Shown here: piece by piece, positions 1 to 42,703 of the stretch | Layout: every line of letters begins with the position of its first letter | Numbering within the stretch: position 1 is the first letter of the stretch | Assembly (NCBI GenBank): GCA_005799265.1 | Contig: SYHD01000278.1 | Span: 1-42,703 of the forward strand | Length of the DNA stretch: 42,703 nt | From: Planctomycetia bacterium | Lineage (GTDB): Bacteria > Planctomycetota > Planctomycetia > Gemmatales > Gemmataceae | Direction of reading: 5' to 3' | Notes under the pieces: generated by a model | Told to the model about the DNA's origin: nothing | Database searches by the model: none | What the model saw: the letters and a program-made list of their open reading frames with translations, nothing else | Translations under genes and position numbers: made by a program

Positions 1-229
1 CCATGGCCTGGAAGACCAGCAGAATGGCGTACTTTTCGGACGCGTAGAGCAACTCCTGGGCCTTGGCCAGGGCGATGCCTTCCTCGGTGAAGATCTTCTC
101 CGCGATGGCCCTGCGCTCCTTCTTCGGCACGTCTTTGTCGCCGGCCCAGCCAGGGTCATGGTCCTTCAGGCGGAACTTCTTGCCTGGCTTGACACGGGCC
201 ATTTCCAGGATGTATTCGGCGGTTCGCAT
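1..229 (-). CDS. ppk2: Polyphosphate kinase 2 (PPK2) family, N-terminal part only
   Basis: This is the first 76 codons of a minus-strand gene that leaves the window at its left edge. Translated from the ATG at 229, it has the PPK2 N-terminal signature: an RVKPGKKFRLKDHDP segment (about residues 12-26), then LLYASEKYAILLVFQAM leading into the Walker A region, which lies outside the window. PPK2 enzymes use inorganic polyphosphate to phosphorylate nucleoside mono- or diphosphates in the cytoplasm. Subclass (AMP- or ADP-phosphorylating) cannot be decided from this fragment. It is divergent from the DUF1501 gene at 363, with about 130 bp between them. The match to the family N-terminus is strong; only the extent is unknown. 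Confidence 0.85.
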   Translation of the reverse strand, partial: MRTAEYILEMARVKPGKKFRLKDHDPGWAGDKDVPKKERRAIAEKIFTEEGIALAKAQELLYASEKYAILLVFQAM

Positions 230-362
230 TGGGGTTCCTCACAGCCAAGGAATAAGCCACAGGACCGGAGGCGAGTTTTTCGCGGTCTTTTTCTACGGCG
301 GCGGTGTTTATACTATATTCATAGAAATCGGACGGAGATTCTCTGTAGCCAGGGGGGAGCAA

Positions 363-1697
363 ATGTTGACGATTCCGAGCGGTAAGAGTCGATTCTGCGA
401 TGGCCTCACGCGGCGTTCGTTCCTGCAAGCCGGGGCGCTAGCGATGGGCGGACTGACGCTGCCATCCCTGTTGCAGGCGGAAGCGAGCGCGGAGCGAGGG
501 GCGAGTCGCTCGCAAAAAGCCGTCATCATGGTCTATCTCTCTGGCGGTCTGTCCCATCACGACACCTTCGACATGAAGCCCGACGCTCCCGCCGAGATCC
601 GCGGCGAGTTCAATCCGATCGCCACCAACGTCAACGGCATCCGCATCTCCGAATACCTGCCCCGCCTCGCCGGCATGATGGACAAGCTCGCCATCGTCCG
701 CGGCATCACCGGCCTGCGCGACGAGCACTCCAGCTTCCACACCATGACCGGCTACGGCATGGACATCACGCGCCGCGAGAACAAGCCCAATGTCTGCTCC
801 GTCATCTCGCGCGTGCTCGGCCGCACCGCGCCGATCATCCCGGCCTACGTCGATCTCTTCCCGACCATGCAGCATCGCCCGTACAACATCCCCGGCCCCG
901 GTTTCGTCGGCCCGGCCCACGCGGGCGCCAAGGTCGAAAACGAGCAGATCAGCCTGATGCGCCTGGGCGAAATCTCCCACAGCGATCTCAACGGCCGCCG
1001 CAACCTGCTCGATTCGGTCGAGCAAATGCGCCGCACCCTCGACAGCGGCGCCCTCGATCGCATGGATGTCTCCTATCGGCAAGCGTTCGAGGTGTTGACG
1101 TCGAGTCGGCTCGTCGACGCCCTCGATCTCAACCGCGAATCCCGCGGCGTCCGCGCGACGTACGGCTACGGCTCCTCGCGCCATCAAGGCGATGGGGCCC
1201 CACTCTGGAACGATCAACTGCTAATGGCCCGCCGCCTGGTCGAGGCGGGCGTCCGCTGCGTCTCGGTCGCCTACGGCTTCTGGGACACGCACGGCGGCAA
1301 CTTCCGTCACCTGCGCAGCAATCTCCCGATCGTCGACCAGGGGGTCTCGGCCCTCATTCAAGACATCCATCAACGCGGCCTCGCCGACGACGTCAGCGTC
1401 ATCGTCTGGGGCGAGTTCGGCCGCACCCCGACGATCAACCGCGACGCCGGCCGCGACCACTGGGCCCCCGTCAACACCGTGCTGATGGCCGGCGGCGGCA
1501 TGCCCACCGGCCTGATGCTCGGCGCCACCGACCGCATCGGCGCCTATGCCACGCAGCCGACCCATTACCGCAACATCCTCGCCACCGTCTACCACAACTT
1601 GGGCATCGACCCGCACACGATCGTCCGCGACGTGCTCGACCGGCCCGCGACGATCATGCCGGAGGATGCACGGCCGGTGCGCGAGTTGTGTGTGTAA
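363..1697 (+). CDS. DUF1501 domain protein with Tat signal
   Basis: A 444-residue exported protein of the DUF1501 family (alkaline-phosphatase/sulfatase-like fold, function unknown), which is greatly expanded in planctomycetes. The twin-arginine signal is visible at residues 16-30 (TRRSFLQAGALAMGG), followed by the family core GGLSHHDTFD at 61-70 and the C-terminal EFGRTPTINRDAGRDHW block. The ATG at 363 is chosen over an in-frame start at 63 because the Tat signal directly follows it and a purine-rich AGGGGGGAG (351-359) lies at ribosome-binding distance. An AT-rich TATACTATATT stretch (309-319) upstream could be the promoter -10 region, with no convincing -35. Unlike the copy at 35738 it has no DUF1549/DUF1553 partner beside it in this window. 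Confidence 0.92.
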   Translation: MLTIPSGKSRFCDGLTRRSFLQAGALAMGGLTLPSLLQAEASAERGASRSQKAVIMVYLSGGLSHHDTFDMKPDAPAEIRGEFNPIATNVNGIRISEYLPRLAGMMDKLAIVRGITGLRDEHSSFHTMTGYGMDITRRENKPNVCSVISRVLGRTAPIIPAYVDLFPTMQHRPYNIPGPGFVGPAHAGAKVENEQISLMRLGEISHSDLNGRRNLLDSVEQMRRTLDSGALDRMDVSYRQAFEVLTSSRLVDALDLNRESRGVRATYGYGSSRHQGDGAPLWNDQLLMARRLVEAGVRCVSVAYGFWDTHGGNFRHLRSNLPIVDQGVSALIQDIHQRGLADDVSVIVWGEFGRTPTINRDAGRDHWAPVNTVLMAGGGMPTGLMLGATDRIGAYATQPTHYRNILATVYHNLGIDPHTIVRDVLDRPATIMPEDARPVRELCV

Positions 1698-1753
1698 TGG
1701 ATTTGTGTCTTCCGGGTGCGCGGGCCTTGACCCTTTTCTTGGGTTTCGCCGGA

Positions 1754-2263
1754 TCACGCTGGCACGTGGGAATATCCATTGCCCGCGCAGAACACGCACC
1801 TCGAGCCGGTGATCGCGTCTGCGCCCCGGCCACTGCAATGGGAACAGCGCGGGGGAAGTGACCTCTCAATTTCCTCGAGCCGGCTAACGATTGCTCGGGG
1901 AAACAATCGGCCTCTTTTTGAAGAGTGAAGTGTTTTGTGTGCCATACGCATGGCGTCAATTAGAGGCCACGCATTTGTCCCGTCTGCCAAAGCTTGCTCC
2001 AAATCACGGAGCATCTCCGATGTTTCATCAACACTATCGGGGAGCCACATCCGGCACGTTGTCAATCTTTTGCCGTTGCAGGAGCTGCAGTGCTTTATTT
2101 TCATTCCGCTTCCGTCACACGACGGACAAGGGGTGTCGAATAACTTGCGAAACGAAGGATACCGTGTGCAGAATGGACACGCCTTCCGTTCCAAGTATCC
2201 GGTGCCTTCGCAGGCCGAACAAGGGTATTCGACGTTCTGTGCGGGCATCGCTTCCACAATCAA
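1754..2263 (-). CDS. DnaJ-type zinc-finger (CxxCxGxG) protein
   Basis: A 169-residue protein with paired cysteine motifs of the DnaJ central zinc-finger type: CSACEGTG (15-22), CPFC (29-32), CPSCDGSG (46-53), CSSCNGKR (59-66), and near the C-terminus CSHCSGRG (140-147) and CVFCAGNG (156-163). Between the two groups (about 70-135) lies a helical, cysteine-free segment. There is no J domain and no C-terminal DnaJ substrate domain, so this is not DnaJ itself. The spacing suggests several zinc sites and a small protein- or nucleic-acid-binding adaptor, but no function can be assigned. The first start is TTG at 2263. An ATG five codons in (2248) gives an N-terminus of MPAQNVEYPC and may be the real start. 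It lies downstream of the toxin-antitoxin pair on the same strand. Confidence 0.75.
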   Translation of the reverse strand: MIVEAMPAQNVEYPCSACEGTGYLERKACPFCTRYPSFRKLFDTPCPSCDGSGMKIKHCSSCNGKRLTTCRMWLPDSVDETSEMLRDLEQALADGTNAWPLIDAMRMAHKTLHSSKRGRLFPRAIVSRLEEIERSLPPRCSHCSGRGADAITGSRCVFCAGNGYSHVPA

Positions 2264-2315
2264 GCGGCCGGACTTTCATGCCACGGCACGATCGTAACAC
2301 CAAACTTGCGGTTGT

Positions 2316-2699
2316 TCATGGTCCGCTTGCCGATTGAGCCTCATTTGCCGCTGGTCCAGGCCGGATCTTGCGTAGGATTTCCGCGAGCGTCGAACCGGTT
2401 ATCGAACCGGCAACGGTTTCGATGTCATCAACTGAAACCTGAACAACCCACGAACAAACAGCGGCACATTTTCGTCTTAACCCTGTGCGCGGATGCCCTT
2501 GGGGATGCCAAGGCAACAAAACATGGTCATCTGGAATCGGCGTCTGAAGGGTGCTGCTGATCGCGACAACATCCGCCAATCTGGAAGCCGCGATATCATC
2601 GTCCGGCGTGACAACAACGGCCGGGCGTTTCTTGCGGATGCCATTCTGGTCGGCAATCGCTACCCAAACGACCTGCCCAAAGCGCACCGGATCCGCCAT
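2316..2699 (-). CDS. PemK/MazF-family toxin
   Basis: A 127-residue protein with the MazF/PemK pattern: an N-terminal FGQVVWVAI strand, KKRPAVVVTPDD, then ADVVAISSTLQ and the C-terminal ETVAGSITGSTLAEI helix region. Characterised members are sequence-specific mRNA interferases (cytoplasmic endoribonucleases) neutralised by the upstream-encoded antitoxin. The ATG at 2699 is preferred because TGAGG, overlapping the antitoxin stop codon, sits about nine bases before it. A TTG at 2714, overlapping the antitoxin stop by four bases, is an alternative. Either way the two genes are translationally coupled, antitoxin first. Cleavage specificity cannot be read from sequence. Confidence 0.85.
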   Translation of the reverse strand: MADPVRFGQVVWVAIADQNGIRKKRPAVVVTPDDDIAASRLADVVAISSTLQTPIPDDHVLLPWHPQGHPRTGLRRKCAAVCSWVVQVSVDDIETVAGSITGSTLAEILRKIRPGPAANEAQSASGP

Positions 2700-2710
2700 G
2701 GTCGCGTGCC

Positions 2711-2998
2711 TCAAAATGGCTTGGGTTCGTCACGATCAAACCATTCCTGCGGGGGCCGGCATGTTGCGCGCACCTGTTCCCAGTCAATGGTTTTGGCCAT
2801 GCGCTTCGCTTCTTCCATCGCTTGTGCGTCGAGCAACTCTTGCAGATAGGCGAGCGGCACAATGGCAGCCAAATCGTTTCCTTCACGTCGTACGATTACC
2901 GGATGCCCTTCCGCGGCGACGCGGCTAATTACATCGGCGTAGCCTTTGGCTTCCGCTGGCTCGTCCACTTTTTCGGGTTCCTGAAGAAGCAGGTTCAT
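2711..2998 (-). CDS. Phd/YefM-like antitoxin
   Basis: A 95-residue protein directly upstream of the MazF-like toxin. The segment VISRVAAEGHPVIVRREG (24-41), followed by NDLAAIVPLAYLQELL, matches the Phd/YefM antitoxin fold (a short N-terminal DNA-binding domain). The acidic, tryptophan-containing C-terminus (IDWEQVRATCRPPQEWFDRDEP) is the kind of tail that wraps the toxin. The start ATG at 2998 has a strong GGAGG ribosome-binding site nine bases upstream. By analogy with the family, the protein should bind its own promoter in the roughly 160-bp gap up to 3162 and repress the operon together with the toxin. A Phd-type antitoxin with a MazF-type toxin is a mixed pairing rather than the textbook MazE/MazF. 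Confidence 0.8.
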   Translation of the reverse strand: MNLLLQEPEKVDEPAEAKGYADVISRVAAEGHPVIVRREGNDLAAIVPLAYLQELLDAQAMEEAKRMAKTIDWEQVRATCRPPQEWFDRDEPKPF

Positions 2999-3162
2999 GG
3001 TATTCGTCCTCCCTTCGCATCATACCTCGGCGTCTGATCCAGGACAAGGCGCTCATGTACCGAATGCCGCAACTCCTATGACGAACTTGATTTTCATGAG
3101 ACAACTTCCTTCTCAGCACCCTACCGCCTGCCGAGAATCGCGTCAACGTCTCGCTACTGCCG

Positions 3163-4086
3163 TCAGTCTCGCAGTGCGCGTCCCGTCTGATGCAAGAACA
3201 CTCGCTCTAGGTTCGGCTCTTCCATCTCCAGGCTCGTCAGCTCAACGCGCTCTTCACTCAAGATTGCCACCAACTGAACCAGCACGCGTTTCACGTCGTT
3301 GCATTCCAGCTCGACGCTCTCGGCGCTGCGCATCGTAAGCCGCGCTCCGTCGATTGAATCAAGGCGAATACGCGCTTTCTCTGGCAACGCGCGAACGCCA
3401 AGCCGCACGCGACTGGGCAGCGAGGCGAGCAGGTTCGACACCGCGGCGCAGGTGATCAGCTTGCCGTGATCGATGATGCCGACGCGTGGACACAGGGCCT
3501 GCACTTCCTCCATGTAATGGCTCGTGTAGATGATCGTCATGCCCAACGCATTCAGCCGGCGAATTTCCTCGAAGACAAGGTTGCGTGACTGCGGATCGAC
3601 GCCGGTGGTCGGCTCATCGAGCAGCAGCAGCGTCGGTTCATGGACGAGCGCGGCGCCGAGGTTGAGCCGGCGTTTCATGCCGCCCGAATACGTCGCGGCC
3701 CGATCGTCGGCGCGATCGGTCAGGGCGATGGAGTTGAGAATGGCCGACACGCTTTCGTCGAGCACGCGGCCGCCGAGTCCGTACAGCTCGCCGAAGAAGT
3801 GCAGGTTTTCGCGACCGGTCAACTCAAGATAGATCGCGAGCTCTTGCGGCACGATGCCAATCAAGCGACGCAGGCCGCGATCAGATCGGTGAAATTGCTT
3901 GTCCGCGAGAAAGACTTCGCCGGCACTCGCATCGAGCTGCCCGGAGACGATCGACATGAGGGTGGTTTTGCCCGCGCCGTTGGGGCCGAGAAGTCCGAAT
4001 AGTTCGCCCGTGCCGACTTTGAAGGATATGCCGGCAAGTGCGGGGACGGCGCCATAATTCTTGCGCAGATTGCGTACTTCAAGCAT
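3163..4086 (-). CDS. ABC transporter ATP-binding protein (ABC-2 exporter type)
   Basis: A 307-residue ATPase subunit. Walker A is GPNGAGKTT (34-42), the Q-loop follows at GIVPQELAIY, the signature is YSGGMKRRL, Walker B is LLLLDEPTTGVD, and the switch histidine is in TSHYMEE. The long region after the switch (about 225-307) is typical of the daunorubicin-resistance/ABC-2 class that energises export of drugs, lipids or polymers. No permease gene lies next to it within the window, so the membrane partner is either encoded elsewhere or was lost. It is transcribed divergently from the 1112-residue exported protein at 4152, with only 65 bp between start codons. Confidence 0.92.
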   Translation of the reverse strand: MLEVRNLRKNYGAVPALAGISFKVGTGELFGLLGPNGAGKTTLMSIVSGQLDASAGEVFLADKQFHRSDRGLRRLIGIVPQELAIYLELTGRENLHFFGELYGLGGRVLDESVSAILNSIALTDRADDRAATYSGGMKRRLNLGAALVHEPTLLLLDEPTTGVDPQSRNLVFEEIRRLNALGMTIIYTSHYMEEVQALCPRVGIIDHGKLITCAAVSNLLASLPSRVRLGVRALPEKARIRLDSIDGARLTMRSAESVELECNDVKRVLVQLVAILSEERVELTSLEMEEPNLERVFLHQTGRALRD

Positions 4087-4151
4087 GATGTCGTGTTGCT
4101 ATCTTCCGCGGAATCGGCATGATAGATATAGGTTCTCGCGATGGCCATTCT

Positions 4152-7100
4152 ATGAAACGCACGTTGAAAATTCTGTTGCTTCTGTTCGGCGCCGTGCTTG
4201 TAGGAAGTGCGCCGGTGCTGGGACAAGAACAAAAGCCGCCGACGGAAGATTGGCAGAAGCTGCTGGCGGGAGTACGCGCGCGTTTCGCAAACTCGAAGGA
4301 CCCGACGCTGGAGCAGACGCGCATCGACCGCGCCTATTTCACGCTCAACGAGGACGATCCCGATCAGCCGCCGTTTCTTAACGTCACCGGCATTTGCCTG
4401 CGCACCGCGCTCGACGACGAAAAGCAGATGAAGGTGGTTTTGCACAAGGAACTCAGTCAGATCGTCGTTCCAGGCGCCAAATTCGTTTTGAAGATCGATC
4501 AGATCCAGTTTCACGATTCGCCCATCTATGCCCTTCAAGACGCCGCGGTCAGGGCTTTCAAGGCGAACGCAACCTTCAACGTCTTCTTTGAACGCGCGAC
4601 CTATGCGGCCGACGGCAATCTGCAGATTCACGTCCTGAGCCTGCGCGATGATCGAGCGCCGGACGCGCTCACGACGCTGTTGAGCAACAACCCGGTCGCG
4701 AAGGAACTGACGCTCATGCCGATGGACAGAAAGACGAAGGCTCCATCCGTCATCCCACGCGACTTCCATTGGCCCGGCGCTCTCCAGGCGATTCGGCGTA
4801 AGTTCCCTGACGATGTCGATCCGTTTCTGCAGCGAACCCGTTTCGACGACGGCTACCTCCATTTTTCGGCCGACCGCAAAGTCGTGCATTTCGCAATCGA
4901 CGGCGTTTGTATTCATCCGCCGGCACTGGTGGATCAAGTGGAACGCGAGAAGCGCTGGAAATCGCCCGTCAGCGGCTTGATCCCGAACATCAAGTATGAG
5001 CCGACCGTCAATGGCGTCGTGATGCTCGCGAATCCGAGCATTCCGTGGCAAGACGAGGCGGCCACCCAAGAGAAGCATGACGGCATTTTCTTTCGCCTCG
5101 CCCAGTTCGATCACGCGGGCAAACTGAAACTGACCGTGATGCTGCCGAGCGATCCGCACCGAGCATCCGTACGGAAGTTGATCACGGACAGACCCACGCC
5201 CGCCAAGCTGTTGCCGATCGACGAGAAGTGCTTCGACTTTCAGACCTGGAACTGGCAAACTGTCATCCCGAAAGCGCAGGCCCGGCTCGCGCAAGGCGAT
5301 TTCCTCAATCAACGCACGCGCCTTGATCGCATCTTCTTCAAATATGAACCGACGCGCGGCGGGCCGATCCTGCACTTCGATGGCGTCAGTTTGCATCCGA
5401 CCGAACTCGCTGCCGCCGAGGACCTGCGTGCCAGGCTCGAACGCTCGTTCAAGGATCTGCCTCCTGCGCCGGTCGAGCACAAGCTGCACACAGACAACAT
5501 CCGCTTTCTGTTGAGTCCGATCTACGCGCTGCAAACCGAAGCCATCGCGGGCAATCTCGATGGCTTGCTCTTCGCGAACGCAATCTATGATGACCTCGGC
5601 AAGCTGCACCTCGGCATCGTGATCGGCACGCCCGAGCAACGCAAGCTCGCCCAGAAAATGATCGAAGCGCTGCCGATGCCCGCCGGTGCTATCCGCCCCA
5701 AGCACGCGAAGGACCAGCCGGTCCTCGAATTCACCGAGCTGGCCTGGGGCGAAATTCTTCACGACATGCAGCGCTGGATGGCCAAGCACAACGAGACGTT
5801 CTTTCGCAAGACCCGGCTCGAACGCGGCTTCTTCAGTTTTCCTGCCAACAAGATTGGACCGAGCATCAACTTCGCGTTCGTCGGCATCTATCCGAAGAAG
5901 GACGAATACGTCGCCAAGCTCGCGAAGCGGTTCGAGCGTTACGTGCAGCTCTCGTTGACCGATCAACTCAAAGCTGGTCCGGTTGCGGTCGTGCCGACGA
6001 TCGAGAACGTCGGAGACCCGGCCCCGATCGTTCAGGCAAAGATCCACGAATCGCCAAGCCTCGACGGCGTGCGGCTCGATGACGCCAGCTTCGACGGCGA
6101 CGGCAAGCTGATCGTCCACGGCATCTGGGTCAACAACAAACAGCAGCCCACGCTCGAAAAGCTCACCCGCGACGTATTGACGCCGGAGCACACGTTACTC
6201 AAACGCAGCTTCAACTGGGGTGCGATGCAGGACTACGACTCGCCAGGGCTTCTTCATCTCCTGCGTGTCTTTGTCGCCGATCAACAGGATATCGACGAAG
6301 TCTGGCTTGAACGATTCTACTTCGATGCCGCAGGCAAAACCAAGGTTGTTGGTTTTTCGACTCGGCCACAAGATAAGGACAACATTTTGAAGCTGCTTCC
6401 GAAGTTGTTGCCGCGCATTGACAGCAAGAAGCTGCCAGCGATTGAGGATCCCGAGAAGAATCCGCTCAAGTTGCTGGCATTTTTCCAGGAGCCGAAAGAT
6501 GACGGGCCGATCGTACTCGATCCGTTGACGAACATCGGCCAGCATCTGCGTGACAACATCCCCCTCCCCGCGAACAGAAACTGTGACGGTCTGCGCATCG
6601 ACCGCTGTTTCTACGATCCGCAGGGGGTCTTTCGCATCGAGGGCCTGGCGGATCGCGACGCTCAGACGCAGGAGTTGAAGCCGTTTCTCGATGGCAATGG
6701 CGTGCCGTTCGATCAGAAACGCCAGCTCGCCAAGAGTTGGAACGCGGGTCGGCAAACGGTGATCCCGCTCTGGCCGATGATGGTCAGCCTCGCGGAAAAT
6801 TTGCCGAGCTTGCCGGAGTTCGATGGCCTGGTGCTCGATCGCGCCCATCACGATCCCAAGAACCAACTCGTCCTCACAGGGCACGCCATCGGTGAGCCGG
6901 ATGTCAAGAAGCAGACCGAGATCTTGAAGCATCTGCTCGATACGCACCCGCGCTGGCGGTTGCGCTTGAAATTCGGCTTCGAGCTTGTCATCGCCCACAA
7001 GAAGCCGGCCGACGCAGACCTGTCGAGAAAGCTGACGCTCAAAGGCCTGACGCTCTTGCAAGTCAACATCGGGGAGGCCCGCGTCGATCCGCTCCCCGTC

Positions 7101-7490
7101 AGCAACGGCTGGTGGAGCCACGCCTGGCCGTACGACGAACGGCAAAAGCGCGTCAAGCCTACCAATGAAGAGTACGACGAGGCCCTGGGCTGGCTCGGCA
7201 TTGCGCTACGGCATGATCCGGGTAACACGCTCGCCTGGTATCTGCGTGGTTACATCTTGCAGACCCTCAACCGTTCCGATTTGACCCTGCGCGATTATCG
7301 CCGCATGGTGGATCTGGAGCTCGACGACGAAGACCTACGGCACAAACGCATCCTCGAACTTGAGCTGGTCCAGGGTCGGCTTCGCCAAACCGCGTTCGCC
7401 ATCGAGCGCAACGCGATCCTGCAAGTCTCCGATGGCTGGATACTACGCAGCTTGCCGGAAAGCCCGGCCGCCCCCGATAAAACAAAATGA
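4152..7490 (+). CDS. Large exported protein with about eight tandem repeats
   Basis: A 1112-residue protein with a clear signal peptide (residues 1-24, ending LVGSAPVLGQ). I do not recognise a named family. A motif of the form [RL]-[ILF]-[DE]-x-x-[FYH]-F/H followed by a beta strand recurs at about 57 (TRIDRAYF), 229 (TRFDDGYL), 389 (TRLDRIFF), 554 (TRLERGFF), 641 (VRLDDASF), 718 (VWLERFYF), 815 (LRIDRCFY) and 894 (LVLDRAHH). Several units also carry a tryptophan-led helix (FHWPGAL 205, TWNWQTV 365, LAWGEIL 530, SFNWGAM 686). The strand-plus-helix rhythm recalls BON-like domains, but that is inference. Residues about 1005-1060 resemble a TPR pair. The ATG at 4152 is chosen over one at 4119 because the signal peptide begins there. 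Likely secreted or periplasmic, possibly a scaffold. Confidence 0.85.
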   Translation: MKRTLKILLLLFGAVLVGSAPVLGQEQKPPTEDWQKLLAGVRARFANSKDPTLEQTRIDRAYFTLNEDDPDQPPFLNVTGICLRTALDDEKQMKVVLHKELSQIVVPGAKFVLKIDQIQFHDSPIYALQDAAVRAFKANATFNVFFERATYAADGNLQIHVLSLRDDRAPDALTTLLSNNPVAKELTLMPMDRKTKAPSVIPRDFHWPGALQAIRRKFPDDVDPFLQRTRFDDGYLHFSADRKVVHFAIDGVCIHPPALVDQVEREKRWKSPVSGLIPNIKYEPTVNGVVMLANPSIPWQDEAATQEKHDGIFFRLAQFDHAGKLKLTVMLPSDPHRASVRKLITDRPTPAKLLPIDEKCFDFQTWNWQTVIPKAQARLAQGDFLNQRTRLDRIFFKYEPTRGGPILHFDGVSLHPTELAAAEDLRARLERSFKDLPPAPVEHKLHTDNIRFLLSPIYALQTEAIAGNLDGLLFANAIYDDLGKLHLGIVIGTPEQRKLAQKMIEALPMPAGAIRPKHAKDQPVLEFTELAWGEILHDMQRWMAKHNETFFRKTRLERGFFSFPANKIGPSINFAFVGIYPKKDEYVAKLAKRFERYVQLSLTDQLKAGPVAVVPTIENVGDPAPIVQAKIHESPSLDGVRLDDASFDGDGKLIVHGIWVNNKQQPTLEKLTRDVLTPEHTLLKRSFNWGAMQDYDSPGLLHLLRVFVADQQDIDEVWLERFYFDAAGKTKVVGFSTRPQDKDNILKLLPKLLPRIDSKKLPAIEDPEKNPLKLLAFFQEPKDDGPIVLDPLTNIGQHLRDNIPLPANRNCDGLRIDRCFYDPQGVFRIEGLADRDAQTQELKPFLDGNGVPFDQKRQLAKSWNAGRQTVIPLWPMMVSLAENLPSLPEFDGLVLDRAHHDPKNQLVLTGHAIGEPDVKKQTEILKHLLDTHPRWRLRLKFGFELVIAHKKPADADLSRKLTLKGLTLLQVNIGEARVDPLPVSNGWWSHAWPYDERQKRVKPTNEEYDEALGWLGIALRHDPGNTLAWYLRGYILQTLNRSDLTLRDYRRMVDLELDDEDLRHKRILELELVQGRLRQTAFAIERNAILQVSDGWILRSLPESPAAPDKTK

Positions 7491-7545
7491 TTGACCTGGC
7501 ATCCGATTGCAAACGTATGATTTGGGTGCCTGGCGAAACGCGCGA

Positions 7546-7574
7546 TTGGAATCATACGCCACGTCGCATAGAAT
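7546..7574 (+). promoter_or_regulatory. Candidate sigma-70-type promoter
   Basis: TTGGAA (7546-7551) and TAGAAT (7569-7574) are separated by exactly 17 bases, and the expected transcription start (about 7581) lies some 30 bases before the ATG at 7610. A second, weaker pair, TTGACC (7491-7496) and TATGAT (7516-7521), has a 19-base spacer. This is a consensus match only; planctomycete promoters are often weakly conserved. Confidence 0.4.
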
Positions 7575-7609
7575 AGCGCGTATTGCCCATCATCCCACGG
7601 AATGCACTC

Positions 7610-8689
7610 ATGTCCCTCATCGGCCAACCGCTCGACGCGCTCGATTCTCCGCAACTGCTACTCGATCTCGACGTCATCGACGCCAACCTCAAGCGGATGT
7701 TCGACGCCGGCAAACAACGCGGCGTCAACGTGCGCACCCACTTCAAGTCACTCAAGTGCGGCGGGCTGGCGAAGTACATCCAGGCACACGGCGGCGCGAC
7801 CTTCCTGTGCGCCAAACTCAACGAAGCGGAAGTGCTCGCCGACGCCGGCATCAGCGACATTCTGATCGCGAATCAGATCGTCAGCCCGCAGAAGATGCAG
7901 CGGCTCGCCAACCTTGCGAAACGCGTGCAGCTTCGCGTCTGCGTCGATCACGCGGACAACATCGATCAACTCAGCAAAGCGATGCAAGCGGCCGGAGCGA
8001 CGCTGGGTGTGCTCGTCGAAATCGACATCGGCATGGCGCGCTGCGGCGTCTTGCCGGGCGACGCGGCGGTTCCCCTGGCGCAGCGTATCAGCAAAAGCCC
8101 CGGCTTGCGCTTCGACGGTCTGCAAGGCTACGACGGCCATCTGCAATTGATCGCGGACGCCAAGGAACGCCGAGGCAAATGTCTGGAAGGACTGGAGCAA
8201 CTGACGGGCACGCGCCGCTTGATCGAGAAGGCGGGCATCCCGGTCGCGATTGTCACGGGCGCCGGCACGGGCACATGGGAGTTCGTCGCGGGTTTTCCAG
8301 GTGTCACCGAGATTCAACCAGGCTCGTTCGTGCTGATGGATTGTATTTATCATCCCGTTCGACCCGAGTTCGGCTGTTCGTTATCGATCTTCGCGACGGT
8401 CATGAGCGTTCAAACCAAATGGTACACCCTTGACGCCGGCTCCAAGGCGATCTCCAAGGACTTCGGCATGCCGCAAATCAAAGGCAAGCCGGCTGAGGCC
8501 GCCACGCGGTTGTCGGAAGAACATACGAAGGTGGAGTGCGATCCCGTGCCGGTGAAGGTGGGCGATCGCCGCGAGGTGATCCCCGCGCATTGCTGCGCGA
8601 CCATGAACCTGCATCGCCAGGCGATCGCCGTCCGCAAGGGGAGGGTGGAGGCGGTGTGGCCGATCGAGGCCAGCGGGCGTTATGACTGA
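7610..8689 (+). CDS. PLP-dependent D-threonine aldolase / D-serine dehydratase-like enzyme
   Basis: A 359-residue cytoplasmic enzyme of the alanine-racemase-fold DSD1/D-threonine aldolase family. The PLP lysine lies in the R-x-H-x-K segment at 42-46 (K46), the phosphate-binding loop in GAGTGT (217-222), and the C-terminal metal-binding pair in PAHCCAT (H327 and C329), a hallmark of the D-serine dehydratase/D-threonine aldolase group. Members cleave or dehydrate D-3-hydroxy amino acids using PLP and a divalent metal; which reaction applies here cannot be decided. The ATG at 7610 is preferred to an upstream TTG (7583) because homologous sequence begins at about residue 7. It is followed by the palindromic repeat at 8710 and then by eda. 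Confidence 0.9.
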   Translation: MSLIGQPLDALDSPQLLLDLDVIDANLKRMFDAGKQRGVNVRTHFKSLKCGGLAKYIQAHGGATFLCAKLNEAEVLADAGISDILIANQIVSPQKMQRLANLAKRVQLRVCVDHADNIDQLSKAMQAAGATLGVLVEIDIGMARCGVLPGDAAVPLAQRISKSPGLRFDGLQGYDGHLQLIADAKERRGKCLEGLEQLTGTRRLIEKAGIPVAIVTGAGTGTWEFVAGFPGVTEIQPGSFVLMDCIYHPVRPEFGCSLSIFATVMSVQTKWYTLDAGSKAISKDFGMPQIKGKPAEAATRLSEEHTKVECDPVPVKVGDRREVIPAHCCATMNLHRQAIAVRKGRVEAVWPIEASGRYD

Positions 8690-8709
8690 TTGGAGTAGCC
8701 CATTCACCT

Positions 8710-8828
8710 CCCCTCTCCCCCTGTACTCAGGGGGAGAGGGGCCGGGGGTGAGGGGGAGGAACAGACAGTTGTGCGACGCCTCAACCCCTCACCCCCGACC
8801 CCTCTCCCCTGAGTACAGGGGAGAGGGG
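8710..8828. repeat. REPIN-like composite: two inverted palindromes
   Basis: Two hairpins face each other. The left has arms CCCCTCTCCCCCTG (8710-8723) and its complement (8728-8741) around TACT. The right has arms at 8799-8811 and 8816-8828 around AGTA. The flanking CCGGGGGTGAGGGG after the left hairpin is mirrored by CCCCTCACCCCCG before the right one, so the right half (8785-8828) is an inverted copy of the left (8710-8755), with about 29 bases between. The same composite recurs at 22677-22797, and single hairpins occur at 14600, 15342 and 31367. It lies between the PLP-enzyme gene and eda. Confidence 0.9.
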
Positions 8829-8854
8829 TGACCAGTTATTGATTGGACTCGTTC

Positions 8855-9511
8855 ATGAGCAAAGAAGAGCAACTGCGTCAAGTTCTCGACTGCGGCATCG
8901 TTGCGGTCGTACGCTCCCAAGACAGCCAGCAGCTCGTCGAGGTGGTACGGGCCCTCGCGGAAGGCGGCGTCACGGTTGCGGAAATCACCATGACCGTGCC
9001 CGGGGCGCTCGACGTCATCAAGGCCGCGCGCGCCGCTCTGGGCGATCGCGTCTTGCTCGGCGCCGGCACGATCCTCGACCCGGAGACGGCGCGGGCAGCG
9101 ATATTAGCTGGCGCGGAATACATCGTTGCGCCGACGATCAATCTCGAAGTCATCAAGCTGTGCCAGCGCTACGACAAACTCGTCATGCCCGGCGCCTTCA
9201 CGCCGACGGAGATCCTGGCCGCCTGGGAAGCGGGAGCGGACATCGTCAAGGTTTTCCCGGCTGATGTCGTCGGCCCCGCGTTTTTCAAGGCGATCAAAGG
9301 GCCGTTGCCGCAAATTCGCGTCATGCCGACCGGCGGCGTCGATCTGGCCACGGCGGCGACGTTTCTCAAGGCGGGCGCGTGTTGCCTGGGCATCGGCGGG
9401 CAGCTCGTTGAGCCGAATGCCGTCGCCGCGCGCAACTTCACGCGCATCCGCGAATTGGCGCAGCAGTATGTCACGATCGTGAAAGAAACTCGCGCGAGCA
9501 TGAAAAAATGA
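8855..9511 (+). CDS. eda: KDPG/KHG aldolase
   Basis: A 218-residue class I aldolase of the Entner-Doudoroff pathway, cleaving 2-keto-3-deoxy-6-phosphogluconate to pyruvate and glyceraldehyde 3-phosphate in the cytoplasm. The catalytic glutamate is in VAEITMTVPGAL (E43) and the Schiff-base lysine in ADIVKVFPADVVG (K132). The phosphate-binding PTGGV segment and the terminal ACCLGIGGQL block complete the family pattern, and length is normal. The ATG at 8855 starts just before the conserved region; a TTG at 8843 is less likely. Its stop overlaps the start of the next gene by four bases. No edd or kdgK gene is present in the window, so the enzyme may serve uronate or related sugar-acid breakdown. 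Confidence 0.93.
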   Translation: MSKEEQLRQVLDCGIVAVVRSQDSQQLVEVVRALAEGGVTVAEITMTVPGALDVIKAARAALGDRVLLGAGTILDPETARAAILAGAEYIVAPTINLEVIKLCQRYDKLVMPGAFTPTEILAAWEAGADIVKVFPADVVGPAFFKAIKGPLPQIRVMPTGGVDLATAATFLKAGACCLGIGGQLVEPNAVAARNFTRIRELAQQYVTIVKETRASMKK

Positions 9512-10164
9512 CTCCCTCTCTGTCGCGCGACCAGGTCCGCGCCTTCGACCAACACGCCATCGCCGCGCTCGGCATCCCGTCCGCCGTCCTGATGGAGAAC
9601 GCCGGCCGAGGCGCCGCCGAGGTACTGGAATCGCTCGGCATCCGCGGCCCCGTCGTTATCTGTTGCGGCAAGGGCAACAACGGCGGCGACGGGCTCGCCA
9701 TCGCACGCCATCTCGTCAAGCGCGGATTCGACGTGTGCACGCTTCTTTTTGCTCGGCCGGAAGAGCTGTCGGGCGACGCGGCTATTCAGTGGAACATCGT
9801 ACAGAAGGTGCTTTTGGCCGCGGAGATCTGGGCTGATCGAGTCGACGAAGCGAAGCTCGCCGCGATTTTCGCTCGCGCCGATTGGATCGTGGACGCTCTT
9901 TTTGGAACGGGTCTGACGGGGCCATTGCGTGCGCCGTTCGATCGGATCGTGGCCTTCGCCAATGCGAGCCCTGCACGGGTGTTTGCCGTCGATATTCCGT
10001 CCGGCCTCGATTGCGACACGGGCGAACCGCTTGGTCCAACCCTTTGCGCCGAACATACTGCCACGTTCGTCGCGCCGAAGCTTGGTTATGGCAATCCGGC
10101 GTCATTGCCATACACGGGACGTGTGCACGTCGTTGATATCGGAGTGATGTGTCAGACAGACTGA
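9508..10164 (+). CDS. nnrE: NAD(P)H-hydrate epimerase (YjeF_N domain)
   Basis: A 218-residue stand-alone YjeF N-terminal domain, which interconverts the R and S forms of damaged hydrated NAD(P)H so the dehydratase can repair them. The nucleotide-binding [16 protein letters not shown] (about 53-68), [12 protein letters not shown] and [13 protein letters not shown] segments are all present. Many bacteria carry this domain fused to the ADP/ATP-dependent dehydratase NnrD; here the protein ends after the epimerase domain and no dehydratase is seen nearby. It begins within the stop codon of eda (ATGA, 9508-9511), indicating co-translation. The link between a sugar-acid aldolase and cofactor repair may be only operonic convenience. 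Confidence 0.93.
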
Positions 10165-10230
10165 TTGTTCGACAAGAAAACGCCCGACCCTGGAATACCG
10201 CCCACCGGCCTTTCACCAAGGAGTCAATCC

Positions 10231-11055
10231 ATGCGCCGTTTTCCTTTGCTTGCATGCGCCATCCTTCTTTGCTGCCGAATCGATAGCGCTCAGGCGCAGA
10301 CCGCCGACGAGGTGAGCAAGCTGATCGATCGATTGGTTCAGCTCGACTCCATCGATCTTACCAAGGACCTGAAGTTCCGTGCCGGTCTGGAACCGTCGCT
10401 TTTCGATCTGGATGCGGACGAATCCAAGATGACCGTGCTCAAGAATCCCTACGAGGTGTTCGGCCAAGACAAACCGGGCGCGGCCGGCTGGTATCGCATC
10501 AGCTTCGTCGTTCCCGAAAAGCTCGGCAAGTTCGCCATTCCCAAGGGGGGCTACAACCTCGGCATCGAGAGCAACGTGCGCGGTAGCTGGGAGATTTATA
10601 CCTACGTCAACGGCAAACGCGCCGGCCTGTGGAGCAAAGACGGCATGTACGCGTTCACGAACCTGCCGCCGACCGCCTGGATGAGCAACGCGCCGATGCC
10701 CACCCGGGCCGGCGACAAGATCACTGTCGCCATCCTGGCCATGGCCTCCCCTTTGGGCCGCGGCAGTCCGGAGGGTTTTGCCCTGAATCATCTGCGCTTG
10801 CGTTATGCCCTGGGCCACACCGCCGCTCGCCAACCGTTTTACGGCAGTGCCAGCACGGGCACAGGCCTCCTCGGCGCCCGTGAAAAGCTGCGCACACTGC
10901 AAGGCGACGCCTTGAAGACCCTGCAAGGGAAATTGCAAGGCCCGCTGTCGCGTCTGGATGCAGTTTTCAAGGCCGCCGAGACCGAAAAGCTTGGCGAGTT
11001 GACCAACGCCATGATGATTGCAAGCAAGGAGTTCAACGACGCCTTGAAAAAGTAG
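10231..11055 (+). CDS. Exported protein of unknown function
   Basis: A 274-residue protein with a signal peptide (residues 1-22, MRRFPLL...SAQAQ). The ATG at 10231 follows an AAGGAG ribosome-binding site (10218-10223). Residues about 85-190 (GWYRISFVVPEKL ... YVNGKRAGLW ... GDKITVAILAM) look like a beta-sandwich of the galactose-binding/7TMR-DISM extracellular type, a module that planctomycetes often place in front of signalling domains. Here it stands without any such partner. The C-terminal 50 residues (LKTLQGKLQGPLSRLDAVF...) are predicted helical. I assign no function. A 270-bp stretch without a recognisable gene follows (11056-11325). Confidence 0.8.
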   Translation: MRRFPLLACAILLCCRIDSAQAQTADEVSKLIDRLVQLDSIDLTKDLKFRAGLEPSLFDLDADESKMTVLKNPYEVFGQDKPGAAGWYRISFVVPEKLGKFAIPKGGYNLGIESNVRGSWEIYTYVNGKRAGLWSKDGMYAFTNLPPTAWMSNAPMPTRAGDKITVAILAMASPLGRGSPEGFALNHLRLRYALGHTAARQPFYGSASTGTGLLGAREKLRTLQGDALKTLQGKLQGPLSRLDAVFKAAETEKLGELTNAMMIASKEFNDALKK

Positions 11056-11325
11056 ATGGGCCCAACATCGGGACGTTTGCACCGCGTCGTGAAAGGCTTG
11101 CGAAAAATCACGGAATACGCGAGAATTCGGCCATGACGCCATCCTGGTAATGCCGACTCGCTGACGACGGATTCTTCCTGCTTTCTTCGGTGTTCACCGC
11201 GGAGCAAGTCACGGCATTCGCCCTGAACACCGCCGGCGGATTCTGCACTTTGAGTTTTCCGGCATCGAGGCATTGCCGGACGGGTTTGCGTGGCACGACT
11301 ATCTGCGACATGGAAGGGGCCGTTG

Positions 11326-12453
11326 ATGGCGTCCTCGAAAGTCATGACGGGGATCCTGGTGCTGGCATGGATCGTCGCCTTGGGCAGCTTGGTTGCACTG
11401 TGGAACCTTGGCTGGCTCGGCACGCCGTCCTTTGAGATGGGGATTCTCTACGATACACCCGGTCCCGAACTTTTCGCAGGCCTTCTGGGCCTGTGTCTAC
11501 TCGGTTCCGTTTATTTGATCGGACATGGCGCCTGGAGGCTATGGGCCGGTCAAAGGACGAGCGCCGCCGCCAACCTGTTTTCCGGCGTGATTGTGGCGTG
11601 TTTGGCCGGCCTCTTTGTGCTTGATGTTCTCGCCAATGAAGATGCTGAAATTCCGGTAGTTGGCCCAAACACCAAGCCGGCGAATCCCGTCAAATCGCTG
11701 CGTCTGTTCAATTTGAATGTGCTACACGGCTACCCCGCTTTCGAGCGCCAGCACGCAAGATTCCGAGAGACCGACGATATCCTGCAACAGTTCAGAACCG
11801 ACCTCATCGTGCTTCAGGAAGTTTGCAATTCGACCGAGCATGGCTACCTGATGGACGACTTGGGACGCGGTCGGAACCATACATTCGCGCGCGCGAACGG
11901 CTCGCGGCGGCGAATCGGTTTCGAAGAAGGCAGTGCCGTGCTGAGTCGGTTGCCCATCCTGGAAAGCAAGCGAATCGTTCTCAGACCGCGTGACCCGTTT
12001 TGGGAAAACCGAATTGCTTTGGTTGCCAAGCTGCACTTGGGTGGGAACGAGACGCTGACACTGGTCGGTGTGCATCTGAGCGATTCGGCCTCCGCTGGCG
12101 CTCAAGCCGAATTCCTGATGACGGCTCTGCGCGATGATGCCCCGGACATCATCGTGGGGGACTTGAATGCGGAACCGTCATCGCGCGCGGTCAATGCAAT
12201 AATAAACGCGGGCTACCTGGAAGCGATACCGACGGAAGCGATCCACGGCCGGGAGCATTACAAGCTGCCTCACGAATTGGTAAGCGGACCGATCATTGAC
12301 CATCTGTTTTTATCGGCGTCTTTTCTCAAGGACTGGAAGATCGAACGGACTTCATGGGTCCTCACCTCGAAACCCGTCACCGTCGATGCCGTCCTGGTCC
12401 GTGATGCGGTTTCGGACCATGACGCCATCCTGATCGACCTCGTGCGCCGCTGA
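11326..12453 (+). CDS. Membrane-anchored endonuclease/exonuclease/phosphatase-family protein
   Basis: A 375-residue protein with three N-terminal hydrophobic segments (about 8-28, 48-68, 84-104), then an EEP-fold catalytic domain from about 125. The metal and catalytic motifs are visible: FNLNVLHG (128-135), LIVLQEV with the metal glutamate at E165, GVHLS, VGDLNAEPSS, IIDHLFLS and the terminal SDHDAILIDL. EEP enzymes cleave phosphodiesters in nucleic acids or lipids. The topology places the domain beside the membrane, most likely outside the cytoplasm, which fits the EndU-free 'endonuclease/exonuclease/phosphatase' proteins of many bacteria, substrate unknown. The start at 11326 has a GAAGGGG site seven bases upstream. 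Confidence 0.9.
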   Translation: MASSKVMTGILVLAWIVALGSLVALWNLGWLGTPSFEMGILYDTPGPELFAGLLGLCLLGSVYLIGHGAWRLWAGQRTSAAANLFSGVIVACLAGLFVLDVLANEDAEIPVVGPNTKPANPVKSLRLFNLNVLHGYPAFERQHARFRETDDILQQFRTDLIVLQEVCNSTEHGYLMDDLGRGRNHTFARANGSRRRIGFEEGSAVLSRLPILESKRIVLRPRDPFWENRIALVAKLHLGGNETLTLVGVHLSDSASAGAQAEFLMTALRDDAPDIIVGDLNAEPSSRAVNAIINAGYLEAIPTEAIHGREHYKLPHELVSGPIIDHLFLSASFLKDWKIERTSWVLTSKPVTVDAVLVRDAVSDHDAILIDLVRR

Positions 12454-12539
12454 TGTGAACCCATCTGGCTGAATACGTGTCGCGACGATAACATGATCTA
12501 CACAAGAATACGGTGTTATCCGAAAAGGAGTCCCTACCC

Positions 12540-13112
12540 ATGCCAAATATGAAAATGCGCGACGTCAAGGTCGGCGAAGCCATCATGTACAACGGCGAAG
12601 TCTGGGTCATCTTCGACCGCCACGAACAGACGCGCGGCAATCTCCGCACTTACTGGCAGATCAAGCTCAAGCACCTCGATCGCGGCAACGTCGTTGAACA
12701 ACGATTTTCGCCGGACGACAACGTCGAGAAAATCATTCTCAATCGGCAGGAATATGAATATTCCTACCCCGAAGACGATATGTTTGTCTGTATGGACCCG
12801 AAGTCCTTCGAGCAGGTTTTTGTGCTAAAAACGCTCGTGCCCGAACTTCAGCGCGGGTTCATGGTGCCGAACATGAAGCTGAGCCTGCTCAAGATCGAGG
12901 ACAAGGTCGTGCAGGTCGAATTGCCGCAAGTCGTAGAAGTGGATGTGACCGATGCGCCCGAAGGAGCACGCGGCGACACGGCGACGTCGGTGACAAAACT
13001 GGCGACGATAGAGACCGGGGCGCAGGTCCGGGTTCCGGGACACATCCGCAAAGGGGACAAGATCAAGATTCGCACCGAGGACGGCGAATTCCGCGGGCGC
13101 GTCGGGTCCTGA
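12540..13112 (+). CDS. efp: Elongation factor P-like protein (EfpL/YeiP-type loop)
   Basis: A 190-residue three-domain EF-P-family protein: N-terminal KOW-like domain (about 1-62), OB domain (about 63-125) and C-terminal OB domain ending RVPGHIRKGDKIKIRTEDGEFRGR. EF-P binds between the ribosomal P and E sites and relieves stalling at polyproline. The domain I loop reads HEQTRGNLRTY, so the modified lysine of E. coli EF-P (GKG) is absent. The TRG motif instead aligns with the ARG loop of the YeiP/EfpL paralogue, which the rest of the sequence also resembles. AAAGGAG (12524-12530) is the ribosome-binding site. A 7-bp inverted repeat (GATAACA 12487-12493 / TGTTATC 12514-12520) lies just before it. 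Another, lysine-type EF-P may be encoded elsewhere. Confidence 0.88.
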   Translation: MPNMKMRDVKVGEAIMYNGEVWVIFDRHEQTRGNLRTYWQIKLKHLDRGNVVEQRFSPDDNVEKIILNRQEYEYSYPEDDMFVCMDPKSFEQVFVLKTLVPELQRGFMVPNMKLSLLKIEDKVVQVELPQVVEVDVTDAPEGARGDTATSVTKLATIETGAQVRVPGHIRKGDKIKIRTEDGEFRGRVGS

Positions 13113-13118
13113 TTGTTC

Positions 13119-13158
13119 TTGTTTAGCGCCCGCACGGCGCCGCGCGAGCGCTAAACAA
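13119..13158. terminator. Bidirectional terminator hairpin between convergent genes
   Basis: A perfect 11-bp stem, TTGTTTAGCGC (13119-13129) with GCGCTAAACAA (13148-13158), encloses an 18-base GC-rich loop that contains CGGCGCCG. The A/T-rich ends of the stem give short U-rich tails on both strands. It lies between the stop of the EF-P-like gene (13112) and the stop of the thioredoxin gene (13165), so it can serve both. Confidence 0.75.
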
Positions 13159-13164
13159 ATTCGA

Positions 13165-14028
13165 TCAATACAGAAGCGCCGTCAGTTTCGCGCGATACCC
13201 ATCCGCGAGTTCGCTGCGCACGCCAACAACGAAGAAAATCTTGACCATCGCCTCGCGCACTCGTGACGAAGCAAGCTTACGATCCATCTGCCCCGCTTTC
13301 AACAACGTCTCCAGCCCTTCAGCAGTGTGTCCGTTAGCCGCCAAGACGCAGCCGAGATCGCACAAGACATTGGCGTCTTTCGGTTGCGCTGTCACTTTCT
13401 TGCGCAGATCGTCTTCGCGCAGCAGCTTCACGGCGTTTTCGCGTAGCCAGAGGATGGCGCGCAGCTTGTCCGCCTCGGCGCCATGCGTGCCAGCCGAGCC
13501 GATCTGCCCGAGCACCTCCGACGCCTCCTTGTCCTTGCGCTGTTCGACGAGAACACGCGCCAGGCCCACAATCGCGTCTTCCTGATGGGGATTATCCTTC
13601 AGGGCGAGCCGATACATCTCCTCGGCCTTGGCCGGATCGGTCTGCGCGAGTTCGGCGGCGGTCTCGGCGTTCTTCTCGGCCTCGGTCGGCTTCAAACGCT
13701 CGAAAAAATCAGCCAATTGCGTCTCGGGAAGCACGCCGACAAACTCCAGCACCGGCTGGCCCTTGCGAAACGCCATCACGTGCGGGATACTGCTGATGCC
13801 ATATCGCCCGGCGAGGTTCTGTGCCTCGTCGGTGTTGAGCTTGGCGAGCAGCACTTCGCCGTTGCGCTCGCCGACCATGCGTTCGAGAATTGGGGCCAGC
13901 GCTCGGCACGGACCGCACCAAGGCGCCCAGAAATCGACGACGACAGGCAGTTCGTGCGACTTCTTGATTACCTTCTCGTCGAATTCAGTTTCGGCGACGT
14001 CGAAGACCCAGGCGCTTGATTTGCTCAT
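13165..14028 (-). CDS. Thioredoxin-TPR protein (CnoX/YbbN-like)
   Basis: A 287-residue protein with an N-terminal thioredoxin domain (about 8-115; active site WCGPC at 37-41, cis-proline in SSIPHV) and a C-terminal tetratricopeptide region (about 128-285; DPAKAEEMYRLALKDNPHQEDA...). This layout matches CnoX/YbbN, a cytoplasmic chaperone-redoxin that protects substrates and works with GroEL. In E. coli the active site is degenerate, but here the CxxC is intact, so redox activity is expected. The ATG at 14028 follows AGGTGAGG by six bases; a GTG at 14040 is less likely. It converges on the EF-P-like gene. Confidence 0.9.
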   Translation of the reverse strand: MSKSSAWVFDVAETEFDEKVIKKSHELPVVVDFWAPWCGPCRALAPILERMVGERNGEVLLAKLNTDEAQNLAGRYGISSIPHVMAFRKGQPVLEFVGVLPETQLADFFERLKPTEAEKNAETAAELAQTDPAKAEEMYRLALKDNPHQEDAIVGLARVLVEQRKDKEASEVLGQIGSAGTHGAEADKLRAILWLRENAVKLLREDDLRKKVTAQPKDANVLCDLGCVLAANGHTAEGLETLLKAGQMDRKLASSRVREAMVKIFFVVGVRSELADGYRAKLTALLY

Positions 14029-14203
14029 CGGATACCTCACCTTTAGTTCGGGATTTTCTTATTCTATTCAGGGCGGTTCCGATTGCGTTAAATTGAGAAC
14101 CGCGAGCACTGAAACCACAGATACTCGCTCGAAGTGTAAGCAAGGGCGGCCCTTGCTCACGCTTCGGGTTAGTATTAAAACGGGATCGCTTCGAGGGAAT
14201 TTC

Positions 14204-14596
14204 ATGCATGATGTAGTCGCGGCCGAACTCTTGAAGTTGAATCAACGCTTGCTCGATAGCATCGCCGGCGCCGATTGGCCGACGTATCAATCGCTATGTG
14301 ATGCGACGCTTACCTGCTTCGAGCCGGAAGCGCTTGGGCAACTCGTCGAGGGCATGGAGTTCCATCGCTTCTACTTCCAGTTGCCCGCCGCCGCGACGCC
14401 TTGCACCACGACGATGGCGTCGCCGCACGTACGTGTTATGGGCGACGTCGCGGTCCTCAGCTATGTACGGCTCAATCAGCGCGTCTTGGGAGACGGCTCG
14501 CCCGTGACGCGGGCCGTCGAGGAGACGCGCGTGTGGCAGAAACGGAATGGCGTTTGGAAACATGTGCATTTCCATCGCTCAGTCCCAGCCGAATAG
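14204..14596 (+). CDS. CaMKII association-domain-like protein
   Basis: A 130-residue protein of the NTF2-like/SnoaL superfamily that closely follows the calcium/calmodulin-dependent kinase II association domain: LNQRLLDSIAGADW (about 10-23), FEPEALGQLVEGMEFHRFYF (about 37-56) and the terminal VWKHVHFHRS. In animals this domain oligomerises the kinase. Bacterial stand-alone versions form ring or dimer assemblies with an internal pocket, and their ligand is mostly unknown. No kinase is adjacent. The ATG at 14204 has GAGGGA at six bases; the open frame extends further upstream, but that part is antisense to the thioredoxin gene. A palindromic repeat begins three bases after the stop. Confidence 0.87.
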   Translation: MHDVVAAELLKLNQRLLDSIAGADWPTYQSLCDATLTCFEPEALGQLVEGMEFHRFYFQLPAAATPCTTTMASPHVRVMGDVAVLSYVRLNQRVLGDGSPVTRAVEETRVWQKRNGVWKHVHFHRSVPAE

Positions 14597-14599
14597 CTC

Positions 14600-14627
14600 C
14601 CCTCTCCCCTGATTACAGGGGAGAGGG
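14600..14627. repeat. Single palindrome of the dispersed repeat family
   Basis: A perfect 12-bp stem CCCTCTCCCCTG (14600-14611) / CAGGGGAGAGGG (14616-14627) with an ATTA loop. It begins three bases after the stop of the CaMKII-domain gene, where it could also end transcription, although no U-tract follows. Same family as 8710, 15342, 22677 and 31367. Confidence 0.88.
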
Positions 14628-14661
14628 TGGATCGTTACCAAAATAACGCTGGAGAATCTCG

Positions 14662-15330
14662 ATGAAACGCTTGATGATCTTCGCTGCCATCATGACCGCC
14701 CTTGGCCTGATCGGCTCGAATCTCGCCCAGGACAAAAAGAAAGCCGATCCCTATGAGCCGGTCAAGGACGATCCGAAGTTGCCGCGCGTGCTGCTGATAG
14801 GCGACTCGATCTCGATCGGCTACACGCTGCCCACGCGCAAGCTGCTCGCGGGCAAGGCGAACATCTTCCGCATCGGCGAGAACGGCGGCCCTACCGACAA
14901 CGGCACGAAGAAAATCAAGCAATGGCTCGGCGAATCCAAATGGGACGTCATTCACTTCAACTGGGGCCTGCACGACATCAAGCTCGGCACCGGAAAGCAT
15001 CAGGTGTCGATCGATGACTACGACAAGAACTTGCGCGAACTGGTCAAGACGATGAAGGGAACCGGCGCCAGGCTGATCTTCGCGACGACCACCCCCGTGC
15101 CCGACGGCAAGCTCAATCCGCCGCGCAAGAGCGAGGACGTGCTCGCCTACAACAAGGTCGCCAAGAAAATCATGGACGAGAACGGCGTCGCGGTCAACGA
15201 TCTCTATGCGTTTGCGTTGCCGCAACTTGACAAGATCCAATTGAAAGCAAACGTGCATTTCAGCGACAAAGGCTCCGAGGCTTTGGCGGAACGTGTGGCG
15301 AAGGCGATCGAGACGGCGCTCAAGAAGTGA
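14662..15330 (+). CDS. SGNH/GDSL-family hydrolase, exported
   Basis: A 222-residue protein with a signal peptide (residues 1-22) and an SGNH fold. Block I is LLIGDSISIGY (nucleophile serine S49), block II lies near RIGENGGPTDNG, and block III is GLHDIKLG in place of GxND. The C-terminal histidine is in ANVHFSDKG. The residue three before that histidine, normally aspartate in the DxxH motif, is alanine, so the enzyme would have to use a Ser-His dyad or another acid. Family members deacylate carbohydrates or lipids; the target here is unknown. Start 14662 has GGAGA seven bases upstream. It is flanked on both sides by members of the palindromic repeat family. Confidence 0.87.
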   Translation: MKRLMIFAAIMTALGLIGSNLAQDKKKADPYEPVKDDPKLPRVLLIGDSISIGYTLPTRKLLAGKANIFRIGENGGPTDNGTKKIKQWLGESKWDVIHFNWGLHDIKLGTGKHQVSIDDYDKNLRELVKTMKGTGARLIFATTTPVPDGKLNPPRKSEDVLAYNKVAKKIMDENGVAVNDLYAFALPQLDKIQLKANVHFSDKGSEALAERVAKAIETALKK

Positions 15331-15389
15331 CGTAACCGTTCCCCCCCCTCTCCCCCTGATGTACAGGGGGAGAGGGGGGGGACGGTTAC
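15331..15389. repeat. Extended palindrome of the repeat family, terminator-like
   Basis: The core stem is 17 bp (15342-15358 with 15364-15380, ATGTA loop). It is extended by CGTAACCGT (15331-15339) pairing with ACGGTTACG (15381-15389), with a two-base bulge on the left. The total is about 26 bp, making this the longest hairpin of the family here. It starts immediately after the SGNH hydrolase stop codon and ends 32 bases before the MFS start, so it probably affects transcript ends or stability. Confidence 0.85.
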
Positions 15390-15421
15390 GAAGTGACGAT
15401 TGATGGAAGGAAGCAGCTATC

Positions 15422-16765
15422 ATGCAGACCGCGGACACGCCGACGCCACCCACCGAAGCAGGCCAGCGCTCCAATCGCTCGGCCCTGCTGATCGTCTTTC
15501 TTGTTGTCTTCATCGACCTGCTTGGCTTCGGCATCATCCTGCCGCTGTTGCCCCGGATTGCGAAAGCCTACCTGACGCACATCATCGCCGCCACGGAACC
15601 GAAGACGATCGGCGCCGTGGTGGGCCTGCTGATGTCGTCGTTTTCGCTGATGCAGTTTTTGTTCGCGCCCGCCTGGGGCCGGCTCTCCGACCGCATCGGC
15701 CGGCGGCCCGTTCTGCTCGTGGGGCTCTGTGGATCGGTCGTTTTCTACGCCCTGTTCGGCTACGCGGCGTCGGTGCAGCCGACCGACTATGACAGTGCTT
15801 TGCTGGCGATCGCGTTGTTCTTCGTCGCGCGCATCGGGGCAGGCATCAGCGGCGCGACCATCTCGACGGCCCAGGCCGTCATCGCCGATTCCACGCCTCC
15901 CGACAAACGCAAGCACGGTATGGCCCTCATCGGCGCCGCGTTCGGCATTGGCTTCACTTTCGGTCCGCTCATCGGCTTCGGCTGCGTTTGGCTCAGCGAG
16001 GAATATTCGTCCATTGGGCTAGGCAGCATCGGTTACACCGCGTCTGGCCTGTCGTTGGTTGCACTGCTTCTGGGCGTGCGCCTCTTGCCGGAAACACGTG
16101 TGCCAGGGGCCGATTCAGTCGTGCGGCGGAATCTGCTCGACATTTCGGGGCTGCGCTTCGCGCTCGCCAATCCCGCGCTTGGGCCGGTCATCCTGATATT
16201 CTTTCTCGCGAGCCTTGGCTTCGGCGCGTTCGAGGTGACGTTATCTATTTTCCTGCAAGACACGTTTGGCTTCAACGAACGCTATAGCTTCCTGTTCTTC
16301 GCCTACGTGGGCTTCGTGTTGATGTTGACGCAAGGGTTTCTGTATCGCCGCTTGGCTTCGCGCGTCAGCGAAGTTACTTTCATCGGCATCGGGGTATTCT
16401 TCATGGCGATCGGTGTCGCGATGCAAGGCGCAATCAGCTTCGTTGTTGCAGAAGGCTATTACCGCTCGGATTCGTTGCAGGTTTATCTTTTCATCGCCTT
16501 GACAGCGGCCGTCGTCGGCTTTGCGTTCTTGACGCCGTCGGCGCAGGCGCTCGTGTCACGACGGACGCCGAGCGATCGCCAGGGGGAAATCCTCGGCGTC
16601 AATCAATCGGCGTCGGCGCTGGCGCGCATCCTCGGCCCGATGTTCGGTCTGATCCTCTATCAAGCCGAGCGAACGCACATTCTGCCTTACATTGCGGGGG
16701 CGGTTTTGTTAGTATTGATGCTGCCGTTGTTGCCGTGGGTTCGGCGCACGGGCACAAATGAGTGA
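15422..16765 (+). CDS. Major facilitator superfamily transporter (TetA-like, DHA1 type)
   Basis: A 447-residue inner-membrane protein with about twelve hydrophobic segments. The MFS loop 2-3 signature GRLSDRIGRRPVLLVG is at about 80-95, and the first segment has FIDLLGFGIILPLLP, typical of the TetA/DHA1 drug:proton antiporters. The region APAWGRLSDR and the segment ARIGAGISGATISTAQA also match that subfamily. Planctomycete copies have a longer periplasmic stretch around the first loop (AKAYLTHIIAATEPKTIG). The substrate cannot be inferred and resistance function is not implied. The start ATG follows a loose GGAAGGAAG site. Confidence 0.9.
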   Translation: MQTADTPTPPTEAGQRSNRSALLIVFLVVFIDLLGFGIILPLLPRIAKAYLTHIIAATEPKTIGAVVGLLMSSFSLMQFLFAPAWGRLSDRIGRRPVLLVGLCGSVVFYALFGYAASVQPTDYDSALLAIALFFVARIGAGISGATISTAQAVIADSTPPDKRKHGMALIGAAFGIGFTFGPLIGFGCVWLSEEYSSIGLGSIGYTASGLSLVALLLGVRLLPETRVPGADSVVRRNLLDISGLRFALANPALGPVILIFFLASLGFGAFEVTLSIFLQDTFGFNERYSFLFFAYVGFVLMLTQGFLYRRLASRVSEVTFIGIGVFFMAIGVAMQGAISFVVAEGYYRSDSLQVYLFIALTAAVVGFAFLTPSAQALVSRRTPSDRQGEILGVNQSASALARILGPMFGLILYQAERTHILPYIAGAVLLVLMLPLLPWVRRTGTNE

Positions 16766-16833
16766 GCGTTCGTGTAATTCATTCCGAGCGCTAAGCCGCA
16801 AGCGGCAGATGGCAACGCGAAAGGACTCGCAGC

Positions 16834-17904
16834 ATGTCGGTTCGTGTGATTGATCTGAACAAAACGCCCGAGCGCATCGCCATCATCAAGCCGAGCGCAT
16901 TGGGGGATATCGCCCATAGCCTGCCCGTCTTGACCGCGCTGCGTGGCCGTTTCCCGGACGCACACATCTCCTGGATAGTCAATCACGGCTACGCGGCGAT
17001 TCTCGAGAAGCATCCGCATTTGGACGAACTGGTTGCCTTCGATCGCGGCGCGGTGCGTAAGAGTTGGCTGGGCGCTGGCTTTGAATTCGCACGCTTCCTC
17101 AACCGCCTGGGCAAGTCTCGCTTCGACATGGCCATCGATCTGCAAGGCCTGTTTCGCACGGGTCTGATGACCATGGCGACACGTGCGTCGGTTCGCATCG
17201 GCCTGGCGTCGGCGCGCGAAGGGGCTGGCTTCTGCTACACGCACCGGGTCGACGATCGCTCTGATGTCACCCTTGCCGTCGATCGCTATTGGCGCGTCAT
17301 CGAAGCCTTGGGGAACGCGCCGGCGACCAAGACCTTCCTCGTCCCCGTCCAGCCCGAGGCGCGCACCTGGGCACAATCTCTCTTGTGCCAATATCCGCGA
17401 CCATGGCTGGCGGTCGGCGTCGGTTCGCGCTGGCTGACGAAACGCTGGCCGCCCGAACATTTCGCAGCGCTCGTGCGGCGGGCGCAAGCGACATTCGGCG
17501 GCACGGCGCTTTTCGTGGGCGCGCCGGAGGAGGCCGAGCTTGCCCAGGTCGCCGCTTCACTTCTAACCGGACCGATGGTGCAGCTCACCGGCAAGACGAC
17601 ATTGCCGCAACTGGTCGCGCTCTTGAGCGAAGGCGACGTGATGATCGCGAATGACACGGGGCCGCTGCATTTGGCGGTTGCTCTAGGTCGTCCTGTCGTC
17701 GCGCCGTATACTTGCACTTTGGTCGAACGCACTGGGCCTTATGGACAGACGGACCGGGCGGTCGAAACGTCAATTTGGTGCCGCGGCAGTTATCTGAAGA
17801 CATGCCCACGCATGGAGTGCATGGCGGAGCTGACGCCGGAGCGCCTGTGGGCCCCTCTGGAAATGATCCTGCGCCAATGGCAGCAAAACCCGCACGCCGC
17901 CTGA
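16834..17904 (+). CDS. Glycosyltransferase family 9 (heptosyltransferase-like)
   Basis: A 356-residue GT-B enzyme. The N-terminal IIKPSALGDIAHSLPVL and the C-terminal nucleotide-sugar site IANDTGPLHLAVALGRPVVAPY (about 271-292) are the two signatures of GT9, the ADP-heptose:LPS heptosyltransferase family. The middle has IDLQGLFRTGLM and VGVGSRWLTKRWP, also conserved. The enzyme would act at the cytoplasmic face of the inner membrane on a lipid-linked saccharide, in keeping with an LPS-type outer membrane. Its last 28 bases overlap the start of maf, which suggests translational coupling. The acceptor and donor are inferred from the family only. Confidence 0.92.
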   Translation: MSVRVIDLNKTPERIAIIKPSALGDIAHSLPVLTALRGRFPDAHISWIVNHGYAAILEKHPHLDELVAFDRGAVRKSWLGAGFEFARFLNRLGKSRFDMAIDLQGLFRTGLMTMATRASVRIGLASAREGAGFCYTHRVDDRSDVTLAVDRYWRVIEALGNAPATKTFLVPVQPEARTWAQSLLCQYPRPWLAVGVGSRWLTKRWPPEHFAALVRRAQATFGGTALFVGAPEEAELAQVAASLLTGPMVQLTGKTTLPQLVALLSEGDVMIANDTGPLHLAVALGRPVVAPYTCTLVERTGPYGQTDRAVETSIWCRGSYLKTCPRMECMAELTPERLWAPLEMILRQWQQNPHAA

Positions 17905-18458
17905 TTCTCGCCAGCAGCTCGCCTGATCGTCGCGCCTTGCTTGAACAGGCAGGCTACGCGCCCGAAGTGATCCCCTCGCACATCGACGAGCCGACCGGCC
18001 AGGGCTTCACCGACCCACGCCATTACGTATTGACGGTCTCGTGGCTCAAGGCCGCCGCCGTGGCCCCGAAGATCGACGCCGGTCTCGTTCTCGCCGCGGA
18101 TACCGTCGGCTGGCTGGACGGGCAAGTCATCGGCAAGCCCACGGATGTCGATGACGCGCGGCGGATCATCCTGGCGCTGTCGGGCCGTGAGCACGAGTTG
18201 TGGACTGGCGTCGTCCTTTGGCGCCGGCCCGACAACGTGCAGATGGTCTGGCAAGAGTGCACGCGGCTCTTTTCGCGCACCCTCAGCAAGGACGAACTCG
18301 ACGCCTATTTGGCGACCGACGCCTGGGTCGGCCGCTCCGGTGCGTATGCGATTCAGGAGGAGAACGATCCGTTTCTGCGCATCAGCGAAGGCAGTTTGAC
18401 AAACGTGATTGGCTTGCCCATGGAGAGTTTGCAACGCCATTTACAATCGTTTGCGTAG
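17877..18458 (+). CDS. maf: Maf-family nucleotide pyrophosphatase
   Basis: A 193-residue protein with the full Maf pattern: LILASSSPDRRALLEQAGY near the N-terminus, AADTVGWLDGQVIGKPTDVDDARRIILALSG in the middle, LWTGVVL, and GRSGAYAIQE near the end. Maf proteins hydrolyse non-canonical or canonical nucleoside triphosphates to monophosphates and influence septum formation. Substrate subclass is not assigned. The ATG at 17877 lies inside the end of the GT9 gene; the open frame further upstream only shadows that gene. Its last 77 bases overlap, tail to tail, the end of the hydrolase gene on the other strand. Confidence 0.92.
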   Translation: MAAKPARRLILASSSPDRRALLEQAGYAPEVIPSHIDEPTGQGFTDPRHYVLTVSWLKAAAVAPKIDAGLVLAADTVGWLDGQVIGKPTDVDDARRIILALSGREHELWTGVVLWRRPDNVQMVWQECTRLFSRTLSKDELDAYLATDAWVGRSGAYAIQEENDPFLRISEGSLTNVIGLPMESLQRHLQSFA

Positions 18459-19734
18459 TACGGGAGGAAGGGAAACGCCCCGTTTTTTCGGAGAACGGTT
18501 TCTTGACCGGCGGCGCCGGATCTAAACGATCCTTCAACCACCATTCAAAGAACCGGTAAACTTGCTCGTTGTCTTTCTCCGACGGACCGTGTTCCTTACG
18601 GTTGGTCATGGCCACGCGATTCTCGTGGCCGAGCAAGTGATTGACGGCGATGGCGTGGTTGAGTGCCGGCCAGCGTTCGGGCATGTCGGCGGTGCCGCCC
18701 GATACCAGGAATGGACGCGGCGCCATCAGCGCGTGCAGCTCGACCAGATCGTGGCCGGCCTCGACGAGTTTCTTGTACGCTCCGGTGCGCGCCTGGCCCT
18801 CGCTCGGCAGCTTGCGAAACGGGCCGGGGTTCTTCGGATCGGCAATTTCGCCCAGCTCGAAGCCGAGATACCACACATCCCAGTAATTCACGCTGCCGCC
18901 GGGGTTTTCCTTGCGCCGGTTGCGTTCATCGAAGACGATGCCGGGATCGGACCAGACGGCACAGGCAAAGCGCTCGTATAGACAGGAAGCGAGCAGGGCC
19001 CACTTACCGCCGTAGGAATGGCCGACGATGCCGATGCGCGCGGCGATCACGTCGGCGCGTCGGGCGAGAAAAGCGTGCGCGTTGGCCGCCAAATAGGCGA
19101 GCGCGGAGAGCGGTTGCACGCGGACGGCTTTGCCTGCGGGGCCGAGATACGAAGTCCCCTTGGCTTTATTGGAATCGTCCAGGTTCACCCCCGCGCTCGG
19201 CCTACCGAGGGACAGGACGATGAAGCCGCGCTTGGCGAGATGCCAGCCGTAGTCGCGGTTCTTGGTGCCAAGGCCGACTCCGGTCTGCGCATCATAGTAG
19301 ACGACCACGACGGCGGGGAAGGGGCCCTTGCCGTCGGGCACCAACAAAAACGCGTCCACCATCTCGCCCCCCAGGCCGATGCCCAGTCGAAGCTGCTGCT
19401 GCGTGACGTTCTCGCGGCGAGTCGTCTTGACGGTCTCCACCTGAGGGTTTTCGATAAGGGCAGGCCAGGGTCCCATCGCCTTGTGCCAGGTATCGAGAAT
19501 CTCGGCGCGGCGGCGCGGCCAATCCTGCGCAGTCTTGACCGGCGACCCATCGGCAAACTTGAGAGGCGAACGAAACGAGCCGAGGTCGTTACGATACTTC
19601 TCGGGCGGCCGAAAAAACTCTGCCAGCTCCGCCGGCGCTGGAGGCCCCGGCTTCTGGGCGAGAGCGCTCGGTGAGCCGTCACCCTTCGCCAACAGGATTA
19701 TCGCCAGCAAGGTTGCGATGGACATCGGACGCAT
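18382..19734 (-). CDS. Exported alpha/beta hydrolase (acetyl-xylan-esterase/dienelactone-hydrolase-like)
   Basis: A 450-residue protein with a signal peptide (about residues 1-27) and an alpha/beta hydrolase domain. The nucleophile elbow is GIVGHSYGGKW (GHSYG), preceded by GRPSAGVNL and VVVVYYDAQTGVG. The acid is probably in FLVSGGTADMPERW and the histidine in TNRKEHGPS. Length and pattern resemble the abhydrolase_7/acetyl-xylan esterase proteins common in planctomycetes, which de-esterify polysaccharides; the substrate is inferred. The last 26 or so residues are encoded opposite the end of maf and do not look like hydrolase sequence, so the natural domain ends near WWLKDRLDP. It lies 27 bp after the DUF3500 gene in the same operon. 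Confidence 0.88.
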   Translation of the reverse strand: MRPMSIATLLAIILLAKGDGSPSALAQKPGPPAPAELAEFFRPPEKYRNDLGSFRSPLKFADGSPVKTAQDWPRRRAEILDTWHKAMGPWPALIENPQVETVKTTRRENVTQQQLRLGIGLGGEMVDAFLLVPDGKGPFPAVVVVYYDAQTGVGLGTKNRDYGWHLAKRGFIVLSLGRPSAGVNLDDSNKAKGTSYLGPAGKAVRVQPLSALAYLAANAHAFLARRADVIAARIGIVGHSYGGKWALLASCLYERFACAVWSDPGIVFDERNRRKENPGGSVNYWDVWYLGFELGEIADPKNPGPFRKLPSEGQARTGAYKKLVEAGHDLVELHALMAPRPFLVSGGTADMPERWPALNHAIAVNHLLGHENRVAMTNRKEHGPSEKDNEQVYRFFEWWLKDRLDPAPPVKKPFSEKTGRFPSSRTTQTIVNGVANSPWASQSRLSNCLR

Positions 19735-19761
19735 GATCTTCTCCCACGAAAGTGCCACCGA

Positions 19762-20868
19762 TCAGCCAAAATGTGACGTGACTGGAGTCTTGGGATCCTC
19801 GGCAACGTGGATCCACACGTGCACGTGCGGGAAGCCCCGGAAGTACCAAACGAACGCCGGGCCCTCTATACGCCAGTTGTCCCATTCGCCGTCTTTGCCG
19901 ATATCGTGTTCCTGATAGAAGGCCAGGCTGCATGCTTCCAGTCCTCCCTGACGCCGCAAGCAATGGCGAACTTGCTCCTGGTATTCACGTCGATAGGGTT
20001 CGAGCATGCCGTTGAGCACTTGTTCGACGGCGGCTTTTTGCTCACGCGTCATGTCACGGATCGACAGCCCTGGAAAGGTTCCCTTCGCTCCTTTGAAGCG
20101 AACATCCGGCTCCAAAGGCTGCGGCAGCACCGTGTCGGGAAGTATGTTACGGCGGTCGATACGGCCATCGACAAGATAAAACGGCATGCCCTTGACAATC
20201 AGCGCCTGCCGGCGGCGTTTCTCGTCGAGCGCTTGATAGACCTTGTTGGCGAGCACCGCCTGATTCCAGAAGATGTTGTCGGGATGGCCGACTTTTTCGT
20301 TGAACCCGGTAGGCTGGTGTCCGTGCGATAAGGCACCATGAAAGGCAACGGCCGGCTGACGTTCACAGGTTGCCCTCAACGTGAGATGAAAACCCGTGAT
20401 GACGCACTGGCAGGGGCCTTTCTCCGGGGTGCCGAAGATGGCGATCTTCTGATTGCCCCAGGCGCGGCCTGTGTCGTCGCGTGCCTGGCGTTTGATGCGT
20501 TCCGGCCAGCCCTGACTGAGGACGCTCGCCAGGATGTCGTCGATCAGTCGCTGCTGCGGCTTGGTAAAGCTGGAAATTGCCGCCTTGCTGATGTCCCAGT
20601 TGTTGGTCACATGGAGACGCAAGGGCAGCTTGGTGAAGCCGACGTGATCCCATGAGAAGCACATGGTGCTGTGCTGTTCCTTGGTGAGCGAGGCATAGAG
20701 GGCGCGAATCGGCGCCGCCGACGGAGATTCCTGTTTCGCCGGCTCTTGCACACTGGCATTCGCCGCGCAACCGGCGCTCGTCAGGGACGCGGCAACCGCG
20801 CTACCGGCGGCACACTCAAGAAAGCGCCGACGTGTTGACTGTGACGTGTTTTGCATCGGAAGGTCCAT
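19762..20868 (-). CDS. DUF3500 domain protein with Tat-like signal
   Basis: A 368-residue protein of the DUF3500 family, function unknown. The N-terminus STRRRFLECAAGSAVAASLTSAGCAA carries a twin-arginine motif followed by an LTSAGC sequence that could be a lipobox, so it may be a membrane-anchored lipoprotein. Family landmarks include the ILASVLSQGWPERI helix, the GFHLTL and HGALSHGHQPTG strands and the C-terminal WRIEGPAFVWYFRGFPHVHVWI. Either ATG at 20868 or ATG at 20856 could be the start; neither has a clear ribosome-binding site. The downstream hydrolase gene follows with a 27-bp gap. Many DUF3500 proteins occur next to exported hydrolases, as here. Confidence 0.85.
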   Translation of the reverse strand: MDLPMQNTSQSTRRRFLECAAGSAVAASLTSAGCAANASVQEPAKQESPSAAPIRALYASLTKEQHSTMCFSWDHVGFTKLPLRLHVTNNWDISKAAISSFTKPQQRLIDDILASVLSQGWPERIKRQARDDTGRAWGNQKIAIFGTPEKGPCQCVITGFHLTLRATCERQPAVAFHGALSHGHQPTGFNEKVGHPDNIFWNQAVLANKVYQALDEKRRRQALIVKGMPFYLVDGRIDRRNILPDTVLPQPLEPDVRFKGAKGTFPGLSIRDMTREQKAAVEQVLNGMLEPYRREYQEQVRHCLRRQGGLEACSLAFYQEHDIGKDGEWDNWRIEGPAFVWYFRGFPHVHVWIHVAEDPKTPVTSHFG

Positions 20869-20945
20869 CCATTTGGTTTGTGGCTACGACTGAGCGTGAG
20901 GTCACCCATACCGGCAAACCAACAGGCATGGACTGGACCAAGACT

Positions 20946-21899
20946 TCAGTCCTGCCGTGGTGGCGGAGTGGCGCCGGTTTGCGTGGCGATCAATTGATAG
21001 TGCTCGATCCGGCGATGCTTGGCGAAGTTGAACAATCGTTCTTTGTACGGCTTCACCAGATCGAGATCGCAACGATAGATGACCAGTTCGTCGCAAAGCG
21101 TGGAACTGCGCGCCACGATTTCACCCGACGGTGCGATGATCGCGGTCTGGCCGATCTGGCTGACTCCTTCCTCGACGCCGGCCTTGGCGACACCCACCAC
21201 CCAGCAGCCATTTTGATACGCGCCTGCCTGCATGCTGAGTAAATGATGAAAATCGCACAAATGGTCAACCTCGGACTGATCGGGAATATGGTCCGGCGTG
21301 TTGTACCCCAGAAGGACGACCTCGGCCCCTTGAAGCGCCAACACGCGATAGGTCTCGACCCAACGGCGATCGTTGCAGATGCACATCCCGACCACGCCGC
21401 CGAAAGCGTGCCATGACCGGAAGCCGAGATTGCCCACCTCAAAGTAGCGCTTCTCCAGATTTTGAAACGGATGGTGCGGATGGCGGTCGGCGTAGCCGGG
21501 CAAGTGTATCTTGCGATACTTGCCGATGATTCGGCCATCGGCGCCGACGAGCACGCTGGTGTTGTAGCGGTGCTTCACGCCCGCCTCGACAGCAAGCTCG
21601 GCGTAACCAAGATAGAAGCCGATGTTCAGGCGGCGAGCTTCGTCGAAAAGCACTTGTGTGGTTGCGCTGGGCATCGCGAGTTCGAACCAGGCGTCGAGCT
21701 CCGCTTCGTCTTCGATCCACCAGTGAGGGAAGAATGCGGTGAGCGCGCATTCGGTGAAGACGATGAGATCGCAGCCGCGGGCGCGTGACTCGCGCATCTG
21801 ATCCACGAGCCGAGCAACAACCTCACTCCTTGAGGTTTGGCGCGAAATGGGGCCGCTTTGGGCGGCGGCAATGGAAAGAAAGCGCGGCATGGGTGTCAT
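20946..21899 (-). CDS. Carbon-nitrogen hydrolase, N-carbamoyl-D-amino-acid hydrolase-like
   Basis: A 317-residue nitrilase-superfamily enzyme with the Glu-Lys-Cys triad visible: E50 in IVFTECALT, K130 in GKYRKIHLPG and C175 in CICNDRRWVE. The CNDRRW motif, together with the long HHPFQNLEKRYFEVGNLGF insertion, is characteristic of D-carbamoylase, which hydrolyses N-carbamoyl-D-amino acids to D-amino acid, carbon dioxide and ammonia. Related beta-ureidopropionase-like activities cannot be excluded. No signal peptide is present, so it is cytoplasmic. The ATG at 21899 is used; ATG 21890 is possible. It lies 72 bp downstream of the PPOX flavoprotein gene and 77 bp before the DUF3500 gene, all on the minus strand. 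Confidence 0.9.
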   Translation of the reverse strand: MTPMPRFLSIAAAQSGPISRQTSRSEVVARLVDQMRESRARGCDLIVFTECALTAFFPHWWIEDEAELDAWFELAMPSATTQVLFDEARRLNIGFYLGYAELAVEAGVKHRYNTSVLVGADGRIIGKYRKIHLPGYADRHPHHPFQNLEKRYFEVGNLGFRSWHAFGGVVGMCICNDRRWVETYRVLALQGAEVVLLGYNTPDHIPDQSEVDHLCDFHHLLSMQAGAYQNGCWVVGVAKAGVEEGVSQIGQTAIIAPSGEIVARSSTLCDELVIYRCDLDLVKPYKERLFNFAKHRRIEHYQLIATQTGATPPPRQD

Positions 21900-21972
21900 G
21901 TCCTATGTCGAGAGGCGACGGCTCAGCTTGTGGTGAAGGCGGTGCGTCCGTGTTCACGCAGCGCTGTCGCTG

Positions 21973-22608
21973 TCAATACAGGTTGTTCTTGTAGGCATCG
22001 TCTAGCAGCGTCTGCATCTTGGCGACATCGTATTCCGGCAATTGCACATGATCGACGAACATCTCGGCCGCGCAGGACAGGCTCTGCAAGTCCGGCGCTG
22101 CGTGAGGCTCCCACAGCTTCGAGCGCAACAGGGCCTTGGCACATTGTAGGAAGCACTCTTGAACCTCAACAGCGACGGCGAGCAACGGCCGTTTTCCTTG
22201 CACGGCGAGCGGCGTCAACCAGGCCTCCTCGCGAATGATCATCGCACGGCCATTGACGCGCAACGTCTCGCCGAAGCCCGGAACCAGGAATAACAAACCG
22301 ATGGCGCCGGTCTCGATAATGTTGCGGAAGCTATCGACACGCTTGTTGCCTCTCCGATCGGGAATAAGCAGCGTCCGTTCATCGACGACCTGAACGAATC
22401 CCGGAGCGTCGCCGCGCGGCGACGCGTCGCACCGGCCGTCGGCTGCGCGCGTGCTGATGACCACGAACGGCGAACACGCGATGAATCGCCGCATGTGCGC
22501 GTCGAGAGACGGCAACTCTTTCTTGACCGCGAGGGCCGACGGCGTGCCGACGATGCTCACAAGTTCTTCGACCGAGCGGACATGCCCGGCAAAACGATCG
22601 AGAGACAC
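21973..22608 (-). CDS. FMN-dependent PPOX-type flavoprotein (MSMEG_1061 family)
   Basis: A 211-residue split-barrel flavoprotein of the pyridoxamine 5'-phosphate oxidase superfamily. The MSMEG_1061-type landmarks are all visible: SPFVVISTRAADGRCDASPRGD (about 45-66), GFVQVVDERTLLIPDRRGNKRVDSFRNI, GLLFLVPGFGETLRVNGRAMI and a C-terminal CAKALLRSKLW. Members bind FMN or F420 and act in redox reactions of unknown substrate. The GTG at 22608 is chosen because GGAGA lies six bases before it. The frame stays open upstream, but that part is translated palindromic repeat (22677-22797) and should not be included. Its product is cytoplasmic. Confidence 0.88.
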   Translation of the reverse strand: MSLDRFAGHVRSVEELVSIVGTPSALAVKKELPSLDAHMRRFIACSPFVVISTRAADGRCDASPRGDAPGFVQVVDERTLLIPDRRGNKRVDSFRNIIETGAIGLLFLVPGFGETLRVNGRAMIIREEAWLTPLAVQGKRPLLAVAVEVQECFLQCAKALLRSKLWEPHAAPDLQSLSCAAEMFVDHVQLPEYDVAKMQTLLDDAYKNNLY

Positions 22609-22676
22609 GAGATTTCTCCATGCGGATGCAGTGCAAACTTGGACGCGTGGACTATAAAAATCGTAGGCGTTCACCT

Positions 22677-22797
22677 CCCCTCTCCCCCTGTACTCTGGGG
22701 GAGAGGGGCCGGGGGTGAGGGGGATGAGCATGCAGTTGCGCGACGCTTTAACCCCTCACCCCCGGCTCCTCTCCCCTGAGTACAGGTGAGAGAGGGG
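22677..22797. repeat. REPIN-like composite, second copy
   Basis: Homologous to the composite at 8710-8828: left hairpin 22677-22690 / 22695-22708 (one mismatch, CTGGGGG for CAGGGGG), then CCGGGGGTGAGGGGG, a spacer GCAGTTGCGCGACGC that is nearly identical to the spacer at 8768, then the inverted half (22752-22797). It lies between the divergent starts of the PPOX gene (22608) and the fusion gene (22875), where it also extends an open frame upstream of the former. Confidence 0.88.
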
Positions 22798-22874
22798 AAA
22801 GGCAATAAAAATCATACATTGCTGGCGAGTGTGGAACCAACAAATCCGTCGCCATCCATCTTAGGGAGACGCGC

Positions 22875-25766
22875 ATGAGATTCGTCTTGAATTCGATCGT
22901 CGCACTCGCCTTGCGCAATCATTTGCTGATGATGGCCGTCCTCTTGCTGTGCCCGATGCCCGCCCTGGCGCAAGCCGGCGTTCCTGTCGCCGTTGAACCG
23001 GTGTCCTTCAAGCATGCTGGGGTCATCGATGCTTGGTCGGCGTATGCCGAGAAACTCACCTTCGGGAAAGGCCAAACGCTGGCGCTTCTTGATGACGGCT
23101 GCAAGTTGTCCATGCCCGAATGGTCGCAGTCGGACGGCGCCTCGCCAAAGGTTCTCGTCTCTTACAACAGCGTCGATGGCAACGACGATCCGAAGCACGT
23201 GGGCCGCGGCTATCATGGCTCGACTATCGGCATTCCATCCTCGCTCAACTACAAGGGCAAGCGCGGCGTCGCCTTCAACAACCAACTCGCCGTCGTGCGC
23301 GCCCTGGAATGCTGCCATTGCAACGTGAAGGACAGCAAGACGCTGGCCGCCGGATTGCAATGGGTGATCGACCATCACGCGAAGTACCGCATCACGGCCG
23401 TCAATCTGGCCCCCGTGGACGACCTGGAGCACGCCGCACCGGTCCCGACCGAGATCGATGCCAAACTGAAACGGCTGCGCGAGCTTGGCATCTGGGTCAG
23501 CGCTCCCGCCGGCAATCACAACTTCACCAAGGGCATCTCCTGGCCCGCCTGCCAGCCCCATTGTTTCGCGATCGGCGCCGTCAGACCTGGCAAGGATGAA
23601 GTTTATCTCGATCGTAGTGCGAAGATCGATCTCGTCGTTCCCGCCGCGGCAACGTCATCCTCCAACGCGATTCTCTGCGGCTCGGTCCTGCTTTTGCGTG
23701 AGGCGATCGACAAATCGAAATACGACTGGAAGAAGGACGGCCCAACGCTTCCCGATGCGATGATGGCGATTTTTCAGCGAACCGGCAGCGCGGTGCTCGA
23801 TCCGGGGACCAAGCTGACGTTTCGCCGGCTCGACCTGAAGGCAGCTCTGGATGAGGTGTTCCAGACCGCCGCCCAATCGGCTGTGCCGGAGTTGATGAAG
23901 CGCGAAGTCTCGCCGGAGGGCCAAGCATATCTGCAAAAACTGCTCAAGCGAATCCCCTTCGGCACCAACGAATTCAATCTGACGGCGTTGCGTGCCGGCA
24001 TGGGATCGCGCCGCGATCCTACAATCAAGGACGTGAAGCTCATCAAGGTGAAGATCGGCGAAATTCCTGGCGAATGGGTTCTGGCGCCCGGCGCCGATTC
24101 CGATGTGCGGCTGCTCTATCTACACGGCGGCGGCTTTGTTTCCGGATCGGGCGCCTACTATCTCAGGCAGGCGGCCCAAATCTCGGCGGCCGCGCAGTGC
24201 GCGGTCCTCCTCCCCGACTATCGGCTCGCCCCCGAACACCCATTCCCCGCTGGGCTTGACGATTGTGTGCTCGCCCACAAATGGATGATTGGCAACGGAC
24301 CAGAAGGCCCCAAAGCAGCGAAGGCCACGTTCCTCGCCGGCGATTCGGCCGGCGGCAACTTGACCCTGGCGACCCTGCTGGCGCTGCGCGACCGCAAGAT
24401 GACGATGCCCGCGGGAGGGATCCCCATTTCGCCATGCACCGATTTCACGCTGGCGAGCGATTCGCTCAAGACGGTCCACGATCCGATCATCAGCGCGAAG
24501 ACCATGCCCGTGTTCCGCGACCATTATCTGGGCAAGACCGATCCGCGCCATCCGCTGGCCTCCCCAGTCTTCGGCGACTACCGCGGTCTGCCCCCGCTGC
24601 TGATTCAAGCCGGCGAACACGAGATGCTCCGCGACGACAGCATCCGCGTCGCCAAAAAGGCTCGTGCCGACGGCATCGACGTGAAGCTCGAGGTTTGGCC
24701 CAGCATGTTCCACGTGTTCCAATCACACGATATTCCTGAGGCACGCGCGGCGATCGATCATATTGGCGAGTTCGTGCGCTCGTCCATGCCCCGACAGCAT
24801 GCGGAGGCTGCGCCGGTCGTCGTCGCGGCCTCGCCGAAGGCGGGCGGGCACATTCATCCTTCGATTTGCCGGGCGAAAGACGGCACGCTCATCGTCGTCT
24901 ACAAGGGGCCACAGGTGCTGATGCGGGCACGCTCGACCGATGGCGGCAAGACATGGGAAGCGCCCGAGGCAATTGCCACGTCCGCCAAGCGGCCCGACGT
25001 TATTCGCGAAGTGAAGGTATTCGAAGTCTACCCCGGCACTGCCGACACGCTCCCGGATGGCCGGATTGTCGTCACCTGGAATTACATCGCCGACGACAAG
25101 GCCAAAGATCGTTATTATCAGCGTGCTTTGTTGTATACACTGAGCACCGACCACGGCCGGACGTGGAGCGAACAGCAGTTGATCGGTCCCGTCGCCGGCA
25201 AACACCTGGGCGCGGTTCGCCATAACGTTCTTTCATGGAGCGAAGGCCGTTGGTTGTTGCCCCTACGTGACGGCGCCCCTCGGTTCTATGATCCGAAGTC
25301 CGGCACGTTGACCTCATTTTCGCTCCAGGAAAAGGACGGCAAACAGCACGAATTTCAGCAAATCGTGCGTACGTCCAAGGGGACACTCTTGGCAATGGGG
25401 CCAGTACTGCTGCGCTCGACGGATGAAGGGAAAAATTGGACCGCGGTCGCGGAGTTCCCAGCAAACTCGACGGCCAGGGATAATCTCGAAGGGCGCTACC
25501 TGACAACGCTGTCGGACGGCCGCGTGCTGGCGACCTGGGGAGTGGGCACCGCCAACAAGGGGCTGCGTTACAATTTCTCCGCCGACGATGGGCAAACCTG
25601 GAACCCGGACACCGTGACGTTGCTGCCCGAGACAAACATCGCGGCCCGCTACTACTCGGCACGCACCATTCAAATCGACGACCAGCACATCGGCACGGTC
25701 TACCTGAGCGGCTCGACCGTTTACTTTCTGAAAGTGAGAATGGATCGCGTGGCCAAGGCGCGCTAG
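22875..25766 (+). CDS. Exported three-domain fusion: subtilisin-like, HSL-type esterase, sialidase-like BNR propeller
   Basis: A 963-residue protein with a signal peptide (about 1-32). Residues about 45-275 look like a peptidase S8 domain: LALLDDG with D73, YHGSTIG with H114, APAGNHN with N214, and ATSSSNAILCG with S261, aligning with the Asp, His, oxyanion Asn and Ser of subtilisins. Residues about 345-640 are an alpha/beta hydrolase fold-3 (HSL) domain: HGGGF (417-421), DYRLAPEHPFPAGLDD, GDSAGG (S491) and MFHVF (H613), with Glu583 where Asp is usual. Residues about 650-955 carry four Asp-box BNR motifs: STDGGKTW (687), STDHGRTW (757), STDEGKNW (848) and SADDGQTW (902). The product probably acts outside the cytoplasm on a glycosylated, esterified substrate; that is inference. 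Confidence 0.87.
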   Translation: MRFVLNSIVALALRNHLLMMAVLLLCPMPALAQAGVPVAVEPVSFKHAGVIDAWSAYAEKLTFGKGQTLALLDDGCKLSMPEWSQSDGASPKVLVSYNSVDGNDDPKHVGRGYHGSTIGIPSSLNYKGKRGVAFNNQLAVVRALECCHCNVKDSKTLAAGLQWVIDHHAKYRITAVNLAPVDDLEHAAPVPTEIDAKLKRLRELGIWVSAPAGNHNFTKGISWPACQPHCFAIGAVRPGKDEVYLDRSAKIDLVVPAAATSSSNAILCGSVLLLREAIDKSKYDWKKDGPTLPDAMMAIFQRTGSAVLDPGTKLTFRRLDLKAALDEVFQTAAQSAVPELMKREVSPEGQAYLQKLLKRIPFGTNEFNLTALRAGMGSRRDPTIKDVKLIKVKIGEIPGEWVLAPGADSDVRLLYLHGGGFVSGSGAYYLRQAAQISAAAQCAVLLPDYRLAPEHPFPAGLDDCVLAHKWMIGNGPEGPKAAKATFLAGDSAGGNLTLATLLALRDRKMTMPAGGIPISPCTDFTLASDSLKTVHDPIISAKTMPVFRDHYLGKTDPRHPLASPVFGDYRGLPPLLIQAGEHEMLRDDSIRVAKKARADGIDVKLEVWPSMFHVFQSHDIPEARAAIDHIGEFVRSSMPRQHAEAAPVVVAASPKAGGHIHPSICRAKDGTLIVVYKGPQVLMRARSTDGGKTWEAPEAIATSAKRPDVIREVKVFEVYPGTADTLPDGRIVVTWNYIADDKAKDRYYQRALLYTLSTDHGRTWSEQQLIGPVAGKHLGAVRHNVLSWSEGRWLLPLRDGAPRFYDPKSGTLTSFSLQEKDGKQHEFQQIVRTSKGTLLAMGPVLLRSTDEGKNWTAVAEFPANSTARDNLEGRYLTTLSDGRVLATWGVGTANKGLRYNFSADDGQTWNPDTVTLLPETNIAARYYSARTIQIDDQHIGTVYLSGSTVYFLKVRMDRVAKAR

Positions 25767-25787
25767 ACAAAGCCAACGACTGCGCCG

Positions 25788-26804
25788 CTATTTCACGTGC
25801 TTGTACAGAAAGACCTTCGTCGGCCGATTGGAAAAATACAAGGTGACGCCGTGTGCCTCGATCGAGGCGCTGGCGCCCTCCGAGATCGGCGCGTCGGGTA
25901 GTTGCCGCCATTCGTTTTTCTTCACATCCAAGGCGTGGAACTTGAACTTGTCGTCGGAGCTGACCACCAACAATTCGCCGCTGACCGGGTCGATGGCGGT
26001 CACGGTGCTGCTGATGCGGATGACGAACGGCGCCTCCTTGAGCGGCGTGACATTGCCCAGGGCGTCCATGCGGTAAAGCTGCTTGCTGCCGTTGCCGGCG
26101 CCGAAGATCACGGACTTGTCCACCGCGTTGTACTTGGCGATGTTGTGGTAGGGGCCCATCTGGAACCGTTCCTTGAGCAGCGACCAGGTGTTTTTTTCCT
26201 CGTCGAAGAAGTGAACCGCGCCGCCATAGACGCGAACGAGTCCTTTACGCTCGGGGAAATAAGCGAGGGCGGTGCCGTGGCCGGTGGCGGCGCCTTTGAT
26301 CTCGGGCAGCGTGGTCCATGCGTCCTTGGCGATGTCGTAGCGGTGGACGAGTCGCATGGCGCTCTGGTGATGGAAAAAAATGCCGCGGGTCGTGTCAATG
26401 GTGTTGTTCTGGTAGGCGTGGCCGATCGGGCCTTTGCCGGTTTTTGCATCGCCATCCCACCAGACCGGCGTGGGCATGAGCTTCCACGAATTGGTCGCGG
26501 CAGAGTAGATGATAAACTTGACCGCGGCATAATGCCCCTGGCCGACGAAAAGCACCTGCTGCGTCTTGGGGTGCCAGACGGCGGTGTCGGTGTAGCCGAG
26601 GATGTTGCCATTTTGAACGCGTAGCAACTCCGAGCTGTAGTTTTCCGTTTTCAACTCGGCCCAGGTCCCGGGCTTCATGCCGGCGGCGAGCTTGGCCAAC
26701 TCCGTTTCGGATGATGGCTTGCCGCTTGCCGGTGCCGGGCTGCTCCCACAGAGAAGGAAGGTCGGCAATAGCCACGCTTGAATGAAGACGCGCTTTGGAT
26801 TCAT
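25788..26804 (-). CDS. Exported beta-propeller (Kelch-like) protein
   Basis: A 338-residue protein with a signal peptide (about 1-25, MNPKRVFIQAW...) and a series of four-stranded repeats of the galactose-oxidase/Kelch type: GILGYTDTAVWHPKTQQVLFVG, IIYSAATNSWKLMP, HRYDIAKDAWTTLP, RVYGGAVHFFDEEKNTWSLL and FHALDVKKNEWRQLP. No copper-radical residues or catalytic motif were recognised, so it is probably a binding or structural propeller. The ATG at 26804 has AAGGTG about seven bases upstream. Its start lies five bases after the stop of the FGE-like gene, so the two are surely co-transcribed. Confidence 0.85.
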   Translation of the reverse strand: MNPKRVFIQAWLLPTFLLCGSSPAPASGKPSSETELAKLAAGMKPGTWAELKTENYSSELLRVQNGNILGYTDTAVWHPKTQQVLFVGQGHYAAVKFIIYSAATNSWKLMPTPVWWDGDAKTGKGPIGHAYQNNTIDTTRGIFFHHQSAMRLVHRYDIAKDAWTTLPEIKGAATGHGTALAYFPERKGLVRVYGGAVHFFDEEKNTWSLLKERFQMGPYHNIAKYNAVDKSVIFGAGNGSKQLYRMDALGNVTPLKEAPFVIRISSTVTAIDPVSGELLVVSSDDKFKFHALDVKKNEWRQLPDAPISEGASASIEAHGVTLYFSNRPTKVFLYKHVK

Positions 26805-26809
26805 GTAAT

Positions 26810-27640
26810 TCACCTTTGCAAGGGAACTCGGGTTAGACGGAAGCCGAGGAGGCTGCTCCGGAACCGCAGCGCGTCCCCGTAGCGACGCGCCGCCTGGCAG
26901 TCGGTGCCGAAGTTGCTCCAGCCGCCGCCCCGGTACACCCGGTCCGAGCCCTTTTTTTCCCAGAGGTCCTCGCACCATTGCCACACGTTGCCATGCATGT
27001 CGTACAGCCCTAACTTGTTCGGCGCATACGATCCCACTTTTGTCGGCCGATCGAAGTAGGGCCCCTTGCGTGCTTTTCCAAACGGCGAGTCGCCGCGGAA
27101 GTTCGCTTTTGTCGAGGACAGGTCGTTGGTCGGTTTATCGAAGTAGAAGTGATACGAACACTCCTCCTCAGAAGTGGCGCCTCCCCGGCACGCGTATTCC
27201 CATTCCGTCTCACTCGGCAAGCGGTACTGATAGCCTTTTCCATCCTCTTTCTCGTTCAGTTTCTTGATGAACTCCTGCGCGTCAATACACGACACCGTCT
27301 CCACGGGGAAGTGCTTCAGATCCTCGTCCTTGATGTCCGCGACCTTAACTTTCCCCTTGCCGTCCCGTGAGAAGAAGCTCGGGTTGTTGCCCATCACCGC
27401 TTGCCATTGCCCCTGCGTCACCGTGTGAATGGCGATTTCGAAGTCCTCCATGATCTCCGCCTTCTTCGCCGAGCCGGGCTTGCCGTTCCAGCCCATGTAG
27501 AACGTCGCCTTCGGCAGCGGTAGGAACTTCATCCCCAGCGGGCCGTCCTTCGGCGTCGGGGATTTTGCCGTTTGAGCAGACAGCGATTCAGGCCGAGCAA
27601 CGAGAAGGCACGATGCAACGAGAACCCAACGGAACGACAT
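26810..27640 (-). CDS. Formylglycine-generating-enzyme-like (SUMF1) domain protein, exported
   Basis: A 276-residue protein with a signal peptide (1-23) followed by the FGE-sulfatase fold: GMKFLPLPKATFYMGWNG, EIAIHTVTQGQWQAVMGNNPS, FPVETVSCIDAQEFIKKLN, RLPSETEWEYACRGG, NKLGLYDMHGNVWQWCED and RVYRGGGWSNFG...RRYGDALRFRSSLLGFRL. True formylglycine-generating enzymes carry two copper-binding cysteines in the RGGSW...CR region. Here only one cysteine is seen (TDCQAARR), so the protein is probably a non-catalytic or divergent SUMF1-fold member, as found in many planctomycete exported proteins. AAGGAGG seven bases before the ATG at 27640 is a strong ribosome-binding site. No sulfatase lies nearby. 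Confidence 0.88.
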   Translation of the reverse strand: MSFRWVLVASCLLVARPESLSAQTAKSPTPKDGPLGMKFLPLPKATFYMGWNGKPGSAKKAEIMEDFEIAIHTVTQGQWQAVMGNNPSFFSRDGKGKVKVADIKDEDLKHFPVETVSCIDAQEFIKKLNEKEDGKGYQYRLPSETEWEYACRGGATSEEECSYHFYFDKPTNDLSSTKANFRGDSPFGKARKGPYFDRPTKVGSYAPNKLGLYDMHGNVWQWCEDLWEKKGSDRVYRGGGWSNFGTDCQAARRYGDALRFRSSLLGFRLTRVPLQR

Positions 27641-27801
27641 GAGCAACCTCCTTCACGGACTCAATGAAAGCGGAGCTCAATTAGCACCACCGTCGGATTG
27701 TGACGAAATGCGCCATCCGAGGCAACAATAAAGTGATGGCAACGCCAAGAATCCGCTAACAGCACCTCGTTGACAACAGGTGCAACTGCTTCCTCGCTTT
27801 T

Positions 27802-27993
27802 CAGCCTGAAAGGCTGGAACAAACCAGCCCAGGGCAACGCCCTGGGAAATGAGTGGTCAGATTCGCCAAGCCCTGAAAGGGCCCAAGAAAACATGGCAAG
27901 GCATTTGTTTTGCCCTTTCAGGGCGATGATACCTTCAAGCCATTGTTGCCCCAGGGCGTTGCCCTGGGCTGGTTTGTTTGGCCCCTTCGGGGC
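27802..27993. repeat. Nested composite inverted repeat in 440-bp intergenic region
   Basis: The 27641-28080 region has no convincing gene. It holds a mirror-symmetric set of hairpins: CAGCCTGAAAGGCTG (27802-27816); a 26-bp sequence at 27821-27846, containing AGCCCAGGGCAACGCCCTGG, repeated as its exact complement at 27950-27975; GCCCTGAAAGGGC (27870-27882) and its complement GCCCTTTCAGGGC (27912-27924); and GCCCCTTCGGGGC (27981-27993). It is unrelated in sequence to the 8710-type family but built the same way. The remaining flanks are unremarkable apart from the FGE-like gene leader. Confidence 0.85.
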
Positions 27994-28080
27994 GGTAGGC
28001 CGGGCCACCTGTTACGCCCAATTGACGCCAGCATCCAAGTATCCATAATGAGAAAGAACTTCCCAAGGAGATTTACGACC

Positions 28081-29019
28081 ATGTTCCGTTCGATCTTCGT
28101 GCTGGCGTTTCTGACTTTCGCTCCGCTCCTTCAAATTGGCTTCGCGCAAGCCGACCAGAAAACGCCGAGCAAAACCAAGACGGTGCGGCTGGTTACCGTC
28201 GGCAACAGCTTTTCTCAGAACGCCACGCGTTACCTGAACGACCTGGTGAAAGCGAAAGGTCATATCCTGATCCACCGGCCGCTGGCGATCGGCGGCGCCA
28301 GCTTCGAGGTGCACTGGGACAAGGCTCAGCTTCACGAAAAGGACGCCACGGACCCGAAGGGCCTTTACGGCAAGAAAAGCCTGCGCCAGGAGCTGATGAG
28401 CGAAGCTTGGGACTATGTGACCATCCAGCAGGCGAGCTTCAAGAGTCACAACGTCGCCACGTATCGGCCTACAGCCAAGCAGCTTCATGACTACATCAAA
28501 AAGGCGGCGCCGAAGGCCGAGATTTTGGTTCATCAGACGTGGGCGTACCGCGTCGACGATCCGCGCTTCACCAAGCCGTCGAAGACTCCAGGCGAGCCAG
28601 CCACTCAGAAGGAAATGTACGATGGCCTGACGAAGGCGTATCAGACGATTGCGGGAGAATTGGGAGCCCGTCTGATTCCGGTGGGCGATGCGATGTGCCT
28701 CGCGGACACCAACGCCAAGTGGGGCTACCAGCCTGACAAGAAATTTGATTTCAAGAATGCCATGCCGCCGACATTGCCCAACCAGACGCATTCGCTGCAC
28801 GTCGGCTGGCGCTGGGGCACGGCGAAGGATGGCAAGAAGTCGTTGACGATGGACGGACATCATGCCAACGTCGCCGGCGAATACCTCGGCGCGTGCGTTT
28901 TCTTCGAAGTCCTTTTCGCGGAGACCGTCGTGGGGAACACGTTTGTTCCTCAACAGCTCGATCGTGATTACGCGCGCTTTCTGCAAGAGACGGCGCATCG
29001 GGCGGTCGCCAAGAAATGA
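28081..29019 (+). CDS. DUF4886 domain protein (SGNH-like), exported
   Basis: A 312-residue protein with a signal peptide (1-23, MFRSIFVLAF...GFAQ). Residues VRLVTVGNSFSQNATRYL (35-52; block-I-like GNSFS at 41-45), AWDYVTIQQASFKS and the terminal MDGHHANVAGEYLGACVFFEVLF match DUF4886, an SGNH-hydrolase-related family of unknown substrate; the serine and the C-terminal histidine are both present. AAGGAG lies about ten bases before the ATG at 28081. The frame is open further upstream, but only through the composite repeat. Its stop is seven bases from the stop of the convergent cytochrome-gene fragment. Confidence 0.85.
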   Translation: MFRSIFVLAFLTFAPLLQIGFAQADQKTPSKTKTVRLVTVGNSFSQNATRYLNDLVKAKGHILIHRPLAIGGASFEVHWDKAQLHEKDATDPKGLYGKKSLRQELMSEAWDYVTIQQASFKSHNVATYRPTAKQLHDYIKKAAPKAEILVHQTWAYRVDDPRFTKPSKTPGEPATQKEMYDGLTKAYQTIAGELGARLIPVGDAMCLADTNAKWGYQPDKKFDFKNAMPPTLPNQTHSLHVGWRWGTAKDGKKSLTMDGHHANVAGEYLGACVFFEVLFAETVVGNTFVPQQLDRDYARFLQETAHRAVAKK

Positions 29020-29026
29020 TTGCCAA

Positions 29027-31351
29027 TCATTTCAGCGCGTTCAAACAGTCTCTGTAGGCAGCAGCCGGATCGTAGTTGGCGCCCGTGTGCAGCATGGCGC
29101 CGAAGCGTAGGCGCAAAGCTTCGCCGGGCGCCACGGTGACGGTGCTCTTGCCGCCCTGGCGCATGGCGGCGCGGCCGAAGGGGTTGGCGACGAAGACGCC
29201 GTAGTCGCGGTTGTGCCACCAGCTTTCGCGAAAGTTGGCGGGGGCGGGCATGAGCGTGATGCCGACGAGTTTGCCGTCCACGTTGCCGGAGTAATCGCAC
29301 CAGGCGGCTGGCTTGCCCCAGGTTGCTTGCGCCGTTTTCTTGCCGTGACTGTTGAGGATCTGTCCGCCTTTCTTCTCGGTGAAATTGGTGGCGACACGGG
29401 CGCCGAACCCCATTTCTTCTTGATCGCCGAACGTGAACGCGCTGTCGCCGGCGCGGAACGTCGCATCCCACACGAGCAACCAGCCATCGAGTCGAGCCAA
29501 AAGCGTGAAGCGATTCGTCAACGTGGCCAGCGTTTTGTCGCCGACGCGCAGGCAGCATTCCTGAACGAAACGCAGCTCGTCGTTCTTGACGCTCGGCGGT
29601 TCCGGGAAGCTCACGTGCTCGATGCGGCCCTTGTTGCGCCAGAAATCGACGCCGCTGATATCGCCGAAGCCGAGCCAGATGCCGGGATGCATCGTGTCGT
29701 GATCGGTCGCGTCCTTGCCAGGCCGAGGCGGATGATGGCGCGTGATCTGGAGACCTCCGGGCACGTGGACGTTGGCGAAGTAGGGGCGCAGGATCTTGTC
29801 GTCGTGAAAGACGAAATCGGCCACGGGTTGGCCGGTATGGGTGATCGTGAGCCGATCCTTCTTCTGTTCGATCGCGAAACCCTTCGCTGGCTTGGCCGAC
29901 TGATCGATGGTGATCGTTGCTTTGTCCTTGAACGATGGGTCGACTTTGTTCGGTGTGGCTGGTTTTTTGGAGGTCGAATCGATCGCCTTCTGCGTCAACA
30001 AGAAGGCCGTGAGGTCGGCGAGGTGTTGCGGCTGGAGGATCGAGGCATACGACGGCATCCCGGAGACATGCGCGGAGGTGCGCGATTCAATCTTGTCTTT
30101 GTCGAGCGTTAGCCGGTCGCCGGTCGCGAGGCCCAGGGTCAGCGTCAGGCCGCTTTCTTCCAGCAGAATGCCGTTGTGAACGAGGCCCGCCGTGGTCTCG
30201 ACCACGTGAAGTTTGAAGCCTTCGCTGATGTCAGCGTTGGGCGCCAGGATCGACTCGACGATGTGCCGAGGTGTGGCGCGATGGCCGATCGAACTGAGGT
30301 CGGGAGCGAAGACATTGCCGCGCTGGCCGAGACGGTGACAATTGACGCAACCGCCGCCGCGATGGAAGAGGATCTCGCCCCGGGCCGGGTCGGCCTTGGG
30401 CAGCAGGTCCAGTGTTTGCTCGATGGTGACACTCGCGGCTGGTGGCGGCAGCGGCAGCGGTTCGAGGATGACGATGTAGTTGCTCTTGCCGCCCCCCTTG
30501 CCGTCGTCAGTGTTGCCGCCGAGCTGCACCGAGCCGGCAGGGTAGTCGCGTGTGTAAAGCTGAAAGGTCCAGTGGTCGGCCTTCACTTGCTGATCGCTGA
30601 GGCTAAAGCCCTCGCGCAGCCATTTCGGTACATTGGTCTGGCGCGTGTCGAGAGCAACGTGAACGCGGATCGGCAGCAGCGCCTCGAAGCTCAGCCAGCC
30701 GCCGCCGCGCGAGCCGTCGTCGGCATTGGCTGTCTGCAGGAAGTCGGCCCCGTGCAACGCCAAAGGGACCTTCAGTAAGGTGTAGTCGCGGTCGGTGTAT
30801 GGCTTCGCGCCGGGTTCAAGGCCGCCGGGAATCAGGTCATAACGTCCCTGGCTGCGCGTCTTGATGTTCTTGACCAACGAATCGCCGGTCGTCTTGACGA
30901 TGTTCTCTTTGGCCTTCGCTTTGGCGGCGGAGGGTTTGCCAAGGACCAGCCCGACTACCTCCTGCACGCCCGCATCGCTATCCTTGCTGAACGGGGTCAC
31001 TTCCTCGCGCTTAAGCGCACGCGCCTCCAGCAACGCGAGCAATGCTCCACGCCGCACCCCGCCGCGGGAATCGCCGAGACGCTCTTGCAGTTCGGCAGTG
31101 CTTAGCAGCTCGCGCAAAGCCTGCCATGCGGCATAGAAGGTGACGCGATCGGTTTCCTCCGCGAGTAGATTCAGCAGTGCCGGTGTGGCTTCCTTCTGGC
31201 GCGCCTGATGAAGCGCTTGGACCGCCGCGAAGCGGAGGCGCGGTTCCTTGCTCTTCAACTGGCCGATAACCTCATCGGGCAATTTGGCCACGCGCCCGAA
31301 TTCCCGTACCCGATGCGCGAGAATGCGCACCGCTTGAAGACGCAGGTTCAA
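29027..31351 (-). CDS. 3' fragment of split gene: HEAT repeats, cytochrome c, DUF6807 (PmoA-like)
   Basis: A 774-residue frame holding the C-terminal two thirds of a planctomycete propeller-dehydrogenase/cytochrome protein. HEAT-like helices (about 1-115: LRLQAVRILAHRV, LRFAAVQALHQA) are followed by a beta-rich region. A c-type cytochrome domain then has the heme motif CVNCH (335-339) and a likely axial methionine in SGMPSY (M432). After about 490 comes a DUF6807/PmoA-type domain (YFANVHVPGGLQITRHHPP..., HPGIWLGFGDISGVDFW). The first codon used is TTG at 31351. It has no signal peptide of its own, so as a separate product it would not be exported and heme attachment would fail. It is out of frame with the 5' fragment because of the palindrome at 31367. 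Confidence 0.8.
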   Translation of the reverse strand: MNLRLQAVRILAHRVREFGRVAKLPDEVIGQLKSKEPRLRFAAVQALHQARQKEATPALLNLLAEETDRVTFYAAWQALRELLSTAELQERLGDSRGGVRRGALLALLEARALKREEVTPFSKDSDAGVQEVVGLVLGKPSAAKAKAKENIVKTTGDSLVKNIKTRSQGRYDLIPGGLEPGAKPYTDRDYTLLKVPLALHGADFLQTANADDGSRGGGWLSFEALLPIRVHVALDTRQTNVPKWLREGFSLSDQQVKADHWTFQLYTRDYPAGSVQLGGNTDDGKGGGKSNYIVILEPLPLPPPAASVTIEQTLDLLPKADPARGEILFHRGGGCVNCHRLGQRGNVFAPDLSSIGHRATPRHIVESILAPNADISEGFKLHVVETTAGLVHNGILLEESGLTLTLGLATGDRLTLDKDKIESRTSAHVSGMPSYASILQPQHLADLTAFLLTQKAIDSTSKKPATPNKVDPSFKDKATITIDQSAKPAKGFAIEQKKDRLTITHTGQPVADFVFHDDKILRPYFANVHVPGGLQITRHHPPRPGKDATDHDTMHPGIWLGFGDISGVDFWRNKGRIEHVSFPEPPSVKNDELRFVQECCLRVGDKTLATLTNRFTLLARLDGWLLVWDATFRAGDSAFTFGDQEEMGFGARVATNFTEKKGGQILNSHGKKTAQATWGKPAAWCDYSGNVDGKLVGITLMPAPANFRESWWHNRDYGVFVANPFGRAAMRQGGKSTVTVAPGEALRLRFGAMLHTGANYDPAAAYRDCLNALK

Positions 31352-32969
31352 GTTGATAGTCGGTCTCCCCTCTCCCCCTGAGTACAGGGGGAGAGGGGAG
31401 AAAGGCGCCGTGTCCCTTTGAAGGCGGAATTACACCTTCGCGAAGCACTTTCGTGAAGAAGTCGGCGATTTCCGGATCTTCGGGCGTGATGCGTCCCAGC
31501 GTCCAGGCGGTCCACGTCTCCTGAGCCTGCGTCAGTTTTCCCGACCGCAAGGCCGCGAGCAAGTCCTTTTTCACCGCGCCGCCGCGCCGAACGAGTTCAT
31601 CCTGGGCATCGATACGCCAGACCGGCAACGGCCCGGCGAAGTCGTCGATCAATTCCTGCACCGACCACTTCGTCAACGGTCGGGCGCGTTTTGCAGTGTT
31701 CCACTGCGCAGCCGGAGACTTGCTCCAGGCGATGCGATAGACGCGGCCTTCGCTGGTGAACTCGCCCTTCTTGTTGATATTCGCGCCGTAACCGCCGCCC
31801 CAGCTCATGGTCCACAGGGCGCCGTCGGGTCCGACTTCAATATCGGTCGGATTGTACAATGCGTTGCCCCGCTTTACGAACGGCTCCCAGTCGCCTCCCG
31901 CGGGCTGCATCAGGGCGCCTTCCCACGTCGGCCGCCAGACGAAAGTGGTCTTGCGGAGATAGTCGTTGATGAAGAAGACGCCGCGAAACTCGGGCGGGAA
32001 CTGCGGCGAATCGCCATAGATGATGCCGGTGCCGGAGCCTTCGAAGAGCGGATGGCTGACCGGCGCCGTCGGCAGATGAGGTTGATCCGACCAGTGCGAT
32101 TTCCACGGATGGTTCCAGCCGAAGTGGGCCCCGAAGAACGGCATGAAGACGCGATCGCCGCCAACCTGATCGTTGTCGGTGCCGAGCCAGTTGAAGCCGC
32201 TGTCGAAGGTGATGTCCCACGGATTGCGGAAGCCGCGCGCGACGATCTCGAGATTCTTGCCGCCGTCGTCGCAGCGCAGCACGCCCCCTTCGCGGCCCCA
32301 ATCGTCGTTGGGGTCCTGATAGGCATGCTTGTATTCCCCCTTGCGATACGTGATCGGCGCGGGGAAATCGGGCGAACCCGGCGGCGCCTTGACGCCGGTC
32401 AACTCGCGCATCGCCTTGGGCGCGACTCGGCCCGGCAACGACAGGCCCTTCGAGTTGCCCTTGCTCATGTAAAGTTTGCCGTCGGGCGCCCAGTTGAGGC
32501 AGTGCACACCGTGTTCGAGGTTGCCCAGGTCGGTATAGACGCGCACATACTCGTCGGCCTCGTCGTCGCCGTCGAGATCGCGGACGATGGTCAGATCCGG
32601 CGAGTTCGCCACCCACAGATCGCGGCCGTGCCAGGCGAGCCCTTGGATACAATTGAATCCGGTTGCGAAAATCTTCACCTTGTCTGCGACGCCGTCGCCA
32701 TCCGTGTCGAGCACGATCACGACGCTATCGCCCGGCGTGTCGGGCTTGGGCATGCGAAATTGCGGTCCCATGCCGACGAACAGCCGGCCCTTGGCGTCAA
32801 AGGCCATCGAGCACGGCTGCCGCACTAGCGGATCGCGAGCAAACAGCGTCGCCGTGAATCCGGGCGGCACTTCGGGCAAATCCTTGCCGGGCTTGGCAGG
32901 GCCGCCAGCGCTCGCCGTCGAAGTGACCACTAAGGCGATGGTTAGCAACGCATTTGGTTTTGTGATCAT
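31272..32969 (-). CDS. 5' fragment of split gene: exported propeller dehydrogenase-like domain
   Basis: A 565-residue frame with a signal peptide (1-21) and the N-terminal propeller of planctomycete 'membrane-bound dehydrogenase' proteins: DLPEVPPGFTATLFARDP, calcium-type repeats DTDGDGVAD (88-96) and DLDGDDEAD, GFNCIQGLAWHGRDLWVANSPDL, RGFRNPWDITFDSGFNWLGTDND, HFGWNHPWKSHW and GPDGALWTMSWGGGYG. The genuine sequence ends near ADFFTKVLREG. After that the frame reads through the palindrome (LPSPPVLRGRGE) into out-of-frame residues and stops at 31272. The HEAT and cytochrome part continues in another frame (29027-31351). The start ATG at 32969 is well placed before the signal peptide. This fragment alone could still be exported as a heme-free propeller. 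Confidence 0.82.
   Translation of the reverse strand: MITKPNALLTIALVVTSTASAGGPAKPGKDLPEVPPGFTATLFARDPLVRQPCSMAFDAKGRLFVGMGPQFRMPKPDTPGDSVVIVLDTDGDGVADKVKIFATGFNCIQGLAWHGRDLWVANSPDLTIVRDLDGDDEADEYVRVYTDLGNLEHGVHCLNWAPDGKLYMSKGNSKGLSLPGRVAPKAMRELTGVKAPPGSPDFPAPITYRKGEYKHAYQDPNDDWGREGGVLRCDDGGKNLEIVARGFRNPWDITFDSGFNWLGTDNDQVGGDRVFMPFFGAHFGWNHPWKSHWSDQPHLPTAPVSHPLFEGSGTGIIYGDSPQFPPEFRGVFFINDYLRKTTFVWRPTWEGALMQPAGGDWEPFVKRGNALYNPTDIEVGPDGALWTMSWGGGYGANINKKGEFTSEGRVYRIAWSKSPAAQWNTAKRARPLTKWSVQELIDDFAGPLPVWRIDAQDELVRRGGAVKKDLLAALRSGKLTQAQETWTAWTLGRITPEDPEIADFFTKVLREGVIPPSKGHGAFLPSPPVLRGRGETDYQLEPASSSGAHSRASGTGIRARGQIAR
31367..31398. repeat. Palindrome of the dispersed family inside a gene
   Basis: A perfect 14-bp stem CCCCTCTCCCCCTG (31367-31380) / CAGGGGGAGAGGGG (31385-31398) with loop AGTA. 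It lies exactly at the junction where the dehydrogenase frame loses similarity and the HEAT-repeat frame begins, so it and a few flanking bases appear to be inserted sequence. Confidence 0.9.
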
Positions 32970-33101
32970 ACTGGTAATCTTATATCTTGTTCCGGTTGTC
33001 AACATTCGGAGAGGCGCAATCTGATAACATGACCGGGGATCTCTTCGGGCCCAGTCCAGGTTGCACGCGATGGCCGAGGCGCCATCGCCGTTGGGATCGG
33101 C

Positions 33102-34439
33102 ATGCCGCACGTTGTATTCGTACCATTGAGTGGGATGCGCGTTCGCGAGGAGGAACTTCTCGCCCTGGGGATGGCGTTGCCGGGGTTACAACCGCGTGCA
33201 CGGGCGATCGGGCAACTGCCGGCTCTCGGCGTGCTCACTCTGGCGGGACTGAATCCAGCGCATTGGACCTGCAGCTACCACGAAGCGGCGGCGGTGGATG
33301 CGACGCTCGTCGAGGCCATTGCCGCCGAGCGCCCCGATCTCGTCGCGGTTTCGGCGTTGACGGCTTCCGCGGAGGAAGCCTATCGTTTGAGCGGGATGTT
33401 GCGCCGGGTCGGCTTGCGAACGGTGCTCGGCGGCTTGCATGCCACGGCTTGCGCGGACGAGGCCGGGCAATTTTTCGATGCGGTTGTCGTCGGGGAAGGC
33501 GAGCCCGTCTGGCCGGCGGTGCTTGCGGACGCGGAAGCCGGCCGATTGCGGCCGCTCTACCGCGCCCGCGAGCCGTTTGCGCTGACCAACGCGCCAACGC
33601 CGCGGTTCGACTTGCTTGGCGCCAAGCCGCGGCCACGCTACACGCTGCAAACCCAGCGCGGCTGTCCGCTGGCGTGCGAGTTTTGCGGCGCGAGTCGGTT
33701 GCTCGGATCTTTTCGTGAGAAGCCGGCGGCGAACTTGATTCGAGAGCTGCACGCGATCGAGACGCTGTCGCCGGCGCCCTTGCTTGAGCTGGCCGACGAC
33801 AACACCTTTGCGGGCCACGGGGATCTGACGGCGTTTCTCCAGGCACTGGCTTCCTCCGGAGCGCGCTGGTTCACCGAGAGCGACTGGCGTCTCGGCGAAC
33901 GCCCAGAACTGTGCCGAGCAATCGCCGATGCGGGCTGCGTGCAGGTGCTGGTCGGACTGGAATCGCTGGTCCGCGCCCCCGGCGGCATGGGAGCCAAGAA
34001 TGCCGACTGGCCGCGCATTCTCGATGCCATTGCCGCGATCCAAAGCGCCGGCGTCGCGGTGATCGGCTGCTTCATTGCTGGCTGCGACGGCGAATCCCAG
34101 GATTCGCTCGATCGGCTGGCCGAGTTCATCCTGGCCTCGCCGCTGGCGGATGTGCAAATCACCCTGCAAACGCCGTTTCCGGGCACGCCGCTGTATCGCC
34201 GGCTGCGTCGCGACGGCAGGATCCTGCCCGGGCGTGATTGGTCGTTCTATACGCTTTTCGATGTGACCTACCAGCCCGATCTAATGAGTGTCGCCGAACT
34301 TGAGGCTGGTTTTCGCCGGCTGGTTCGCGCGGTCTTCGCGCCGGAACCGACGCGCCGGCGGCAAGCGTTGCGTCGCGACATTTGGCATCACAACCCGAGG
34401 TTGCGCCCATGGGCATCGGCACTCTGCTCGGCTACCTGA
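33102..34439 (+). CDS. B12-binding-domain radical SAM protein
   Basis: A 445-residue protein with an N-terminal cobalamin-binding-type Rossmann domain (about 30-145: GVLTLAGLNP, PDLVAVSALTASAEEAYRL, TVLGGLHATACADE, AVVVGEGEPVW) and a radical SAM core whose cluster motif is QRGCPLACEFCGAS (CxxxCxxC, around residues 186-193). LELADDNTF, VLVGLES and IAGCDGESQDSLDRLAEFI are typical of this class, which carries out methylations, rearrangements and other radical chemistry. The usual DxHxxG cobalamin ligand is not obvious, so B12 use is uncertain. The overlapping next gene encodes a membrane protein, suggesting a shared lipid- or membrane-related task. It is divergent from the split cytochrome gene. 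Confidence 0.9.
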   Translation: MPHVVFVPLSGMRVREEELLALGMALPGLQPRARAIGQLPALGVLTLAGLNPAHWTCSYHEAAAVDATLVEAIAAERPDLVAVSALTASAEEAYRLSGMLRRVGLRTVLGGLHATACADEAGQFFDAVVVGEGEPVWPAVLADAEAGRLRPLYRAREPFALTNAPTPRFDLLGAKPRPRYTLQTQRGCPLACEFCGASRLLGSFREKPAANLIRELHAIETLSPAPLLELADDNTFAGHGDLTAFLQALASSGARWFTESDWRLGERPELCRAIADAGCVQVLVGLESLVRAPGGMGAKNADWPRILDAIAAIQSAGVAVIGCFIAGCDGESQDSLDRLAEFILASPLADVQITLQTPFPGTPLYRRLRRDGRILPGRDWSFYTLFDVTYQPDLMSVAELEAGFRRLVRAVFAPEPTRRRQALRRDIWHHNPRLRPWASALCSAT

Positions 34440-35629
34440 TCGGCTCGCGCTCCGCGATCTTGACGCTGGCCGATCACCCGCACGCGAGGTTAATCGGCCT
34501 CGTCTTCGTTCTGTCCGCCGGTTTCGCGCGCGAATATGACGGCGAGGATCTGCTGCACGAACCATGGTATCTCGCGATTCCTCTGGGCGCGTCACTGATC
34601 TCGTCGTTGGTTCTCTTCGGCGTGCTCTATGTCCCCAGTCGGTTGAGGGGCGCGGACGCTCCGCCCTTCGTCGCCGCCTATCGCGCCTTTCTGGGATTGT
34701 TCTGGATGACCGCCCCGCTGGCCTGGCTCTACGCTGTCCCCTACGAGCGGTTGTTGGATCCGGTCTCGGCGGTGTACGCCAACGTCTCCACGTTGGCCCT
34801 CGTGTCGATCTGGCGGATCGCGCTCATGGTACGCGTTGGAGTCGTCCTCTTTGGGTTGTCTCCGTGGGCGGCCCTCTTCCGCGTCGTGGCCTACGCCGAC
34901 AGCGTCGCCCTGGTCGCGCTCAACTTTCTCCCATTCCCCATCATCGAAATCATGGGCGGCGTGCGCGTCAGCGAAGCGGATGCGGTCGTGCGCAACGCGG
35001 CCCAGCTTATCGCTGTTTGGGGCGGCTGTTCGTTGCTCGTCTGGTGGTTGCTCGCTTTCGTCGCCGGCAATCGAAACTCCTGGGCCTTGCCGGGGCGGAA
35101 GGATGCAAGTCCTGGCGACATCGAACGCCAGGCTGGGAGCCTGAGTTGGCCTCTGCGAATCCTGGGGATTGTGTCGTTGGCCGTGTGGATCCCAATATTG
35201 CCGTTCACGCAGCCACAGCAACAGGTACGCTGGCGCGTGGATTCCGCATTCCAGGAGGGCCGATTTCGCGACGCATTGACCGAGATGTCGGCTCACGAAC
35301 GCGACGATTTTCCGCCCCAATGGGAACCGCCGCCTCACTTTCTCAAGGGCGAACGTCAGGCGTCTGTGCTCGACATCTGGGAGGAAATCCTGGACAACGA
35401 TCCTGCACCGTGGGTCCGCGAACATTACCTCGAGCGGCTCAGAGAATTCATCGAGCGAAGCAGATACAACTGGGAGGACGAAAAAGTCGCGAAGCTCCTG
35501 AATCAAATGCCCGAAGGACCGGCGCTGCTGCGCAAATGGGCTGCGGAACCAAACATGCAATGGCAACTGGAAAGGATCGATTCCCATTTGCGGCCAGAGC
35601 TGCGGACGACGAATCCAAAGGCAAATTGA
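34409..35629 (+). CDS. Multi-pass membrane protein, planctomycete-type, unknown function
   Basis: A 406-residue protein with about six hydrophobic segments in its first 285 residues (for example GLVFVLSAGFA, LAIPLGASLISSLVLFGVLYV, FLGLFWMTAPLAWLYAV, LIAVWGGCSLLVWWLLAFVAG, ILGIVSLAVWIPILPF), followed by a soluble C-terminal part (about 290-406) rich in charged helices. The segment REYDGEDLLHEPWYLAIPL is a conserved-looking signature I associate with unnamed planctomycete membrane proteins. No function is known to me. The ATG at 34409 lies within the last 31 bases of the radical SAM gene, with GAGG (34397-34400) eight bases before it, so the pair is translationally coupled. Confidence 0.82.
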   Translation: MGIGTLLGYLIGSRSAILTLADHPHARLIGLVFVLSAGFAREYDGEDLLHEPWYLAIPLGASLISSLVLFGVLYVPSRLRGADAPPFVAAYRAFLGLFWMTAPLAWLYAVPYERLLDPVSAVYANVSTLALVSIWRIALMVRVGVVLFGLSPWAALFRVVAYADSVALVALNFLPFPIIEIMGGVRVSEADAVVRNAAQLIAVWGGCSLLVWWLLAFVAGNRNSWALPGRKDASPGDIERQAGSLSWPLRILGIVSLAVWIPILPFTQPQQQVRWRVDSAFQEGRFRDALTEMSAHERDDFPPQWEPPPHFLKGERQASVLDIWEEILDNDPAPWVREHYLERLREFIERSRYNWEDEKVAKLLNQMPEGPALLRKWAAEPNMQWQLERIDSHLRPELRTTNPKAN

Positions 35630-35737
35630 CCGGTTACCGTCACGTGAATCGTCAACAACTCAGCATGGTTTGTGTTGACCGGCGGCAAAAATGAGCTTAC
35701 CATGAAGCGCCATGAAATAGGCTCAAAGGGGGAAGCC

Positions 35738-37042
35738 ATGAGCAACCTGCGCTGGCGTGAAATTTCCAAACCGGGCCGACGGAGCTTTCTCCGCGCCGGA
35801 GTTCTGGGCGGTCTGGGTTTGACTCTGCCTGGCATGCTTAGGCAGGCGCAAGCGTCAGGGCATGCGGCGCGGGCACGCAGCGCCATTCTTGTCTGGCTGA
35901 ACGGCGGACTGACGCATCACGATACCTTCGATCCCAAGCCGGATGCCGTGGCGGAGATTCGCGGTGAAATGGGCACGATCGCAACCAGCGTGCCGGGCGT
36001 GCGCTTCGCCGACTCGATTCCGCACCTGGCCCGTGCCATGCGCCATCTGGCGGTCATTCGCTCGGTCACGCATCCGAATTCGGCTCACGATGGCGGGCAG
36101 GCCCAGATGCTGAGCGGCTACAACTTCGTGCCGGGGCATAACTATCCCAGCATCGGCGCCGTCGTCGGCCATGAGCTCGGCTCGCGCGGCGGGCTTCCTC
36201 CTTACCTCGTTGTCCCGAGCGAAAGTTCCCCTTATCTGCACGCCGGTCATTTGGGCAGTGCTCATAATCCATTCGCCGTCGGCGGCAACCCCAATGATCC
36301 GTCGTTTCAAGTGCGCGACGTCGAGGAAGCGGACGGCATTACCCACGCGCGTTCACAACGCCGGCAAGCGCTGCTCCGTCAGGTTGACGAGGACTTCCGC
36401 CGCGTCGATTCCTCCGGCGCGCTGGAGAGCGTGGACCGATTCACGGCTCAGGCCTACGACCTGATCCGCTCGCGCCAGGCCCGCGCCGCCTTCGATTTGA
36501 ACCAGGTCGATGACCGGACGCGCGATCGTTACGGCCGCACGCAGTTGGGCCAGAGTTGCCTGCTGGCGCGTCGTCTCGTGGAAGCGGGCGTGCCTTGTAT
36601 CACGGTCAGCTCGGATGACTGGGACCACCATCAAAATCTGTATCCACGTCTGCGTGCCGGCGAGATGCTGCCTGCATTCGATCGAGGTTTCGCGGCACTG
36701 GTGGAAGATCTCGCTCAGCGCGGCCTGCTGGATTCGACGCTGGTGGTTTTCCTGACAGAGTTCGGCCGGACGCCGCGCATCAACAGCATTCAGGGTCGCG
36801 ATCACTGGTCGCGAGCCTTCAGCGTGGCATTTGCGGGAGGCGGCGTGCGCGGCGGCCAGGTCATTGGCGCGTCTGATGCCGAGGGCGCCATGCCGCGCCA
36901 TCGCCCGGTCACTCCCGAGGACGTGGCCCATTCCATCTACACGCTGCTTGGCGTCGATCCGGACAAGGAGTTGCCTTCGACCTCCGGTCGCCGCATCCCG
37001 ATCGTGCGCGGCAGTCGGTTTATCGGGGAATTGACCACTTGA
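35738..37042 (+). CDS. DUF1501 domain protein with Tat signal
   Basis: A 434-residue DUF1501 family member and the first gene of a four-gene operon. Its Tat signal is KPGRRSFLRAGVLGGLGLTL (about 11-30); the core LNGGLTHHDTFDPKPDAVAEIRGE and the C-terminal TEFGRTPRINSIQGRDHWS blocks are present. The ATG at 35738 has AAAGGGGGAAG directly upstream; two earlier in-frame starts (35672 GTG, 35702 ATG) would put extra sequence before the Tat motif. It is clearly related to the copy at 363 but shows many differences, so they are paralogues rather than a recent duplication. In planctomycetes DUF1501 genes are typically paired with DUF1549/DUF1553 genes, as here. Confidence 0.93.
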   Translation: MSNLRWREISKPGRRSFLRAGVLGGLGLTLPGMLRQAQASGHAARARSAILVWLNGGLTHHDTFDPKPDAVAEIRGEMGTIATSVPGVRFADSIPHLARAMRHLAVIRSVTHPNSAHDGGQAQMLSGYNFVPGHNYPSIGAVVGHELGSRGGLPPYLVVPSESSPYLHAGHLGSAHNPFAVGGNPNDPSFQVRDVEEADGITHARSQRRQALLRQVDEDFRRVDSSGALESVDRFTAQAYDLIRSRQARAAFDLNQVDDRTRDRYGRTQLGQSCLLARRLVEAGVPCITVSSDDWDHHQNLYPRLRAGEMLPAFDRGFAALVEDLAQRGLLDSTLVVFLTEFGRTPRINSIQGRDHWSRAFSVAFAGGGVRGGQVIGASDAEGAMPRHRPVTPEDVAHSIYTLLGVDPDKELPSTSGRRIPIVRGSRFIGELTT

Positions 37043-37047
37043 CACCC

Positions 37048-37104
37048 CCGAGCCTGAACTTCACGAAGGGTCGTTCGTTGCCCCGCGCTGGCGTTCAGGC
37101 TCGG
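37048..37104. repeat. Long-loop hairpin between DUF1501 and PPC genes
   Basis: CCGAGCCTGAAC (37048-37059) pairs perfectly with GTTCAGGCTCGG (37093-37104), enclosing a 33-base loop that includes ACGAAGGGTCGTTCGT, which can form its own small hairpin. AAAAAAT follows. It starts six bases after the DUF1501 stop and could act as an RNA-stability element or attenuator, or belong to a third repeat family; only one copy is seen here. Confidence 0.75.
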
Positions 37105-37120
37105 AAAAAATGGGGGCCTT

Positions 37121-38806
37121 ATGCGTGTATGCCCATGGAGCGCCGTCGTCCTGGCGATCCTGCCATCCTTGGGGTGGACTGCGCCTCCGGAAATTCGCTC
37201 GACCGTTCCGGCGGGATTGCAGCGCGGCGTGGAAACGCAACTCACGCTCTATGGCCCGGGATTTGGTCCTGGCATGGAATTAGTGGTTCCCTTCGCGGCG
37301 GCCATCAAGGTGACGTCTGTCAGCAGCGAAGTAGCGACTTTTGCCGTCAAGCCGGCCAACCATGTGCCGGTGGGTATCTTTCCCATTCGCGTCCGGACTG
37401 CGGACGGCGTCTCGAACATGCTGTTACTGGCGGTGCACGACTTGCCGCGTGTCGTCGAAGTGGAGCCTAACGACCGACCGTACGAGGCCCAAAGAATTGC
37501 CTGGCCATGCATGATCACGGGGGCGCTGGGCGGCCGCGGTGCTCCGCATCCCAGCAAAGACGTGGACACCTATAAATTCACAGTCAAGGCAGGGCAACGA
37601 TTGACGTTCGTCAGCGAGACGCGCCGTGTTGGTCTCGCGCCGGACCTGGCTCTGCGTTTGCGCGATCCCAAGGGGCGCGAACTGGCGTTCTGCGACGATG
37701 TGCCGGGCCTCGGCGTGGAGCCTCGCCTCGATTACACCTTCAAGGAAGCGGGTGACTACACGGTTGAAGTGCATTTTAGCCACTTCAGCTACTCGGGCCG
37801 CAATCACAATTATCTGCTCAAGATTGGCGCCTTCAATTATGCTCGCAGCGTGTTTCCGCTCGGCGGCAAACGCGGCGAAAACGTGAACGTCACGGTAACG
37901 GACCGCGATGAAAAGCCGTCCACGCTCCAAACCCGCGTCACGGCCGATCCACGCGCTGAGCAATGGCTGCTTCCGTTAGACGATTTCCCCGGTTCGCTCC
38001 CCTGGCGCATGGCAGTCGGCGATTTGCCGGAAGTGATGGAGGATGCGGACCGCACAGGGCCGCAAGTGATCGAATGGCCTGCAATAGTCAATGGCCGGAT
38101 TGCGAAACCCGACGAGATGGACCGCTATCGCCTGCGCGTCAAGCCTGGGCAGCAGATTCGCATCTCGGCCGACGCCTTTTATCACGGCTCGGCTCTCGAC
38201 GGTGTGCTGCGCGTCTACGATCCCGCTGGCAAGATGTTGGCCGCGAACGACAACCGCAATGGACGTATGAACCCCGATCCCCTGGTCGATTTCATAGTCC
38301 CCGATGGCGTGAACGAAGTCAGCGTGAATCTGGAGGATGGCTTCGGTCGCGGCGGCGCGGACTATCCCTACCGTATGACGATCGAGCCGGGCGGCCCTGA
38401 TTTTGAGTTGTTCACGGGCACCGAACGGCCGCGCACAGGTTGGCCCGAGAACGATGCCGTCAATCTGCCTTTGGGAGAACCGGTCAAGCTGGCGGTGCGC
38501 GTGGTGCGGCGAGGCTACCAGGGGGCCATCCTGCTCAAAGCTCTCAATGTGCCGTCAGGCGTTACGATTCCTCCAGGGATCATCCCGGAAGGCGAGGCAA
38601 GTGCGGAGCTCACGTTCACGGCCAACGCCCAGGCGCCTGCGTCTCTCTTCGAAATCGGCCTGGTCGGTGTGGCCCAAGTGGACGGGAAGACCGTCACCCG
38701 CCAGGTGGTGCGCCACATCCACATCGCGGAGCCGTCCATGACGAACATGCGCTGGGATTGGCGATTGACGCGTTTCATTTGCGCCAAGGTGGAGGGTGTA
38801 CGATGA
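37121..38806 (+). CDS. Exported PPC-domain protein
   Basis: A 561-residue protein with a signal peptide (1-20). An IPT/TIG-like beta-sandwich (about 22-105: IRSTVPAGLQRGVETQLTLYGPGF) is followed by two bacterial pre-peptidase C-terminal-type (PPC) domains, at about 112-235 (EVEPNDRPYEAQ..., DVDTYKFTVKAGQRLTF..., YTFKEAGDYTVEVHF) and about 310-430 (NGRIAKPDEMDRYRLRVKPGQQI..., DGVLRVYDPAGKMLAANDN). No peptidase domain is present, so it is probably a surface or periplasmic binding protein. GGGGG lies just before the ATG at 37121. Its stop codon overlaps the start of the DUF1549/DUF1553 gene (ATGA, 38803-38806), tying the two together. Confidence 0.88.
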   Translation: MRVCPWSAVVLAILPSLGWTAPPEIRSTVPAGLQRGVETQLTLYGPGFGPGMELVVPFAAAIKVTSVSSEVATFAVKPANHVPVGIFPIRVRTADGVSNMLLLAVHDLPRVVEVEPNDRPYEAQRIAWPCMITGALGGRGAPHPSKDVDTYKFTVKAGQRLTFVSETRRVGLAPDLALRLRDPKGRELAFCDDVPGLGVEPRLDYTFKEAGDYTVEVHFSHFSYSGRNHNYLLKIGAFNYARSVFPLGGKRGENVNVTVTDRDEKPSTLQTRVTADPRAEQWLLPLDDFPGSLPWRMAVGDLPEVMEDADRTGPQVIEWPAIVNGRIAKPDEMDRYRLRVKPGQQIRISADAFYHGSALDGVLRVYDPAGKMLAANDNRNGRMNPDPLVDFIVPDGVNEVSVNLEDGFGRGGADYPYRMTIEPGGPDFELFTGTERPRTGWPENDAVNLPLGEPVKLAVRVVRRGYQGAILLKALNVPSGVTIPPGIIPEGEASAELTFTANAQAPASLFEIGLVGVAQVDGKTVTRQVVRHIHIAEPSMTNMRWDWRLTRFICAKVEGVR

Positions 38807-41085
38807 AGGCTTCAACGAACAATGTGGTGCGACGCTCCGCGCCGCAAATCACGACGCGGCGCGTCGTGCCACAATCAACATTGCGGGGACTCGCGGGTGT
38901 CGCGGTCGTTCTCCTGGCCGCTGGACTGATTTTCGATCAATCCGCACATGCCGATCAACCGACGCCCGCGCCGAATCAAGTGAGTTTTGTCAACGAAGTG
39001 ATGGCCGTTCTGGGTAAAGCGGGCTGCAACGCAGGCGTCTGTCATGGCAACGCTTCCGGCAAGGGTGGTCTAAAGCTCAGCTTGCGCGGCTACAATCCGC
39101 GTGCCGATCTCGAAGCCATCACGCGCGATCAGTTAGGTCGGCGCGTGAACCTCGCGACAGCTGACGCCAGCTTGTTTTTGCAAAAGCCCGCCGGGATGGT
39201 CGAGCACGGCGGCGGCCAACGCTTCGGCGTGGATTCCGATTTTTACCGGGTGATCCATCAATGGCTCCAGCAGGGCGCCAAAGGCGATTTCGACCGTGCC
39301 CCACGCCTCGAAAAGATCGACGTCTCTCCTGAACTTAGCATCTTGGCCAAACCGGGACTCAAGCAGCAACTCGTCGTCCGCGCTCATTTCGCGGGCGGCC
39401 TGATCCGCGATGTGACCGACCAGGCCATCTACGAATTGATCAACCAGGGCATTGTGGACGTTGACGGACGCGGTCTCGTGATCGCAAAGGAAGTCGGCGA
39501 AGCTCCGGTGCTGATACGTTTCCTGGGACAGAAAGCTCTGAGCCGCATCACGGTGATACAGGCTCGGCCCGACTTCGCCTGGAGCAATCCGTCGGCCCAC
39601 AACTTCATCGACACGCATGTGTTTGCCAAGCTCAAGGCCGTCCAGGTGCTGCCGTCGGAGTTGTCGAGCGATACGGAATTCTTGCGGCGCGTCAGCTTCG
39701 ACACGGTGGGTCTGCCGCCGACGCCGGCCGAGGTGCGCGCGTTTCTGGTGGACAAGCGGCCCGACAAACGCAGTCGCAAAATCGCTGAATTGCTGGAGCG
39801 CCCGGAATTCGCTGACGTGTGGGCGCTCTACTGGCTCGACCTTCTGCGGGCGGATGAAACGCCGGGGGTTTTGTATCCAAAAGGCGTCTGGGCGCTGAGC
39901 CGTTGGCTGCGCAAGTCCGTCGAGGACAATATGCCATACGATCAATTCGTGCGTCGGTTCCTGACCGCACGCGGCAGCCTGCTTGCCAACCCGCCGGCTG
40001 CTTTGTCGCATGTCTTCCGCCAGCCTAACGAGAAGGCCGAGGCCATCGCTCAAATCTTCCTGGGCACACGTCTCGAATGCGCCCAGTGCCACGATCATCC
40101 CTTCGATCGCTGGACGCAGAGCGATTACAACTCCCTGTCGACGTTCTTCTACCAAGTGGGCCGCAAGGACGGACAGGATTATTACGCCGAGGGGCAAGTC
40201 TATCTGGAGCCCGAGAAAAACAAGCAAGTCCATCTGCGTTTTCTCGACGGCAGCGCGGTCCAATGGCCTCCCGCGGATCGCCTGGCCTCCGAGAAGGGTG
40301 ACGGGGTGCGCGATCGGCGCATCGCCCTGGCCGACTGGATGCTCGGCCCCGCCAAGCAATGGACCGCCCGCGCTCTGGTCAACCGCGTCTGGGGCAAGCT
40401 GCTCGGTCGCGGCATCGTCGAGCCGGTGGACGATTTTCGCTTCAGCAATCCGCCGGTCAACGAGCCGCTCCTGGACGCGCTGGCCGACGATTTCATCGCG
40501 CATGGCTACGATTTCAAGCGTCTGGTCGGCACGATTCTCCTCTCGCGAACGTATCAGGCGAGCTCCAGGCCCAATGGGACCAACGGCACGGATCAGACGT
40601 ACTTCTCCCGCGCCATGCTGCGCCGGCTCAGCGCTGAGCAGCTCTTGGACGGGCTGTCGCAGGCCACCGGCATCGAGGAAGAATTCCGCGCCGTGCCCGC
40701 CGGTTTCCGCGCCGCGCAGGTCCCAACCAACCACACCGGTTCGTATTTCCTGAAGACTTTCGGCCGGCCGCCGCGCAAGAGCGTCTGCTCGTGCGAGCGT
40801 TCCCAGACACCGACGCTGCCGCAGACTCTGCACCTCATGAACGGTACCACCATGATGAAGCGTCTCCGCGCCGAAGGCGGCACGCTGGACCGCTTGCTCA
40901 AGGCGAAACTGGACGACAATCGTCTCATCGAGGAGTTCTATCTGCACGCCCTGAGCCGCCCGCCCCAGCCTGCCGAACTTGCCCACGCTCGCGGCTACTT
41001 GACGGAGGCCGACGATCGTGCTCAAGCCGCCGAGGACCTCTTCTGGGCCTTGCTCAATAGCCGGCGGTTCTTGTTCAACCATTGA
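38803..41085 (+). CDS. DUF1549/DUF1553 domain protein with heme-type cysteine motifs
   Basis: A 760-residue exported protein (hydrophobic segment about 28-45). It has CNAGVCHG at 75-82 near its N-terminus, a beta-sandwich (about 165-255), DUF1549 (about 265-480, including VFAKLKAVQVLPSELSSD and DTVGLPPTPAE) and DUF1553 (about 500-755, including LVNRVWGKLLGRGIVEPVDDFR and EEFYLHALSRPPQPAEL). CAQCH (426-430, in ECAQCHDHPFDRW) is a cytochrome c-type motif, suggesting heme binding. The family is abundant in planctomycetes, usually next to DUF1501, and its biochemical role is unknown. The ATG at 38803 has GGAGGG seven bases upstream and overlaps the preceding stop codon. Confidence 0.92.
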   Translation: MKASTNNVVRRSAPQITTRRVVPQSTLRGLAGVAVVLLAAGLIFDQSAHADQPTPAPNQVSFVNEVMAVLGKAGCNAGVCHGNASGKGGLKLSLRGYNPRADLEAITRDQLGRRVNLATADASLFLQKPAGMVEHGGGQRFGVDSDFYRVIHQWLQQGAKGDFDRAPRLEKIDVSPELSILAKPGLKQQLVVRAHFAGGLIRDVTDQAIYELINQGIVDVDGRGLVIAKEVGEAPVLIRFLGQKALSRITVIQARPDFAWSNPSAHNFIDTHVFAKLKAVQVLPSELSSDTEFLRRVSFDTVGLPPTPAEVRAFLVDKRPDKRSRKIAELLERPEFADVWALYWLDLLRADETPGVLYPKGVWALSRWLRKSVEDNMPYDQFVRRFLTARGSLLANPPAALSHVFRQPNEKAEAIAQIFLGTRLECAQCHDHPFDRWTQSDYNSLSTFFYQVGRKDGQDYYAEGQVYLEPEKNKQVHLRFLDGSAVQWPPADRLASEKGDGVRDRRIALADWMLGPAKQWTARALVNRVWGKLLGRGIVEPVDDFRFSNPPVNEPLLDALADDFIAHGYDFKRLVGTILLSRTYQASSRPNGTNGTDQTYFSRAMLRRLSAEQLLDGLSQATGIEEEFRAVPAGFRAAQVPTNHTGSYFLKTFGRPPRKSVCSCERSQTPTLPQTLHLMNGTTMMKRLRAEGGTLDRLLKAKLDDNRLIEEFYLHALSRPPQPAELAHARGYLTEADDRAQAAEDLFWALLNSRRFLFNH

Positions 41086-41095
41086 GGAACCGTAC

Positions 41096-42430
41096 ATGAC
41101 AACCTTGGCGCACATTCATCGCTACGGCGCGGCGTTGTTCATTCTGGCAGCCGGATTGGCTGGGACGTCAAACGCCGACGATGACAAATCGCCCAGGCCG
41201 ATTCGCGTGCTTTGGCCCGCACACGATGCCCCAATGGTGCAGGATTGGGCCCAGTTTCGCGGTCCCGGCGGCTTGGGCATTGCCGGCGACAAGAATCTTC
41301 CCGCCGAGTGGAGCGACGACAAGAATCTTCTCTGGAAGACCAAGCTGCCCGGCCGCGGCGCTTCGAGTCCCATCATCGTTGGCGACAAAATCTATCTGAC
41401 ATGCTGGTCCGGCGCCGTGACGAAGAAATCCACCGCCGCCCTCAAGCGCCATCTGTTGTGCTTCGACCGCGCAGGCAAACAGCTCTGGCAGAAGGACTTC
41501 GCCCCTCCGGCCAAGGACTATCCCAACAAAGGTTTCACCGCTCTGCACGGCTACGCTTCGTCCACGCCGGTGTCAGACGGCAAAAGTCTGTTCGTCTATT
41601 TCGGCGCCGCCGGCGTCTTCGCCTTCGATCTGGCCGGCAACCAGCTTTGGCAAGCCAGCGTCGGCAAAAAGATCAACGAATGGGGATCGGGCGCGTCGCC
41701 GGTCCTCTTTCAGAATCTCGTCATCATCAACGCCGACGTCGAAGCAGCTGAAATCGTGGCCCTGGACCAGGCCACCGGAAAAAAGATTTGGACGCACAAG
41801 CTAAAAGGGGACGAATCCTGGGCTACTCCTCTCTTGGTCCCGGTCGCCGACAAAACCGAGTTGGTCGTGGGCATCGATAAGAGCATGTTGGGGCTCGACG
41901 CACTCACCGGCAAGTTGCTGTGGACGTGCCGAGGCATTGAGGATTACATCTGCCCCAGCGCCGTCGCGGACAACGGCATCATCTACGCGGTCGGCGGCTT
42001 GACCGCGCCCGGAGCCATGGCCGTCAAGGCGGGCGGTCGAGGCGACGTGACCGACTCGCACCGCCTCTGGGCGATCACCAAGGGCTCCAACGTCTGCTCC
42101 CCCGTCTATCACGCCGGCCATCTCTACTGGGCGCACGACGAGAGAGGCGTTGTCTATTGCGCCGACGCGAAGACGGGCAAGGTCGTCTATCAGGAACGGC
42201 TGCCAGCTGCGGACCGGATTTACGCCGCCGCGACGCTGGCCGACGGCAAGATCTACTACGTCAGCCGCACCAACGGCGTCTACGTACTCCAGACTGGACC
42301 GCAATTCAAGCTGCTGGCTCACAATCGCTTCGTTTCGGACTCAAGCGTATTCAACGCCAGCCCGGCGATCTCGGAGGGACGCGTTTATTTGCGCTCCGAT
42401 CAGGCCCTCTATTGTCTGGGAAACAAATAG
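41096..42430 (+). CDS. Exported PQQ-binding-like beta-propeller protein
   Basis: A 444-residue protein with a signal peptide (about 1-26). It is built from PQQ/pyrrolo-quinoline-quinone-type propeller blades: DWAQFRGPGGLGIAGDKNLPAEWS at the start, then IIVGDKIYLTCWSG, RHLLCFDRAGKQLWQK, GVFAFDLAGNQLWQAS, AEIVALDQATGKKIWTHK, MLGLDALTGKLLWTCR and GVVYCADAKTGKVVYQE. Planctomycetes have many such proteins. Most lack the residues that bind PQQ and calcium in true dehydrogenases, and I see no dehydrogenase catalytic site here, so a BamB-like or binding role is as likely. Last gene of the DUF1501 operon; start codon eleven bases after the DUF1549/DUF1553 stop, with GAGGA upstream. Confidence 0.9.
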   Translation: MTTLAHIHRYGAALFILAAGLAGTSNADDDKSPRPIRVLWPAHDAPMVQDWAQFRGPGGLGIAGDKNLPAEWSDDKNLLWKTKLPGRGASSPIIVGDKIYLTCWSGAVTKKSTAALKRHLLCFDRAGKQLWQKDFAPPAKDYPNKGFTALHGYASSTPVSDGKSLFVYFGAAGVFAFDLAGNQLWQASVGKKINEWGSGASPVLFQNLVIINADVEAAEIVALDQATGKKIWTHKLKGDESWATPLLVPVADKTELVVGIDKSMLGLDALTGKLLWTCRGIEDYICPSAVADNGIIYAVGGLTAPGAMAVKAGGRGDVTDSHRLWAITKGSNVCSPVYHAGHLYWAHDERGVVYCADAKTGKVVYQERLPAADRIYAAATLADGKIYYVSRTNGVYVLQTGPQFKLLAHNRFVSDSSVFNASPAISEGRVYLRSDQALYCLGNK

Positions 42431-42542
42431 CCTCTGCGAATACGGGCAATAATCCAGCGTTTTTTCGCAAAGCTCTCGCGATTCGCAAATATTTTCTGCC
42501 CGAGTGTTGCCAGTTTTGGCGCAGCCTCTATGATGATAGTCC

Positions 42543-42571
42543 ACCGCTTCTCTGAAGCGGTTTTGTTCTTT
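42543..42571 (+). terminator. Rho-independent terminator after the DUF1501 operon
   Basis: ACCGCTTC (42543-42550), loop TCT, GAAGCGGT (42554-42561), then TTTGTTCTTT: an eight-pair stem followed by a U-rich tract. It lies 113 bases after the stop of the PQQ-propeller gene and is the only clear end signal for that operon. Confidence 0.75.
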
Positions 42572-42703
42572 GACAATTAGGCAGCGGAAAGAGTTGTATC
42601 TTCACAAGAGACAACTGAGCCCAGGAGAAGCGTAAGCGACTTTTGGGGAAAGTAGTATCTTGTGCAAGCTAAGTGATTCTCTGTATGCGTCGTTAGAGAA
42701 ACG
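42562..42703 (+). promoter_or_regulatory. boxA-like, hairpin-rich leader of an unseen downstream element
   Basis: After the terminator, the sequence becomes noticeably AT-richer than the rest of the window and contains no gene. TTGTTCTTTGACAATTAG (from 42563) resembles the boxA antitermination element of rRNA and some CRISPR leaders. It is followed by a hairpin AGTTGT (42592-42597) / ACAACT (42611-42616) with an inner CTT/AAG pair, a CTTGTGCAAG palindrome (42659-42668) and TTCTCT (42677-42682) / AGAGAA (42695-42700). It may be an RNA leader or structured RNA; the target lies beyond the edge. Confidence 0.35.

Follow-up and report, generated by a model that had tools for sequence, protein, structure and literature searches.

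A planctomycete reading frame that joins a subtilisin-like module, an HSL-type esterase and a sialidase-fold propeller

A three-module reading frame in a Gemmataceae genome

An open reading frame at positions 22875-25766 (+ strand) of a Gemmataceae contig codes for a 963-residue protein in which a subtilisin-like (S8) module, an HSL-type esterase and a sialidase-fold propeller follow each other end to end, as seen in the translation and by Pfam. The contig was analysed over all of its 42,703 nucleotides, here called the window. We consider that the frame arose by in-frame fusion of three genes for exported proteins and that the tethered modules most likely act together on an acylated, protein-linked glycan, a reading to which we assign a probability of roughly 55%. 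The three exported hydrolase-type domains that had been claimed on one chain were all recovered, export being judged from a signal peptide read by eye, and the triple occurs in no other genome of our samples.

The ATG start codon is preceded by AGGGAGACGCGC, and a ribosome-binding-like AGGGAGA lies upstream. The signal peptide, read by eye from the sequence, comprises residues 1-32 (22875-22970, + strand) and ends in ALA-Q; the fusion protein is presumably exported. It is followed directly by the S8 module (residues ~36-332), the esterase (334-642) and the propeller (643-963). In a profile search of the translation, Peptidase_S8 (PF00082), Abhydrolase_3 (PF07859) and BNR_2 all scored above their curated cut-offs, and the Pfam and Foldseek matches of the modules are far beyond chance. 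The residues named in the original prediction (D73, H114, N214, S261, S491 and H613) are found at the positions claimed, and the four predicted BNR Asp boxes begin at residues 687, 757, 848 and 902. The source genome is a 6.47-Mb assembly of 372 contigs with 87% completeness. Composition is even across the modules, with similar GC and with GC3 values of 0.76, 0.76 and 0.745 for the S8, esterase and propeller parts, respectively.

The S8 module

The S8 module (residues 36-332; 22980-23870, + strand) contains D73, H114, N214 and S261 as well as cysteines at positions 76, 147, 149 and 268, and was delimited by Pfam, alignment, a structure model and Foldseek. Peptidase_S8 matched residues 64-257 with 27.8 bits, the gathering cut-off being 21.8. 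A profile search of the module against solved structures retrieved subtilases, with a best E value of 1.1e-5; the top row of this search was an Ig-like protein, in which no single stretch passed. The model of residues 34-333 had a mean pLDDT of 71.8 and a pTM of 0.79, with a pLDDT below 50 at protein residues 75-149, including H114. Its comparison by Foldseek placed subtilisins first (E 2.3e-9, probability 1.00, TM ~0.60), and the best 50 matches were all subtilisins or other S8 proteases, with the caveat that the top match shares the fold at an rmsd of 7.0 and 16% identity. Pfam, the structure-profile search and Foldseek thus all give an S8 fold in residues 45-275, where a subtilisin-like domain had been proposed.

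The tetrad D73, H114, N214 and S261 is invariant in all 40 aligned sequences, including that of the window, an alignment from which the copy of genome G194 (locus L251) was excluded for low coverage. In this copy (L251:481-2301), the middle of the module with the Asn and Ser positions is missing, and two of the four active-site positions are therefore absent. The reading frame of G194 stays open into a part that resembles alpha/beta hydrolases, where the Pfam hits are weak. The suggestion that the domain might be a regulatory relic is disfavoured by the invariance of the tetrad, G194 excepted, and by the finding that 24 of the 39 classified copies stand alone. To judge by its conserved residues, the S8 module is probably active.

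The module resembles the subtilisins (MEROPS S8; PF00082) in its fold and its four active-site residues. It differs from them in its score of only 27.8 bits, in the absence of the inhibitor prodomain from the Pfam hits, and in having an ECCHC stretch and invariant cysteines beside the catalytic Asp and Ser. In this S8 family, these features lie at positions corresponding to residues 76, 146-149 and 268 of the fusion protein. A distant S8 paralogue encoded in the same genome (L006, G000:C92) was considered as a second copy of the fusion and rejected, as its Pfam domains are S8 with Big_9, TIG and FG-GAP.

The esterase module

The HSL-type (GDSAG) esterase occupies residues 334-642 (23874-24800, + strand), contains S491 and H613, and was identified by Pfam, NCBIfam, alignment and a structure match. 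Abhydrolase_3 covers residues 413-616 with 190.5 bits against a cut-off of 25. The HGGG motif (H84-G87 in module numbering), the GDSAGG motif (G156-G161, with S158) and the His (H280) are invariant in 34 aligned esterases, that is, S491 and H613 in protein numbering, and so are all three candidates for the catalytic acid, E583, D587 and D588. The module thus has the HSL-type residues that had been predicted, HGGG, the GDSAGG serine S491 and H613, in conserved form, and on this basis it is probably active. Among the NCBIfam HSL subfamilies the best match, GESAG_HSLs, did not reach its cut-off (209.7 versus 430 bits), and the module is related to the named subfamilies without belonging to any of them.

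It has HGGG, GDSAGG and the catalytic His in common with the bacterial HSL (family IV, GDSAG) esterases EstD11 (PDB 7at0), Est8 (6y9k) and 3fak, and the match to EstD11 spans nearly the whole module with 237.6 bits. Unlike these enzymes, the esterase of the window is predicted to be exported, by the signal peptide read by eye, and is sandwiched between two other modules.

The propeller module

The BNR module (residues 643-963; 24801-25763, + strand) is a sialidase-fold propeller with four Asp boxes, as found by Pfam, alignment, modelling and Foldseek. BNR_2 matched residues 750-920 with 57.5 bits (cut-off 31.4). The model, with a pLDDT of 87.3 and a pTM of 0.89, has about six blades by strand count, and the Foldseek search with residues 643-963 gave a sialidase first (E 5.5e-13), the top matches being mostly sialidases. 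In the first blade, GHIHP (residues 658-662; 24846-24860) takes the place of the sialidase RIP motif, which carries the first arginine of the sialidase triad. The two His and the Pro of this GHxHP motif are present in 47 of 48 propeller rows, window included, the remaining row being gapped at this place, and GHxHP is also found in four of four distant relatives. A Tyr-Ser pair stands at what we take to be the place of the sialidase nucleophile motif; its Tyr (Y285 in module numbering) is present in 48 of 48 rows, including the window, and is replaced by Ala in the four distant relatives.

The designation as sialidase-like thus stands for the fold and the Asp boxes, and fails for the arginine motif. 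The module shares with GH33 sialidases (e.g. 1eus) the propeller fold of about six blades, the four Asp boxes and possibly the place of the Tyr-Ser pair, but its family has GHxHP where the sialidases have RIP, which makes GH33 activity doubtful. GHxHP may mark a distinct family of sugar-acting propellers.

Stand-alone counterparts and position of the joins

For each third of the protein, a same-genus genome contains a separate counterpart gene with 80-92% identity. A stand-alone S8 gene of G003 has 270 of 295 residues identical (92%) and forms a sister pair with the S8 module of the window in the tree (support 100/93). The esterase is encoded alone in the same-genus genomes G004 (84% identity) and G005 (258 of 330 residues, 78%, over a longer stretch), and the propeller in G005 (L041; 258 of 323 residues, 80%).

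Similar sequences were surveyed in 99 genomes, including that of the window, and in 61 loci from public records (planctomycete, with a few verrucomicrobial). Most matches lay within one third of the protein, often as a gene of their own, with one clear exception, L038, which matches two thirds. Within the flanks examined, none of the 61 loci contained two modules as separate neighbouring genes, and there is thus no sign of a three-gene operon. The class survey (397 genomes including the window's, E ≤ 1e-60) found the S8 module in 51 genomes, the esterase in 43 and the propeller in 32; among the matches in the 396 other genomes, none combined all three in one frame, and G233 had the esterase and the propeller in one frame. 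Likewise, no second triple was found among 21 other places in a family sweep of 95 genomes, the window's and 94 others (E 1e-80). The class, family and 99-genome samples overlap, and the counts cover a limited number of candidates scored per genome.

The limits of DNA similarity to the stand-alone genes place both joins within narrow intervals of the + strand. At the first join (23863-23889), similarity to the S8 gene of G003 stops at 23862, and similarity to the esterase genes starts at 23873 (G004), 23878 (G233) or 23889 (G003 and G005). At the second (24798-24811), similarity to the stand-alone esterase genes stops at 24797 (G003 and G005) or 24776 (G004), and from 24812 onwards the DNA resembles the BNR gene that stands alone in G005. 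The joins therefore sit between mature modules, and neither stop codons nor signal peptides are left at them. An esterase-propeller join of the same kind is present in G233 (L038/L194), with 505 of 636 columns identical and a six-residue gap at the join. A search around both joins for exact 14-base repeats occurring elsewhere in the window gave one match, near the second join.

Repeated fusion of the modules in other planctomycetes

The copies outside the window were classified as stand-alone or fused; of the places found in the class survey, this covered those for which a locus was retrieved, at most 30 per module search. Copies covering less than 75% of the module (including the S8 copy of G194) and rows identical to the window were dropped beforehand, and duplicates were counted once. 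Besides the 24 stand-alone S8 copies, 13 were fused and 2 ambiguous (n = 39). For the esterase, 17 of 36 copies were fused, or 14 of 33 without L242, L243 and L245, which had been added for their length. Among 49 propeller copies, 6 were fused and 3 ambiguous; L089 and L187 were left out of the propeller alignment. On the best trees, the single/fused label changes at least 7, 5 and 5 times for the S8 module, the esterase and the propeller, respectively, as gains or losses, and well-supported branches force 5, 2 and 4 of these changes. In the family sweep, the 21 places outside the window comprised 9 fused, 10 single and 2 ambiguous ones, the singles of G195 and G343 being judged by frame length alone and the fused copy G009:C247 through L091, a frame of equal length.

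A long frame was not retained as a sign of fusion, since a signal-peptide-like stretch lies directly before the module in L115, L123, L161, L168 and L174, which were considered ambiguous. The hydropathy threshold used for this purpose (1.9) is ad hoc, and L123 is close to it at 1.98. A HEAT-BNR frame (L014/L161) as well as L168/L246, which have no Pfam hit before the propeller, were initially taken as fusions and are now counted as ambiguous.

The partners identified by Pfam vary. The S8 module was found in PD40-S8 proteins, one of them in the one-contig genome G037, and in BNR/sortilin-S8 and S8-FG-GAP proteins. The esterase occurs in sialidase-esterase, LamG-SASA-sialidase-esterase, sialidase-esterase-GHL10 and esterase-LamG combinations, and the propeller in GDSL-propeller proteins and in fusion with an S9-type hydrolase. 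The frame L242:370-5904 encodes a LamG-SASA-sialidase-esterase protein of 1845 residues, with two esterase families and a sialidase on one chain. The planctomycete sialidase-esterase proteins (L013 = L052, L086, L090, L096, L136 and L242-L245) have the same esterase module as the window protein together with a sialidase-type propeller. In contrast to the window protein, they have a BNR_3-type propeller with YRIP, which stands before the esterase, and no S8 module. YRIP was kept in 10 of 10 sialidase-esterase frames examined (9 distinct, L013 and L052 being on one contig).

The modules were also compared for their co-occurrence in the 396 class genomes other than the window's, with expectations uncorrected for kinship. 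S8 and esterase occur together in 21 genomes (5.3 expected) and S8 and BNR in 15 (3.9 expected); the co-occurrence of esterase and BNR was not significant (6 versus 3.3 expected, p 0.095).

Origin and possible function of the fusion protein

We regard the window protein as a multidomain, presumably exported hydrolase that probably derives from gene fusion. This triple appears to be new, and the shuffling of domains in the Gemmataceae is, in general, already known. Many recently evolved proteins of this family have unique domain combinations, as reported in part of a study of the Tuwongella immobilis proteome (PMC8567305, citing Mahajan et al. 2020). The window protein is similar in having a unique combination, and differs in that the triple and its modules are absent from that part of the study. 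A literature search limited to titles and the openings of abstracts, with most subscription journals outside its range, yielded no description of an S8-esterase-propeller triple. As the relatives mostly make the modules singly or with other partners, the protein is best described as a lineage-specific product of repeated fusion and not as a new kind of enzyme.

According to the scenario that we favour, three genes, one for a protease of the S8 type, one for a GDSAG (HSL) esterase and one for a sialidase-fold propeller, would have been joined in frame, end to end. Comparison with the stand-alone genes indicates that the joins coincide with the limits of the mature modules and that the stop codons and signal peptides in between have been lost. 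The S8 module and the esterase, having kept their catalytic residues, would both be active, and the propeller would probably bind or cut sugar by a chemistry other than that of standard GH33 enzymes. Outside the cytoplasm, the tethered set could then deacylate an acylated, protein-linked glycan, hold or cut it, and strip it of protein. An attack on one substrate at the protein, ester and glycan level, as put forward in the original prediction, is a reasonable possibility, suggested by the repeated coupling of esterases to sialidase-type propellers from unrelated families, together with the co-occurrence of the modules in counts uncorrected for kinship. This pairing recurs with unrelated parts in the sialidase-esterase, LamG-SASA-sialidase-esterase, GDSL-BNR and BNR-S9 proteins.

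The main rival is a passenger fusion without functional coupling, in which chance deletions or rearrangements joined modules that act on unrelated substrates, the tether being without function. The broad range of fusion partners fits this explanation too, as do the presence of the triple in a single sampled genome and the many unique domain combinations among recently evolved Gemmataceae proteins (PMC8567305, in the part cited above). We nevertheless hold it to be rather unlikely, because esterases have repeatedly been paired with sialidase-type propellers of unrelated families and because the S8 module co-occurs with the esterase and with BNR, in counts uncorrected for kinship. The original prediction also offered a self-processing proenzyme, whose S8 module would free itself and the other modules after export. 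An intact tetrad in an N-terminal module and the short linkers at both joins are compatible with this idea, for which no positive evidence was found; the S8 copies, however, are more often stand-alone than fused (24 versus 13, with 2 ambiguous, of 39), and the fused ones are sometimes N-terminal and sometimes C-terminal, the latter in the PD40-S8 and BNR-S8 proteins, which renders the idea improbable. Finally, that contigs of separate genes were misjoined during assembly would agree with a draft of 372 contigs and with each module being a separate gene in relatives, but is very unlikely: both joins are in frame, coincide with module borders and lack the inner signal peptides, the second join is present in G233 too, composition and GC3 are even, the flanking genes match the S8 locus of G003, and the one-contig genome G037 contains a different S8 fusion.

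The fusion provides a functional hint, as it ties together three planctomycete families of unknown substrate, two of them with intact catalytic residues and the third being the GHxHP propeller, with the look of a sialidase and without its signature. More tentatively, planctomycetes may possess a stock of exported single-module proteins, the S8, HSL esterase and GHxHP propeller types among them, that are repeatedly fused at constant borders into lineage-specific one-protein degradation kits, in which the esterase-propeller pairing would be selected and the GHxHP propeller might be a sugar-acting enzyme with a new chemistry. In this view, the repeated building of such a pair out of unrelated families would indicate an advantage in deacylating and handling glycans with a single chain. 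Since the families are patchy, well conserved and repeatedly re-joined, they offer a tractable case for studying the mechanism and the causes of domain shuffling among exported planctomycete proteins.

Neighbouring genes

Downstream of the fusion, the window contains a gene for a Kelch protein with a signal-peptide-like start, read by eye (25788-26804, - strand), a gene for an FGE-sulfatase (SUMF1-like) domain protein (26810-27646, - strand) and a DUF4886 gene (27910-29019, + strand), followed by DUF1501, PPC and PSCyt2/PSD1 genes (35672-41085, + strand), all assigned by Pfam or by their relatives in other genomes. The stand-alone S8 gene of G003 adjoins a DUF4886 gene (87% identity) and is near a frame that contains both FGE and Kelch (75% and 93%); this locus therefore shares the three neighbours found 3' of the fusion in the window, arranged in another order. 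Directly behind the stand-alone propeller gene of G005 lie relatives of the DUF1501, PPC and PSCyt2/PSD1 genes of the window (89, 81 and 82% identity). The esterase gene of both G003 and G005 follows genes ~42% identical to the PSCyt2/PSD1 and DUF1501 genes of the window and a gene of 805 residues, which in the G003 scan has a PPC domain.

Relatives of DUF1501/HXXSHH/PSCyt genes were found in 28 of the 61 loci (44 ORFs in 618 kb), of which L038, L039 and L095 match by construction because some queries came from loci overlapping them. Of 40 control stretches taken from five genomes and unmatched by species or length, 8 had such relatives (13 ORFs in 520 kb). PSCyt/PSD proteins combine their domains in various ways, in some cases with carbohydrate-binding modules, as described in part of an earlier study (PMC5615132). 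They resemble the proteins studied here in this variety, and the S8, esterase and BNR modules are often encoded near such genes; unlike them, the window protein lacks both cytochrome c and PSD domains by Pfam.

The FGE and Kelch genes, separate in the window, form one frame of 586 residues in G003 (L188:12195-13955), in which the signal-peptide-like start of the Kelch part is gone. By this comparison, the FGE-Kelch frame of G003 appears to be a further fusion at this locus, again exact at the borders.
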